Shown: piece by piece, positions 1-64,000 of the stretch
Layout of the letters: the number at the start of each line of letters is the position of its first letter
Position numbering within the stretch: the stretch's first letter is position 1
DNA from: Promethearchaeota archaeon
GTDB lineage: Archaea; Asgardarchaeota; Lokiarchaeia; Sigyniarchaeales; SOKP01
Assembly (NCBI GenBank): GCA_008080735.1
Contig: SHMW01000011.1
Span: 23,085-87,084 of the forward strand
Direction of reading: 5' to 3'
DNA length: 64,000 nt
Made by a program: the position numbers and the translations under genes
Notes under the pieces: generated by a model
Told to the model about the DNA's origin: nothing
Seen by the model: the letters and a program-made list of their open reading frames with translations, nothing else
The model's database searches: none

Positions 1-2
1 GT

Positions 3-122
3 TTTGTGATTGGAGACCGCGTTTCAACAAGCAAAAATTGGAAATTAAAAACAAAAATTATGAACAAAATAAGCAATTGGCTTAAGACAGCACGAATAAT
101 TCGCTTAGAATTTGTAGGATAA
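3..122 (+). CDS. Possible C-terminal end of a CDS entering from the left edge (partial)
   Basis: Frame 3 is open from the window edge to TAA at 120-122: FVIGDRVSTSKNWKLKTKIMNKISNWLKTARIIRLEFVG*. Only 39 codons. Confidence 0.3.
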   Translation, partial: FVIGDRVSTSKNWKLKTKIMNKISNWLKTARIIRLEFVG

Positions 123-319
123 TTGATTTTATTTATATTTTTTACTTAAACCTCAAATATCTTTCATTAATCACGTATGAATAATATAACTATAATATAA
201 AGCTCATTTTCAGAATTGCAAATGACTATTATCAAATCAGAAAATATTAAATAGAATAAAGGAAAATCATATTTTATAATCCAAATTTTAACAATAAAAA
301 ATTAAATATCATAGATATT

Positions 320-1870
320 ATGTCACAAAGCTTACAAACCACTGAAACCAACGAAGATTTTGATGTGATAATAATCGGTGCTGGATTGGGGGGTTTAGGC
401 GCCGCTTGTCAATTAGGACTAAGCGATAAGAACGTTCTCTTACTGGAAAAGCATAATGTTCCTGGGGGATTTGCCACTTCATTTGTACGTGGGCGATTTG
501 AATTTGAAGGAGCGCTCCATATGCTAAGTGATATTGGAACACCTGAGGATCCCGGTGCTTTATATAGGTTTTTTAAACGAATTGGGTTAGTTCCCGATCT
601 TTTAAAGTTTAAACATATACCCGAATATTATAGAAGTATATTCTATGATGGGTACGACACAGTTATTCCATATGGAGTTGAAGAGTATTTCAATAAGTTG
701 TTAGAGTTATTTCCAAGTGAAGAGGATGGTATTAATAACTTTAGAGAAATATGCGAAGCAATCTATAACGGAATTCAATATATTGGTAGTCGTAGGGGGA
801 AGGTCTCGCAGAAAGACATTATCAAAGACCATCCGTGGATCGCAAGAGTCGTGGGACTAACCTTACAAGATATATTTGATAAATGCTTTAATAATAAACG
901 ACTTATTTCAGTTATCTCCCAGCCTTGGGGCTTTTTAGGGCTCCCTCCCTCAAGATGTAGTGCATACTCATTTCTCGGAATGACAATGAGCTATTTAGAC
1001 AAAGGTGGAGCTTTTCCAGAAGGTAGATCTCATGCATTAACCAGTGGTATGGTTAAATGTTTCCAGAAAATGGGGGGAACAGTAAAATTTAATGCTTTAG
1101 TAAGTAAAATTTTGTTGAAAAATGATAAAATATACGGAGTAGAATTGCTTGATGGTAAACGATTTCATTCAAAAGCAATAATCTCAAATGTGAATCCGAT
1201 TTGTACGATAATGCAATTATTACCGGATGGAACTATTCCAGAAGGTTATAAAAAAAAAATATATGCACCAGAAATAGGCCCTTCTGGATTTTCTGTATAT
1301 ATGGGTCTTAACGCGTCACCCCAAGAATTAGGGCTTAAAGAACATGAAACATTTATTAATAAGGATGATGATCTTGACGCAGCCTACGATAGTTTTAGGA
1401 AAATCAGAGATCCTAGATATATTGTTGCGGCATGTTATAATAATATAGATCCAACAATTTCTCCTCAAGGAACTTCACAATTAGTTCTAACCACCCTACA
1501 AATGGGAGATGAATGGCAAATCATCGCACCCGATCAATATCACAAAATCAAGGATAATTATGCTGATAAAATGATCCAGATGGTGGAAAATACTATTCTT
1601 CCGGACATCAGACAATATATCGAAGTAGCTGAAGTCGCCAGCCCTCTTACATATTATCGGTATTCAAAAAATTATAACGGAGCTATATATGGCTATCATC
1701 AAGACGTTTATAATAGTCCGATGATGAGATTAAAGAGCAAAACACCAATTAAAGGGCTCTATTTAGCGGGAGCATGGACAAATTTCGGAGGCGGTTTTTC
1801 TACATCTATATTGGGAGGCAGAGTCGCAGCTGGATTATATTTAAGTGATAATAAGGAGGGAGAAATTTAA
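320..1870 (+). CDS. Phytoene desaturase/CrtI-like FAD-dependent oxidoreductase
   Basis: N-terminal dinucleotide-binding motif DVIIIGAGLGGLGAACQL; C-terminal GLYLAGAWTNFGGGFSTSILGGRVAA typical of CrtI/carotenoid isomerase-like proteins. Confidence 0.85.
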   Translation: MSQSLQTTETNEDFDVIIIGAGLGGLGAACQLGLSDKNVLLLEKHNVPGGFATSFVRGRFEFEGALHMLSDIGTPEDPGALYRFFKRIGLVPDLLKFKHIPEYYRSIFYDGYDTVIPYGVEEYFNKLLELFPSEEDGINNFREICEAIYNGIQYIGSRRGKVSQKDIIKDHPWIARVVGLTLQDIFDKCFNNKRLISVISQPWGFLGLPPSRCSAYSFLGMTMSYLDKGGAFPEGRSHALTSGMVKCFQKMGGTVKFNALVSKILLKNDKIYGVELLDGKRFHSKAIISNVNPICTIMQLLPDGTIPEGYKKKIYAPEIGPSGFSVYMGLNASPQELGLKEHETFINKDDDLDAAYDSFRKIRDPRYIVAACYNNIDPTISPQGTSQLVLTTLQMGDEWQIIAPDQYHKIKDNYADKMIQMVENTILPDIRQYIEVAEVASPLTYYRYSKNYNGAIYGYHQDVYNSPMMRLKSKTPIKGLYLAGAWTNFGGGFSTSILGGRVAAGLYLSDNKEGEI

Positions 1871-1871
1871 T

Positions 1872-3059
1872 ATGATGGAAGATATCAAGAAATTTCGAGA
1901 GGTCGAAAAGCAAAAAAAATGGCGTGAGGAGGTCCAAGAAATACCTCCATATATCGATAAATTCGATCGATTAAACAAGAGAATACATCCGGAATCGCAA
2001 GAATTAAGGTTAACCGATATCAAGAAATTATCTCCCAACACTAAACTATATCGCTTCGTTTCGAATAATCCAAATAATCCATTAGCGGTTTTTAGAGCAG
2101 GTCAATATATCGGATTGAATGTAAATATTAATGGTGTGAGAACTGTCCGTCCATATTCAATTGTATCTTCCCCGAATCAAGCGGCATATTATGAATTGGG
2201 AATAAAGAGAAAAGAAGGTGGATTTGTAAGTCACTATCTTCTTGATTATGCTAAATTAGGTGATATATTTCAAGCAACAGAACCAATGGGTCAATTTCAT
2301 TATAATTCGCTTTTTCATGGAAAAGATCTGGTTTTTATCGCCGGTGGATGTGGAATTACACCATTTATGTCAATGATACGATATTTTACGGAATTGGATA
2401 ATGATATAAATATAGAAGTACTTTATGGATGTTTAAATGAATTGGATATCTTGTTTCGAGAAGAATTGGACGATCTTAGCACAAGGAGAGAAAAATTTGA
2501 TATCAAATACGTGTTATCCGAAGCACACTCAGAATGGGGTGGACTTTGTGGGTTTATTACAAAAGATATCATCGAACATAACATCAAATCATTTAAAGAG
2601 AAGTTCTACTATATCTGTGGAAGTAAGGATATGTATGAATTTATTTTGAAGGAGTTAGAGCGATTATTAATTCCACGTCATCATATTATTTTTGAAGCCT
2701 TCGGAGTACCTGATGACGTTAGTAAAATAATGGGATGGCCACAGTCTCTAAATTCTTCAAATCTTTTCCAGATAACTATAGAATATATTGATGAGGGTCA
2801 AAACAAAGAAACAATATTTGAAGCAAATAGTACAGAGCCGCTTCTGAATAGTATTGAGCGTCAGAAAGATCTTCCTATTTCAATTAAAAGCGGATGTCGT
2901 TCTGGGATATGCGCATTATGTAGGACAAAATTGCTTTCTGGAGAGGTATTTGTTCCACCAGATGTAACTATTAGAGAAGTCGATAATCAATTCGGGTATA
3001 TCCATCCATGTGTTTCATATCCAATCTCAGATTTACACTTAGACCTGAAGATGATATAA
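1872..3059 (+). CDS. FAD/NAD(P)-binding oxidoreductase with C-terminal 2Fe-2S ferredoxin domain
   Basis: RPYSIVSSP (FAD), GGCGITPFMSM (NAD), C-terminal CRSGICALCRTKLLSGEV 2Fe-2S motif. ORF track starts at 1845, but ATG at 1872 sits 1 nt after the upstream stop. Confidence 0.85.
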   Translation: MMEDIKKFREVEKQKKWREEVQEIPPYIDKFDRLNKRIHPESQELRLTDIKKLSPNTKLYRFVSNNPNNPLAVFRAGQYIGLNVNINGVRTVRPYSIVSSPNQAAYYELGIKRKEGGFVSHYLLDYAKLGDIFQATEPMGQFHYNSLFHGKDLVFIAGGCGITPFMSMIRYFTELDNDINIEVLYGCLNELDILFREELDDLSTRREKFDIKYVLSEAHSEWGGLCGFITKDIIEHNIKSFKEKFYYICGSKDMYEFILKELERLLIPRHHIIFEAFGVPDDVSKIMGWPQSLNSSNLFQITIEYIDEGQNKETIFEANSTEPLLNSIERQKDLPISIKSGCRSGICALCRTKLLSGEVFVPPDVTIREVDNQFGYIHPCVSYPISDLHLDLKMI

Positions 3060-3127
3060 AATAAGGTAAAAAAAGAATTTTTTCATTCTCTCTTCATTTT
3101 TAGTATGCTTTTCAGGTAATAAGAAAT

Positions 3128-3535
3128 TTAAAGGAATTCCGTATCTATATTTTGTAAAGAGTTTACAATTTCTTGGGCTGCTCTCGTTGCTCTCATTAAT
3201 TTTGCCATGTTTCCCGTTAACTTTAATTTTCCACTCATTACTCCTTGTATGGTGTCAAGCTCACCTTTGGCCACTTTAACAAAATTATCGTAGGGTCCCG
3301 CTAAAATAAATTCACACTCCGGATTATCTCCTTCTTTAATAATATGCGTTCCGGTACACTCACCTTTATGAAGTCCTAAAAAAAATTTCACATCATGATC
3401 TAAAGGGCCACTTGGCTCCACATGTACTAACATATCACCCGTCCACCAAGCAGCAGCTTCTTTATACGCGGGATTATTATTGATAGCCTTACCAAATTCC
3501 TTAACCCACTCCTCACTCAATATTTTGACTGCCAT
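3128..3535 (-). CDS. SCP2 sterol-binding domain protein
   Basis: GVMSGKLKLTGNMAKLMRATRAAQEIV is SCP2-like; 135 aa. Confidence 0.75.
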   Translation of the reverse strand: MAVKILSEEWVKEFGKAINNNPAYKEAAAWWTGDMLVHVEPSGPLDHDVKFFLGLHKGECTGTHIIKEGDNPECEFILAGPYDNFVKVAKGELDTIQGVMSGKLKLTGNMAKLMRATRAAQEIVNSLQNIDTEFL

Positions 3536-3656
3536 TTTATTCCATCACATAAGTAAAATATTATTCTAAAGGAATTTTTGTCGTGATTCTATTTAAAAGT
3601 ATGTTAATCCATTAAAAAAGAAAATAAAAAACCAAAAAAGAAAGTAAAAAGGTAAG

Positions 3657-5507
3657 TTATATGTTATCTAAATCCAATTCTTCCAGTTTTTCCGGACTTG
3701 GATACCCTGTTTCTGGATCCCAGTCTCTCACTTGAAAATATAGTTTTTTCAATTTTTCAAAATCAGGAGTTTTTCCCGCAGAACCTCCCTCTTCTAAAGG
3801 TTTTAACAGAATCTGGGGTAATTTTTCATCCTCTGGTGTCAACCCCATTTTCAGATTAAAGAGGCGTTTCATTGTATAAATTCTCTCTCCAGTGGTTTTT
3901 ATCCGTTCAATATCAAATTCTAAACCAGTTGCAGTTTCAATCACCTTGGCAACCATATCCGGCGGAGGATTACTGAAAATACACAGCACGAGGGAATTAT
4001 AAAGAGAACGATAATCATACTCAATAGCACAATTTTTTGCCATTATCTCATCATCGCTATATTTATCTACCAATTCGATTCCTAAATCTTGAAATGGGAG
4101 TCCTAACAACACCATATACATATCACACGCACAATGGCAAGGACCTCGAGTTGTACCAACAGAATAAGCTAAAGCCATTCCCCATGTATGGCGCAGATCA
4201 TGATAAGGGACTTCTTGTCCGATTGCAGTCGCTATCTCATCTTGGGATATACCAAATTTCTCACCAACCGCATCCGACCCTTCAGCTAAAATGTCCCCAA
4301 AACCCTCCCTAAAAACCATCTTCTTTACCATTTCTAAAGCAGGTTCAATCTCTCCCCATTCTGGTTCAAGACCATCAATATCATCGGAAGATATCTTGCC
4401 ATTGTTATATAGATAATATACAAATGCGATTGTACCTCCTCCACTTATAGTATCAATTCCATAATCATTACATAATGTATTCGCTTTTACAATAGATTTA
4501 AGATCATCGTTTAAAATCAATGAGCCGAAACTGACTATTGTTTCATATTCTGGAGCTTCCACTTCCCCTTCAAAAGCATACTCTCCCTCAGCTACGGACG
4601 CCTTATGAGCACAACCAATTGGACAAGAATAACAAGGATATTGCTTAGTGTAGATCATTTCCGAAGCGGTTGCACCAGAGATATTAAATGCACCATCCCA
4701 CTCTCCTTGCGTCCAATATTTAATCGGAAGTTCACCCTCCATATTATATTTGTCTACACCACCGGGAGTTCCCAGCATTCCGAACATTTGTGTGGTGAAT
4801 GAACTGTTAACATTATCGATCATTTCACTCACTGCTTCTTTATATTGATCTGGCTTTGCAGCTTCGAATTTCTTCTTTGGACCTCTGACAGCAATCGCTT
4901 TCAATTTTTTGGATCCCATTACCGCCCCGATCCCAGTTCTCCCCGCAGCTTTCTCCTCTGAGGCGATGGTGGCAAATTTGATTAAATTCTCGCCCGCTTG
5001 CCCGATACATGCCACTCTTGTTAAATTGGTTCCAGAATCTTCTTTAATAATATCATGGGTTTCTAAGGTTCCTTTGCCCCATAAATGGGAAGCGTCTTTC
5101 AATTCTGCTTTTTCCTCTGTTATATTAAGATAGACAGGTTCATCAGAGGCACCTTTTATGATAATCCCATCATATCCAGCTTTTTTTAATTCAGGTCCAA
5201 AATAACCTCCACAGTTAGCTTCACCCCAAATGCCTGTGTAAGGTGATTTTGAACATACCGTAAATCTCCCAGAGGTAGGAGCATTGCTTAAACACAATGG
5301 ACCAGTCATAAACATTAGAATGTTATCTGGGCCTAATGGATCGGTTTCTTCTTCAATGAAATCATAAAGATATCGTACAGCATATCCCGCAGCTCCCAGA
5401 AAATCCTTCGCAATCTCTACGTCGAGCGGAATTTCTTTTATCTCCTTGGATGTTAGGTCTATTTCTAAAATCTTCCCTATAAATCCTTTTATATCCACAT
5501 AAATCAC
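3657..5507 (-). CDS. Aldehyde ferredoxin oxidoreductase (tungsten AOR family)
   Basis: N-terminal GKILEIDLTSKEIKEIPL, GPLCLSNAPTSGRFTVCSKSPYTG, CYSCPIGCAHKA, and a Cys-containing C-terminal segment. Confidence 0.92.
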   Translation of the reverse strand: MIYVDIKGFIGKILEIDLTSKEIKEIPLDVEIAKDFLGAAGYAVRYLYDFIEEETDPLGPDNILMFMTGPLCLSNAPTSGRFTVCSKSPYTGIWGEANCGGYFGPELKKAGYDGIIIKGASDEPVYLNITEEKAELKDASHLWGKGTLETHDIIKEDSGTNLTRVACIGQAGENLIKFATIASEEKAAGRTGIGAVMGSKKLKAIAVRGPKKKFEAAKPDQYKEAVSEMIDNVNSSFTTQMFGMLGTPGGVDKYNMEGELPIKYWTQGEWDGAFNISGATASEMIYTKQYPCYSCPIGCAHKASVAEGEYAFEGEVEAPEYETIVSFGSLILNDDLKSIVKANTLCNDYGIDTISGGGTIAFVYYLYNNGKISSDDIDGLEPEWGEIEPALEMVKKMVFREGFGDILAEGSDAVGEKFGISQDEIATAIGQEVPYHDLRHTWGMALAYSVGTTRGPCHCACDMYMVLLGLPFQDLGIELVDKYSDDEIMAKNCAIEYDYRSLYNSLVLCIFSNPPPDMVAKVIETATGLEFDIERIKTTGERIYTMKRLFNLKMGLTPEDEKLPQILLKPLEEGGSAGKTPDFEKLKKLYFQVRDWDPETGYPSPEKLEELDLDNI

Positions 5508-5747
5508 TTTTATTTCTAAATTTAATGAAACTAAATTCTTTACTATATTAGTATGTTGTTTTATTGTTATTTTTTTTGTTTAAAAAATTATCTAGAAGAG
5601 ACATCCCTCGAAATATCTTTAATTTTTAAGGAAGGAATAATCTTCATCAGCAAATCTTTGAGTTACAAAATTTAAATTTAATAGAATGCCATTATAATTT
5701 AACAATTAAATTTTATAAAATTAACACGAAGAGGAGTAAAAATTCAA

Positions 5748-6944
5748 ATGTGGTATTTTTATTCGCCAAATATTATTTATGGGGAAGATGCTCTTGACTT
5801 CATGGAAAATATTAAGGGAAATAAATGTTTTATTGTAACTGATAAGATTCTCGAAGAACTCGGGTACTTAAAGATATTAACTGATAAATTAGATGAGTTG
5901 GGAAAAGAATATGAAGTTTTTAGCGAAGTAGAACCAGATCCTAAGGCAGATGGCGTGCTAAAAGCTAGAGAACAATGCATTGAATACGCTCCAGAGTTAA
6001 TCATCGCCCTTGGAGGAGGTTCTGTTATGGATACCGCCAAGACGGCTTGGGCTCTCTATGAATTTCAGGATATGACTTTAGATGACCTTCATCCGTTTAA
6101 TCCTCAATTATATCAAGTTGGCGAGAAATCAGATCTGGTTGCGATTCCTACAACCTCTGGGACTGGAGCGGAGACGACCTTTGCGGTTGTTGTGTCAGTT
6201 GAGGAACAAGGGATGTGGAGAAAATCAATTCAAGCTCATAAAGGATTAATTCCCACCTTTGCTATTGTCGATCCTAGGTTTCCAGCAGGTATGCCTCCAA
6301 AATTAACCGCAGATACAGGCTTTGACGCATTAGCACACGCACTTGAAGGGATGGTTTCTAGTTGGAAGAATGAATTCAGTTATGCGTTAGGGTTGAAGGC
6401 AATTGAAATGATCTTTGAATATTTGCCTATTGCCTATAGAAACGGTGATAATATGGAAGCGCGAGATATGATGCACCAAGCTGCCACGATGGCAGGTCTT
6501 GCATTCGGAAATGGACAAGTACATATCGGTCATACACTCGGGCATAGTTTAGGTACAATCTTTCACACATCTCATGGCCGGGCTGTTGGTATTTTTCTCA
6601 AATACGTGACTCAATTTTGTCTCAATAATCCTGATGGGAATGAATCTGTAAATATTTATTCCAAAATGGCGAAACAATTAGGATGGGCGAACTGGGATGA
6701 TCCGGATGAGAAGGCGGCCAATTCCGTAATTGATAAAATAAAAGAATTAGAAGAAAAGGTCGATATACCTCATAGTTTTAAAGGCGTTGGTCTCTCTAAA
6801 GATAAATATGAGGAAAACATAGATAATATGGTGCAACTCTGTTTTATGGATGCAAGCGGTACGATGGCTCCAAGATCACCCAATAAGGCGGATTTTGAGA
6901 AACTGTATCGGTATGCCTATGAAGGAAAGGATGTAGATTGGTAA
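5748..6944 (+). CDS. Iron-containing alcohol dehydrogenase
   Basis: ALGGGSVMDTAK, AIPTTSGTGAETT, GFDALAHALEG, and metal-binding GHTLGHSLG / HGRAVGIFL. Confidence 0.92.
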   Translation: MWYFYSPNIIYGEDALDFMENIKGNKCFIVTDKILEELGYLKILTDKLDELGKEYEVFSEVEPDPKADGVLKAREQCIEYAPELIIALGGGSVMDTAKTAWALYEFQDMTLDDLHPFNPQLYQVGEKSDLVAIPTTSGTGAETTFAVVVSVEEQGMWRKSIQAHKGLIPTFAIVDPRFPAGMPPKLTADTGFDALAHALEGMVSSWKNEFSYALGLKAIEMIFEYLPIAYRNGDNMEARDMMHQAATMAGLAFGNGQVHIGHTLGHSLGTIFHTSHGRAVGIFLKYVTQFCLNNPDGNESVNIYSKMAKQLGWANWDDPDEKAANSVIDKIKELEEKVDIPHSFKGVGLSKDKYEENIDNMVQLCFMDASGTMAPRSPNKADFEKLYRYAYEGKDVDW

Positions 6945-7020
6945 TTTAGTAAATAATTTCAAGTCATTCTCTCTTTTTTTTAACCACAAATAGATATTTC
7001 TTTTTAACCTAAATGCATTT

Positions 7021-9282
7021 TTAATAAGACTTTTTTATCGGGATTGAAATATAGAAAGTAGATCCTTGATTTCTTCCTTGAGACTCCATCCAGATTTTAC
7101 CCCCATGAAGTTCAATTAATTCTTTCGAAATATACAAACCTAATCCCGAACCATTAATTTCTAAGTCTAACCCTTGGCCATAGCGCTCTATTTTTCCGAA
7201 TTGAGTAAATAATAATTTTTTTTCAGCCTCAGTGAATCCAACTCCGGTATCATTTATTGATATTATATAGTAATCATCTTTTTTTTCCGATTTTATGCAA
7301 ATTTCTCCATTTTCAGGAGTATATTTTATTGCATTTGATATCAAATTATTTAAGACTTCATAGATCTTTTCTTTTTCAAAATAAGTTTCAAGTTTATTGT
7401 GTAAATCTAGCTGGATCTTTTGACCCCTCTTCTCTGCTAGGGGTTTTAATTCTTTTATAGTATATTTTATTAAAAAAACCAAATCCTCCTTTTCTTGATT
7501 GAGTTTAATTTTTCCAGATTCTAACTTAGAAGCTTCAATTAATTCTCTAACTAAATCTTCCAATCGTTTAGTTCCCTCCTTTATATTATGAGCAATCTTT
7601 AATATATCGTATGAAAGCTCATCTTGATATACCTCGAGTAAAAAGTCTGCATATCCCTTAATAGAGATTAAAGGAGTCTTAAGTTCATGAGTAATTCTCC
7701 GCAAAAAATCCGATTTAAGCTTATTGACTTTTTCCAACTCTTTTTGAATATTCTTTTTATCGGTTATATCGACAATAGTCACAAAAGAGGCATCTCTACC
7801 TTTATATGTAATATCTTTATAGAAAATATCAATCCATTTTACTTCACCAATGGAGGTGACCCCCCGAAATTCATAATGATTTCTTGCTTTTTTAGGATTG
7901 GTTTTTCTCAGTAGCATTTGTTTTTTAACATATTCTAAATCATCTGGATGGATATATTTTTGAAAATCACTTGCTCTTTTATCCATCAAATCTTTCAGAT
8001 CAAATTCAAATATATCTGCCCATTTTTGATTTACATATTTTATAGTATTATCTTGGACTATTTGAATTCCAGTTGAAGATTGTTCTGCGAGGCTTTTGAA
8101 TAAAATTGCTGTTTCTTCCAAATCTTGTTCCATTAACTTTCTATCTGTGATATCAATTAAAATAATTAGATTGGCTTCTTTTTCATCATAAAGTATTTTC
8201 TTCGTTTGACTTTCAACCCAAAACACCTCCCCTTCATTATTTACTATTCTAAACTCATAGGGTTCAAACTCTTTCGAATCATTCGCCGTTCTTTTAGTGT
8301 ATTGGCCCATTACTTTATCTCTGTCATCAGGATGGATGAATTCGGACAGAGTTCCGATATCAAAATGTTCCACTTGTGTTTCTTTAAGTCCTCCAAATTC
8401 TAATGCTTTTTTATTGATGAACTTTAGCTCTCCATCTTGAACAATTTGGATTCCAAGAGAAGATTGTTCAGCTACTTTTCGAAATTTTTCCTCCGACTCT
8501 TCCAATCGCTTCTTAATATACTTTTTCTCAGTTACATCTATTACCATACCTATATATTTGGAGATCTCTCCATTCTGATTGAAAACTGGAATCGCATGGT
8601 CTAATATATGTCGAGTTTCTCGCGTCTTTTTATGTATAATTCGAAATTCACTATTGTAATTCTCTTTATTTTTAAACGCTTTAAGATAATCATCTACAAA
8701 TCTCCTTCTATCTTCTGGATGCACTATTTTGAACATTAACCTGGGATCATCACAAAATTCTTGAAGTGAATATCCCGTCCATTTTTCAAACTTTTTTGAC
8801 ATAAATTCTATGGTTCCATTCACATCGGTGTAAACAGAATATACAGCGAGAGGGAGGTTTTGAATGAGGCTCCGATATTTTCCTCCGACCTCAAAGAATC
8901 GGTTTTCTAATTCTTTTTCTTTTTTAATGCTTTTGGTAAACATTAAAACGTAATCTTGAGGTAGAAATTCGTAATTGATCTGAAGAAATTCTTCTTTTTC
9001 GATGGTGAGAGGTTTATAGGGTAGTTCTTCTTCAATAGAAATTTTCTTATCAAGGCATCTCTTTAAATTACGTAGAATATGTGGTTTATCTTTAAAAATT
9101 ACAGTGGCTTTCTCTCCTTTAATCTTTTTAATTTTTTGATTAGTCAGCTCGATTGCGGATCTGTTGTAATTAGTTAAAATAAAATCTTCCTGCCATCTTT
9201 TCCAAATAAAGCAAGGTAAAGGGATGGCATTAAATAGAAATCTCATTTTTTCTGGTTTATCGAATAATGAAGATTCATCCAT
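7021..9282 (-). CDS. Multi-PAS sensor histidine kinase
   Basis: Repeated PAS/PAC units, H-box HELKTPLISIKGYADF, N-box NLISNAIKYTPENG, G boxes NDTGVGF and GSGLGLYISKELIELHGG. Confidence 0.92.
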   Translation of the reverse strand: MDESSLFDKPEKMRFLFNAIPLPCFIWKRWQEDFILTNYNRSAIELTNQKIKKIKGEKATVIFKDKPHILRNLKRCLDKKISIEEELPYKPLTIEKEEFLQINYEFLPQDYVLMFTKSIKKEKELENRFFEVGGKYRSLIQNLPLAVYSVYTDVNGTIEFMSKKFEKWTGYSLQEFCDDPRLMFKIVHPEDRRRFVDDYLKAFKNKENYNSEFRIIHKKTRETRHILDHAIPVFNQNGEISKYIGMVIDVTEKKYIKKRLEESEEKFRKVAEQSSLGIQIVQDGELKFINKKALEFGGLKETQVEHFDIGTLSEFIHPDDRDKVMGQYTKRTANDSKEFEPYEFRIVNNEGEVFWVESQTKKILYDEKEANLIILIDITDRKLMEQDLEETAILFKSLAEQSSTGIQIVQDNTIKYVNQKWADIFEFDLKDLMDKRASDFQKYIHPDDLEYVKKQMLLRKTNPKKARNHYEFRGVTSIGEVKWIDIFYKDITYKGRDASFVTIVDITDKKNIQKELEKVNKLKSDFLRRITHELKTPLISIKGYADFLLEVYQDELSYDILKIAHNIKEGTKRLEDLVRELIEASKLESGKIKLNQEKEDLVFLIKYTIKELKPLAEKRGQKIQLDLHNKLETYFEKEKIYEVLNNLISNAIKYTPENGEICIKSEKKDDYYIISINDTGVGFTEAEKKLLFTQFGKIERYGQGLDLEINGSGLGLYISKELIELHGGKIWMESQGRNQGSTFYISIPIKKSY

Positions 9283-9623
9283 TATAAAACCCCTGATTCC
9301 TTTTATTCTACAAAAATTAAATGTAAATAATCTGCAAAAATAGTACCACTTATTATTTTTATAACCTTTCTTTTAAGAGGATTTAATTACTAATTTAGAG
9401 AATTTTTATAAAATTCTTTTTTTAATGGTTTCATAAATATAGCAAAAAAAATGATTACATTTATAAAGCAAACTGATCACTATCGTAACTTAGATTATTT
9501 ATCTCACTATTATAGATTCAGATATTTTTTTAATCAGCTATCGACTTAATTTATACTTCCAAAGGTTCTCTAGTAGAGATAATTCTGAATGGATAAAGTT
9601 TAGTGAAGAAATTTCATTACCAT

Positions 9624-10273
9624 ATGAATTTTAAAATAATTGATCCTGTTCTTAATTTAGAGCACCCCAGCGTCCAGAACGTATTAAATATTGCACAAGA
9701 TATTTTAGATCAGAATTCCGAAATTCCGAAATAAATGAGATTCTTTTTTCTGGGTTTATAAATGCGGTACAGCATATGAGTAAGGAAGTTATGGATGTAG
9801 GAGGATTATTGGATATAAACATGGAAAAAGGTATAATGATTTTACACCATTCTCGCAATATTACCGTTGGATTAGTAGCTTCAAAATCGTCAAAGTTACT
9901 GAGAGAATCTTTATTAAAATTTTCAATGGATTTTGAAACTAAATTTAAATTTGAATTAAATCAATCAATTAAAGAGATGAATGCTTATAGCGGTGCTTGT
10001 GAGCTAATCGAGAAATATTTTTCAAACTTTCCATATCGAATTTTTACAAACAAGAAACAACCCTTATTACTTTCGGGAAAATTTACTCAGATTCCTAAAG
10101 AATTGGACGAGAGGATAAAAACTACATTTCCTGATGAAAAAGAGTATGAATTCATTAAATCGGAATTACTTAAAGTTCCTCTCTATACTTATTCGGAATT
10201 TGAAAATTTATACAATGAATTACAAGATGAGATGAAAAAAATTCCTAAAAAAGAATTTCACTTTCTGGATTGA
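9624..10273 (+). pseudogene. Frameshifted hypothetical protein; intact form would be about 213 aa
   Basis: Frame from ATG 9624 reads MNFKIIDPVLNLEHPSVQNVLNIAQDILDQNSEIPK*. Frame of the 9776 ORF reads ...NSEINEILFSGFINAVQHMSKEVMDVGG... Removing one copy of the 8-bp tandem repeat attccgaa (9715-9730) joins them seamlessly. Confidence 0.6.
9776..10273 (+). CDS. Hypothetical protein (downstream portion of the frameshifted gene)
   Basis: 165 aa ORF from the track; coding-like sequence extends upstream of this ATG in the same frame. Confidence 0.6.
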   Translation: MSKEVMDVGGLLDINMEKGIMILHHSRNITVGLVASKSSKLLRESLLKFSMDFETKFKFELNQSIKEMNAYSGACELIEKYFSNFPYRIFTNKKQPLLLSGKFTQIPKELDERIKTTFPDEKEYEFIKSELLKVPLYTYSEFENLYNELQDEMKKIPKKEFHFLD

Positions 10274-10368
10274 GAAACCAATTGATATGATAATCATTTT
10301 TCAGTTTATAAAATACCAAAAATGTATAACTAAAAATCCGAAAATAATAATCAAAAAAAAAAAAATGA

Positions 10369-10818
10369 TTAGATTGGTTTAAAATATTCAATATCCGTGA
10401 TCTTTTTCTGACGTCGATCTTTAAAGACAGCTTCAACTCGCATACCCTTTTTAAATTTCTCATGATCAGATTCATTGATAATATGCACGAATCCTGTATC
10501 GGCACCGTCCAGAACAATGATTGCGTATCCAAAGGGCGGTTTTAAAGGCATAACATCGGTTGAGTGGTTGATAATTGTAAATCCTTCAACGGTTCCTTGC
10601 TTTCCTACTTCCGTCCACTCTTCCATTTTTTCAAAACACTCAAAACATACCATTTTTGGAGGAACATATACCTTTCCGCATTTTGGGCATTTCACACCCA
10701 TGATTTTATCTTCCTTTCCGATAGCTTCCATAAATCTCTCAACATAATCACCCGCTGTATGCTTATAAGGAACCTTAATTCTTCCTCTATATATTTTTTT
10801 CTCCTTTTCTTCACTCAT
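10369..10818 (-). CDS. DUF35 OB-fold / zinc-ribbon protein (thiolase partner)
   Basis: KCPKCGKVYVPPKMVCFECF zinc ribbon followed by TVEGFTII...AIIVLDGADTG OB-fold; adjacent to thiolase genes. Confidence 0.88.
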   Translation of the reverse strand: MSEEKEKKIYRGRIKVPYKHTAGDYVERFMEAIGKEDKIMGVKCPKCGKVYVPPKMVCFECFEKMEEWTEVGKQGTVEGFTIINHSTDVMPLKPPFGYAIIVLDGADTGFVHIINESDHEKFKKGMRVEAVFKDRRQKKITDIEYFKPI

Positions 10819-10834
10819 TTTTATTTACCTCCTT

Positions 10835-11320
10835 TTATTCCTCCCTGATTATTTCAAAATACGGAATATCTCCTAAGGTCCCTTCCATCTCGTCTTTAAA
10901 GACTGCTTTCACTCTCTGACCGATTTTCATTTTATTATGGTCCTTTTCATTGATAAAATGCATAGTATAAGTATCTGCACCGTCTAATTGAAAAAGTCCA
11001 TATCCATATGGAAATGGTCTCATCCCTCCTGTTTGAGGATCTACAAATGGATAATTTACAACTGTAAAGCCTACTAAAGTACCAGTAGGAGGAACCTCAA
11101 CCATATCATCCGCAGTCATACGAACTACACATTCTGCACATACACCACGTGGAGGAAAATGCATTTTTCCACATTTAGGACATTTACTTCCAAGTAATTT
11201 CCGTTCCTTCTTAAGTGTATCAAAAAATTTTACCGATAATTTTCCTATCGCATATTTATATGGAAGGTCAGTCTTCCATCTTATTTCAAATGGTTTTTCT
11301 TTTTCATTTTTTTTTCCCAT
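10835..11320 (-). CDS. DUF35 OB-fold / zinc-ribbon protein (thiolase partner)
   Basis: KCPKCGKMHFPPRGVCAECV plus TLVGFTVVNYP...LFQLDGADTYTMHFI. Confidence 0.88.
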   Translation of the reverse strand: MGKKNEKEKPFEIRWKTDLPYKYAIGKLSVKFFDTLKKERKLLGSKCPKCGKMHFPPRGVCAECVVRMTADDMVEVPPTGTLVGFTVVNYPFVDPQTGGMRPFPYGYGLFQLDGADTYTMHFINEKDHNKMKIGQRVKAVFKDEMEGTLGDIPYFEIIREE

Positions 11321-11327
11321 TTTTTAA

Positions 11328-12332
11328 TCACCCCGGTGGTTCATTGCCTAATATAGCTAATTCGGTCCATAATGAGCCTCCAAATCCCATCGCGAGCGCC
11401 TTTTCTGCATCTGGCACTTGTCGCTTTTCTCCCCGATCCATAACTTGTAACGCAGCTTCCGCTATTCGAACCAAAGCAGTTGCACCAATCGGATTAGTAC
11501 TTAAAACTCCTCCTGAAGGATTGACAGGTAATTCGCCGCCCATTTGAGTGATGCCTTCTCTGAGAATTTCACCACCTTTACCAGGTTCAGCAAAACCCAA
11601 AGCTTCGGTCCAAGATAATTCTGCCCAAGACGTTGGTTCATATACTTCTGCCACGTCTAAATCTTTTATTGGATCTTTTATCCCCGCCTTTTTATAAGCT
11701 TTTTTAGAGGCAAATGTGGCTGTGGGTAAATCATACATCTTATCATCGCATCCAAAGGTATAATAATGTGCAGTTGCAACGGAATGGAACCATGCTGGAT
11801 TATCTCGGATCTTTTTAGCTTCACTTTCTTTAGCATAAACCACGGCACATGCGCCCTCGCTTTGAGGACAACAATCGTGGAGTCGTAATGGGTAAGAAAT
11901 CGTTTGAGAACCCATTACATAATCCAAGGTAATATTAGGCATTTGTAAATGCGCAAAAGGATTATTCGCAGCATTACTACGATTTTTCACTGTGACCATT
12001 GCTGCTGTCTCAGGGCTCACATTATATTCATTCATATACATATTCGCCATAAGCGCAAGCGGTCCCAATGCACCTGCAAGGGAAGGGCGCTCCCACACAG
12101 GATCAAAAGCAGTAATGATACCAGTCGTTGCACCGCCTTCATTTAATTTCTCCCAGCCTACCACTAGCACTTTATCGTATATACCCGAGGCTACATTATA
12201 ATATCCACTTATCCCCAAGGAACTCCCCGTTGTACCACCAGTTGCGATTTTCACAACTGGTTTCATAAACCCGGGGGCAGCATCAATTCCACACCACATC
12301 TCTGAGAAGTTAATACCTTCGAAATGATCCAT
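11328..12332 (-). CDS. Thiolase-family protein, main body of a gene interrupted by an in-frame stop
   Basis: PVVKIATGGTTGSSLGISGYYNVASG, VKNRSNAANNPFAHLQ, LPVNPSGGVLSTNPIGAT. The N-terminal thiolase segment lies upstream in the same frame (12357-12521). Confidence 0.85.
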   Translation of the reverse strand: MDHFEGINFSEMWCGIDAAPGFMKPVVKIATGGTTGSSLGISGYYNVASGIYDKVLVVGWEKLNEGGATTGIITAFDPVWERPSLAGALGPLALMANMYMNEYNVSPETAAMVTVKNRSNAANNPFAHLQMPNITLDYVMGSQTISYPLRLHDCCPQSEGACAVVYAKESEAKKIRDNPAWFHSVATAHYYTFGCDDKMYDLPTATFASKKAYKKAGIKDPIKDLDVAEVYEPTSWAELSWTEALGFAEPGKGGEILREGITQMGGELPVNPSGGVLSTNPIGATALVRIAEAALQVMDRGEKRQVPDAEKALAMGFGGSLWTELAILGNEPPG

Positions 12333-12340
12333 TTGGCATC

Positions 12341-12359
12341 TAACGTCGATAAGACGTTA
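12341..12359. repeat. Perfect 7-bp inverted repeat, 5-nt loop, inside the thiolase gene
   Basis: taacgtc gataa gacgtta; on the coding strand it contains the in-frame TAA. Confidence 0.85.
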
Positions 12360-12521
12360 AATGTTACCTATTAGAATAGCATCAATGTCTTTAGGCTCCA
12401 ATTGAGCATCATCTAAAGCCATTTTTACTGCTTCATAGACCATTTCGGGGATATTCACATCCCTCCGTTTACTTCTGAACTTGGTTTGTCCGATTCCTAC
12501 TATTCCTACTTTTTCTGGCAT
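12357..12521 (-). CDS. N-terminal fragment (54 aa) of the interrupted thiolase
   Basis: MPEKVGIVGIGQTKFRSKRRDVNIPEMVYEAVKMALDDAQLEPKDIDAILIGNI*; same frame as ORF 11328-12332; its start overlaps the TAA of the upstream thiolase (TAATG). Absent from the ORF track because it is short. Confidence 0.75.
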   Translation of the reverse strand: MPEKVGIVGIGQTKFRSKRRDVNIPEMVYEAVKMALDDAQLEPKDIDAILIGNI

Positions 12522-13678
12522 TACTTTTCACCTCCAAAAATTAATACACAATTGCCCTGAGAACAGATTCCATTCATCCCATTTGCAAGTCCGAGATTTG
12601 CATTGGGAACTTGGCGTTTTTCAGCTTTTCCCATCAATTGAAGCGCGATCTCTGCCACGCGAATTAATCCATTTGCCATCGTGGGATTACTTGAAAGAAC
12701 ACCACCCGAAGGATTTACGGGTATGGACCCGTTCATTTCAGTTTCACCGCTATCAATAAAATTGCCTCCTTGACCTTTCTTGCAAAAGCCGAGTGCCTCA
12801 TAACTCATTAATTCATGGGTTGAAAATGCATCATAGACCTCTGCCAAGTCCAATTCTTTCTTAGGATCTGTGATTCCCGCCATTTTATATGCTTCCTTCG
12901 CTGCTCCTTCTAATCCTATCAAATCGCTCATATTTCTATGTCCTAAGTAATATGCATCTGTACAACTTGCATAACCCTTTAACCATACGGGACTATCTGT
13001 TAACTCATTTGCCTTCTCTTCATTTGCTAATAACATTGCAACCGCACCATCAGAAAACGGTGGAAAATCTAATTCTTTCAAGGGAAATGCGACCATCGGA
13101 GAATTCAATACATCCTCTAAGGAGACCGCCTCTTGAAGATGGGCATAAGGATTCGATAAGGCGTTTTTTCGATTTTTCACAACAACCTTTGCCGCCTGCT
13201 CTTCTGTCACTCCATACTTAGTCATATACATATTTGCCATCAGCCCCGCCGCAGAGATTTGGTCAAGACCAAGATGTCTTTGGAAAAACGGGTCGAAAAT
13301 ACTATTATTGATCAGATATTGGTCACCCTCTGAACATTTAGTATGGGACACCACCAAGACGGTATCATATTCTCCGGAAAGCACTCGCATAGCACCATAT
13401 ACATATGCAAAGGCGCCATCTCCCGATACTCTTGATTCTGCCTTTCGTACGGATCCAACAGCATCTTGTATCGCCATATTTGCTATCGTTCGACCATCGT
13501 TGAAATCATTAGAGCTGGAAATGACACATCCAACATCATCATTGGTTATTCCCAATTGATTATGCAACTCTTTTACCACCTCAAATACAAGCTCCGATAT
13601 GGTCAATTCGATCTTTTCCTGCTCATATTTAGATTGTGAAACACCACATATTGCTACGTTTCCTTCCATGACTTTCAC
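12521..13678 (-). CDS. Thiolase-family protein (nucleophile Cys replaced by Ser)
   Basis: MEGNVAICGVSQSKY, VSGDGAFAYVYGAMRVLSG, VKNRKNALSNPYAHLQ, IPVNPSGGVLSSNPTMANG. Confidence 0.85.
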   Translation of the reverse strand: MKVMEGNVAICGVSQSKYEQEKIELTISELVFEVVKELHNQLGITNDDVGCVISSSNDFNDGRTIANMAIQDAVGSVRKAESRVSGDGAFAYVYGAMRVLSGEYDTVLVVSHTKCSEGDQYLINNSIFDPFFQRHLGLDQISAAGLMANMYMTKYGVTEEQAAKVVVKNRKNALSNPYAHLQEAVSLEDVLNSPMVAFPLKELDFPPFSDGAVAMLLANEEKANELTDSPVWLKGYASCTDAYYLGHRNMSDLIGLEGAAKEAYKMAGITDPKKELDLAEVYDAFSTHELMSYEALGFCKKGQGGNFIDSGETEMNGSIPVNPSGGVLSSNPTMANGLIRVAEIALQLMGKAEKRQVPNANLGLANGMNGICSQGNCVLIFGGEK

Positions 13679-13990
13679 TTTTAATATATAATTTAATTTA
13701 TGTAATTTTGTTATTAATTGGAATTTATAGTAAATACTTTAATATGCAACTCAGAAATATTTAAAGCTTTCATCCAGTTTTTATTTAATTTTGATCAAAT
13801 ATCATAGATTATCTAACAAATAATATAGGACGCTTGAATATCAGCTCAATTCTCACTAAACAGAACTTCTAATTTTGAATAAGGATTTTTTCAAAAACGA
13901 AAATCAAAAACGAAAATTATAAATAAACTAAGAATTAATGCTATTTCACCAGTCATTAGTAGCATTGAAAAACAATAATAACTCATTAAT

Positions 13991-14812
13991 ATGAATGTCG
14001 AAGATTTTGAAGATGTAAAATATGATAAAGAGGATAACGGTATTTGCACCGCAATGATAAGCAGACCAGAGAGGAGAAATGCGGTTTCTTATGTGACCTT
14101 CCTTGAAATATATACCGTATTAGAAGATATGGAACAAGATAAAAACGCAAAAGTTTTAATCATTACGGGGGATCCCAAGGGAAATGCTTTTACCTCGGGA
14201 GGTTATTTTGAACCAAATTTTTTCGAAAAAGTACATAAGGATATAAGGGCGGAAATTAACTTAATGGATATTGCCCAAAAGCGCACCTGCATGAGATTTT
14301 GGGAATTCTCTAAACCGGTAATCGCTGCAATTAACGGGATGGCAATTGGAGGGGGCATCTCTATGCCTTTAGCAGGTGCCGATCTGATCTATATGGCAGA
14401 AGATGCGTGGTTAGGGTTCTATTTTTCAAAACGAGCCATAATTGGAGAATTTGGGATGAATTTTCTTTTACCCTTCTATTTGGGATTCCAAAAAGCGAAA
14501 GAAATCCTGTATTTCGGAAAAAAAATAACTGCCAAACAGGCATATGAACTAGGTTTGGTCAATAAAGTTCTCCCTACAGATGAATTAATGTCTTTTACTC
14601 GTACACAGGCTTTAAAGCTGATACCGCCGAAAGCTCCTACTAAGTCTATTAACTTAATGAAAAAAATTATGCATAATTATTTTAGACCTATATTGGACCA
14701 GACTCTTGATTTAGAAAATCGCGGTTTAAGGAAAACGTTCCGTTCGAAAGATTTTAGAGAATCAATGAATGCTTTGAAAGAAAAACGAGAACCTCATTTT
14801 ATTGGAAAATAA
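13991..14812 (+). CDS. Enoyl-CoA hydratase/isomerase family protein
   Basis: ISRPERRNAVSY, GNAFTSGGYF, KPVIAAINGMAIGGGISMPLAGADLIYMAEDA crotonase signature. Confidence 0.9.
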   Translation: MNVEDFEDVKYDKEDNGICTAMISRPERRNAVSYVTFLEIYTVLEDMEQDKNAKVLIITGDPKGNAFTSGGYFEPNFFEKVHKDIRAEINLMDIAQKRTCMRFWEFSKPVIAAINGMAIGGGISMPLAGADLIYMAEDAWLGFYFSKRAIIGEFGMNFLLPFYLGFQKAKEILYFGKKITAKQAYELGLVNKVLPTDELMSFTRTQALKLIPPKAPTKSINLMKKIMHNYFRPILDQTLDLENRGLRKTFRSKDFRESMNALKEKREPHFIGK

Positions 14813-15114
14813 AATATTTAGCTTCAGATTTTATCCCTTTTTATATTTGAAGATATAAATCTTTATAGTTTTATTTTATAAAAAGAATTATTTAGATCTG
14901 AGCTTACTATCTGGAATTAATTCAAAAATTTCTCATTTTCGTAATCTTTTCGATATAATCTTGGAATACTCTAAAGAGTGTGTTAATTTTATACTAAAAA
15001 CTAAAAGAATCAATAATAAACCATATTTATATGGAAATAACTTTCGATCTCGATCGATAAGATGAAAATTTATATAGGAAACTATCAATATTAATTGTTA
15101 CAAATTGATTAAAA

Positions 15115-16857
15115 GTGAAAAAAATGACACAAGAACAAACATCTAAATATGCCCAAAGATTTTGGAAAAAGAATTGGGACGAAGGATTGGAAGACTTAGC
15201 CTATGAGGAATATAATAAAACATTTCTTGAATTCATTTCACCAACTTTTCAAGATTTCCCCAATGTTATGGCGTATGCTTACTTAGGTATCGAACATACA
15301 TTCAGAGAACTGGATGAGTTCTCTAATAAATTTGCGAATATGCTCTTAGATCAAGGATTTAAAAAGGGAGATATAGTAGGAATTAATCTTCCCAATACTC
15401 CCGAATATCTCATTTCGGTAATTGGGACTCTTAAGGCAGGGTGTATAGTCTCTGGGATCTCTCCTCTATTATCTGCAGTACAAGTTCAATATCAGCTAAA
15501 TGATTTAGGGGCAAAAGACAAAAAAGTTGCTTTAGTTACTCTTGATGCCGCATTCGAAGCAAATATAATGAAGATCGCAAACAAAATTGAACGCACTGAG
15601 CTTATTATTACAACGAGTGTTGCTGGCTTTTTGCCAGGGTGGAAACGATTTTTAGGTAAATTATTGGGGAAAGTGCCAAAAGGGAAAGTCGTCCCTATCC
15701 CCGGGAAGACTGTATTTGATTTTCATAACGATGTATTGGCAAATTACCCCTCAATAAGTGTAAATGTTGATTTGACTCCAGATGATGTGGGATGGATACA
15801 ATACACAGGTGGAACTACTGGTCCGCCCAAGGGTGCGATGCTTACACATAGAAATTGTGTACATAATATAAAATCAGTCACTACATGGTTACATTGGAAA
15901 CGGAACCAAGGCATCTTGTTATCTGGGTTTCCAATGTTCCATATCGCGGGGCTTACACTGGCAGAAGCCGGTCCTTCATTGGCAATCCCCCAAATTTTAA
16001 TTCCAAATCCACGAGACACCGCCCATATTGTTGAAGAGATGAAAAAATATGATGTCACCAATTTGGTTAATGTCCCGTCTCTATATCAGATGTTAATGAA
16101 AGAAGAAGAATTCCAAGAAATGGATCACTCTAATTTAGGTATATGTATCTCAGCAGCAGCGCCTTTTCCCAAAGAATCTCAAGTTGAGTTGGAAAAAATC
16201 ATCGGAAAAGAAAAACTATTAGAACTTTACGGAATGACAGAGACCTCCCCTGTTAGTACGATGAATCCAGCGAGAAAAGAGAAAAAGCTTGGAACTGTAG
16301 GAATGCCATTTTTAAATGTAGAATGCAAAATCGTTAATCCCCAAACCAATGAATTAGTTCCCATTGGAGAAGCGGGTGAAATATGTATCGGTGGCCCATT
16401 AGTTATGAAGGGATATTATAATAAACCAGAAGAGACCAAAAACGCGATTGATTCAGATGGTTTCATGCATACGGGGGATGTAGGTATTATGGACAAAGAT
16501 GGATATATTCGAATTGTTGATAGGACAAAAGATATGATAAACGTGGGAGGATATAAAGTATTTTCGAGTAAAGTTGAGGATGAACTATCAAAACACCCCG
16601 CCATTGATATGATGGCATTAATCGGCATTCCTCAGCCAGATAGACCGGGTTCGGAAATCGTCAAGGCCTATATACAAATCCATCCTGATTATCAATATCA
16701 AAGTGAAGACTCATTGAAGAAAGAAATCTTGGAATATGCTAATGAAATATTGGCTCCGTATGAAATTCCCAAGGAGATCCAATTCACAAAAGAGATTCCC
16801 CTCACGGCCGTAGGAAAAATTGATAAAAAAGTTCTTCGAAAAGAAGCAAGTGAATAA
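15115..16857 (+). CDS. Acyl-CoA synthetase (AMP-dependent ligase)
   Basis: IQYTGGTTGPPKGAMLTHRN, ELYGMTETSPV, FMHTGDVGIMDKDGYIRIVDRTKDMINVGGYKV, C-terminal LTAVGKIDKKVLRK. Possible alternative start at ATG 15124. Confidence 0.93.
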   Translation: MKKMTQEQTSKYAQRFWKKNWDEGLEDLAYEEYNKTFLEFISPTFQDFPNVMAYAYLGIEHTFRELDEFSNKFANMLLDQGFKKGDIVGINLPNTPEYLISVIGTLKAGCIVSGISPLLSAVQVQYQLNDLGAKDKKVALVTLDAAFEANIMKIANKIERTELIITTSVAGFLPGWKRFLGKLLGKVPKGKVVPIPGKTVFDFHNDVLANYPSISVNVDLTPDDVGWIQYTGGTTGPPKGAMLTHRNCVHNIKSVTTWLHWKRNQGILLSGFPMFHIAGLTLAEAGPSLAIPQILIPNPRDTAHIVEEMKKYDVTNLVNVPSLYQMLMKEEEFQEMDHSNLGICISAAAPFPKESQVELEKIIGKEKLLELYGMTETSPVSTMNPARKEKKLGTVGMPFLNVECKIVNPQTNELVPIGEAGEICIGGPLVMKGYYNKPEETKNAIDSDGFMHTGDVGIMDKDGYIRIVDRTKDMINVGGYKVFSSKVEDELSKHPAIDMMALIGIPQPDRPGSEIVKAYIQIHPDYQYQSEDSLKKEILEYANEILAPYEIPKEIQFTKEIPLTAVGKIDKKVLRKEASE

Positions 16858-16996
16858 AACTTTAAATCTATTTTTTTTTTATTTTTGTTAATATCGCATT
16901 ATCATTCTCACAGTGGTGAGTGAAGAGATTTTTAAATATCTCTGGAAGAAATACAAAAATGATGGATAAAACTTTGACAAGAAATAGTATTGGAGG

Positions 16997-17206
16997 GTGG
17001 CTATGAAAAAATCGTGGAAATTCATTATCTATACTATTTTATTCGTATCTCTTTATCTTATTTTTGAAATTTTCTTGGATATCACAATTTTTCCTCGCAA
17101 TGAAGATCTAGTCGTTATTTTTGCCTTTATCCTCTTTCTAATTTTACGTCTTTTAATAGTGGCTATATTTATCTATTTATTTTATCGAAATTATATAAAA
17201 GGGTAA
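16997..17206 (+). CDS. Small hydrophobic (membrane) protein
   Basis: 69 aa with two hydrophobic segments; ATG at 17003 is a likelier start. Confidence 0.45.
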   Translation: MAMKKSWKFIIYTILFVSLYLIFEIFLDITIFPRNEDLVVIFAFILFLILRLLIVAIFIYLFYRNYIKG

Positions 17207-17400
17207 TTAATTTTTATTTCAATTTATTTTTACGCAATATTCTGCCTTTTTCTCCTTCTCAATTTTTATATTAATACGAAATCGAATATGAATGGTGATA
17301 ATTTTTTTAAAATTTAAATAGGTAGTCAGAGAATATTTTATTTAACATATATACAAATAATTCAAATATTTGTAAATCCAAAAATAAAGAGTGAGAAAAT

Positions 17401-18291
17401 ATGGTTCACAGAACAGATAATTTGGTAATCTCTGCGGCACTTGCTGGTGCGGTTACCCGAAAAGATCAAAATGAAGCAGTTCCCTATACTCCTGAGGAAT
17501 TTGGAGATGAAGCAAAAAGATGCTATGATGCGGGAGCCGCAATTGTGCATATTCATGCCAGAGATGAACAAGGATTACCAACTCCAGACTTAGATATCAT
17601 TCGAGAAACTTTAGAAAATATTAAAAAAAAAGCCCCCGACATTATAATTAACCTTAGTACTGCTATAAGTATTAATGCAACCGATAGGGAGAGGATTAAA
17701 CCTGTACGCACCTTTAAACCACCTTTAGCCTCTTTAAATACGAACTCCATGAACTTTTCAGTTGCAAACTGGAAAACAGGAGAAGTTGTAATGGCTGCCG
17801 ATAATGTATTTACAAACACCTTCAAGACAATCCAACGATTTGCCAGCTATATGCAAAAAGCGGGAACTAAGCCCGAAATGGAGATATACGATATGGGTGG
17901 ATTGTATAATATGCTACTTCTGGATAAGCAAGAGGGCATGTTTGATCATCCATTACATTTCCAATGTGTGTTTGGTGTTTGCGGAGGTATCCCTTTCACG
18001 CCAATGAATTTTGCCCACTTCCTTAGTGTCATGCCTGAGGATGCGACATGGAGCGTATGTGGTGTCGCGAATCAACAGTTTCAAGCGGCTCTGTCAGCAA
18101 TCGGATGGGGTGGTCATGTCAGAGTTGGTTTAGAAGATAACATCCGGATGCCGAATGGAGATCTAGCAAAAGGGAGTTGGGAACAAGTTGCCTGGGCGAA
18201 GCAAATGGCGGAAAAAGCAGGTAGAAATGTAGTTCAAGGAGAAGAAGCACGTAAGGAGTTCAATATCAAAAATAAAGAAGTTACCCTCTAA
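17401..18291 (+). CDS. Beta-keto acid cleavage enzyme family (BKACE, DUF849)
   Basis: VISAALAGAVTRKDQNEAVPYTPEEFGDEAKRCYDAGAAIVHIHARDEQGLPT, GGIPFTPMNFAHFL, GGHVRVGLEDNIRMPNGDLAKGSWEQV. Confidence 0.93.
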   Translation: MVHRTDNLVISAALAGAVTRKDQNEAVPYTPEEFGDEAKRCYDAGAAIVHIHARDEQGLPTPDLDIIRETLENIKKKAPDIIINLSTAISINATDRERIKPVRTFKPPLASLNTNSMNFSVANWKTGEVVMAADNVFTNTFKTIQRFASYMQKAGTKPEMEIYDMGGLYNMLLLDKQEGMFDHPLHFQCVFGVCGGIPFTPMNFAHFLSVMPEDATWSVCGVANQQFQAALSAIGWGGHVRVGLEDNIRMPNGDLAKGSWEQVAWAKQMAEKAGRNVVQGEEARKEFNIKNKEVTL

Positions 18292-18412
18292 AAAAAATCT
18301 TATTATCATTTATTTTTTTTAATTTAATCTCATTTTTTAGAAGTATTCGTCTAATTAACTGCTAAGTTATAAAGAATTAGAAATAAAAAAAATAAAATAT
18401 TATCTTAAAAAT

Positions 18413-18892
18413 TTAGATTTCTTCGAAATAGAGAATATCTTTTATTACCCCCTCTCGTCGTTCTTTTGGTTTTAAAACCGCTTTAACTTTCGCTCCAATA
18501 TGATCTTTATCTGGGTCTGTGGTCTTTATGATTCCTAACATCGCTCCATCTGTTTTTTCTATATCGATGAGAGCCACCATTTTTGGAGTTTTCATCTTTT
18601 TACCATGTGCGTTAATCGTTGCAGTTGTGAATAATCGTATAGTCCCTTGTGCGGGAACTTCAGTCCAATTTTCATCTGGAATTTCCACGAAACAATCTTC
18701 GCAATAAAGTCGAGGTGGGAAAAAGATTTTCTCACATTTTGGACATATGGTGGCAAGAAATGAATCATTTCCTTTCAAATGCTTAAAGAATTTATCACCC
18801 GCAACACCACTAGGATAAAGATAATCTGCTTGCATGTTTCCTCTCCAATGCGTTGGAGCCGTTGGATCGGTCTGTTTTTCTGTGAAAGTCAT
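18413..18892 (-). CDS. DUF35 OB-fold / zinc-ribbon protein
   Basis: ICPKCEKIFFPPRLYCEDCF zinc ribbon; next to a second thiolase pair. Confidence 0.85.
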   Translation of the reverse strand: MTFTEKQTDPTAPTHWRGNMQADYLYPSGVAGDKFFKHLKGNDSFLATICPKCEKIFFPPRLYCEDCFVEIPDENWTEVPAQGTIRLFTTATINAHGKKMKTPKMVALIDIEKTDGAMLGIIKTTDPDKDHIGAKVKAVLKPKERREGVIKDILYFEEI

Positions 18893-18894
18893 TA

Positions 18895-19434
18895 CTATTC
18901 ACCTCCTCTTAACGGTTTGAAATATTTGATATCTGTTATTGAACCTTCTCGCTCCTCTTCTGGCTTCCAAACTGCTTTAACTTTCATGCCGATATGAATC
19001 TCATCTTTAGACATCTCTCCGAAATAATGCATAAAACCCATCGGATCAGGACGAGCACCATCTATTGAAATTACACCGATAAGGATTGGGTCCTCAATAC
19101 GATTCGCGTTCGGGTCTAAGTATGAGATTGAATAGGTATTAATCGTTCCCGTATCCTTTAATTCAACCCAACCTTCAGTTGGTCCATAACAATATTCACA
19201 GAAGCTTCTGGGTGGGGTAATAACTCTATCACATTTATGACAATTGACCCCCAAGATTTTTCCTTCTTTAAGCCCTTGTAGGAATTTTGAATACGCAGGT
19301 CCTAAACTCCAACTATATTGGATTTCGGGTTCCCACCATGTATAAGTGATATTTTTTTGGTAAATATCCTTTGTACCTACATGTGTTCCAGGAGCATATG
19401 GAGGACTACTTTTATTATCTTCTTTTTTTTCCAT
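18895..19434 (-). CDS. DUF35 OB-fold / zinc-ribbon protein
   Basis: NCHKCDRVITPPRSFCEYCYGPTEGWVELKDTGTINTYSI. The track ORF starts at 19632, but that extension overlaps the upstream thiolase; MEKKEDNKSS at 19434 is the likely start. Confidence 0.85.
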   Translation of the reverse strand: MEKKEDNKSSPPYAPGTHVGTKDIYQKNITYTWWEPEIQYSWSLGPAYSKFLQGLKEGKILGVNCHKCDRVITPPRSFCEYCYGPTEGWVELKDTGTINTYSISYLDPNANRIEDPILIGVISIDGARPDPMGFMHYFGEMSKDEIHIGMKVKAVWKPEEEREGSITDIKYFKPLRGGE

Positions 19435-19439
19435 TTTTT

Positions 19440-20603
19440 TCACCTCTTTAATACCATAACGGTTGCCATTTGCATTATATCTCCCCAAGCTTGACCAACT
19501 CCGATTCTTGGGTCTCCAGGGATTTGTCTTTTTCCTGCTTTCCCAGCTAATTGCCAATATAACTCGCAAACCTTTTGTCCCATGGTTGCTGCGATCGGAT
19601 TCCCTACACCAAGTAAACCACCTGAAGGACAAATAGGTAAATCTCCATCTCTCTGGGTTACCCCTTCTCGCGTGAGGATTGGGGCTTCTCCTTTATCACA
19701 GAGCAGAAGTCCTTCCATATGATGAAGTTCTTTATAATCAAACGGATCATATGGCTCAGCAAAATCGATTTCGCGACGAGGGTTAACAATTCCCGCCATT
19801 TTATATGCCATTTTCGCAGCGAGGGAAACATAACGAGGAAAATATAGATCACGATTAGTCCACATGGTACTATCTATATTATATCCCACTCCTTCTACCC
19901 AGATGGGGTCATCAGTATATTGGTTCACGACATCTTCAGAGCAAAATATTAAAGCTGCTGCCCCGTCACTCGGGGGACTGATATCTAATCTTTGAACGGG
20001 CCATGCCATCATTTCAGAATTTAACACGTCATCGACGGTTATATTTGGATCTGCCAATTGCGCGCAAGGATGACCTACAGCATTTCGCTTATTCTTTACG
20101 GCTACTCGAGCAATATCTTCTTTCTTGATATTATGCACGGTCATATATCGATTCATCTCCATCGCGAAAAGCCATACTAAATTTGGATTAAGTGGTCTGT
20201 CAATGACGGGATCCCATATATGTCTAAATGCAGTTTGAGGGTGCGGATAACACGAACCCATTTTTTCCTCAGCTATCACCATACATATATCTGCAACACC
20301 GGAAGCTACATGCCACCATCCAGCAATAGGGGCAAATACTCCAGTCCCTCCACCGTTGAACACTCTTACATAAGGCTTTCCTGCCCCTCCAGCACCATCA
20401 AGTAAATTTTCACCTTTCATGTGGATACCGTCAAAAGCATCTGGAGCACTTCCCATTACTATCATATCGATATTTTTCTTTTCAATGCCTGCTTCTTCCA
20501 TTGCCATTTTTGCTGCTAAAAAGGATAATTCTTTTCCCGTCTCTTTTAATCGTCTTCGAAAGAGTGTCATTCCCGCTCCAATTACAGCTACATCTTTTTT
20601 CAT
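19440..20603 (-). CDS. Thiolase-family protein (no nucleophile Cys)
   Basis: MKKDVAVIGAGMTLFRR, VRVFNGGGTGVFAPIAGWWHVASG, VAVKNKRNAVGHPCAQL, LPICPSGGLLGVGNPIAAT. Confidence 0.85.
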   Translation of the reverse strand: MKKDVAVIGAGMTLFRRRLKETGKELSFLAAKMAMEEAGIEKKNIDMIVMGSAPDAFDGIHMKGENLLDGAGGAGKPYVRVFNGGGTGVFAPIAGWWHVASGVADICMVIAEEKMGSCYPHPQTAFRHIWDPVIDRPLNPNLVWLFAMEMNRYMTVHNIKKEDIARVAVKNKRNAVGHPCAQLADPNITVDDVLNSEMMAWPVQRLDISPPSDGAAALIFCSEDVVNQYTDDPIWVEGVGYNIDSTMWTNRDLYFPRYVSLAAKMAYKMAGIVNPRREIDFAEPYDPFDYKELHHMEGLLLCDKGEAPILTREGVTQRDGDLPICPSGGLLGVGNPIAATMGQKVCELYWQLAGKAGKRQIPGDPRIGVGQAWGDIMQMATVMVLKR

Positions 20604-20618
20604 TTATTTTTTCACCTC

Positions 20619-21860
20619 TTAACCTCTTGTAAATATTGCCACTGCTCCACTTCCTGAGGGAATACCTCGCCAAGACTGAGCAAGTCCAATCTCTACATCA
20701 TTTATTTGTCTTCTTCCGGCTAGTCCTTTAAGTTGTAATACAATTTCAAGCGATTTTTGAAGTCCCGTTGCCTCTAAACAGTTACCTATACCTAAGGATC
20801 CTCCCGATGGATTTATTGGAAGAGAACCTTGAATTTCCAGAGCGCCTTCATCAAGTAATTCTTTCGCCTCTCCTTTTCTAGCTAAGCCCAATGCTTCAAG
20901 ATGCTGTAATTCTTTATAAGTGAATCGATCATCGATCTCCGCCACTTGGATTTCTTTTCGAGGATCTACTATTCCCGCCATTTTATAAGCCATCTGAGAG
21001 GCATCTTTTGCATACTGCGCTTCCATCCCTCTTGTAGCCAGCCAAGGAGTTTCTGAACTCCAACCGAATCCAGAAAGATAAATAGGTTCAACTCCCAATT
21101 CTCGGGCGAATTCTTCGTTCGCTAGCACAAAACAAATAGCACCATCCACATTTGGACTGATATCTAATCGTTTAAGTGGTTTAAAACAGTATTCAGATTT
21201 CATTACATCGTCCACACTTATCTTTGCCTCATAATCAGCATAGGGAGTAAAATATGCATTCTTTTTATTCTTCACCGCTACTTTAGCACATTGTTCTTCA
21301 GTAGTATCAGTATTTCTTAAATAATGTTGCATTTCTAATCCCGCTAAGAAATACGGATGCATACGTTCCTCCTCATCAGTGCTTCCAACGAGAGGTTTCG
21401 GACTCTCTTCGCTATAAGAGGGCGAACCAGCATAATTTGGACGTTCTACAGGCCCGCTCACGGGACGATCATATAGAGGGTCAAATGCATGGAGCATTAC
21501 ATCTCCATAAGTGAGTAAATCTGATACTTTACTGTGTGCTTCGATTGAAACGACATTCATTAAACCTGTTTGTATTTGCATATAGGCATTTCCTAATCCA
21601 TAAATTCCATCGCCACAAACAGTGCAGCAAGGTCGCAAAAGAGCCCCGATCTGATCAGGGACAAATTCATCAAAGATACTAAATCCTTCCCAGTAATCCT
21701 CGGCACATGTTATAAAGCTGTCAATATCTCTTCTAGGATCAATTCCCGCATCCACATATGCCTTATTACATGCCTCATACATAATATCTTTCCAACTCAT
21801 CCCCGGTGTCATACTATTAAAGTCAGTATGACCAATTCCAATTACACATACTCGTGTCAT
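20619..21860 (-). CDS. Thiolase-family protein (Cys at nucleophile position)
   Basis: MTRVCVIGIGHTDF, CCTVCGDGIYGLGNAYMQIQTG, VAVKNKKNAYFTPYADY, LPINPSGGSLGIGNCLEATG. Confidence 0.87.
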   Translation of the reverse strand: MTRVCVIGIGHTDFNSMTPGMSWKDIMYEACNKAYVDAGIDPRRDIDSFITCAEDYWEGFSIFDEFVPDQIGALLRPCCTVCGDGIYGLGNAYMQIQTGLMNVVSIEAHSKVSDLLTYGDVMLHAFDPLYDRPVSGPVERPNYAGSPSYSEESPKPLVGSTDEEERMHPYFLAGLEMQHYLRNTDTTEEQCAKVAVKNKKNAYFTPYADYEAKISVDDVMKSEYCFKPLKRLDISPNVDGAICFVLANEEFARELGVEPIYLSGFGWSSETPWLATRGMEAQYAKDASQMAYKMAGIVDPRKEIQVAEIDDRFTYKELQHLEALGLARKGEAKELLDEGALEIQGSLPINPSGGSLGIGNCLEATGLQKSLEIVLQLKGLAGRRQINDVEIGLAQSWRGIPSGSGAVAIFTRG

Positions 21861-22189
21861 GTATTTTTCACACTTTTTTTGACAATATTTTTTTATCTTT
21901 TAATTTTCAATATATAGATAAAAGATTGATTGAAGAATCTAATAAAGCTTATTGTGGGATAAATTCCGCTTTTCAATAACTTAAAAATTAAACTGATTTC
22001 TTTATGAATTAAAGTTGGTTCTTATATTGAGACCCAAGGAAAAAAAACATTCTTCTATCTCTGAATTGAAACGCAATTTTACCGATTTTCAGATATTTTA
22101 TAAAACAATTAGCTATAAATAGTTGAATCCTTCTAAGTTAATATGTAGATATATTTCTAAAATACAGACAAAACAATTTGAGATAAAAA

Positions 22190-23536
22190 ATGGATACAAG
22201 ACTTTCCGAATTTAGAGAAATTCGGATTACTAAGTATGTCCCGGAACTCGATATCTTGAATAATCCCATATTAAAAGCAAATGAAAAGAGATTTTTAGAG
22301 GACTTTTATGAATTTTTAGAAAATGATTTAGACGAGGATTTAAGAAAACTTGAGGAGCTCAATTATCACGTAGAAGAACCGATAGAGGATAAAAAGCAAG
22401 AAATTGTGATTGGAATTATGAAAAAACTCTCCGATCATGGTTATTATAGCACAATAGGGACGGAAGATCCTGAGTATGAACTTGGTCCTATCATGAGAAA
22501 TGCACTTATCGCTTATGCTTTATGTGGAGGAAGATGGTCGGATTATTCTGAACGTTACATTGCGGGGAATTGGAGTATTGAAATGGGTAGGCTTGCGGGG
22601 GGCACCTTATACTGTAACCCAGTAAATTATAAAGCGAATACCTATCAAAAAGAGAACTTTTTATATCCTGTTTCCAAGGAAGGAAATATTGGTGCGTCAG
22701 CAATGACAGAATTTAATGCGGGAAGTGATATTTTTGATATGGAACTACGCTTAATGGAAGAAGATGATACCGTTGTAATTAAAGGCAAAAAAGTTTTTAT
22801 TACAAACGGCTTAATTGCCAATTTCATCATAGTATATGGTCGTTTGAATAGCGGACAATTAGGCGCAGTTATAGTACCGACTGAGGATCTCTCTTTAAAT
22901 GATTTTCGGGCAGCCAGAGTCTATACATATGGAATGAGGGATGCCTTCGTAAGTCGCTTAATCTTTGATAGAACGAAAGTTCCAAAAGAAAATCTTCTAC
23001 GTGGAAACGGGATTGATATAATGTTTCATCAATTGACTGAAGAACGCTTAGTGATAAGCGCAGAAGCATTGGGAGACGCGATGAAAAAGATACTATTTTC
23101 CCATACATGGGCTTCACATAGAGAACAATTTGGGAAACGACTACATCAATACCAAGTTATACGATTTCCAATAGCGGAAAATATTCGGCAATTGAATTTG
23201 TTACTCTCAGCATTATTTCAGTATGCAAGAACCCTAGATGAGAAACCTGAATTAGTGAGTTCGAAAATAATGGCAGCCAATACAATGGGATTAAAAATAC
23301 AAACTACCGAATTAGCGTTCGAGAGTGCGCAGCATTGTTTCAGAACGATGGGAGGACGTGGGTTTATTCGCCAATATTCTAACCAAATCGGACTTTTGGA
23401 CCCATATTGTATGATACATGGTGGTGGTAGCAACTATGTTCTGGAGGACAGCGAGTCCCGACGATTCTTCAAAACCCGACCTACAAAGCCCGAGAGAACT
23501 GATGTGTTTCCAAGAATAGATTTATTTTTCGAATAA
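22190..23536 (+). CDS. Acyl-CoA dehydrogenase
   Basis: GASAMTEFNAGSDIFDMELRL, VIKGKKVFITNG, HREQFGKRLHQYQVIRF, HCFRTMGGRGFIRQY. Confidence 0.88.
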   Translation: MDTRLSEFREIRITKYVPELDILNNPILKANEKRFLEDFYEFLENDLDEDLRKLEELNYHVEEPIEDKKQEIVIGIMKKLSDHGYYSTIGTEDPEYELGPIMRNALIAYALCGGRWSDYSERYIAGNWSIEMGRLAGGTLYCNPVNYKANTYQKENFLYPVSKEGNIGASAMTEFNAGSDIFDMELRLMEEDDTVVIKGKKVFITNGLIANFIIVYGRLNSGQLGAVIVPTEDLSLNDFRAARVYTYGMRDAFVSRLIFDRTKVPKENLLRGNGIDIMFHQLTEERLVISAEALGDAMKKILFSHTWASHREQFGKRLHQYQVIRFPIAENIRQLNLLLSALFQYARTLDEKPELVSSKIMAANTMGLKIQTTELAFESAQHCFRTMGGRGFIRQYSNQIGLLDPYCMIHGGGSNYVLEDSESRRFFKTRPTKPERTDVFPRIDLFFE

Positions 23537-23635
23537 ATCAACTTTCTTTTTCTTAATTCACCTATAAATCTCCACTTTTACTATAAATTATCACAGAAGT
23601 ATATTTTAAATAGAATTTTTTATAGCTTATATATA

Positions 23636-24613
23636 ATGGAATTTTCATATAACTTCGAAAGTCTTGATATTACAAATATTATCGAGGATTACAAGGGAAA
23701 GCAATTAGATGATTTATTTGAGACTCAGAAGGTAATTGAAAATGGATTAGGCGAATTTTTAGAGATTTCACGGGAGTGTGGCGAAATTAATCCTATAACA
23801 TTGAATCTAAAGGCCTCTCGAAGAAGAATTCTCTGCAATCTCAAAACAGTCTATAATATCGGTGAAATTACTGAAAAGAGGTTTATCAATAAGGGTGTTA
23901 AAACACTCTATGATTTACGGTATAATATACGTTTTAGAGAAGCTGCAAATGAGATGCTTTCTCTAATACAACGCAAAGATTTTCATAACCTTAACAGAAA
24001 TAAATATGTCTATGATTTAGATACCTCTTTTTGCTTTGATCAAGATGAGTTGCTATTTTTTGATATTGAAACGTTAGGGATATATGATAGTCCAATTATA
24101 ATCATTGGTTTAGGATATTATAATAAAGAAGCATATCATATCCTCCAATTATTTGCAAGGGGGTTAGAAGAAGAAATTGCTCTATGTGAACATCTGAGAG
24201 CGGAAGTCTTGCCACGATTTAAATGCTTTGTTTCTTATAATGGAAAAAGTTTTGATATTCCATATTTAGCGAATCGATTTTTATATTATTTTGACGAAAA
24301 TCCGATGATTTCCGAAGGAGATACTCCATATAAAGATTTTAATACGAAATTTGGTCATATAGATCTCTATCATAATTGTCGACGAAAATTCAAAGGGAGA
24401 TTTCCAGATTACACCCTCTCGACAATCGAAAAAGAACTGCTCAATTGGGAACGAGAGAATGAATTAGCAAGTAATTTAGTTGGAATATGTTATAAAAAAT
24501 ATTTGAAAGATCCGAAGAAATATATTGGATTAGTTAAAGAATGCATTGATCATAACTATTTTGATATTCTTTCACTTCCATTAATCTATAATAAATTGTT
24601 GGAATGCGTCTAA
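23636..24613 (+). CDS. RNase H-like (YprB-type) exonuclease domain protein
   Basis: LLFFDIETLGIYDSPIIIIGLGYYNKE DEDD-type motif, FVSYNGKSFDIPYLANRF. Confidence 0.78.
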   Translation: MEFSYNFESLDITNIIEDYKGKQLDDLFETQKVIENGLGEFLEISRECGEINPITLNLKASRRRILCNLKTVYNIGEITEKRFINKGVKTLYDLRYNIRFREAANEMLSLIQRKDFHNLNRNKYVYDLDTSFCFDQDELLFFDIETLGIYDSPIIIIGLGYYNKEAYHILQLFARGLEEEIALCEHLRAEVLPRFKCFVSYNGKSFDIPYLANRFLYYFDENPMISEGDTPYKDFNTKFGHIDLYHNCRRKFKGRFPDYTLSTIEKELLNWERENELASNLVGICYKKYLKDPKKYIGLVKECIDHNYFDILSLPLIYNKLLECV

Positions 24614-24650
24614 TTTATAATAGGTTATATACTTCTCTAATTTGATATAA

Positions 24651-25853
24651 ATGTATGAGAAGAGAAATGAATACGATTTTACCATAGAAACACTTAATTC
24701 TGTGAAATCAAAATTAGATGAGAAACTTGCAGCCAAATTGAAATCTAAACGAGTTTTTTTGGCTATTGATGGGTTTATAGATTCTCTTTATTCACTCATA
24801 AAATCTCGAAAGACTGCTGAAGATTATAAGAAATTTTCCACGATTAAAGAATTCGCCGATCGATTATATACTATAGCTGGAAGTTCAGGAAATATAGAAT
24901 TACACCTAAAGAAGAAAACTTCTGGTGGGTTTGTTCCCAATAATGGGAAAGCCTTAAGTTCATTAGGAGTCAATCTTTTCTTATTTGGAGCATTAGGAAT
25001 TCCCGAAACAAAAAATGTTTTCTCATCACTAATAAATAAATCAAATGTGGATATTTGCTCTATCGCCAATCCGGGTAAAACTATCGGTTTAGAATTCTCG
25101 GATGGCAAAATTATGCTCTCTGATTTTAAAGGACTATTTGAGATATCGTGGGATACCATACAATCACGGATAAAAAGTGATAATCTAATCAAGGAGATAG
25201 AACACTCAGATGCAATCGGATTTGGATATTGGTCTCTCAACAGTAGTATGACAAAGATCTGGAAAAAATTTAATAAAGAAGTCTTTCCATCCTTATCAAA
25301 TTTAAATAAAAAATTCTTTTTCATAGATTTAGCGGATGTTAAAAAGCGCAGCTCTTCTGATATTTTAGAAATGCTTGATGTTGTAAAAAATTTAGAAGAC
25401 CAAATTCCAGTGCTTATGAGCCTTAATGATCAAGAGGCCATAGATATTTCGAAGACTATTGATGATGTCCCCTCAATTGATCCTAAGAAAGAAAAATTCA
25501 AGGGTTTTATCAACGCGGGAAATGATATCAATAATAAATTGAATTTATCTTATTTAGTAATACATTCTCCACACTTCGCAACAATTTCCTTAAAAAATAA
25601 TGAAGGCCATTATTGGATTACCGAAGGCTACACCGCGCATCCTTCATTTACAGTTTCAGCAGGTGATCATTTTCTTTCTGGAGTGGTTGCCGGATTATTG
25701 GGAAGATTAACTCCACAAGAAGCCATTTTGGTTGGGAACGCTTTAACGGCAATTTTTGTTCGAATTGGCCGATCTCCAAGATTTAGTGAACTTGCACAAT
25801 TCATTTCAAAATATATTCATTATATAGACCAAGATGATCCTCAGTTCCCGTAA
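24651..25853 (+). CDS. PfkB-like sugar kinase homolog
   Basis: VFLAIDGFIDSL, TSGGFVPNNGKALSSLGVNLFLFGALG, C-terminal TVSAGDHFLSGVVAGLL (variant of GAGDxF). Confidence 0.65.
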   Translation: MYEKRNEYDFTIETLNSVKSKLDEKLAAKLKSKRVFLAIDGFIDSLYSLIKSRKTAEDYKKFSTIKEFADRLYTIAGSSGNIELHLKKKTSGGFVPNNGKALSSLGVNLFLFGALGIPETKNVFSSLINKSNVDICSIANPGKTIGLEFSDGKIMLSDFKGLFEISWDTIQSRIKSDNLIKEIEHSDAIGFGYWSLNSSMTKIWKKFNKEVFPSLSNLNKKFFFIDLADVKKRSSSDILEMLDVVKNLEDQIPVLMSLNDQEAIDISKTIDDVPSIDPKKEKFKGFINAGNDINNKLNLSYLVIHSPHFATISLKNNEGHYWITEGYTAHPSFTVSAGDHFLSGVVAGLLGRLTPQEAILVGNALTAIFVRIGRSPRFSELAQFISKYIHYIDQDDPQFP

Positions 25854-25921
25854 ATAGATAGTTAGATTCATACTTAAGATCTATTAGACAAATCTTAATT
25901 ACAGAGAATTCATTTAAACAC

Positions 25922-27604
25922 GTGATAAATATGGAAAGTAGACTATTTGATCAATCTTGGAATGTAAAGAATCGAGAAAATATTAAAACTAGATTAAAAG
26001 AAACTGAGTATGATGTGATAGTCATTGGAGCAGGTATAACTGGTGCAGGTGTAGCTCGAGAAGGTGCTATGAGAGGGCTTAAGATTGCTTTAGTGGACAT
26101 GCAAGACTTTGCGGCGGGAACATCCTCAAGAAGTTCCAAGTTAGCTCACGGTGGGATACGCTATCTTTCCCATGGTGAGATGGACTTAGTGAAAGAGGCA
26201 ACAACAGAGCGAAATTGGATGCAAGCTCATATTCCACACTTAATTCGTCCGATTCCCTTCTTATTTGTAAATTGGGAAGGAGGAAAATATAATGAACGTT
26301 CTATAAAATCAGCGGTAAAAATTTATGACTTTTTGAGCGATAAGGATCAAGAATTTAAAAATTATAAACAACATCAATGGTACTCAGCAGAAGAAGTCTT
26401 AGAATTGGAGCCTAAAATTAAGAAAGAAGGTAATAAAGGAGGTGCGGTATATTATGATTGTAATGTGGACGATGCACGTCTTACAATCGAGACTTTAAAA
26501 GAAGCAGTCATAAGAGGAGCAGATATTATTAATTATTGTGAAGCCGTTGACTATAGTATAGAAGATGGTAAGATTACGGGTGTGAAATGTAAAGATAGAG
26601 AAGATGGTGAAGAATTTGAAATTAAAGGTACATTAGTAGTAAATGCGACGGGGATTTGGAGTGATGATTTATTGAATGTATATCCAGATGAAGTTCCCGA
26701 ACCTTTAATAAGACCTACTAAAGGCGTTCATCTTACTTATAAGCGTGAGGATGTGGGAAATGAAATGGCAACTATTATCACTTCTATTACTGATGAGCGA
26801 GCTTTTTTTGTCCTTCCAAGAGGCGACTATACCATAATAGGAACTACTGATACAGATTATAATGATGATTTAGCGAATCCATATTGTAATAAAGATGATG
26901 CGGATTATTTAATTAAATCTGTTAGATATTACTTTCCAGACGCCAAACTAGAATACAAAGACTATTTGTTAGAAACATACGCAGGAATACGACCTTTAGT
27001 AAAGGAAAAAGGAAAATCAGAAAGCGATGTATCTCGAAAACACGTCATCTTTTTTAATGAAAATGGACTGTTAACAATTGCAGGAGGGAAATTAACAACG
27101 TGGAGAGCGATGGCAGAAGATTTATTCAATGAAGTTGAAGAAAAAAATATCTTTCCCGATATCGAGCGAGAAAAAGGATTTTCCAAGCAAAAATTTGCTA
27201 TCGCTCTAGAAAAAGACGATTGGGAAGAAAAACGCAAGGAATATAACATAAATATTGATGATAAAGTGGCTGACCATCTCTATATGCAATATGGGCTTGG
27301 AGCACTCGAAATACTTAAATTAATTGAGGAGAATCCGGACTTAAAAGATCCTATAGTTGATGAGAATGAATTCATTAAAGCAGAAGTACTTTATTCGCTC
27401 CGTTATGAAATTACACCGCATCTAATCGATGTCTTTTGCCGCAGAACAGAAATGAGTCTTTTTATAAATCATAAGAAACAATTTGAGGCGGCAAAAACGG
27501 TCGCAGATATAATGGCAGAAGAATATTCATGGAACGATGCGAAAAAAGAACAGGAAATACAACAATATATTGATTATGTAAAAAAAACCGTGGAATTTGT
27601 TTAA
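25922..27604 (+). CDS. glpD: Glycerol-3-phosphate dehydrogenase (FAD, GlpA/GlpD family)
   Basis: DVIVIGAGITGAGVAREGAMRGL, AAGTSSRSSKLAHGGIRYL, LPRGDYTIIGTTDTDY, ETYAGIRPLV, LLTIAGGKLTTWRAMAED. Likely start ATG 25931. Confidence 0.92.
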   Translation: MINMESRLFDQSWNVKNRENIKTRLKETEYDVIVIGAGITGAGVAREGAMRGLKIALVDMQDFAAGTSSRSSKLAHGGIRYLSHGEMDLVKEATTERNWMQAHIPHLIRPIPFLFVNWEGGKYNERSIKSAVKIYDFLSDKDQEFKNYKQHQWYSAEEVLELEPKIKKEGNKGGAVYYDCNVDDARLTIETLKEAVIRGADIINYCEAVDYSIEDGKITGVKCKDREDGEEFEIKGTLVVNATGIWSDDLLNVYPDEVPEPLIRPTKGVHLTYKREDVGNEMATIITSITDERAFFVLPRGDYTIIGTTDTDYNDDLANPYCNKDDADYLIKSVRYYFPDAKLEYKDYLLETYAGIRPLVKEKGKSESDVSRKHVIFFNENGLLTIAGGKLTTWRAMAEDLFNEVEEKNIFPDIEREKGFSKQKFAIALEKDDWEEKRKEYNINIDDKVADHLYMQYGLGALEILKLIEENPDLKDPIVDENEFIKAEVLYSLRYEITPHLIDVFCRRTEMSLFINHKKQFEAAKTVADIMAEEYSWNDAKKEQEIQQYIDYVKKTVEFV

Positions 27605-27692
27605 TTTTCTACTTTAATTTTTTTAAAATTGGACTCTAGAAAAATAATAAATTAATAATCCTAATTATTCATATAATAATCAAAAAATATTT

Positions 27693-28364
27693 GTGATTCG
27701 AATGGTATTCCAAATTGATTATACAAATTTGATTTTAATTCCGATGGCAAGATTGGGAGCATTATTCTTGCTTTTTTTAGGGATTATATGGATTGTATAT
27801 GGTGTATATGAAGGAAGACGCCGCGGATCTTACAAAGATCGCAAAGTGGAAGATTGGGATTTTAAAATTACCCGTTTCCTCAAAGCTTTAACCTATTTAG
27901 GATTTGTGGTTGGGGCCATAGCTATAATTTCTGGTGCTGCCCAATTGATCCTTAATGAACCACCTATTATGACGAAAAGTGACTTTATTGGGGATCATAG
28001 AAACATTTTTACAGCGGTTTTATTAATTGTTCTAGGCTTATTTACCTTCTTAAAACCTCTCAATGATCTCCCAATCGCCTCAATAATAGGATTAGCAGTG
28101 GCAACAATCGCAGTTATTTTCATTTCACTAATGATCCCCCAAGAAGCATTAGAAATCATTGATGTGTTTATAGATTATAGAATAGTATTAGTGATAATTT
28201 TTATTATCATTTTTGCGGTCGCCGCACTAGTAATTAAATTTTACATCGGAGGTTTAATGGCCCTCAGTAAGGTCATTTCATGGCCACCCTTAGCGATTGG
28301 AATTGCGATTTTCTGTTTCTTGCAATCCTTCCTTCTATTAACTGCTGGATTCTCTCTACTCTAA
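27693..28364 (+). CDS. Multi-pass membrane protein, unknown
   Basis: 223 aa with about six hydrophobic segments. Confidence 0.6.
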   Translation: MIRMVFQIDYTNLILIPMARLGALFLLFLGIIWIVYGVYEGRRRGSYKDRKVEDWDFKITRFLKALTYLGFVVGAIAIISGAAQLILNEPPIMTKSDFIGDHRNIFTAVLLIVLGLFTFLKPLNDLPIASIIGLAVATIAVIFISLMIPQEALEIIDVFIDYRIVLVIIFIIIFAVAALVIKFYIGGLMALSKVISWPPLAIGIAIFCFLQSFLLLTAGFSLL

Positions 28365-28391
28365 TAATTTAAATTATTTTTTTCTCATTTT

Positions 28392-29504
28392 TTATAAAAA
28401 AGAAAATTTGTGTGAAGGATTTTTCTTAATTTTACCGATAATGTCATTTTCAAGATTATAATTACAGTTATTACACCTTTTCTCGTTTGTTATGTTTACT
28501 TCTGAAAATCTATATCCATCCCGTTTGATTAAAAGCTGTCCGCAATTTGGACAATAGGTATTGGCACCTTTTTCGTGCCGTGCGTTTCCAACATAGGGAT
28601 AAAATAATCCTGTTTCTTTTGCGATGTTATAAGCCATATCTAAAGTCCTCAAAGGTGTGCGGTCTTGAGATGGCATCTTATAATCGGGATGATAAGCAGA
28701 AAAATGAGTTGGTGTATCTTTCCCTAAATTCTCAACGACCCATTCACAAAGATTTCTAATATCTTCCTCATCATCATTTAAATCAGGTATGATCAAATTC
28801 GTCACTTCGACATGAATTTCCCCTTCCTTAAATCTTTTTGCTGTATCTAAAACAGGTTTAACTGATTTTACACCACAAATTTTTTTATAAAAATCGTCCG
28901 TCATCCCTTTTATGTCTATATTCGCTGCCCCAATTCCGATATCTATTAATTCTTCAGTTGCTTCTGGAGTGGAAAACCCATTCGTGACTAAGATAGTTTG
29001 AATCTCTTCCTCATGTAATAATCGTGCTGTGTCTATAATCCATTCATGCCATATTAAAGGTTCATTATAAGTATATGCCAATGTTTTAGCTCCGCTCTTA
29101 TTCACTTTTTTTACTAATTCTTTAGGTTTCATTTCTACTAAAGACATTTCCCGATTTCGATAATCCTCAAAATCATAGCTACCTTTATCACCATCTTCAG
29201 ACGGCGTTGCTTGACTAATAGACCAGTTTTGACAATGCAAACATCGAAAAGAACACCCAATTGAGGCAACGGAATAGGCAGTATGTCCCGGCCAAAAATT
29301 ATACAATGGCTTTTTCTCAATTGGATCTAAACTCCCTTGGGAAATCATTGAGCCATAAATAAGGGTAAATAATTCCCCCTCTATATTTTTTCTTGTTCTA
29401 CAGAAACCCACTTTTCCGGGAGTAATAACACATTCATTCGCGCATACATGACATTGGACTTTATTCTCCTCTAGTTTTTCCCATAATCGTGCTTTGACTT
29501 TCAT
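28392..29504 (-). CDS. Radical SAM enzyme, AmmeMemoRadiSam type (COG1180-like)
   Basis: GCSFRCLHCQNWSISQ (CxxxCxxC), N-terminal CHVCANECVITPGKVGFCRTR, YNEPLIWHEWI, C-terminal CPNCGQLLIKRDGY...KRCNNCNY. Confidence 0.9.
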   Translation of the reverse strand: MKVKARLWEKLEENKVQCHVCANECVITPGKVGFCRTRKNIEGELFTLIYGSMISQGSLDPIEKKPLYNFWPGHTAYSVASIGCSFRCLHCQNWSISQATPSEDGDKGSYDFEDYRNREMSLVEMKPKELVKKVNKSGAKTLAYTYNEPLIWHEWIIDTARLLHEEEIQTILVTNGFSTPEATEELIDIGIGAANIDIKGMTDDFYKKICGVKSVKPVLDTAKRFKEGEIHVEVTNLIIPDLNDDEEDIRNLCEWVVENLGKDTPTHFSAYHPDYKMPSQDRTPLRTLDMAYNIAKETGLFYPYVGNARHEKGANTYCPNCGQLLIKRDGYRFSEVNITNEKRCNNCNYNLENDIIGKIKKNPSHKFSFL

Positions 29505-29625
29505 ATCAACCTACCTCTTAACTAAATATTATATTTTCAATTTTTTAAGAATTAATAATATAAATTATTAATTTAGAATATATGTGATCTCTAGATGCTA
29601 AATCTATTAACTGAGATGATGAATT

Positions 29626-30555
29626 ATGAGTTCTCAAGAACAGAATGAATTATCCGAAGAAAAAATCAAACAGATGATCAAAAATAAACAAAAAAAGTTA
29701 CAAGAATTAGAGAAAGGATCTGAATATATAAAGGAATTAAGCGATATTGCCTTACTTCAATTAGAATTGGAGCAATATGAAAAGTCTGAACAAAATTTAT
29801 TAACTTGCTTCGAACACTTCCAAAAACAAAAAGATAGACTCGGACAAGCATCAGTATTAGGTATTTTAGGAACGTTATATTATAAGAGCGCTAATTATAA
29901 GAAATCTATCGAAACTTATGAGAAGGCTTTAAAGATTTATAGAGATTTAAGCCAAATTCAAGAACGAATTATGTGTTTGAAAGGAATTGGGAATGCATAT
30001 ATTAAACTAAATAAGTTGGATAACGCTTCTGATACATTTTTTAAATGTGCGGATATTTCTTCTAAAAATAAAGCTATGTATGATTTTTTAGATTGTTTAG
30101 GAAATCTGATCTTTATTTTTGAAAAAAAAGAAGAATGGGAGGTAATATTTGAATTATATAATAAATCTCTAAAAGCCTTTCAGAAAATTAAAGACAAAAA
30201 GGGGATTATTACCTCCTATTTTAATTTGGGAATAATAAAAAAGAATAAAGAGCAAAAATATTCTGAAGCATTATCTTATTTTAAAAGAGGCACCAATTTG
30301 GCAATTGATGGAAACTATTCTGAATTAATATTGAAAGGTCTCTCATATATAGGAGAGTCGTTTTATTATCTGGGCAAAATTAAAGAAGCCAAGGAGCAGT
30401 TTATCAGGGGATTGCATTTAGCCGAAAAAATAAATGCGGGGAACGCTATCCAACAATTTAAAATTCTTTTAAATTCATTTGGACTGAATGAGCAAGAAAT
30501 TCAAAAGGAGCTAGAAAGTTTTAGAAGCAAGAGAGCAAATAAAACAAAATCCTAG
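29626..30555 (+). CDS. TPR-repeat protein
   Basis: Repeated TPR-like helices (SVLGILGTLYYKSANYKKSIETYEKALKIY). Confidence 0.8.
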   Translation: MSSQEQNELSEEKIKQMIKNKQKKLQELEKGSEYIKELSDIALLQLELEQYEKSEQNLLTCFEHFQKQKDRLGQASVLGILGTLYYKSANYKKSIETYEKALKIYRDLSQIQERIMCLKGIGNAYIKLNKLDNASDTFFKCADISSKNKAMYDFLDCLGNLIFIFEKKEEWEVIFELYNKSLKAFQKIKDKKGIITSYFNLGIIKKNKEQKYSEALSYFKRGTNLAIDGNYSELILKGLSYIGESFYYLGKIKEAKEQFIRGLHLAEKINAGNAIQQFKILLNSFGLNEQEIQKELESFRSKRANKTKS

Positions 30556-30642
30556 CTATCAGAGACTTTTAATTATACACGTATATTTTTAAATAGGTAA
30601 AGTTCTATCTTATTTTTAAGAACGTTCTGCGGAAGATATAAA

Positions 30643-32070
30643 ATGAAATTATGTCCATATTGCGATAAACCAATTGAATCTCAATGGCGCTTTTGCCATC
30701 ATTGTAATAAACCTCTCATTTCAGACTTGGAACACCGCCGCTCTAATAACAGACCAGATAGTGCTTATTTTACTGAGTATACTTCTTATGAGGGATATGA
30801 CTATGAATCAGAGGAACATTTTGATGTAAATGTTCTTGAAGATAAAAATATTGATGAAAAAATTAGTCAGGTTGATCAAAAAATTAACCAATCATCATAC
30901 GGAGATAATATCGGTGATTTATATCTGGAAAAAGCGGGTTTATACTACAAAAAAAGAGATTTATCAAAATCACTAAAAGAATTGGAACTTGCTTTAGAAA
31001 CTTTCGACCACGAAAATGATCAAGAAAAAATTGCCATTACTCACAACGAAATCGGTCTTTTAAAAGAGGAGATGGGATATTTTGATAATTCAATTTACCA
31101 TTTCGATATTGCTATAAATATATTGAAAAATATAGAAGACAATATTAAATTGATCCAGGTGTATAATAATATCGGAAATGCATATTATCAGTTAAAAGAT
31201 ATCGAAAACTCATATAGTTTTTATCAAAAAGCTATAAAATTGGCTGAAGAAGAGAATATGAGATATGAGGAAATAAAATCATCGAGTAACATTGTAGAAG
31301 TTTTATTTGTTTTACAAGATTTTGAACGTATCAAAAAAATCCTAAAAAAAAATTATGAATTTTTCAGTCAGCATAATGATATCTTTGGCTTAATTAACAC
31401 CTATTCTAAATACGGAAAATTGAATTTTTATTTGGGAGAGAGTTACTATGAAAAAGCGTATGAGTATTTGAATAAGGCATTGAATTTGGTCAAAAAGGTT
31501 GAATCTCAAATATCTGTTTACTCAAAATCTCGTATGCAATGGGAAATCTTTCTTTTTATGGGAAAGATTGATATCTTATGGAATCGTTTACAAAAGGCAG
31601 AAAATTATCTTTTGAAAAGTTTAGAATCAATACGAACATTTGAAATTGAAGAAGATAACATCAAAGAAAGCATTATATTAGAAGCTCTCGGTAATCTTTA
31701 TGAAATGCAGAATGAGCATAGTAAAGCTATAGAATATTACAATTTATCAAGTGATATTTATTATAAGTTTGGGGAGGATTTTAAAACCGCAGAATTAAAA
31801 AGAAAAATTGCTCGGATTTATCAAAACTCCCTCCATAACAATATGGAAGCCATTGATTTCTATGAAAATGCATTAGAGGTCTTTGAAAAATTAGAATATT
31901 TCAAAGAAATGGCACAAATCTATGATTCCTTAGGTGATCTTTATATTGATAGAGGCTTAACTGAAATTGCTCTCAACAATTTTGAACAAGCTAAATTTTA
32001 TTATCAAGAAATTAAAGACAATTATCACACTGAATTGGTTGATGGGAAAATAAAGTCATTAATTCAATGA
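30643..32070 (+). CDS. TPR-repeat protein with N-terminal zinc ribbon
   Basis: MKLCPYCDKPIESQWRFCHHCNKPL then multiple TPR motifs. Confidence 0.85.
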   Translation: MKLCPYCDKPIESQWRFCHHCNKPLISDLEHRRSNNRPDSAYFTEYTSYEGYDYESEEHFDVNVLEDKNIDEKISQVDQKINQSSYGDNIGDLYLEKAGLYYKKRDLSKSLKELELALETFDHENDQEKIAITHNEIGLLKEEMGYFDNSIYHFDIAINILKNIEDNIKLIQVYNNIGNAYYQLKDIENSYSFYQKAIKLAEEENMRYEEIKSSSNIVEVLFVLQDFERIKKILKKNYEFFSQHNDIFGLINTYSKYGKLNFYLGESYYEKAYEYLNKALNLVKKVESQISVYSKSRMQWEIFLFMGKIDILWNRLQKAENYLLKSLESIRTFEIEEDNIKESIILEALGNLYEMQNEHSKAIEYYNLSSDIYYKFGEDFKTAELKRKIARIYQNSLHNNMEAIDFYENALEVFEKLEYFKEMAQIYDSLGDLYIDRGLTEIALNNFEQAKFYYQEIKDNYHTELVDGKIKSLIQ

Positions 32071-32099
32071 GAAATAGTTACTATCTTATCAAAACGGAT

Positions 32100-32741
32100 T
32101 CAATCCAAGAGAAAATCGTCTTTTGTATAAGTCTTTTTACCGTATTCCTCGAAGCCAAGAGACTTAATAAATCCATAGGATACCTCATTATCCTTGTAAA
32201 CTTCGCAGCGCAATTCATTGACATCTTCTTCCTTGAAATAATTCCAGGCTGCTATACCTAATATAGTACCTAATCCTTTCCTTTGGTATCGTGGCAGCAC
32301 GCCCAGACCCGCGATCACGCCGATCTCGTTATTGTGACCTTCTCTGTCTAATATTATGAAACCTCCATCACTTCCATACACTTTCGCAATGAGAATTTCG
32401 GTTTCCGGATATTCATGAATTTTCTTCAGCGACTCCAACTCTATGGGGCGAAATGGCTCGTTCGCGGTCATCCAAGCCCGATTATGAATCTGCATAATTG
32501 TTTCTAAATCTTCCTCCTTCGCTTTCCGTATTTTAGCGTTCAAGAAATTTTTTTCCACTCGCTTTTTAATCTCTTCTTCAAATTCTTCTGTTATTTTCTC
32601 CACGGGTAGTTTCATCTGAATATAAGTTAGCCCCTCTTTCTCAGCTTTCTCTTGCAAATTTTCTTCTGTACACGCAGCATCAAAACTCAGAAAGAAATTT
32701 CTGATCCGTTTTTGCTTTAGATTATCTCTTAATTCTGGCAT
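32100..32741 (-). CDS. GNAT N-acetyltransferase
   Basis: VIAGLGVLPRYQRKGLGTILGIAAWNYF, EVYKDNEVSYGFIKSLGFEEYG. Confidence 0.9.
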   Translation of the reverse strand: MPELRDNLKQKRIRNFFLSFDAACTEENLQEKAEKEGLTYIQMKLPVEKITEEFEEEIKKRVEKNFLNAKIRKAKEEDLETIMQIHNRAWMTANEPFRPIELESLKKIHEYPETEILIAKVYGSDGGFIILDREGHNNEIGVIAGLGVLPRYQRKGLGTILGIAAWNYFKEEDVNELRCEVYKDNEVSYGFIKSLGFEEYGKKTYTKDDFLLD

Positions 32742-32811
32742 TTTAGAAATCCACTCTTATAGTGCTAAAAAATGAATACTCCCATAAAAAATTAGGTTAA
32801 TAATGCTAAAC

Positions 32812-33483
32812 TTAGTCCTCAAAATCTTCTTTTCGATATCTCTTCACACCGAATTCTTCGAATCCCAATCCTTTAATAAATCCATATGAGACTTCATTAT
32901 TTTTATAAACTTCTGCTCGCAACTCTTTAACATGTGGATGATTTTCCTTGATAAAGTTCCAACACGCCATTCCAACAATTGTTCCTAAACCCTTGCGCTG
33001 AAACTTTGGAATTACACCTAAACCCGCAAAAATCGCGTATTCTTTATTCGGTCCCTCGAAATCTAAAATTGCGAAGGCGGCGTCTCTGCCATATATTTTT
33101 CCAATTAAAAAAATAGTATCGGGATCCTTAAATATCTTATCCAGCGTATCAACATCTATTGGTCTGAAGGGAGTATTGCTGGTCAACCAAGCTTGGTTAT
33201 AAATATCCTTAATTATGTCCAAATCTTTCTCTTCAGCTTCACGAATATTAGCGCGTATGATTTTATTCTCAATTTTATTTCTTAAGTTATTTTCAAATTC
33301 ATCTGTGATTCTCTCGACAGGTAGCTTTAGTTGAATGTATTCCATTCCCTCTTTTTCAACTTTTTGTAATTCCTCAGAAATTTCACCTTTTTCTTTCTTT
33401 TCTGTTTCCAGAGTATGAAAGAATGCGCGTATCCTATTTTTTTTAAGTTCTATTTTTGATACGGGTGTCATATCCAAATCCAT
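32812..33483 (-). CDS. GNAT N-acetyltransferase (tandem paralog)
   Basis: FAGLGVIPKFQRKGLGTIVGMACWNF, EVYKNNEVSYGFIKGLGFEEFG; alignable along its length with the 32100-32741 product. Confidence 0.9.
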   Translation of the reverse strand: MDLDMTPVSKIELKKNRIRAFFHTLETEKKEKGEISEELQKVEKEGMEYIQLKLPVERITDEFENNLRNKIENKIIRANIREAEEKDLDIIKDIYNQAWLTSNTPFRPIDVDTLDKIFKDPDTIFLIGKIYGRDAAFAILDFEGPNKEYAIFAGLGVIPKFQRKGLGTIVGMACWNFIKENHPHVKELRAEVYKNNEVSYGFIKGLGFEEFGVKRYRKEDFED

Positions 33484-33490
33484 GTATTTT

Positions 33491-35140
33491 TTATTTTATA
33501 TATTTATTGATATCTGCGCGAATTGCTTGATCAATATTCTCGTCAATAATATTTTTATTTCTGAGCATTGCCAAGCCTTTTTGCAATTGCTTTTCTATTG
33601 TGGGGTCATTGAGCAGATTTTTATTTTCACTTGCAAATTCAAAATTGGATCGAATTCTCATATCATCCTCAATCTTTTCATTGATGAAATCCCTTAAACC
33701 CACTAACGCCTCAGATGCCTCTTTATATAAACCCGAAGAATCTTTTGAATTAACTAAAACATAACCTGGAAAGACGATTTTCATATATTCTTCCATCATA
33801 TCCTCATCTTCAATAAACATCGCATAAAAAGGCATATAAATCCATTGAATCGGTTTAGCAAATAATTCTTTCTCATTATCTTCTAATGACCACTTTTTAA
33901 GATCTTCTGCCTCTTTAAGACAATCTTGTTTTTTTTGAAAAATTATTTTTTTAATTTGGTTGAACAAATCCTCAATTTTTTGCTTTTTCTGGGAAATTTC
34001 TTGGATTTTTTGCTCTTTTTCTGATTCGAATTTTGAAATTTTCTGGTCTCGAGTTAATAATTTCTCATCTAAATTCTCCTTGATATCTTTTAGTTTATTT
34101 TGTGCCTCCAAATCGATTTTTGAAGCTTGTTGTTTGATTTCATCGAAATTTTGTTTTATTTCGGAAATATCAGATTTTAAATGAGAGATATTCTCATCTA
34201 AAAAGGAAAATTGAGCTTCAATGCTCGGAATTAAATTTTCAAAGGATTTCCTCTTCAGAACATCTGCATTACTGTAGAATCTATTTTTTTTTAGTATCTC
34301 TTCAAAATGTTGATCTAATGTTGTGAATTTTGTAGCCAAATTGTCGATTAAGCGCTTTTTCTCATTCAATTTCCATTGTTCTATCTTATCCTCTTCTAAT
34401 TCCAGCTTTTCCTTTACTTGTTCACCATCAATTGCTTGTGATGTTTTTTTTATTTGAGATTTATAGCGTGATTCCACATCTTTAAGCTCAACATTTAGGT
34501 CAATTAACCATTTATCAACCTTCTCTCCTATCAATCCGACTTGACTTTTCCATCTTTGTGCATTACCTTTAAGAGTATCTATTATTCCTCGATATTTCTC
34601 AGAGAGATCTAAGGCTTGTTCAGTTGTTAATGAAGTATCTAATGGCATATATCCCTCTATAGGCGCGTATTGCAGCTGAGATATAAGCATATCGAGGGTG
34701 GACAAGAATTCTGGATTTACAAGTGATTGAATTTCAAAAGCTTGATATTCTGATTCCTCATCTTTACTTAATTCCTCTGCCTCTTGATCTTTATAACTCA
34801 ACACATCGATAATTCGTTCCAGTTGTTCTATATGCGATCGATTATCAATATTTCTTAAAATATGACCTATTAAAGGTTGCCGTGGAGGATTGGTAAACTT
34901 TCCTTTTTTAGAAAAAATCTTTACTCCATCGAGGATAATATGAGTAGAAATCACTCCAGGAATGGATAATAAGGGCCATAATAACCTAGAAAAAGAAAGT
35001 ATTTTATGATTACTCTCTAAATCTTTCGCTAGTAAATGAAATGCGAACGTTAATTCATCATCATCTTGCAGAAAGGGGATTTGAGTTCCTTCCTTCATAA
35101 ATAAGGGTAATATGTATTGATTTCCGTGAATAGTTGACAT
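33491..35140 (-). CDS. Long coiled-coil protein of unknown function
   Basis: 549 aa; central heptad-rich segment (SKFESEKEQKIQEISQKKQKIEDLFNQIKKII). Confidence 0.75.
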   Translation of the reverse strand: MSTIHGNQYILPLFMKEGTQIPFLQDDDELTFAFHLLAKDLESNHKILSFSRLLWPLLSIPGVISTHIILDGVKIFSKKGKFTNPPRQPLIGHILRNIDNRSHIEQLERIIDVLSYKDQEAEELSKDEESEYQAFEIQSLVNPEFLSTLDMLISQLQYAPIEGYMPLDTSLTTEQALDLSEKYRGIIDTLKGNAQRWKSQVGLIGEKVDKWLIDLNVELKDVESRYKSQIKKTSQAIDGEQVKEKLELEEDKIEQWKLNEKKRLIDNLATKFTTLDQHFEEILKKNRFYSNADVLKRKSFENLIPSIEAQFSFLDENISHLKSDISEIKQNFDEIKQQASKIDLEAQNKLKDIKENLDEKLLTRDQKISKFESEKEQKIQEISQKKQKIEDLFNQIKKIIFQKKQDCLKEAEDLKKWSLEDNEKELFAKPIQWIYMPFYAMFIEDEDMMEEYMKIVFPGYVLVNSKDSSGLYKEASEALVGLRDFINEKIEDDMRIRSNFEFASENKNLLNDPTIEKQLQKGLAMLRNKNIIDENIDQAIRADINKYIK

Positions 35141-35257
35141 TTTTACATTTTCTCCCTACTAGTTATTTCAATATTTTTTATATAGGAATTTACCATTAAA
35201 ACTCTTTCTATCAATGGAATTTAAAAATAAAAAATAGAATGAATCATATGGAATTTT

Positions 35258-36121
35258 TTATTTCAACGCTTCAAAGCTATTTCCGATAACAATCAATATT
35301 AATGAAAGAAGTATTAATAAGGGTGGGACGAATGATTGGACGTTTGGCCAATTAAGCGCTTCGAATAGGCCTCGAGCTATTCTTCCTATATAATAAATTA
35401 AAAAACCAATTCCATTCAATACATAGGATCTCCTGAGAACACCGAAGGTTTTCCAGCCCAAATAGAGAAATATAAACGGAATTATTGCGATGAATAGAGG
35501 TTGAAAAATAAAATTGAACATAAAACGACCTACGGGATACTCGAATCCAAAAAGATTAATAACCTCGTTAGGAACTCCATATTTAACAGAAACAGATTCT
35601 TCGATTAATAACGCATCTGGTAAGGTAAGAGCTAAAATACTGATAATTATAGGAAATAGCATTAATAATGCTCTCAACAGATACTTTACATATCTCTTAT
35701 TTGCATATATGAAATCCATTATCTTATTATCGGTCTTTTTTATCGGTTCTTTTTCAAATTGTGTGTCTGGGGGGAATAATAAAATCCCAAGCATTCCCAT
35801 TAAACATGTTGTTGCCATCCAAGTTGAGAATGTTGCCGCACGGTAGGTAAGCATCAAGAGACTAACAACTAAGATATCATCACCTAATTCCTCAATGTAA
35901 AAATCATGGATAATAAAAAAAACTCGCGATATCGCTAATGCAATAAATAATAATGAAAAGAAGAACCAATAGGGTTTTTTGGATAATCTGAATCTCATTA
36001 TCAGGAAATACGAAAAGATCAAGAAATAATAACCCACAATAACCATATAGAGACCTAACTCTATCGAATTATAAAATGTAAAATTTTCTAACAGATCATC
36101 TTGAAATAGGGTAAGTATCAT
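35258..36121 (-). CDS. Multi-pass (about 7 TM) membrane protein, unknown
   Basis: 287 aa with regularly spaced hydrophobic helices. Confidence 0.7.
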   Translation of the reverse strand: MILTLFQDDLLENFTFYNSIELGLYMVIVGYYFLIFSYFLIMRFRLSKKPYWFFFSLLFIALAISRVFFIIHDFYIEELGDDILVVSLLMLTYRAATFSTWMATTCLMGMLGILLFPPDTQFEKEPIKKTDNKIMDFIYANKRYVKYLLRALLMLFPIIISILALTLPDALLIEESVSVKYGVPNEVINLFGFEYPVGRFMFNFIFQPLFIAIIPFIFLYLGWKTFGVLRRSYVLNGIGFLIYYIGRIARGLFEALNWPNVQSFVPPLLILLSLILIVIGNSFEALK

Positions 36122-36364
36122 ACCAATTCAACCTTTCCTTTAACATTTAAACAAATTTTAATTATCTTATCTAATTAACATTATTTATATATTTTTATTT
36201 CATTTCCCTATTATTTAATTTTATTGTTTTTATCTGTGAAAAATAGGAACTTCTCCACTTTCTAAAAATTCTAAAAGTTTGCTATGTTCTAAATAATATA
36301 GTTCAGCTATTAATGTCTCTATGAAAGTTTTAACTAAAATTAGTATTTTAAAAAAGGATTTATA

Positions 36365-37867
36365 ATGAAGATTAAAGATAATATCGAAACTTTTAATAGT
36401 TTAATCAAACGTCGAGGATTTATTTGGGGCCCTTCTCCTGAGATTTATGGAGGATTAGCTGGGTTTTATTCTATGGGTCCCGCGGGGATGGCCGTTAAGA
36501 ATAATGTCCTTTCGATTTTCAGAAAAGAGCTAAGATCTTATGGATTTGAGGAGGTAGAATGCCCCACAATAATGCCAGAAGTTGTTTGGGAAGCGTCAGG
36601 TCATTTGGAACGTTTTATTGACCCAGTTTTAAAATGTAAGAGATGCAGTTCTGTTTATAGAGCAGATAAATTTTTAAAAGATGAGTTACCTGACTTAATG
36701 ATAGACGGGCTCTCATTTGCGGAGATGGAAGCTTTATTAGAAAAAAATGAAATAAAATGTCCAGATTGTGAGACTAGGTTCGAAAAAATCGAAGAATATA
36801 ATTTAATGCTCAAAACAAAAGTTGGAGTTGATAATATTGCATATTTACGACCCGAAACTGCCACAACAACATATCTTCTTTTTAACCGATTAGATCAAGT
36901 AATGAGACGCCGATATCCTATAAAAGTATTTCAATATGGGAAAGCCTATCGGAACGAAATCTCTCCCCGACAAGGGGTCTTGAGAATGAGGTCCTTTGAT
37001 CAATTTGAACTTCAACTATTCATCAGCAAAGAACAAGAATTTAATTTTGAAGAATTTGAAGAAGTTAAAGAGAATGAATTGCCTCTATTAGATTGGGAGC
37101 TTCAGGAACAAAATATCGATAAACCAAATAATAGAAGTTTAGAAGATGCGATTGAAAAAGGAATGTTAAAAAAACCTGCGTACGCGTATTGCCTTTTTCT
37201 TGCCCATTATCTTACGAAAAAGTTAGGATACCCCGATGAGGTAATTAGATATAGACAACACAGTCCCAATGAGCGAGCGCATTATGCGGATGATGCATGG
37301 GACTTAGAAATTTACACAGAACAATATGGGTGGGTGGAAATCTGTGGTATCCATGATAGGACAGATTATGATTTAAAACGTCACGGAGCGTTTTCAAATC
37401 AGAATTTTGAAGTGGCTATGGGTTCAGATCCAAAAGAAAAAGAGGTACCCCAAATTTTGGAGGTAGCATTTGGAGTTGACAGAATTATTTACACATTACT
37501 TGAAACCAATTTTACTGTTGAAGAAGAGAGAATTAATTTGAAGTTGAAGAATTATCTCGCTCCAAACGTGGTAGCAGTATTCCCTTTAGTAAAAAATAAA
37601 GAAAATATTCGTAATTTAGCATTAAAAATTCACAATGATCTCCAAGATCATCTAATAAGCTCTTTTTATGATGAATCTGGATCGATCGGTAAGCGTTACA
37701 GGAGACAAGACGAATTAGGAACACCCTACTGTATCACAATTGATTATGACTCTTTAGACGATAATGCGGCTACAATACGAGATAGAGATACAATGGATCA
37801 AACTCGCGTTAAGATTCCAAAAATACCTGAAGTAATCAGAGAGAAATTGCTCAAAAGTAAACTATAA
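36365..37867 (+). CDS. glyS: Glycyl-tRNA synthetase
   Basis: RGFIWGPSPEIYGGLAGFYSMGPAG, RPETATTTYLLF, GKAYRNEISPRQGVLRMRSFDQFE, C-terminal anticodon-binding domain. Confidence 0.95.
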   Translation: MKIKDNIETFNSLIKRRGFIWGPSPEIYGGLAGFYSMGPAGMAVKNNVLSIFRKELRSYGFEEVECPTIMPEVVWEASGHLERFIDPVLKCKRCSSVYRADKFLKDELPDLMIDGLSFAEMEALLEKNEIKCPDCETRFEKIEEYNLMLKTKVGVDNIAYLRPETATTTYLLFNRLDQVMRRRYPIKVFQYGKAYRNEISPRQGVLRMRSFDQFELQLFISKEQEFNFEEFEEVKENELPLLDWELQEQNIDKPNNRSLEDAIEKGMLKKPAYAYCLFLAHYLTKKLGYPDEVIRYRQHSPNERAHYADDAWDLEIYTEQYGWVEICGIHDRTDYDLKRHGAFSNQNFEVAMGSDPKEKEVPQILEVAFGVDRIIYTLLETNFTVEEERINLKLKNYLAPNVVAVFPLVKNKENIRNLALKIHNDLQDHLISSFYDESGSIGKRYRRQDELGTPYCITIDYDSLDDNAATIRDRDTMDQTRVKIPKIPEVIREKLLKSKL

Positions 37868-37999
37868 TTTTTTTCAAAAAATATACTCTATATATTTTCC
37901 TATCCTCTGTGTCTAGCAGAAAAAATTTTAATAATGCGCATTTTTTAGAAACATAATATCTTTTATTAAATTCATATCAAAACTAAAGTATTTTTATCG

Positions 38000-40678
38000 A
38001 TGAGACTCAAAAACGGTCGATATCTGTCAAGAACTAATATACGACGAAGAAAATTGTATATATTATCAATTTTATTGAGTTCGATCATTATTTTTAACTT
38101 CATATTATCAAGTTTTATCAATTCTTCCCCTCTCGATTCTTTTGATAAGGGAGCCCGGGACGAAAATACATATTTTGCTCCAAAAACGCAAGATGTCCCA
38201 TCTGATGTATTCGATGATCCCTATACGGAAAATTTTGATGATATTTGGAACTTTTTTGAGTTAAATTTCAAATCGGATTTTGCACCATGGATTATAGATA
38301 CATACTATAGAGAAAGCGATAGTGATGGTGGTACAATAATAGATGATCTCGTCTATTCACTTGAAAATCTATTGCTTTACAATACTTTGAAAAAATACAA
38401 TCAAAGTCTTAGTTCCAGTCAAATTTACGATGCTTATCTTGATTTAAAGTCAACTAATCTATGGTATGAAGGGGAAGGGCAATATGGTTATGGATTTATC
38501 GAATCAGTCGATACCGCAACAGGCACCAGAAATACCAAGAGGAATTTGATTGACAATCTTATGCCTATTATTCTTTTAGTTGATAATATGCCAAGTTCTC
38601 CATCAACGGAATATAAAAATCACATTATCCAGATGCTTGACTTAATTAATTCCACAGATTTTTGGAACACAACAAATGGATATTTCTTGGATTATAATTC
38701 ATCTACGGGAGATATTTATGCGCAAAGCAATTTATATGCTGTCTTAGCGACCTTAAAAGTCTCTCAAAAAACCAATTTCGATCAAGATATACGAGACCAA
38801 GCTTTTCTTTTGGCGAATGAGACGATGAATACTTTAAATGAATACTTTTGGGACACGAGCGATTATGGCTACTATAATAGTAGTGATCAGAGTCTGACTA
38901 GTTTTAACACTACAAAAGATTTAAAGACAAATGCCCTTGGTATTCTAGCCTTAATAGAAATGTGGGTAGTAACGGATAATTCTGAATTTTTAACAAATGC
39001 CACTCTCTTATTCGAGACAATTTATACTAGTAATTTAAAGAATGGCAATCTCTATCGAACATCTGTAGATAGTTGGGGCGGTAGCTGGACTTCAATTGTT
39101 GATCTTGATTATAATGCATTTATGATGATGGCTCTTCTCAAATTGTTTGATATATCTGCTAATCTTTCCTATTACAATAATGCCACTGCAATATATGAAG
39201 AATTCCAGAGTGTTTTTTACGATTCTACTAATAAGGCGTATAATAAAACAGATAGTTCTTCAAACAAAAATCTGCTTTCCAACTTAAGACTCACCGAAGC
39301 CTACCTAAAAGCATATGAGCTATATCAGAAGACATCACTTTCCAGCCTATTCAATAAGAGTGGCTCTCCTCCCGAATTCATATTTAACGAGGAAGATTTA
39401 GTTACGATTGCTAACTATACTTTTACCTCAAATGGAAATACATGTAATATTCCGAGTGCGAGCATAGGGTATCAGTTTGTATATCCAAATGGAACTTGGT
39501 TCCATGAAGAGATTCGCACGACAAACGAAAATGGGACCGACATATTTAGTTTTTCGATAAATGAATCATTACCGATTGGACAGGATTATTTTGTGTATAT
39601 CTGGGCGAATTCAACCTATTTTGCATATACAGACACCTCTATGGAATTTACGGTTTCTTCCGGCATTAATTATATTTCTGGATTGGAGGATTTAACCTAT
39701 TTATTCCAAGGAGAGCGAAGAAATATAACCATCACGTTTAATAATACCCGAGAAGAGGATGTAAATCTCACATTTTCCGTCGAAACCGAGAACGGAATAT
39801 CTTCTAATTCACCTAAACTTAAATTCCTAAACTCCTCAGAATTGAACGACCTATGGATTAACTTTTCTATTATCAGTACAGCGGAATTAGGACCTACCAA
39901 TTTTTATTTTCTGTTACAAAATGGGAGTACCTTATTTCTAAATTATACGGTAGAAGTGGAAATTAGAAATTCGCTCTATCTCTCAAGAATTGCATATGAT
40001 CAAAAGGTGGTTGAAGGAGATATCTTTTATATATCTATAAATTTGGAAAACTTTTTGGTAAATGAGACTCAATCATTTAATCTAAGTTTTGTAGGGGATT
40101 ATATTGACAATTTTAAGAAAGAATACTCTCTCTCAAAAGGAGAATTTATTACTATTTTCAAAAATCTTAACCTCTCAGAGGTGATTAATGAAAATTCTAT
40201 TACTGTACAAATGCTTATTTCTAAATCTTCCATAACTTTTTATAATCAGTCATTTACTCTTCAAGTGCTTAATAAACTAGAAGTCATACAAGCTTCATTT
40301 CCTTCCAGTGTTGCTCAATCATCTTCAGCCCAGTTTGTATTCAAAATTAGAAATAACAAACGTACCACTGAAGCTTTTTCGCTTTATATTAATAACCAAC
40401 TAATACAAACTGAGCTAAATGAGTTAGTTCCGGGTGAAAATAGAATTCAAACAGGAATTGTCCCAACTATTAACCCCTATGACTTTAGTATAAAATCATA
40501 CCAAATAGTAATAAAAGACGCGGAAGGGAATGAGCAACTAAGCTTTTATTGTGAGATTCAAGTAGTTCTATCGATTATGAATCTCATTCTATTTTATGTA
40601 GTGCCGATCATTATTCCAATTGCGATAGTATTATACTTTAAAAATAAAGAGATGAAAACCAAACTATTAAGGAGATAA
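38000..40678 (+). CDS. Large membrane-anchored extracellular protein with (alpha/alpha)-barrel-like N-terminal region
   Basis: N-terminal hydrophobic signal (LYILSILLSSIIIFNFILSSF), helical-repeat segment, many N-x-S/T sequons, C-terminal TM (IMNLILFYVVPIIIPIAIVLYF). Confidence 0.75.
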   Translation: MRLKNGRYLSRTNIRRRKLYILSILLSSIIIFNFILSSFINSSPLDSFDKGARDENTYFAPKTQDVPSDVFDDPYTENFDDIWNFFELNFKSDFAPWIIDTYYRESDSDGGTIIDDLVYSLENLLLYNTLKKYNQSLSSSQIYDAYLDLKSTNLWYEGEGQYGYGFIESVDTATGTRNTKRNLIDNLMPIILLVDNMPSSPSTEYKNHIIQMLDLINSTDFWNTTNGYFLDYNSSTGDIYAQSNLYAVLATLKVSQKTNFDQDIRDQAFLLANETMNTLNEYFWDTSDYGYYNSSDQSLTSFNTTKDLKTNALGILALIEMWVVTDNSEFLTNATLLFETIYTSNLKNGNLYRTSVDSWGGSWTSIVDLDYNAFMMMALLKLFDISANLSYYNNATAIYEEFQSVFYDSTNKAYNKTDSSSNKNLLSNLRLTEAYLKAYELYQKTSLSSLFNKSGSPPEFIFNEEDLVTIANYTFTSNGNTCNIPSASIGYQFVYPNGTWFHEEIRTTNENGTDIFSFSINESLPIGQDYFVYIWANSTYFAYTDTSMEFTVSSGINYISGLEDLTYLFQGERRNITITFNNTREEDVNLTFSVETENGISSNSPKLKFLNSSELNDLWINFSIISTAELGPTNFYFLLQNGSTLFLNYTVEVEIRNSLYLSRIAYDQKVVEGDIFYISINLENFLVNETQSFNLSFVGDYIDNFKKEYSLSKGEFITIFKNLNLSEVINENSITVQMLISKSSITFYNQSFTLQVLNKLEVIQASFPSSVAQSSSAQFVFKIRNNKRTTEAFSLYINNQLIQTELNELVPGENRIQTGIVPTINPYDFSIKSYQIVIKDAEGNEQLSFYCEIQVVLSIMNLILFYVVPIIIPIAIVLYFKNKEMKTKLLRR

Positions 40679-40680
40679 AA

Positions 40681-42336
40681 ATGAAACTGAATAAGAAACA
40701 TATAGCGTGCGCAATAATTCTTTTTTCAATATTTACAGGATTTTTGTTATGCCAACCTAATACAATCGATAAATCATCATATCACTCTGAAAAAATTAAA
40801 ATCTCTCAGAAGACCACAATCAGTGCTGAAAATATTTATGTGAATGATACGGTTGTAACCGCACTTTTTGATCAGGTTTTTATTGAAATCAATACAACAG
40901 AATTATCATATGCCAATTATTCTAAAGTAAAATTTCAGTATCCAGGAGGGTCAAGTGATGTCTTTGATATGGAACATAAAACAGGTGAAAACTTTACATA
41001 CACCTATACTCCCCCCTATTATGTTCCAAACGGGACAACGATGATTACTTTTCAAGTATATAATGAATCGGGTGTCTTAATAAATACGGACCCAGTTCAA
41101 ACCGAATTATTCATCTATTCAAATTATTATGCGGCAGATTTTCCTCCCAATTATGATAATGAAGGATACTTAAATGAAACGCTTAATGTGAAAATCCTCA
41201 TCGATAATATATCTGCCTACGAACCACAGAGAAATTTTAGCTACCAAGTCTCAATCGTGAATAGCACCGATCCGAGTTTACAAACCACAATTAAATATAT
41301 TCCAGGAGACGATATTGAGGGATTCAGCTTGTTTCTTAATGAATCTTTGTTTACCCAAGTAAACAAACATTATTATGTAAAAGTTAATCTTACGGACGAG
41401 GGTAGCGGAAGAACTGAACCGACCTATTTCCGATTTAAAGTGTTGAATTATAATCCTGAAATTCTCGAAAGCACATTATCCATACCTGATGAGATCTACA
41501 GAACTATAGATTTCGATATTTCGATTAATGTTTCCGATATTGAATCGGCAATTCAAGATATAAATGTTTCTGCCCAATTAACAACTCCTTTAGGACAAAA
41601 GCTTGGGCAAGTAGAGGAATCGGAAAATCCAGATAATAATTTTACATTGACATTAAATGTTGCTAAAAATAGACCTATTGGGCAATATCTTCTAAATATA
41701 ACGGCAATTGACCCTGATGGAGGGCTGAGTTCGTTTATCCATTACATCACTATCCTTAATTTAAGTCCTGAGATTAAAAATTTTTGGATTAACGGATTAA
41801 GCCCAGCTCAGCAAATATCGATATTCTATGGGGACGACATTACGTTTACTTTTGACGTATCTGATGAAGATAGTGATATTGAGTATGTTACTGTCTCACT
41901 CTTAAACGAAAATGACGAATGGTTTAATACCACTAAACTTTACACTCCCGCAAATTTCGAAATTGCAATCCGCTCCATTGATTTGGTGAGAGGAACCTGG
42001 AATGTATATATTTCCGTCACGGATTCAGATGATTCCACTACTTCCCTCACTTCTGATATTGGACAAGCACCCAAACAAATAAGAATAGTACCAGATGCCT
42101 TAGGATTAATAATGCCCTGGATAACATTAATAGTTGGCTTAATTATCGGACTTTTAATGGGTATCGCGCTGGCATATAAACTCATTAAACGAAAACCAAG
42201 CACCCAACCTGCCAAACAAAAACCATCGAAAAAAGCTCCATCCAAGCCACAAGAAAAAGCACCGACCCAACCTGAAGAAAAACCCAAAGAAAAAATGGAA
42301 AAACCGACGCAAAAAAAAATCAAGAGAAGATTGTAA
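40681..42336 (+). CDS. Membrane-anchored surface protein with Ig/cadherin-like repeats and basic Pro/Lys-rich C-terminal tail
   Basis: N-terminal hydrophobic segment, beta-rich ectodomain with N-x-S/T sequons, TM (WITLIVGLIIGLLMGIALAY), then KRKPSTQPAKQKPSKKAPSKPQEKAPTQPEEKPKEK tail. Confidence 0.75.
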   Translation: MKLNKKHIACAIILFSIFTGFLLCQPNTIDKSSYHSEKIKISQKTTISAENIYVNDTVVTALFDQVFIEINTTELSYANYSKVKFQYPGGSSDVFDMEHKTGENFTYTYTPPYYVPNGTTMITFQVYNESGVLINTDPVQTELFIYSNYYAADFPPNYDNEGYLNETLNVKILIDNISAYEPQRNFSYQVSIVNSTDPSLQTTIKYIPGDDIEGFSLFLNESLFTQVNKHYYVKVNLTDEGSGRTEPTYFRFKVLNYNPEILESTLSIPDEIYRTIDFDISINVSDIESAIQDINVSAQLTTPLGQKLGQVEESENPDNNFTLTLNVAKNRPIGQYLLNITAIDPDGGLSSFIHYITILNLSPEIKNFWINGLSPAQQISIFYGDDITFTFDVSDEDSDIEYVTVSLLNENDEWFNTTKLYTPANFEIAIRSIDLVRGTWNVYISVTDSDDSTTSLTSDIGQAPKQIRIVPDALGLIMPWITLIVGLIIGLLMGIALAYKLIKRKPSTQPAKQKPSKKAPSKPQEKAPTQPEEKPKEKMEKPTQKKIKRRL

Positions 42337-42399
42337 GGAATAGTAAAGGAAATAAAAAATATTTAAATTATTTCTATTTGAACTTATTTTTTAAGCATA

Positions 42400-43311
42400 T
42401 TAGCCCATTACATCATGTAGTCTATATTGGAATTTGCCTAATTTACCCCCGTAATTGCCTGCAGAGATTCTCATAACTCCGGGTACTTTCACGGCTGCCT
42501 CAATACCCAATTTCATTGCGGTTTTGATCGCGGATTCAGTAGCACCATTTATTATAACCTCATATACGCAATTTTCTCCCTCTTTCAGCTCCGAATTGTC
42601 TATTTTGTCCTTAAGAGTTGGGCATAAAGGATCATTGGTGGATGCACCCAGAAAGTCATATTTTGAGCCAACTTTGGAACCAGAACGAGCCACGCCTCCA
42701 GGAAATGGGGCGATTACGTTCGGCACGTCTTTCATTGCTTTAACAGCCTTTTCTGCTGCAGCTAAAGTGGAACTCTGATCTTCCCCCATTATGAGAAAAT
42801 TTCCCCCAGCAATACCTTTTCCTGCTTTAAATAAACTCTGAACAATGAATTCTCCGTCCATCACAGGAATTTTCCAAGCTTCAAAATCAAACTTTCCTTC
42901 TACTTTCTCTTCAAATTTATCTCCAAAAAATTTTAACTTAAAGCCAGTCTTGACTTCAAACTCCTTTTCTGGATCTAATGATTCTTCCATTCCATCAAAA
43001 CACGCAGTCGTAGGACAAGTTAAAATACATTGACCGATGCGCCCTAACAATACCGAATCCACTTTCTTTTTATCATTGATAAAAAACATCAATGCGGCGC
43101 CAGGACGATTATCTGGGGTATCTTCGGGCGAAATATACACATCAAGTGCGGCCTCAGAATCACAATGAATCGTTGAAGTTCCATAACCAGTCGCTTCTCG
43201 AGCACAAATGTCTAACCACGTTTTATTGGCAGCAGTAACGATTACTCGGGCGAAATATCCGCCGAATGCTTCACAATAAGTATCTTCTATTTCTATGCCA
43301 TTTATCTCCAT
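42400..43311 (-). CDS. ftr: Formylmethanofuran--tetrahydromethanopterin formyltransferase
   Basis: MEINGIEIEDTYCEAFGGYFARVIVTA, YGTSTIHCDSEAALD, SGSKVGSKYDFLGASTNDPLCPTL. Confidence 0.95.
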   Translation of the reverse strand: MEINGIEIEDTYCEAFGGYFARVIVTAANKTWLDICAREATGYGTSTIHCDSEAALDVYISPEDTPDNRPGAALMFFINDKKKVDSVLLGRIGQCILTCPTTACFDGMEESLDPEKEFEVKTGFKLKFFGDKFEEKVEGKFDFEAWKIPVMDGEFIVQSLFKAGKGIAGGNFLIMGEDQSSTLAAAEKAVKAMKDVPNVIAPFPGGVARSGSKVGSKYDFLGASTNDPLCPTLKDKIDNSELKEGENCVYEVIINGATESAIKTAMKLGIEAAVKVPGVMRISAGNYGGKLGKFQYRLHDVMG

Positions 43312-43458
43312 TTCATATCATCTCTATTCTTTTTTATAAAAAAGGATTACTATTTAATAAAACTTTGAAAAATTTAAATATAAAGTCTAAAAATATTCTT
43401 TAATAATATAAAATTATTATATTCTAATTTATCACCCAAAATTGATAAGGTATTAAAA

Positions 43459-44295
43459 ATGAGTGAAAATGTTTTAAACATTGGAGTGCTTAAAAATGGG
43501 ACTATTGGCTCCTCTGTTCTGTTATCTTTCCTTATAGACGAACGTGCGGAAGGAGAACGTGTTATCTTTCGAGAAGTAACCTCTGGACCGAAGATGCATC
43601 CACCAGAAGAATGCGTTGAAACAATGAAAAAGTTATTGGAATTCCAACCTGATTTAATCCTAATGTCTTCTCCTAATGCCGCATTAAAAGGACCAAAAGC
43701 AGCTCGTGAATTAGTTGGAGACATACCTGCCATTATAATTTCTGATGCTCCTGCCAAAAAGGCAATCGAGGAATTCAAAGAGAAAGGATTAGGATACATT
43801 ATCGTAGAATGCGACAGCATGATTGGAGCTCGACGACCTTTCTTAGATCCAATCGAAATGAGTGTATTCAATTCAAATTTACTCAAGGTCTTAGCAGTCA
43901 CCGGTGTATTCAATATCATCGTTGATGAATTGAACACCGTGATTATGGATATGTTAGAAGGGAAAACTCCAACGCTTCCTCAAATCGAAGTGGATGCAAC
44001 AACTGCTGTAGAAGCCGCGCGCTTTGCGAATCCATATGCCGAAGCGAAAGCTATCGCCGCATTTGAAATCGCATCAAAAGTATCCAAAATCACAGGAAAA
44101 GCATGTTTTGTCTTAAAAGAAAGAGAAGACTATATGCCATTACTTGCGGCGGCCCATGAGATGATGAAAACAGCGGCGGATATGTGTCAAGTTGCCCGAG
44201 AAATAGAAAAATCTAATGATACGGTTATCAGGCGACCTCACCGATCTTCGCAAGAACTTTTGGAAAAACGGGCCTTACACGAGAAAGAAAAATAG
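43459..44295 (+). CDS. mtd: F420-dependent methylenetetrahydromethanopterin dehydrogenase
   Basis: NIGVLKNGTIGSSVLLSFLIDERAERE-like start, TSGPKMHPPE, LMSSPNAALKGPKAARE, GARRPFLDPIEMSVFNSNLLKVLAVTG, PHRSSQELLEK. Confidence 0.95.
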   Translation: MSENVLNIGVLKNGTIGSSVLLSFLIDERAEGERVIFREVTSGPKMHPPEECVETMKKLLEFQPDLILMSSPNAALKGPKAARELVGDIPAIIISDAPAKKAIEEFKEKGLGYIIVECDSMIGARRPFLDPIEMSVFNSNLLKVLAVTGVFNIIVDELNTVIMDMLEGKTPTLPQIEVDATTAVEAARFANPYAEAKAIAAFEIASKVSKITGKACFVLKEREDYMPLLAAAHEMMKTAADMCQVAREIEKSNDTVIRRPHRSSQELLEKRALHEKEK

Positions 44296-44432
44296 CTAAT
44301 TAAAATTTTAATATTAAATTTCTCTCCTATTTCTTTTACATTTTTTCTTATAGCGATACAAAAATGTTTTACGTCTGGAAATTATATTCAATATATAGCA
44401 ATTTTAGGAATGGAAAAACCATTAAAACGAAC

Positions 44433-45392
44433 TTATAAATTTTCGTTGTTCTTAAAATAGGATTTTAGATCTTCAAATTTTTCGCCTGATATGGTTTTCA
44501 TCACATCAAAAAATACATTCTCATCCTTATTTTTGGTGACTGCCATCAAAATCGCTTCATTTGCGACTTCCCTAATTAAAATATGAGCTGAGTCGCTCTC
44601 ATAAATAATAGTCGATAAATCGAGTGGGGAAATACTCGGTTTATTCATCAATTTCATAATCTTTTTATAAATTTGGTACATATTGGAGTCTAAAGTTCCA
44701 ATCTCAAACTTCATAAATTCTAATGGTTTTGATTCAAATTTCCCTAATGTTGAAGCAATCAAGAGTCCGTCTGGACGATTGAACAATAAGTATTCGGATA
44801 ATGTATCGATCTTGAATTGGTCTAATAAATGTCGAATCTTTCCTAAACGTTGCAAACTTAAGGTGGATTTCTGTATCTCATAATCTAAAATTTCTATGAG
44901 GCGATGTTGGGCAGTTCCTTCCTTAACTGAAACGGGAGTGAAATGAAGTTTTTCCTTCATATCCTCGTCAAGATTTTCAGAGAGCATTTTATAGAGGGTA
45001 TCCTCCTCTGACTCGGGTAGGTCGATTTTATTGAGCAATACATAAATACGGTCGATATGAGGACTAAATTCAAAAACATTCATCAGATATTTTTCAAATA
45101 CGTCCTTCACTCTCGGATCGCTCACGGTGGCGTCTACCATAAATACGGTAGTTGTAATCTCCGAGAATACGAGTTCCCGTTGCTTTTCAGAAAAATATCT
45201 CTTCATATAGACTTCTTGGCCTCCAGCATCCCACACATTGAGCTCCATGATCCCCCGAAATATGAAATTCTCTCTTGAGATGCCTTTAGTAGGTTTTAAG
45301 TTCACCACTTTCATAAAATTATAGCCTAAACACGTTGTGCGAAGCAAACTTGTCTTGCCACTTCCCGCAGGTCCGAATATAAGTGTTTTCAT
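44433..45392 (-). CDS. Rag/Gtr-like small GTPase
   Basis: GPAGSGKTSLLRT (G1), LNVWDAGGQEVYMKRYF (G3), VLLNKIDL (G4), long C-terminal region as in Gtr1/RagA. Confidence 0.85.
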   Translation of the reverse strand: MKTLIFGPAGSGKTSLLRTTCLGYNFMKVVNLKPTKGISRENFIFRGIMELNVWDAGGQEVYMKRYFSEKQRELVFSEITTTVFMVDATVSDPRVKDVFEKYLMNVFEFSPHIDRIYVLLNKIDLPESEEDTLYKMLSENLDEDMKEKLHFTPVSVKEGTAQHRLIEILDYEIQKSTLSLQRLGKIRHLLDQFKIDTLSEYLLFNRPDGLLIASTLGKFESKPLEFMKFEIGTLDSNMYQIYKKIMKLMNKPSISPLDLSTIIYESDSAHILIREVANEAILMAVTKNKDENVFFDVMKTISGEKFEDLKSYFKNNENL

Positions 45393-45772
45393 ACGTATTT
45401 CTCACCGAATTTTTACTAATACTAGTATGATGTTTTTTGTTTATAAATTTAATAATTCAATCGGTATTTAATTTTTTAGATTTCCCAAAAAAAATTGAGT
45501 TAATAAGCTGATATGAGATTTCTTATTCTCTAAAAAAAAAGAGGCAAGAGTTAATATAGGAATATCATTTGAATCAAAAAATCCAAAAATTACTTTCTTG
45601 AATCGGTGAAAATTTTTTAAATAGAAAAAGGGATTCAAGTTTTTTGCTATATTTTTAGGTTCGAAAGGGAATTTTGTTTCAGTTAGGAAGATGAGTAATG
45701 GTTAAATAATTCCAATAATTAAAAAAATACAAAAAATTACTAAAGGTAATTACAGCATTAGTTGTTGAAATT

Positions 45773-46303
45773 ATGGTAAAGCTTATTGATTTTATAAGAA
45801 ATGTGCCCGATTGGCCTGTTGCTGGTGTCCAATTCAAAGACATCACCACTCTGTGTTTGGAACCGCTTCCGTTTAAAGATTCTATAGATCGAATCGTCAA
45901 TCATTACAAGGATAAAGGAATTGATAAAGTAGCCGCAATCGAAGCTCGCGGTTATGTTTTTGGTGGAGCAATAGCCTATCTTCTTGATGCGGGTTTCATT
46001 TTAATTCGAAAAGAAGGAAAACTTCCCGCGGATTGTCATCAAGAAACCTATGAACTGGAATATGGGACAGATACGATCGAAATGCATAAAGATGCGATAA
46101 ACGAAGGAGATAATGTGTTATTATTCGATGATTTACTTGCAACTGGAGGAACCGCAGCTGCAGCAGCACGATTAGTAAAAAAGGCAGGTGGGAAGGTCGC
46201 CGGTATTTCTTTCATTATTGAATTGACTGGCAGTTTACACGGCAGAGACTTACTTACCGAGTACGATCTACTTTCCTTAGTAGAGATTCCTGTCGAAGAA
46301 TAA
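45773..46303 (+). CDS. apt: Adenine phosphoribosyltransferase
   Basis: IRNVPDWPVAGVQFKDITTL, AAIEARGYVFGGAIAYLL, VLLFDDLLATGGTAAAAARL (PRPP motif). Confidence 0.93.
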   Translation: MVKLIDFIRNVPDWPVAGVQFKDITTLCLEPLPFKDSIDRIVNHYKDKGIDKVAAIEARGYVFGGAIAYLLDAGFILIRKEGKLPADCHQETYELEYGTDTIEMHKDAINEGDNVLLFDDLLATGGTAAAAARLVKKAGGKVAGISFIIELTGSLHGRDLLTEYDLLSLVEIPVEE

Positions 46304-46372
46304 TGATAAAAAAAAATTTTGTAAATAAATACGAAGAAAATTAAAAAAAATTTATTTTATTTTTTATCCTTT

Positions 46373-47245
46373 TTAAAGAATCGCACCTTGTAAAGACTGG
46401 TGGCATGGGCAATCTCGTTCTGTGTCTATCTTGGGAATTGTTAATTCTAACATCTGCTTAAGAAATTCTGCATTTTGAGCCATAGTTTCAAGTATTTCTT
46501 CCACATCAACAGCAAGAGCCTGGACTGGACCTCCGCATTTCTCGCACTTATCACCAAATTCTACTACGCCACAGTTCTCGCATTCTCCTGCCCATACGTC
46601 TAAATCAGTTACGGTCGCAATACAACAATAACATAACTCTTTTTCGGCAGCAAGGACAACCTCGGGATAGGTGGTCATTCCGATTATATCTCCTCCCCAC
46701 TGGCGAAACATAATTGATTCTGCACGCGTGGAAAAACGAGGGCCTTCTATACACACATACGTTCCACCTTTTTGAATATTAAGTCCTCCAATGCCTTGAG
46801 CGGTTTCATAAAACAAATTATTTAAATATGAACAATAGGGATCAGGCTGCCCAATGTGACATACTTGTCCTCCTTCATAGAAGGTGTCAAGACGTTTTTT
46901 AGTTCTGTCAATATATTGATCAACGAGGACAAATTTTCCTTTTTCATGTTCTTTACGTAATGATCCTACCGCAGAGGGAGAAATAATAATTTTTACCCCC
47001 AATGATTCCAACGCCCAAATATTCGCTCTAAAATTTAATTTGTGAGGTGGTATGGTATGTCCTGTTCCATGGCGAGATAAAAAGGCTACTTTTTTGCCTT
47101 TAAAATTGCCAAGTTTGATCGCATCCGAAGTGGGACCATAAGGTGTATACACTTTTATCTCTTCTACATCTTCTAATTCAAGATCAGAGCCAGTCCCGCC
47201 AATTATGCCGATACTTGCTGTATCATTTTGTTTGCTTGGTCTCAT
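46373..47245 (-). CDS. mtnP: S-methyl-5'-thioadenosine phosphorylase with inserted CxxC-CxxC loop
   Basis: IGIIGGTGSDLE, FLSRHGTGHTIPPHKLNFRANIWALE, YVCIEGPRFSTRAESIMFRQWGGDIIGMTTYPEVVLAAE; insertion GECENCGVVEFGDKCEKCGG. Confidence 0.93.
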   Translation of the reverse strand: MRPSKQNDTASIGIIGGTGSDLELEDVEEIKVYTPYGPTSDAIKLGNFKGKKVAFLSRHGTGHTIPPHKLNFRANIWALESLGVKIIISPSAVGSLRKEHEKGKFVLVDQYIDRTKKRLDTFYEGGQVCHIGQPDPYCSYLNNLFYETAQGIGGLNIQKGGTYVCIEGPRFSTRAESIMFRQWGGDIIGMTTYPEVVLAAEKELCYCCIATVTDLDVWAGECENCGVVEFGDKCEKCGGPVQALAVDVEEILETMAQNAEFLKQMLELTIPKIDTERDCPCHQSLQGAIL

Positions 47246-47482
47246 TTTTAAATCATATTTCAGTATGAGTTATATTTCTTTTTTATAGTAAATGTATAAA
47301 AAGTTTTTTGATATTTAAACTAATAAAAATCCATTAAAACTCAATTAAATTAATAATAAATAGAACTTCAAAGATATTGAGAGAATCATAGCTATATGAA
47401 TAAAATATAACCAAAAAAAATATTTTATTTAAAGTATTTTCCCTTTTAGAATTAAATAATAATAACATATGAAAGATAACCA

Positions 47483-48790
47483 ATGGCTAAAATCACATTC
47501 TTAGGAAGCTGTCGTGAAGTCGGAAGATCGGCAATCCAAGTTGAATCTAAAAACGGAGATAAATTTCTATTAGATTATGGTATTAGGTTTCGGGAAGAAG
47601 AAAGATTACCACAAAAATCAGATCTCACGCAATTAAAAGGAGTCGCGTTAACACATTGTCATGTGGATCATTCTGGCGCATTACCATATTTATATTTACA
47701 CGGTAAAAGCCCACCACTTTTTACAAACGGTCTCACATTGGACATAATCGACAATTTAATAAAAGATACGCTGAAAATCTCGAAATATCCCTATCCGTTT
47801 GGATTGAAAGAGATTGATAATATGAAACGGAATGCATATCTATTACCGATACGAGCCCGAAAGAAAGTCTCCGATAATTTTTATATAACATTTTACGATG
47901 CGGGTCATGTCCCTGGAAGCGTTTCTATATTATTAGAAGTGGATGGAAAAAAAATCCTCTACACTGGAGATTTTAACACCAAAAAAACCAATCTTGTAGA
48001 TTCAGCAAATCCACTGGATATTCCCGATATCGATGCCGTGATTGTCGAGTCTACTTATGCTTTACGAGAACATCCTCCAAGAGATCAATTGGAACAACGA
48101 TTTGTAGAAGATGTAATTGAGATTACTCAGAACGGGGGAACGGTGTTAGTACCAGCTTTTGCTGTCGCCCGCTCCCAAGAGGCGATTATGATCTTAAATA
48201 GACATCGATATAGAGAAAAAGTGTTCCTTGATGGAATGGGAAAACTAATAGCAAAGATTTATTTTGATTATCCGGAAGCATTAAAAAATCGGCATTTTTA
48301 TCGAAAAGCATTACGAAATGTGGATTTTGTTAGTAGGCGGAAAAAACGCTCTGTTGCCCGAAAATCAACAGGTGTCATCGTAACAACTTCTGGGATGTTG
48401 AAAGGCGGTGCCGCATTAGAATATATTGAGACAATCTTGAATGATCCGTATTCTGCTATCTATTTGGTTGGATATCAAGTTGAAGGTACTCCGGGAAGAG
48501 ATTTATTAGATACCGGCGTGTTTAGATTTCGAGAAAATGATAGACAGCGTAAAACTGGTTATGATATTAATATCAAAGCCCAATGTGAAGTCGATTATTA
48601 TGATTTTTCAAGTCATGCTGATGGCAAGGGATTACACACATATATGGATAACTTGACTTTTTCAAATGGGTCAAAAGAAGTGTTTTGCGTACATGGAGAT
48701 AGTGATTCTACCACGAAATTCGCAAGTGAATTAGTAGCAAAAGGATTTAATTCGGTCGCTCCAGAAACTGGAGAAACTTATGTGATATAA
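47483..48790 (+). CDS. Beta-CASP metallo-beta-lactamase-fold ribonuclease
   Basis: ALTHCHVDHSGALPYL, YTGDFNTKKT, VIVESTYALREHP, beta-CASP region VIVTTSGMLKGG, C-terminal FSSHADGKGL and CVHGDSDSTTKF. Confidence 0.93.
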   Translation: MAKITFLGSCREVGRSAIQVESKNGDKFLLDYGIRFREEERLPQKSDLTQLKGVALTHCHVDHSGALPYLYLHGKSPPLFTNGLTLDIIDNLIKDTLKISKYPYPFGLKEIDNMKRNAYLLPIRARKKVSDNFYITFYDAGHVPGSVSILLEVDGKKILYTGDFNTKKTNLVDSANPLDIPDIDAVIVESTYALREHPPRDQLEQRFVEDVIEITQNGGTVLVPAFAVARSQEAIMILNRHRYREKVFLDGMGKLIAKIYFDYPEALKNRHFYRKALRNVDFVSRRKKRSVARKSTGVIVTTSGMLKGGAALEYIETILNDPYSAIYLVGYQVEGTPGRDLLDTGVFRFRENDRQRKTGYDINIKAQCEVDYYDFSSHADGKGLHTYMDNLTFSNGSKEVFCVHGDSDSTTKFASELVAKGFNSVAPETGETYVI

Positions 48791-48795
48791 ATAAA

Positions 48796-50307
48796 CTAGC
48801 TATTCGTTAATTGATCTTCAACTACTTTATCACAATTCTCAAGAAATATATCTATTTTTTGAGTGGGAACTTTCGTGCCAGCAGCAGGGGGATGCCCTCC
48901 ACCAAGAGCTATCAATTCAGATAATTCTAATGCCTTTCTAATCGCTTCGGACAGATTAACTCCTTTTTCGACTATCGATTTATCTGCCCGAGCAGAAACT
49001 TTAAAGATATCTTCATCTTTTCTTTTCGCATATCCAAAGATAGGCTTTTTTTTATTGATTATTTTGCTTTCATCAAATATAAGCATTGAGCATACCGTTC
49101 CAATGATACTTTCTGGAATAACATCTTCACCATAAAAATATTGGATATAATCCATCTCGTAAATCACTTCCTCTTCTTTGATCCAAGTGAGAGCCTTCAC
49201 TAGAGATTTTTTATAATCTTTCAAATTCTTTTTAGCTTGTTTATAAGCCTCCTCTCTGTCTCCCATTGCAATCGCAATGCCTATGGATGCATTATTTGTC
49301 CGTCCGCAAGCATTTAATACATTAGAAAACTCATTTATGTCTTGTAAATCCGAACCTTCATTCTCTCCATTTACCAAATATCTGTTTACTATTAGTTTAT
49401 TGATGATTTCGTAGGGTTCAATATCACGCTTTAGGGATATATATTCTATAATCGCGGAAGTTAATTTTTGTTTTTCTTCTTGGTTTAAGTCCATTAAGGT
49501 TCTAACATTTCCATCGGCATGCTTCATCAATATTCCCAATTGCTTTAAGAACTTTAACGTTTTATTTACATCTCCGCTCAATCCGGGTAAATTTATATCT
49601 GAAGAGTAAGCAATTGCCTCATTTAATGGTTTAATAGGAGAAAAATTAATGTCATCAACAATTTCAATTAGGTTATTCTCTTTTGCCTGTTCTACAATTT
49701 TTGCATTTATCCCCGTAAATGATTTATTCGGTCCTTGATTTTGAACATCTCCATTTGCTCCAATAAGGGCAATAACAGAAAGGTCTGTATTATGTTTGTT
49801 TAGGTGTTTTGCAAAAAGATAACACATTCCGGAGCCAGAAACCTCTACACTACCATCAAATCCATAAAAGTAAGGATTACAATGCCATTTTTTTGTCTCC
49901 ATATATATCCTTTTTATTGTATCGGATTGTTCTTTATCAGAGACACTATAAGGGAGATGATGGTCTAAGATGAGAAATGGGTTATCAATATTATCCTTTA
50001 GGTCTTGATACTGCCCGCTACCAAAATCAGAAAATATGATGAAATTGAGTTTATCTTCACATTGTTTTTTAATTTTTATTATTTCTTCTCGTTCTAACTG
50101 TTTCAATATGGTGATTTGAAAGGGCAAATCCTCCCGATATAGTGCTTTTCCCAATATTGCGCCTGCGGATAGTCCATCAGAATCAAGATGGGTGTATATA
50201 TTCACGGGGCCATTCAATTCTTCAATATTTTGGAGAAAATAGTCTTTTAATGATGCTAAGTCTGTATTTAGTTGGTTATATTTTTCCGTAAAATCGATCA
50301 TTATCAC
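48796..50307 (-). CDS. DHH-family phosphoesterase (RecJ-like)
   Basis: THLDSDGLSAGAIL, IIFSDFGSGQ, LILDHHLPYS, C-terminal ALGGGHPPAAGTKVP (DHHA1 GGGH). Confidence 0.9.
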   Translation of the reverse strand: MIMIDFTEKYNQLNTDLASLKDYFLQNIEELNGPVNIYTHLDSDGLSAGAILGKALYREDLPFQITILKQLEREEIIKIKKQCEDKLNFIIFSDFGSGQYQDLKDNIDNPFLILDHHLPYSVSDKEQSDTIKRIYMETKKWHCNPYFYGFDGSVEVSGSGMCYLFAKHLNKHNTDLSVIALIGANGDVQNQGPNKSFTGINAKIVEQAKENNLIEIVDDINFSPIKPLNEAIAYSSDINLPGLSGDVNKTLKFLKQLGILMKHADGNVRTLMDLNQEEKQKLTSAIIEYISLKRDIEPYEIINKLIVNRYLVNGENEGSDLQDINEFSNVLNACGRTNNASIGIAIAMGDREEAYKQAKKNLKDYKKSLVKALTWIKEEEVIYEMDYIQYFYGEDVIPESIIGTVCSMLIFDESKIINKKKPIFGYAKRKDEDIFKVSARADKSIVEKGVNLSEAIRKALELSELIALGGGHPPAAGTKVPTQKIDIFLENCDKVVEDQLTNS

Positions 50308-50469
50308 AATGTACCTTTTTGAAGATTCTTAGTAAATCTTATTATCTTAAGTTTAATAACCCTTCGCGAAATTTTAAAGTCCTAATTATTTTAGATATTG
50401 ATAATTTACCAAGCAAAAAATATAATAAGGATCATATCTAAAAAATTATAAAAAAACAATGTGTGAAAA

Positions 50470-51468
50470 ATGCATCACGTAAAAATTAATGAATTAGCTC
50501 GAGATATAGTTCACGAAATTATTAATAAGAAAGAAATCTATAAAGCTGAAGTTCATAAATTAGAGAATGGCGCAACAGTATTGGATATGAAAGATGCATC
50601 ATGGGAAGGTGGACGATTAGTTGGGGAGATCTGTATGGGGGGCTTAGGTAAGGTGAGCTTCTCAAATTGCGATATAGAAGGTCATTATTTACCAGTGGTG
50701 AACGTATACACCTCCTATCCGATAATATCTTGTATGGCTTCACAATTAGCTGGATGGAATGTTAAGCTAAAAAAAGAAGTAGAAAAAGATGGGGAGATCA
50801 AGAAAAAGAAAGTGTTCGAATCACTTGGTAGTGGTCCTGCACGTGCAAAGAGCAAAGTTGAAAAGAAATTATTCGAAGAAATTGATTATGAAGATGATTC
50901 AAATTGCGCAGTGATTGTTTTTGAAACCGCTAAATTACCAAATGAGGAAGTTATGGAGATTGTTGCCGACAAATGTGGTGTCGATGCGGGTGAAACTTAC
51001 GCGGTTTGCGCCCCGACAGCATGTTTGACGGGCTCTATCCAAGTAGCGGCAAGAATTGTGGAGACTGGAATTCACAAATTCCATGAAATAGACTTTCCAT
51101 TGGACATCATCCTTGATGGATTCGGTACAACCACCGTTGCCCCAATTGCGAAGGATGATTTTGCAGCGATGGGAAGAACTAATGATTCTTTAATTGCTGG
51201 AGGTTTCACCTACTATACCATTAAAGTCGATAAAGAAGAAGAGGAGGAAATCTTTGACCTTGTCAAAAAAGCACCCGCGAACACCTCACCCAGCTATGGA
51301 CAACCCTTTATGAAGGTATTTAAGGAAGTGGACTATAAATTCTATGATATTGATCCCGGGCTATTTGCTCCCGCAATTTATACGGTTACCAATGTGAAAA
51401 CAGGTCACAGTATTAAAGCTGGCTTTAAAAATGATGAATTACTTAAAGAATCTTATGGTTTAAGATAA
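50470..51468 (+). CDS. mch: Methenyltetrahydromethanopterin cyclohydrolase
   Basis: GEICMGGLGKVSF, VNVYTSYPIISCMASQLAGW, SLGSGPARAKS, CAPTACLTGSIQVAARIVETGIHK. Confidence 0.95.
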   Translation: MHHVKINELARDIVHEIINKKEIYKAEVHKLENGATVLDMKDASWEGGRLVGEICMGGLGKVSFSNCDIEGHYLPVVNVYTSYPIISCMASQLAGWNVKLKKEVEKDGEIKKKKVFESLGSGPARAKSKVEKKLFEEIDYEDDSNCAVIVFETAKLPNEEVMEIVADKCGVDAGETYAVCAPTACLTGSIQVAARIVETGIHKFHEIDFPLDIILDGFGTTTVAPIAKDDFAAMGRTNDSLIAGGFTYYTIKVDKEEEEEIFDLVKKAPANTSPSYGQPFMKVFKEVDYKFYDIDPGLFAPAIYTVTNVKTGHSIKAGFKNDELLKESYGLR

Positions 51469-51594
51469 TTTAACCCTTAAGGTATTTATTTCTTTTTATT
51501 TTATTATAGAAAGTTTGATTTTGACTTAATTATCGCTTAATTTTAATATAATTTTAACCCAAAAGCTTTTGAGATCCCATCATTATTTTTACTG

Positions 51595-52350
51595 ATGGGA
51601 AGAAAGAAAAGGAAAAAGCGTGGATTTCCAGTCGGAATTTTGGTCGATTTTGATGAGCAAATAATTCATATTTGGAAAATATTTAGCGAATCTGTAAAAA
51701 TCTATAGAACTATGCCTCTAAAAAGGAAATGGAAAAACGCTAGTGAAAAGGATTATTATCATTATTTTGAAGACTTATTAGATTTATTAAGACCTCCGAT
51801 TGAAAACGGACTGAGAAGCATTCTCCTTGTCTCTCCGAGAGATAAAGATTGGTCAGAAGCCTTTTTATCCCATATTACAAAACATCATCGTTGGTTAATT
51901 AATTCACGAGGACCAAATCAGGCTTTTTTTGGGAACATCTCTGGAAGTGCCCACAAGTTAAGTAGTATTGCTTACCTACTTGAAAAGGAAGATACAAAAA
52001 AGGTCTTAAAAGATCTTATTTCACAAGAAGGTTATTTTTTAATTAAACAATTAGAAAAAACCATTAATATAGAAAATCCCAATTACACAGTTTTATATGG
52101 ATTAAAGGAAATTGAAGAACGAGTATATGAAGGAGGTAAAAAAGATGATTCGGTATCTGAAGAAATTGATTATCTCCTCCTAACCGACCAATTTCTTGAG
52201 AATCATCCGCAGAAAAATCGAATATACAGATTAAAACAGATAGCAAAAAATAAGGGAATAAACACAAAAGTCATCCCAGAAGAAAGTACTGCTGGTGATC
52301 GTATAAGTCAATTTGGGGGAATTTTATGCTTTAAAGCAATAAAGTATTAA
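51595..52350 (+). CDS. Pelota/eRF1-like (Vms1/baeRF-type) protein
   Basis: ISGSAHKLSSIAYLLE central segment and C-terminal NTKVIPEESTAGDRISQFGGILCFKAIKY resembling the eRF1/Pelota C-terminal domain. Confidence 0.55.
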   Translation: MGRKKRKKRGFPVGILVDFDEQIIHIWKIFSESVKIYRTMPLKRKWKNASEKDYYHYFEDLLDLLRPPIENGLRSILLVSPRDKDWSEAFLSHITKHHRWLINSRGPNQAFFGNISGSAHKLSSIAYLLEKEDTKKVLKDLISQEGYFLIKQLEKTINIENPNYTVLYGLKEIEERVYEGGKKDDSVSEEIDYLLLTDQFLENHPQKNRIYRLKQIAKNKGINTKVIPEESTAGDRISQFGGILCFKAIKY

Positions 52351-52393
52351 AATGAAATTAGAATATGAATGAATTGGTTTTTGAATATTCAAT

Positions 52394-53521
52394 TCAGATA
52401 TTAGTTAGTTCCTCTTGATATTTTATTACTTCCGCGTTCGAGATGTCTCTATCAAATTTGATTTCTTTTTGAATTCCTAGATACGCACATGCTAATTTGG
52501 CGGCCGCTGCGATTTCTGCTTTTTTCAAGGTTATCGAATATTCATCTCCGGGGTAATCTTCTCCACTAAAGGATGGCTTTTGGAATTTCTTCTCCTGGAT
52601 TTGAAAGGTTCGCTCCGATTTCATTTTGTGCAATAGTGAAGCCATCTTATCAGCAACTATGAATGCCAAATTATTCTTGGTGACTAATCGGGTGATGTTA
52701 TTTACATCAAAATAATTTAAACTTTCAAATTTTGCTCTAAGATAGCTCTTTAAATTCTCTGAATCTCGTTCACATTCAATTTCTGTCCAGTCGTGTATTG
52801 CCAATCTCCTTCTAAAGAAGATGAGCTCCCAATCAATCTCTAACTCTTTTAGAAGCTCAAGCAATTTATCATCATTCGGAATTTTCGATTCTATAATGAG
52901 GAAAAGTTGTAGCCCATAATATTTATGTTCTTGCTGGAGAAAGAACCCTCGCTGTTGCATGGAAGCGAGAATTTTAAGCTTTATAGAATATATATTATCG
53001 GATAGGTTCTTCTTCCCGCAGTTGAGATATATTACATTTCCCTCTTCATTAATATAATTACAATCAAGGAAACCTAAGATGCTCTCTTGATTTTCTTCAA
53101 TAAAACTCATTAGTCCCGTGAGCGTAGGCTTAACATCAAACTTAATCAGATCTGTCTCATCAATTGTTACATAATCTGTTTTACTTCCGCCAATCGATAA
53201 CTTTATGGTATTCAATTGAAGATCTTTTGATTCTCCAAATACCTCTTTTATAGCGTCATTAATTGGAAAAATTTCCTCTTCTAAGATTTTTATGTCTGCC
53301 ATAGAACTCTCATAAGGATCTGGATCGTTTAGCATTTTGTTTAAAACAGGGGCTTCAGAGGCGTCAACCTCAATATCATAATCCTTTGCTAGATCTCTGC
53401 GGACGATACAATAAGAGCGATTCTTTTTATTATACATTGAGAGCGATGTATTTGCATCAATAACTGCCCTAAATTTCTCGTCCTTTTTGCTATCTCGTTC
53501 GGAACGGGTTCGTCTCCTCAT
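52394..53521 (-). CDS. Hypothetical protein
   Basis: 375 aa ORF with good coding character; no family recognised. Confidence 0.7.
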   Translation of the reverse strand: MRRRTRSERDSKKDEKFRAVIDANTSLSMYNKKNRSYCIVRRDLAKDYDIEVDASEAPVLNKMLNDPDPYESSMADIKILEEEIFPINDAIKEVFGESKDLQLNTIKLSIGGSKTDYVTIDETDLIKFDVKPTLTGLMSFIEENQESILGFLDCNYINEEGNVIYLNCGKKNLSDNIYSIKLKILASMQQRGFFLQQEHKYYGLQLFLIIESKIPNDDKLLELLKELEIDWELIFFRRRLAIHDWTEIECERDSENLKSYLRAKFESLNYFDVNNITRLVTKNNLAFIVADKMASLLHKMKSERTFQIQEKKFQKPSFSGEDYPGDEYSITLKKAEIAAAAKLACAYLGIQKEIKFDRDISNAEVIKYQEELTNI

Positions 53522-53675
53522 CTATTTTATTCTCATTAATTTAATTTTTTATTCTCTATATTAAATAAAATACTATGATTTTATATTCTTATCTGAAATA
53601 AAACATACAAAAAATTGTCATTCTGTTATATTAATTATTAGTGAGTTTAGGATTTCTTATTTATAAAATAAGATA

Positions 53676-53897
53676 TTATTCTAATTCATCTTCCAAAAAA
53701 TAATGCCCATCTTTTTTAATATAGGTCGTTTCACTTCCGAAATTATTAATTACTCGATATTTGTTGTTGTTTTCTTCCACAACTTCAATCGAATATGGTA
53801 AACGTCTCTCTCTCACAATTTCCTTGGCGATCATATGCTTTTCTTCTGGATCCATATTTATCAAAATCTTTATTTCAAAAAAAATTTTATCCCTCAT
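53676..53897 (-). CDS. Small conserved-looking hypothetical protein
   Basis: 73 aa; likely start at MDPEEKHMIAKEIVRERRLPYSIEVVEENNNKYRVINNFG. Confidence 0.45.
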   Translation of the reverse strand: MRDKIFFEIKILINMDPEEKHMIAKEIVRERRLPYSIEVVEENNNKYRVINNFGSETTYIKKDGHYFLEDELE

Positions 53898-54138
53898 ACT
53901 GATTTTTGTATTATTTAAGTTATGAATATATTATGATTTGATAAAAATTAGCTATAAAAATCAAAAAAATACCAAAATAACGTAAGAATAAATTATGGGT
54001 ATTTCCTCGATAGATTTCCGAGGAGATTTTTAGAATTATTAATTTTCAACTCTTTTTTTAATAAGATGCGAAACTATTTAATCAAATGGATGATTAAATA
54101 AAATTAGGTCTTATAAAAAACCTTGTGGGATTCTTATT

Positions 54139-55386
54139 ATGGTAAGAGATAGGCTGCAAATAGGTATGTTTAGCGCTATGTATAGCCAATTGAACGGATC
54201 TGCACATGCTGTAAGGTTCTTAAGTGAAGCGTTAGCAGAGCTTGGACATGATGTTCATATATTCGCACCACGAATAGAAAACGAAGAAGATAAACCTGAT
54301 CACATATATTATCATGACTTAGGGGGCGCCCGTGTGGCAAAGAAAACTGGATTTGTACTCAGTGTACCCTTACATAAAATATTCAATTGTGACTATAGCG
54401 ATTTAGACATTGCCCATATACAAACCCACGCTTCTATTGGCGCATTAGGCATTAATTGGTCTAAAATGCTAGGCTTACCGATGGTTGGATCCCATCATAG
54501 TCCAATGACATTTTATGCAGCCCAATACGTACCGCTAATTGGTAGAATTTTATCTAAAAATGATCTTATTTGGAGGTATGAACGTTTAATTATGGAAAAG
54601 TATGACCTCTGTCATGTTCCCACAAAAACGAAGAAAGAACTTCTTATGAATTATCGTTTTAAAGAACCCATTGTCGCACTTAGTAATGGAATAAGGGATT
54701 TTTATTTTAAAGAAATGAAGGAAAATGGGATTCGGGAAAAGTATGGGATTGATGGGAAAAAAGTCCTACTCTACGCATCTCGTTTATCACCAGAAAAGCA
54801 TCCAATTCAAATTATTAAAACTTTTTCAAAAATCCATAAACGCGTTCCAGATTCACATCTGCTTCTTGTAGGAAGCGAGGGGCCATCCACGGAAAAAGTT
54901 CAAAAAATTGTACAAAAAAGAAAATATCGAGATTACGTGTCTTATGCTGGTAGGGTACCTTTCAACGACCTTTTAAGATTATATAACGCTGCAGATGTTA
55001 CGTGCTTATGGTCTTGGGTTGAGGCTGAAGGATTAGTGCTTTTAGAAGCAATGGCACAAGGCACTCCAAATGTCGGGACAAATGGCAGTGGGATTGCAAA
55101 TGTGATAAGACATGGAAAAACGGGCTATTTGGCGAATAATTTAAAAGAATTTGAAGATTACGTAGTAAAATTACTCGATGAAGATGATCTTAGAGCTCAA
55201 ATGGGAAAGAACGCAAGAGAAGTAGCAGAAGAATATAGAATTAAAAAAGTAGCTCAGAATTGGGTAAAATTATACAACTTTACGAAAAACGAACTATTTC
55301 CATTACGATATTACAGAAAAGAACGAAGGAAGCGAGTAGAACTAACAAAGAATTTTATAAAAGATCTTCCTAATGTCTATTTCTAA
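54139..55386 (+). CDS. Glycosyltransferase family 4
   Basis: GMFSAMYSQLNGSAHAVRFLSEALAELGHDVHIFAP, VALSNGIRDFYF, LLVGSEGPSTEKV, EAEGLVLLEAMAQGTPNVGTNGSGIANVI. Confidence 0.93.
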   Translation: MVRDRLQIGMFSAMYSQLNGSAHAVRFLSEALAELGHDVHIFAPRIENEEDKPDHIYYHDLGGARVAKKTGFVLSVPLHKIFNCDYSDLDIAHIQTHASIGALGINWSKMLGLPMVGSHHSPMTFYAAQYVPLIGRILSKNDLIWRYERLIMEKYDLCHVPTKTKKELLMNYRFKEPIVALSNGIRDFYFKEMKENGIREKYGIDGKKVLLYASRLSPEKHPIQIIKTFSKIHKRVPDSHLLLVGSEGPSTEKVQKIVQKRKYRDYVSYAGRVPFNDLLRLYNAADVTCLWSWVEAEGLVLLEAMAQGTPNVGTNGSGIANVIRHGKTGYLANNLKEFEDYVVKLLDEDDLRAQMGKNAREVAEEYRIKKVAQNWVKLYNFTKNELFPLRYYRKERRKRVELTKNFIKDLPNVYF

Positions 55387-56174
55387 AAATTATATTTTTG
55401 CTTCACTATACGTAATCTAATTCGGCATTTATTACATAATAACGTAGATTTATTGTCTATCTTTTCAATTGTATCAGAATAACTCATCACACATAATTGG
55501 GTATCGCAATGCTCTGTTCCCAAGATCAAATGTCCGATCTCATGAATTATTTCTTTATTTAATCGTTCTTCAAATAATTTCTCATTACTGGCTCGGGCAT
55601 AAAAGGTTTCTCTCAATTTAAGCGTTGAAACAATACAAGATTGATGAGGAACATGGGCTTCTCCAATCAAGAAGATGATATTATTGTCGCTTGATGAATA
55701 AAGAGGTAAATCTGTAATTGCGATTATTTGATCTAAGTTATATTGCTCTTTTTTACTTATAATTAATTGATGAAATTTATTAGTTGGATGTAAACTTAGA
55801 AGTTCTGAGGATTCTTCGATATCTTTTAATTCTTTCATAATACCCTTCGAAAACACTTCAGTAGAAAAATCATAGGATCCGAGATGATGTATATGAAAAA
55901 AGAAGGAGGGAAAAATCTTCTCTAAATTCTCTAGGATACTCTGAAATAATATGGTGTCATTATCAAATTCTCCTATAAAAATAACCCCTAAATGGCTCGG
56001 AAACGAGATGGGAGTCGAATTTTTATCTAATCTGAACTCTTCTGTGGAAGATATGCCAATTTTATAGATAAAATGCTTAAAATCACTTAATTTCTTCTTT
56101 AGTTTTGATTTCTGACGGGAGAGTTTTTTTTGATATCTTCGAATTTTTCTTTGATATTTTCGGTAACGACTCAT
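55383..56174 (-). CDS. amzA: Archaemetzincin-family metalloprotease
   Basis: HEIGHLILGTEHCDTQLCVMSYSDTIEKIDNKSTLLCNKC matches the archaemetzincin HExxHxxGxxHC...CxM...CxxC signature. Confidence 0.85.
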   Translation of the reverse strand: MSRYRKYQRKIRRYQKKLSRQKSKLKKKLSDFKHFIYKIGISSTEEFRLDKNSTPISFPSHLGVIFIGEFDNDTILFQSILENLEKIFPSFFFHIHHLGSYDFSTEVFSKGIMKELKDIEESSELLSLHPTNKFHQLIISKKEQYNLDQIIAITDLPLYSSSDNNIIFLIGEAHVPHQSCIVSTLKLRETFYARASNEKLFEERLNKEIIHEIGHLILGTEHCDTQLCVMSYSDTIEKIDNKSTLLCNKCRIRLRIVKQKYNF

Positions 56175-56326
56175 AGAGACATCTTTGAATTAAGCCAAAT
56201 TTCTATTCTAATAAAAACAGTTTCGATATTTAGATTTAATGGTTTATAAAACTTTAATTTATTAAATAGATTTCTTTGATTAAGTTAAAGTGAAATATAT
56301 CTAATCATATTGTATTCTTATTTATT

Positions 56327-57373
56327 ATGTCAGAAGATGAACACGATGAGAATTCCATAGAATCCTACCCAGAAGAAGAGCGTGCTTCTCAAGAAGACTC
56401 AGAAGAAAAAGAAATTATTGAAAAAGATACAATACCCCATTTTTTTCCAACCTATAGAATCAATAGAAAGTTATATCCCATTCCCATAATCCTTGCGGTG
56501 GTATTTGCGGGAATCCTCGCATACTTTTCAGTTATTGCAGGGGTTAAGATTGAAGGAGGATATTTCTCAGAAGCGGAAGGCGGTGCTGCCGCTGGACTCT
56601 TGAATGGAATTATCTTTACTGCGATGGCTGTTGGCTCTGCATTTGTAATGATTTATTTTGTTAAGAAAAAAGGGATAGGAATTTTAAAATATGTATTTGG
56701 GTTTAGTATAGGATTTATAACCTTTTTCCAAACCTGGTTTTTTGCCGAAATTATTATGGTGGTCATCTTTAATCTGTTTCCATACACCGAAAATTTGCAA
56801 TTAATCTATAACATCGCGGATTACGCCATATTAGTTCCATCAATTGCCATTTTAAGCATTTATCTTTTGTATAAATATTTTACAACAGAAAATGTCAGAG
56901 TAAAAAACTTCATCATTTTATATGTAAGCTTTTTAACTGGGGCCATTTTAGGAGTTATAATGCCGCTCTGGACGACCTTGACCATACTCATTGGAATATC
57001 CTTATGGGATCTATTTGCAGTTCTCTATAAAAAGGGTCCGATTAAACAAATGATTGATCTTGCTTCAAATGAGCAGCAGCTGGATGAGGATATCAAACAA
57101 AAGCTTGAAAGCGGGGAAGTAGAATATGATACTTCTAAACTAGAGATAGGGATTGGCGATTTAGCATTCTATAGTATGCTAACTTCTGTTGCTCTAATCA
57201 TAACGGGTAATCTAATCATAATGGTCTTGGTGGCAATTGCAATTATCATTGGTACGGGTATCACCATACAAGGTCTTAAAAGAAATAAGATTCTGCCCGG
57301 TTTACCGATCTCCATATTCTTAGGAATCGCGACCATGCTCATTTCATGGGGGATCGCGACTTTTCTTGTCTAA
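56327..57373 (+). CDS. Presenilin-like intramembrane aspartyl protease (A22 family)
   Basis: Multi-TM; ISLWDLFAVLYKKGPIKQMIDLA (presenilin YDLxAVLxPKGPLRxLVE-like), IGIGDLAFYSML (GxGD), LPGLPISIFLG (PALP-like). Confidence 0.8.
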   Translation: MSEDEHDENSIESYPEEERASQEDSEEKEIIEKDTIPHFFPTYRINRKLYPIPIILAVVFAGILAYFSVIAGVKIEGGYFSEAEGGAAAGLLNGIIFTAMAVGSAFVMIYFVKKKGIGILKYVFGFSIGFITFFQTWFFAEIIMVVIFNLFPYTENLQLIYNIADYAILVPSIAILSIYLLYKYFTTENVRVKNFIILYVSFLTGAILGVIMPLWTTLTILIGISLWDLFAVLYKKGPIKQMIDLASNEQQLDEDIKQKLESGEVEYDTSKLEIGIGDLAFYSMLTSVALIITGNLIIMVLVAIAIIIGTGITIQGLKRNKILPGLPISIFLGIATMLISWGIATFLV

Positions 57374-57459
57374 AAACTTATTCTCTCCTAAGCACTGGAA
57401 ATATTTATATGGTTTTGATAATAGAATCTAAATTAAGTATTTAGAAAGGGAGCTCTTAT

Positions 57460-58653
57460 ATGAACCACAATTTACCTATCGAATATGTAGCAATAGTTGG
57501 TGTGGGAACGATGGGGCAAGAAATTGCTCAAGTGACCTTAATGGGAGGATATCACGTAACACTCTACGATATTAGTGAAGAGAGTTTGGCAAAAGCCGAA
57601 TCCTTTATTTTTCAAAATCTCACAAAACTCGAAGAAAAAGGAAAACTGCATGCTGAGACATCTGTTCGAGATCTGCTCGCGAACGTAAAGAAAGAAACAA
57701 GTCTTGAAGACGCTGTAAAGCAGGCGGATATGGTAATTGAAGCCATACCCGAAATAATGGAATTAAAGCAAAACCTTTTTCGAAAACTAGGAGATTTAAC
57801 CTCAGAGCATACCATCCTTGCTTCAAACACTTCAAATATGAAAATAACCGAAATAGCACAGAAATCCAACAAAGCAGATAAAATTGTTGGCATTCATTTT
57901 TTTACTCCAATTGTGATTTTACCCGCAATTGAGGTGATAAAGGGAGAGCATACCTCAGTAAAAACCATGGAAATCGCAAAAAAGTTTGCGGAGAGCCTCC
58001 CATGTCTTAGAGGCAAAAGGAAAATTATTTTAATCGAAAAAGAAACTCCTGGGTTTATAGTTAACCGTCTTACTGGAGTTAGCTTGGCTTATGTTATGTG
58101 GTTAGTGGAACAAGCTCTCGAAGATAATATTCCCTATGAACAGATTGATGCTGATGCAATTGCAATGCAAGGAGGGGGTCTCGGTCCATTAGCGAAATTA
58201 GACGTATTAGGACTCGATGTGATTATCCACAGTTTTAACTATTACGCTGGAACTCTTTCGAAGGAACTGACTGCCCCTGATTTTCTAAAAGATTTGGTAA
58301 ATAGTGGAAAGCTAGGCAAAAAAACTGGAGAGGGTTTTTATGAATGGACGGAAGATGGCCGACCAGACGCAGATTTTTCACAAAAAGCTGATATGTTTAA
58401 TCCAGAACTCTATATGGCAATCCAACTAAATGAAGGATGTCGGCTGTTAGAAGAGAGTGTAGCTCAAGGATATAAAGAAGTGGATGACGCTATTGTGGCA
58501 GCAATGAATATGCCAGGACCGTTCAGCGCGGGAAAACGAAATTATAAAAAATGGGTTCAAATGTTAGAAGAATTCGCAGAAAAATCGGAGATGTCGTATT
58601 TTCGACCGTGCGAGTTGCTTAAATCGGGAAAATTTCTTGAAATGAAAAAATAA
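57460..58653 (+). CDS. 3-hydroxyacyl-CoA dehydrogenase
   Basis: VAIVGVGTMGQEIAQVTLMGGYHVTLYDI, ILASNTSNMKITEIA, VGIHFFTPIVILPAIEVIKG, ETPGFIVNRLT. Confidence 0.93.
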   Translation: MNHNLPIEYVAIVGVGTMGQEIAQVTLMGGYHVTLYDISEESLAKAESFIFQNLTKLEEKGKLHAETSVRDLLANVKKETSLEDAVKQADMVIEAIPEIMELKQNLFRKLGDLTSEHTILASNTSNMKITEIAQKSNKADKIVGIHFFTPIVILPAIEVIKGEHTSVKTMEIAKKFAESLPCLRGKRKIILIEKETPGFIVNRLTGVSLAYVMWLVEQALEDNIPYEQIDADAIAMQGGGLGPLAKLDVLGLDVIIHSFNYYAGTLSKELTAPDFLKDLVNSGKLGKKTGEGFYEWTEDGRPDADFSQKADMFNPELYMAIQLNEGCRLLEESVAQGYKEVDDAIVAAMNMPGPFSAGKRNYKKWVQMLEEFAEKSEMSYFRPCELLKSGKFLEMKK

Positions 58654-58764
58654 TTACAAATTCTCAAATTTTCTTGTTATTATAAACTGAGTTTAAATAT
58701 TACAGATTATTTATTTTATATGTATTGATTCTTTCCAATAGTTTTTATTTGAAGGTGGTTAATT

Positions 58765-59049
58765 ATTTCCTCTCAAAATAAACATAATTCACTTACACCA
58801 GGAGCCCAAAAAATTATCACTTTTCTCAACGAAGAGTTAGGAATCAATAAACCTGTTGATATCCATGAAATCGTAGACCAAACTGAGTTATCGTGGACTT
58901 ATGTAAAAAAGATCTTGGAACAGTTTAAAGAAGAAGATTATGTCGGTTTTCATTTTGAAAAATTGGGCAATAGTTGGATCATCTGGAAAGATAGAGAGCA
59001 CGTGCTCAAGCAACCACGAAATACTTGTGGCAGATTTTTAGATGAGTAA
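58765..59049 (+). CDS. Small winged-helix-like protein, apparent ATT start (not in ORF track)
   Basis: Open frame ISSQNKHNSLTPGAQKIITFLNEELGINKPVDIHEIVDQTELSWTYVKKILEQFKEEDYVGFHFEKLGNSWIIWKDREHVLKQPRNTCGRFLDE*. In-frame TGA at 58750-58752, SD-like gaaggtgg at 58751-58758, no ATG/GTG/TTG before the conserved-looking N-terminus. Confidence 0.6.
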   Translation: MSSQNKHNSLTPGAQKIITFLNEELGINKPVDIHEIVDQTELSWTYVKKILEQFKEEDYVGFHFEKLGNSWIIWKDREHVLKQPRNTCGRFLDE

Positions 59050-59111
59050 TAAGATTTTTATTTCTGACCATAAGATAAAAAAAAAGAAAGCTACTTGTAC
59101 ATGAAAGATTG

Positions 59112-59375
59112 TTATGTTATTTCTTCTTTTAATTCCTCAAGGATCTTCATTATATTCCGGAGTTTAATAAAATGTGTTGATCCTAATACTATTAGGATTA
59201 CTGATGCTCCAATGAATACGCCTCCCATTATTCCGAGACTCAAATTATTGAGATTTATTATATTATTATAATACAAGATACCAATAATAAACCATATTAT
59301 ACCTAATAATATCTCTCCTACCGCACTCTTTCTCAAATTAGATAATTTTTTCTCTAATTCTTCAACTAGTTTCAT
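59112..59375 (-). CDS. Small two-TM membrane protein
   Basis: 87 aa with two hydrophobic helices. Confidence 0.5.
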   Translation of the reverse strand: MKLVEELEKKLSNLRKSAVGEILLGIIWFIIGILYYNNIINLNNLSLGIMGGVFIGASVILIVLGSTHFIKLRNIMKILEELKEEIT

Positions 59376-59635
59376 AAAATAATTTCTTACTGTTAGAAAT
59401 AAAATATATTATAATAAATCTCTATATGTGGATATTTAAATAAGTTTCTGAATTTACGTTTCTTTGGTTGGTTTCAATATTAATTCGTGGAATAATTCCA
59501 TATATATTTTAAACGAAAAGAAATAATAAAATAAGAAAAATGAAAAAATTAAAAAAAGAATACCACCGAAATACTTACCAATATTTCTTGATACTACAAA
59601 AGAATCAAAAATTTCATATTTGGAAAAAATATTTT

Positions 59636-60556
59636 TTATAGATTCTTTTCTACATCTTTTACACGACTCCTAAGCGTAACTTCGGTGATGCCTGCGATTT
59701 CGGAAATTTCTGCTTGCGTTTTGCGGTCGTCTGTAGGTTTTGCGGCCATGTAAAGTACAGAAGCAGCAAATCCTTTAGGATCTTTCCCTATTCGATTCAT
59801 GCCTCCTCTGGTCGATTTCTGAAGCAGAGTCAATGCCTCCTTCTGGGTATTCAACGATATACCCAAATCGTTCCCAAATCTGAAGACTAATTGTTCCGCG
59901 GTGACTGGTCTGTATTTGAGATTCAAATCAGGTAAGATTTCCTTGATAATCATTCCTAAGGAACGAATAATCGTGTGCCGAGAGGTCATGGAAGCATCAG
60001 ATACTTCCTCAAGCAATCGCGGAAATTCGTGTACTCGGATAGCCGCATATAATGCTGCGCCAATGAATCCATCAATTGATCGCCCCATAGTAAGCTTTCG
60101 CTTTGCTACTTCGGCATAAATTCTCCATGCGGTTTCTTCAATATATTCAGGAATATTTAATTTGGACACAAGCATCTTTAACTTTGGTTTCGCTTCCCAG
60201 AAATTTCGCTCGATGCTTGAGACTAATGATTGTTGAATTTTAGATAAACGTGAAAATAATGTTTTTTCCTTTGCACCCATTCGGTTTCCCTTCGAATCAA
60301 CTTTATCATTTGGTAAGATTGTTCGCGGTCCGAATCCTCGCCATCGAGGCTCTGTTCGTCGTCGCTTCTCTACTTCTTCTGCAGTATATGCGCGTCGTTC
60401 ATTTCCTACAATGTCTCGACCTGAGACCATCCCACAATTTATGCATACAGCATTTCCGTCTCGAGATTCGATACAAGGATTTTCACAGCAATTAACCTCA
60501 CTATGATCTTCTTCACACCGGTCTCTTTTGAGTCGTTTTCTATAGTCCATAGACAT
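59636..60556 (-). CDS. tfb: Transcription initiation factor IIB
   Basis: N-terminal zinc ribbon (CCENPCIESRDGNAVCINCGMV), B-reader, two cyclin folds (GFIGAALYAAIRV; GFAASVLYMAAK), C-terminal HTH. Confidence 0.95.
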   Translation of the reverse strand: MSMDYRKRLKRDRCEEDHSEVNCCENPCIESRDGNAVCINCGMVSGRDIVGNERRAYTAEEVEKRRRTEPRWRGFGPRTILPNDKVDSKGNRMGAKEKTLFSRLSKIQQSLVSSIERNFWEAKPKLKMLVSKLNIPEYIEETAWRIYAEVAKRKLTMGRSIDGFIGAALYAAIRVHEFPRLLEEVSDASMTSRHTIIRSLGMIIKEILPDLNLKYRPVTAEQLVFRFGNDLGISLNTQKEALTLLQKSTRGGMNRIGKDPKGFAASVLYMAAKPTDDRKTQAEISEIAGITEVTLRSRVKDVEKNL

Positions 60557-60912
60557 ATTATTCTACCAATTTTTCTTGTTATTTTTAATATATATCAAAC
60601 ATATCTTTTAAACCATTTGAAAGAGATGAGGGAATCTCAAAAAATTACCAATTTTTTAAAACCCCGAATCCCTCAAATTTGTCATGTTCGCATGGTATAT
60701 TTCATCATATACCAGTTAAACTCAATATATTATTGAACATGATCGTATTTATTTCTTACGCTTTTGGAATATAAAAGGTTTACGCTTTTCAAAAAAATAG
60801 GGGGAACACTTTCCCACGATTTCATCAAGATAATCATAGCTTAATTCTTGTACGTTTTTTTCCAATTTGGTGATATTTTTAATAAATGAAATTTATTCAA
60901 ATAAGTTTTCAT

Positions 60913-60930
60913 AGTGTGATTTTTCACACT
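60913..60930. promoter_or_regulatory. Perfect 7-bp palindrome upstream of the FrhB-like gene
   Basis: agtgtga tttt tcacact, about 70 bp upstream of ATG 61002. Confidence 0.4.
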
Positions 60931-61001
60931 TATTTTCGCAATTTATTTAACGAATTTTTAATTTCATTATTCAAGATATACTAACTCAAAATTGTGAAAT
61001 T

Positions 61002-61943
61002 ATGAAAGTAGAAAAATCAAGTCAAGATCTTGAAAGTGAAGTTATATTTGCTGGTTTGTGTATTCATTGTGGAAGTTGTAATGCATTCTGCCCACATATG
61101 GCATTTAGTGAAGAGACGGGGCAAGCTTATGTAGTCGATGAATGTGCTGAAACAGTTGGCTTATGTTATAATGCATGTCCACGCTCATTTTTACCTGTGA
61201 GTGAAATCGAAAAACGATTTTTCGGAGAGACCCGAGTTGATTTGGGAGTAGGGGTTTACAAGGACATTATCCAAGTTAAGTCCGCGAATAAAGATGAGAT
61301 CTTATTTAATCTTGTCCAAGCGGCATTTGATGAAGGCGCAGTAGAACATATGGTATTGGGAGAACAAAAAAGCAAGAAACCTCCTGTTGCTTTCCCTGTT
61401 GTAGTGGATGGCCCTAAAGACGCGAAAAAATATATCCCTTCAAGCACTATGGAAAATGCGGGTCCGTTAATTACGGGCATCGGACAAGCGTACTTAGATA
61501 AGAAAAAGAATGTGGGAATTATTGCGAATCCATGCCATCTTCAAGGCTTAGCAAAGCTACTTACCAACGATTTCAATACGGGCGCCCGAGAAACCGTCTC
61601 GCTTAAGATTGCATATGCGTGTTCTTCAGGTGGGATGGCAGGATGCCGCTATTGTACCGATTTCTCTGGAGAATTCTCAGATGTCTCATACTCTCCATGG
61701 GGTGCTCCAAAAGGAGAAGCCCTGCTCATCATTAGAACTGAATTGGGAAAGAAGGTTGTTGACGCCGCCGTAAAAAGTAAATTACTTGAAATAACTGAAA
61801 AGAATCCAGATCTGAGCGAAATGAAAAAATTCTTGAATAAGAAGCGCAAGAAAAATTTCAAGACGCTCATTGGAGATTCAATCATCGCAGCAAAATATCT
61901 GGAGCTAAACCTCGAAGAACTGGAAGAACTCCTCGGGGAATAA
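61002..61943 (+). CDS. Coenzyme F420 hydrogenase/dehydrogenase beta subunit (FrhB-like)
   Basis: Fe-S motifs CIHCGSCNAFCPH and CYNACPRS; IIANPCHLQGLAKL; GCRYCTDFSGEFSDVSYSPWGAP. Confidence 0.92.
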   Translation: MKVEKSSQDLESEVIFAGLCIHCGSCNAFCPHMAFSEETGQAYVVDECAETVGLCYNACPRSFLPVSEIEKRFFGETRVDLGVGVYKDIIQVKSANKDEILFNLVQAAFDEGAVEHMVLGEQKSKKPPVAFPVVVDGPKDAKKYIPSSTMENAGPLITGIGQAYLDKKKNVGIIANPCHLQGLAKLLTNDFNTGARETVSLKIAYACSSGGMAGCRYCTDFSGEFSDVSYSPWGAPKGEALLIIRTELGKKVVDAAVKSKLLEITEKNPDLSEMKKFLNKKRKKNFKTLIGDSIIAAKYLELNLEELEELLGE

Positions 61944-62082
61944 ACCCTCAAATTTGTTCATTCTCCTTACTTTATTTTTTTAATCTCTTTTATATATCTT
62001 ACCTTGTCTATTTAAAATTGAGGGCTATCAATATAACAAATTCCATAGAATTAGTTTAAGTTTAATAGCTCTTAGTTATACA

Positions 62083-62652
62083 TTAGAGTGAAATTTCTTG
62101 TTTATGAATAATTCTGTGAGTCAAATTCTCAAAAACTTCTTGTATATTATACCCTGTTTTTGAAGAAGTTTCAAAAAAGGCGTCAATGTTGTATTCTTCT
62201 TGAAATTCTTTCGCATCTTCTCGGCTGACGACGCGCTTTTCATCGCCGAGATCGTGTTTACAACCCACTAATACAAAGACGGGATTTGAATGTTCATCAA
62301 TAATGTTATACCACTCTTTCAAATTATTGAATGTGGATCGACGTGCGATATCATAACAGAGGAGCACGCCTTTTGCTCCTCGAGAATAATTAGGTAAGAA
62401 AAATCGGAATCGTTTCTCACCCGCAAAGTCCCATAATTGAAGGATGATCTTTTTATTCTTGATATTGACAGAATGTGTGGCTAAATCTGTACCGATGGTA
62501 ATCTTTTGTTCGATATATTTTCCCGTTAGTAAGCGCTTAACCAGTGTCGTCTTTCCGACCCCTCCATCACCGATAATACACACCTTGAATAAAAGTTTTC
62601 TCGAAGGAACTGTTTCTCTTGTCTCCTCACCATTCATATTGGAAGAACTCAC
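62083..62652 (-). CDS. Rab/Ras-like small GTPase
   Basis: CIIGDGGVGKTTLVKRLL (G1), TIGTDL (G2), LQLWDFAGEKRF (G3), VGCKHDLG (variant G4), ETSSKTG (G5). Confidence 0.9.
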   Translation of the reverse strand: MSSSNMNGEETRETVPSRKLLFKVCIIGDGGVGKTTLVKRLLTGKYIEQKITIGTDLATHSVNIKNKKIILQLWDFAGEKRFRFFLPNYSRGAKGVLLCYDIARRSTFNNLKEWYNIIDEHSNPVFVLVGCKHDLGDEKRVVSREDAKEFQEEYNIDAFFETSSKTGYNIQEVFENLTHRIIHKQEISL

Positions 62653-62781
62653 TTAAATTTGCTTGTTGCTATTTAACTATTTATATAAAAAATGATATAA
62701 AAATTTTTTTAGCTATATTGCTAAAACGCCGAAATTCAGTATTTTTTTACAAATTATATAAATTAAAATCAAAAGTTAAAT

Positions 62782-63669
62782 TTATTCTAAATTTGACTCT
62801 TTTAAAAGCTTTTTATTAAGCATTCTTAGTTGTTCTAAAATGAGTAGACGCAAATTTTTAGGAACTTTATCTAGAAGTTCAAATAATTTATCGGGTTTTA
62901 TTTGATTGATATTTCTGTATACCAAATAGAGCAGTAATACGGTGATAAATGGGGAGGCAATCAATATCAAGAATACAAAATAGTGTAAATAGAGAGGTGG
63001 CGAACTCTCGAGACCAGACCCAGGGAGATCGTAGCTAAAGCCTGGCATTCCTCCAAAATATGTAAATAAAGTTAATATGAGATTTAAAAACGTGAGAGCA
63101 AGGAATGAATATAGACTAATATATGTAATATGTTTGAAAAAGTTGATGTCCAAGAATTCTATTAAGTTATCATAGACTTCGACTTTTCGGGTTAATTCTT
63201 CAGTTCCTCTCTCAATTTCAACTTTAATTTGACAATACTTCCAAATATCAATAAAAATCCAGAAAAAGGTAAAATTGTAGATAAATATAAAGAGTATGAC
63301 AAAGAAAACACTATAATTATCAATTAATTGAGGGTGATATAATGATTCTGCTCCAATCCAAAACAGGAAAATTTGTAAGAGCAAGGCAGAGAATATAAAT
63401 CGATTAGCATGTTTTCTTTCTGACCCTAATGGACTATAAGAGACAGGACTGTCTTGAAATTTGGTACGCCATTTATTTTCATCCACCAGTCTGAAAAAAA
63501 ACCCAATTAAAAATGTCATTAGTGGAAACAATAGTAACAAGAAATTATTCCATTCTTGCGAGATAGTAAATAGAAATAAACTTACGAATAAGATTAAATC
63601 TCTCATTGTTCGTTCAGAAAATATTTGTCTTATTGATAAGTATGGGGCGAGACTTTCTTGATTATTCAT
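62782..63669 (-). CDS. Multi-pass membrane protein, unknown
   Basis: 295 aa with several hydrophobic helices. Confidence 0.65.
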   Translation of the reverse strand: MNNQESLAPYLSIRQIFSERTMRDLILFVSLFLFTISQEWNNFLLLLFPLMTFLIGFFFRLVDENKWRTKFQDSPVSYSPLGSERKHANRFIFSALLLQIFLFWIGAESLYHPQLIDNYSVFFVILFIFIYNFTFFWIFIDIWKYCQIKVEIERGTEELTRKVEVYDNLIEFLDINFFKHITYISLYSFLALTFLNLILTLFTYFGGMPGFSYDLPGSGLESSPPLYLHYFVFLILIASPFITVLLLYLVYRNINQIKPDKLFELLDKVPKNLRLLILEQLRMLNKKLLKESNLE

Positions 63670-63751
63670 ATTAGATACACGGTCTTTTAAAAGAATACAA
63701 ATTTTTATTTACTCTATTGTAATGCATTTGGAGTGCACATCTCTTTTGACC

Positions 63752-64000
63752 TCAACACTTTCGTGAATCGGTATTATTTAGTACTACTACACATAGGCAG
63801 TTTGAGTCATTGCTAAAAAACTTTTGGGACTCATTTGATACCTTTGTGGCTTGATCTTGCTTTTGTTTACCCTTTCTTTCCTTTTTACCTCTTTTGTGGG
63901 GTGCCCGTTTGAGGGGGAAAACCTTATGGGTGGGGTTATGATAAATTTGGTAACCTTTTGCCTTGCTTGATCGGGTAGGCGTTTGCGAGGATTGGAAACC
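63752..64000 (-). CDS. Possible C-terminal part of a CDS running off the right edge (partial)
   Basis: 82 codons without a stop from the edge to TGA (63754-63752): GFQSSQTPTRSSKAKGYQIYHNPTHKVFPLKRAPHKRGKKERKGKQKQDQATKVSNESQKFFSNDSNCLCVVVLNNTDSRKC*; purine-rich on this strand. Confidence 0.35.
   Translation of the reverse strand, partial: GFQSSQTPTRSSKAKGYQIYHNPTHKVFPLKRAPHKRGKKERKGKQKQDQATKVSNESQKFFSNDSNCLCVVVLNNTDSRKC

What the first reader, a model, noticed from the sequence alone, without database searches (positions are those of the whole stretch)
11328..12521. Thiolase gene split by an in-frame TAA inside a hairpin
Seen directly: from ATG 12521 the minus strand encodes a normal thiolase N-terminus (54 codons to ...DIDAILIGNI), then TAA (12359-12357). 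The same frame continues RLIDVRCQ into MDHFEGINFSEMWCG... to 11328. The TAA lies in a perfect inverted repeat TAACGTC-TTATC-GACGTTA (12341-12359). Alignment by eye with the paralog at 19440 (VMGSAPDAFDGIHM) suggests about 30 extra in-frame nt (ATTTAACGTCTTATCGACGTTAGATGCCAA) between GN and MDHFEG. Possibilities: recent insertion or pseudogenisation, a two-polypeptide thiolase, stop read-through or translational bypass at the hairpin, or an RNA-level excision.
Basis: partly seen in the sequence, partly recalled or inferred. Interest (0 to 1): 0.78.

Follow-up and report, generated by a model that had tools for sequence, protein, structure and literature searches.

The report
Tiny introns in Asgard archaeal genes
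A 30-letter insert that appears to break a Lokiarchaeal thiolase gene is most likely a miniature RNA intron cut out by the tRNA-splicing enzyme, and the same kind of intron sits in several other genes of these archaea, where only one protein-coding gene was previously reported to carry one.

Summary
A 30-nt insert (12362-12333, minus strand) with an in-frame TAA splits a thiolase-family gene. Five other Lokiarchaeal species, in four other genera, carry a 30-nt insert with stops at exactly the same place, while 21 orthologues read across that place lack it. Sequences differ but the structure is kept. [quoted passage not shown] Cutting at the standard bulge positions restores the protein exactly. 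The genome encodes two EndA-type subunits, two RtcB ligases and tRNA genes with 27-28-nt BHB introns.

It is not alone. A scan of 57% of the genome found the same ~30-nt intron in a MoxR-like ATPase, an AMP phosphorylase and an ABC ATPase. A sister species has three in the ATPase gene, one inside Walker A. Presence is patchy, and one very recent gain carries co-converted flanking exon. Best reading: EndA-spliced pre-mRNA mini-introns spreading between lineages by recombination. Splicing itself is inferred; there are no RNA data. Known precedents: the crenarchaeal cbf5 intron and one 5'-UTR intron in Haloferax.

The parts
12363..12521 (-). exon 1 of the thiolase-family gene (53 codons, MPEKVG...AILIGN)
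   Evidence: aligns without gap to intact orthologues; weak Thiolase_N match
12333..12362 (-). 30-nt intron ATTTAACGTCTTATCGACGTTAGATGCCAA, contains the in-frame TAA
   Evidence: absent in 21 orthologues read across the site, present at the same site with the same length in 5 other species
12365..12368 (-). central helix, 5' strand GGTA (exon 1)
   Evidence: pairs 4/4 with intron 3' end in all six species; Gly codon GGT 6/6 in intron-bearing vs 2/23 in intronless genes
12362..12364 (-). 5' bulge AC^A, predicted cut between 12363 and 12362
   Evidence: cut between 2nd and 3rd bulge nt as in PMC2738675; geometry
12353..12361 (-). intron helix 5' strand TTTAACGTC
   Evidence: 9/9 pairs, two pairs with compensatory changes across species
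12348..12352 (-). 5-nt loop TTATC
12339..12347 (-). intron helix 3' strand GACGTTAGA
12335..12338 (-). central helix, 3' strand TGCC (intron)
12332..12334 (-). 3' bulge AA^A, predicted cut between 12333 and 12332
11328..12332 (-). exon 2 of the thiolase-family gene (334 codons plus stop, MDHFEGINF...)
   Evidence: Thiolase_C_1 domain, E 1.7e-29; under purifying selection

Best explanation
The insert is a 30-nt pre-mRNA intron of the archaeal bulge-helix-bulge type. In the transcript the last six bases of exon 1 (GGUAAC) and the intron fold into a BHB. The (alpha-beta)2-type splicing endonuclease would cut once in each 3-nt bulge, RtcB would join the exons, and the mRNA would encode an uninterrupted 387-residue thiolase-family protein (...LIGN-MDHFEG...). 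The intron belongs to a population of stereotyped ~30-33-nt introns at several conserved sites in Lokiarchaeal genes. They come and go between lineages, at least partly by recombination that also copies the flanking exon. Shown here: anatomy, conservation, exact restoration of protein, presence/absence pattern, enzymes encoded. Inferred: cleavage, ligation, and the mode of spread.
For: Same-site, same-length inserts in six species, 78/78 cells paired and two pairs with compensatory changes (covariation score reached by 1 of 500 shuffles). Across six insertion sites, 18 introns form 223 of 234 expected pairs; six site representatives form 74 of 78 against at most 42 when 3' strands are swapped between sites. 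At nearly every site the best or second-best BHB by structure alone restores the conserved protein; for the AMP phosphorylase one helix mismatch, and for G073 site B a mismatch, must be allowed. GGT is used before the intron in 6/6 genes against 2/23 intronless ones, Fisher p = 6e-5. Two EndA-family genes, one closest to the Aeropyrum pernix catalytic subunit with conserved catalytic His and Lys, two RtcB genes, and tRNA genes with 27-28-nt BHB introns. dN/dS 0.014 in exon 2 against the sister species.
Against: No RNA or protein data exist here. The outer exon helix next to the central helix is weak (about 2 bp in own gene), so the motif is a relaxed BHB. A simple 11-bp hairpin scores about as well in thiolase alone (98.5% cells paired). 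In raw genome scans the BHB geometry is not enriched over decoy geometries (39 against 31-48 hits; 457 against 438-484), so structure alone does not find introns; homology was needed.
Confidence: 0.93

Rival explanations
1. Programmed translational bypass: the ribosome jumps over the 30-nt hairpin, as in phage T4 gene 60 or mitochondrial byp elements.
For: Short hairpin with a stop just after the take-off position; open on both sides.
Against: The last codon before the gap never matches the triplet before the resumption point (0 of 18); in thiolase the gap can slide by at most 2 nt. In AMP phosphorylase (G018, G019) and ABC the next contiguous codon would encode Lys instead of the conserved Thr. 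The conserved exon-intron 4-bp helix has no role in this model.
Confidence: 0.02
2. Two-polypeptide thiolase: termination at TAA and restart at ATG 12332, with the hairpin helping re-initiation.
For: An ATG opens exon 2 and a 27-nt spacer is plausible; five other species also have TAA or TGA early in the insert.
Against: That Met is an internal residue of all intact orthologues. No Shine-Dalgarno-like sequence lies before it. The same element class splits Walker A (GEPG|TGKT) and the ABC DEPT|TGVD junction, where two fragments could hardly work.
Confidence: 0.02
3. Recent insertion or pseudogenisation of a dispensable thiolase copy, or an assembly error.
For: The nearest sister G072 (96% identical protein) lacks the insert; both thiolase-type proteins here look catalytically unusual.
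Against: Independent assemblies of five other species share it. Exons evolve under strong constraint. The hairpin is kept by compensatory changes. Four genes in this genome show the same design.
Confidence: 0.02
4. Excision at DNA level (programmed deletion or phase variation) rather than in RNA.
For: Closely related genes with and without the insert exist (G048 against G057, about 99% identical otherwise).
Against: 22 of 234 pairs are G.U, which only help in RNA. The geometry is that of EndA substrates. No mixed contigs were seen, though reads could not be examined.
Confidence: 0.01

Closest known systems
cbf5 pre-mRNA intron of Crenarchaeota (Watanabe 2002; Yokobori 2009, PMC2738675)
   Same: BHB intron inside a conserved protein-coding gene, EndA substrate, unconventional BHB, lineage-specific presence and absence, found in hosts with hetero-oligomeric EndA
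   Different: one gene and one site there; here at least four genes and six sites, up to three introns per gene, a stereotyped ~30-nt size, in Lokiarchaeia, with repeated gain and co-conversion
Archaeal tRNA BHB introns, including the intron-rich tRNAs of Asgard Atabeyarchaeia/Freyarchaeia (PMC11291895)
   Same: the same architecture; own-genome tRNA introns of 27-28 nt with an 8-9-bp helix and 4-bp central helix
   Different: host is mRNA, so the outer exon helix is weak and exon codons are co-constrained; no sequence kinship to a tRNA intron was shown
Haloferax volcanii HVO_1309 5'-UTR BHB intron (PMC7714728)
   Same: an mRNA substrate of EndA
   Different: lies in a UTR, not in the coding sequence
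Translational bypass elements (T4 gene 60, byps)
   Same: short in-frame-stop hairpin that looks skipped
   Different: matched take-off and landing codons are missing here

Membership tests
Archaeal BHB pre-mRNA intron | interrupts a conserved coding gene and its removal restores the orthologous protein exactly | tested here: met
   other genes
Archaeal BHB pre-mRNA intron | two 3-nt bulges separated by a 4-bp helix, junction between 2nd and 3rd bulge nucleotides | tested here: met
   thiolase 6/6 species with 4/4 central pairs; all sites 3/4 or 4/4
Archaeal BHB pre-mRNA intron | flanking outer exon helix (canonical hBHBh') | tested here: inconclusive
   only about 2 bp adjacent to the bulge in own gene; weak and variable elsewhere; relaxed motifs are known EndA substrates (PMC6379350)
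Archaeal BHB pre-mRNA intron | host has a splicing endonuclease able to take relaxed motifs ((alpha-beta)2 or epsilon2) and a ligase | tested here: met
   two EndA-family genes, one catalytic-like, one lacking the catalytic His; two RtcB; assembly into (alpha-beta)2 is inferred
Archaeal BHB pre-mRNA intron | excision seen in RNA | not testable with these tools
   no RNA data
Group I or group II intron | matches a catalytic-intron covariance model | tested here: not met
   no Rfam family reaches its gathering score in the window; 30 nt is far too short for a ribozyme
Translational bypass element | matched take-off and landing codons | tested here: not met
   0 of 18

The most novel reading that the evidence does not exclude
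Lokiarchaeia harbour a population of stereotyped 30-33-nt BHB introns in many protein-coding genes, placed at conserved sites, up to three in one gene. They spread between species by short-tract recombination with co-conversion of flanking exon and are removed from mRNA by the tRNA-splicing machinery, making this the first multi-gene pre-mRNA splicing system known in archaea, in the relatives of eukaryotes.
Probability: 0.78. Interest if true: 0.92.

Novelty: new variant of a known kind. Interest (0 to 1): 0.88.

Why it matters
A 2020 paper states that the only additional archaeal BHB intron reported was the one in cbf5 mRNA, besides the 5'-UTR intron it describes (PMC7714728). Several genes with such introns in Asgard archaea would make pre-mRNA splicing a normal part of gene expression there. 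It would give a natural system of recent intron gain and loss, and it means that gene predictions for these genomes silently truncate or split real genes, including ATPases and metabolic enzymes. It also offers a protein-enzyme route to mRNA introns in the lineage next to eukaryotes, separate from group II introns.

Tried and rejected
Covariance model of the thiolase intron over 228 phylum genomes: only the six known; three weaker hits and one in the own genome lie in uninterrupted ORFs or intergenic DNA, or were near-copies of such a hit. Raw BHB scans of 1.65 and 2.38 Mb: no excess over decoy bulge sizes, so most hits are chance or gene boundaries. Candidates L138, L155, L185 plus strand, L113, L116, L157 and L165 were rejected because exon 2 stays open unspliced or no single protein spans the junction. 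MAFFT across unrelated introns gave a meaningless alignment, so pairs were counted by anatomy instead. No terminator- or promoter-like site at the hairpin. No sequence kinship between the thiolase intron and own tRNA introns was apparent by eye.

Full report
CHECK. The minus-strand frame from ATG 12521 reads a thiolase N-terminus, meets TAA at 12359-12357 and continues in the same frame to 11328. Against orthologues the gene carries exactly 30 extra nucleotides, 12362-12333, between ...LIGN and MDHFEG. The hairpin is real: z = -3.8, 0 of 200 shuffles as stable.

RELATIVES. The genome is a Lokiarchaeal MAG (4.1 Mb, 140 contigs; relatives are titled Candidatus Lokiarchaeota). In 79 genomes of its order the ungapped protein finds close orthologues in about 29. 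Six of them, from five genera (G000, G021, G026, G033, G048, G060), carry a 30-nt insert with stops at the identical position. Twenty-one of the close orthologues are read across the site and uninterrupted, as are partial G068 and distant G076. The nearest sister, G072 (96% identical protein), joins ...GGC AAC ATG GAT... precisely. The insert-bearing contigs come from separate public assemblies (for example NJBI01000021, JAGXNP010000066, JAHLWP010000010, JAUWRB010000198).

ANATOMY. Exon 1 ends GGTA-AC; the intron begins A-TTTAACGTC and ends GACGTTAGA-TGCC-AA; exon 2 begins A-TGGATC. GGTA pairs with TGCC (TGCT or TACT in others), two 3-nt bulges flank it, and a 9-bp helix with a 5-nt loop closes the intron. 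This is the BHB recognised by archaeal splicing endonuclease, with cuts between the second and third bulge residues (PMC2738675; PMC6379350). Over six species 78 of 78 cells pair, two pairs change on both sides, and one of 500 shuffles reaches the covariation score. The simple 11-bp hairpin does about as well on thiolase alone, except that G021 breaks it and keeps the BHB. The glycine codon that supplies the central helix is GGT in 6/6 intron-bearing and 2/23 intronless genes (p = 6e-5); co-inheritance with the intron may contribute to that.

MACHINERY. The genome has two EndA-family genes. One is closest to the catalytic subunit of Aeropyrum pernix EndA (E 2e-37) with the catalytic His and Lys conserved. 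The other is more distant and lacks that His. This fits the hetero-oligomeric type that accepts relaxed motifs. Two RtcB ligases are present. Among 28 tRNA-like loci over the cut-off, two carry clear 27-28-nt introns of the same shape, and others are 100-130 nt long and probably carry introns too.

NOT ALONE. A BHB scan of 2.38 Mb of the own genome (57%), followed by reading the proteins, found three more: a MoxR-like AAA ATPase (30 nt, QRL|NDSRFG), an ABC ATPase (32 nt, LFLDEPT|TGVD) and an AMP/thymidine phosphorylase (30 nt, DKHS|TGGVPGNK). These three names rest on recognisable motifs and orthologue searches, not on a family-library scan. The raw scan is not enriched over decoy geometries; orthology is what identifies these as introns. 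The MoxR-like gene is uninterrupted at that site in other genera, yet G073 of the same genus has three introns (GEPG|TGKT inside Walker A, QRL|N, KAD|IEFPND), G072 and G044 have the third, and G014 the first. The AMP phosphorylase site is occupied in G000, G018 and G019 (read). Seven further species have matches about 30 nt longer with stops (G036 partly covered), and G073 and G021 are split there (not read). The ABC site is occupied in G000 and G019 (read) and split in five more. In 18 introns at six sites 223 of 234 expected pairs form; six site representatives give 74 of 78, against at most 42 when 3' strands are exchanged. Most are 30-31 nt; 31- and 32-nt cases shift the frame, which rules out stop read-through.

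SPREAD. On the thiolase tree the intron needs six changes, and each bearer sits beside intronless genes. G048 and intronless G057 differ at 21 of 1170 positions, but 7 of these fall within 57 nt around the intron (p = 3e-5; the window was chosen after looking), and most upstream changes match another intron-bearing allele, G060. That is what gain with co-conversion would leave. G033 carries the same intron as G048 in a mosaic gene. Whether an active mobility mechanism exists is unknown.

SELECTION AND RIVALS. Exons are under strong constraint (exon 2 dN/dS 0.014 between own gene and G072, 0.008-0.13 in the other pairs). Translational bypass lacks matched codons in 18 of 18. A two-part protein cannot explain splits inside Walker A. 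No Rfam family matches in the window.

KNOWN AND NEW. BHB introns in tRNA and rRNA are standard in archaea. A 2020 paper says that only one other BHB intron, in cbf5 mRNA of crenarchaeota, had been reported besides the 5'-UTR case it describes (PMC7714728). Intron-rich tRNAs are known in other Asgard lineages (PMC11291895). Nothing in the held library describes BHB introns in Asgard coding genes; preprints and subscription journals are not covered. The mechanism is known; its occurrence as a multi-gene, mobile-looking, stereotyped set in Lokiarchaeia is the new part. Splicing itself remains to be shown in RNA.

Noticed in passing
L153 minus strand, 6924-6895 (G000:C18): MoxR-like AAA ATPase gene interrupted by a 30-nt BHB intron with in-frame TAA (TCAGGAATTAAATTATAATTTCTGGATCAA).
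   Followed up: yes
L185 minus strand, 14395-14366 (G000:C49): AMP/thymidine phosphorylase gene with a 30-nt BHB intron in the DKHS|TGG motif; the same site looks occupied in about 11 other species.
   Followed up: partly
L120 minus strand, 17748-17717 (G000:C4): ABC transporter ATPase gene with a 32-nt BHB intron between LFLDEPT and GVD; the same site is interrupted in at least six other species.
   Followed up: partly
L259 (G073:C10, about 139068-140008): One 283-codon ATPase gene carrying three BHB introns, one inside the Walker A motif.
   Followed up: yes
window 11328-13678, minus strand: The two adjacent thiolase-type proteins show no obvious catalytic cysteine in the usual place (KIATGGTTGSSL and ESRVSGDGAFAY), and two small zinc-ribbon/OB-fold (ChsH2-like) genes follow at 10369-11320; the set may be a non-classical acyl-transfer complex.
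   Followed up: no
window 12515-12525: The stop codon of the upstream thiolase and the ATG of the split gene overlap (TAATG), suggesting translational coupling.
   Followed up: no
L092 and L095 (G000:C22, G000:C88): tRNA genes with 27-28-nt BHB introns of nearly the same design as the mRNA introns; a tRNA-intron origin of the mRNA introns is possible but untested.
   Followed up: partly
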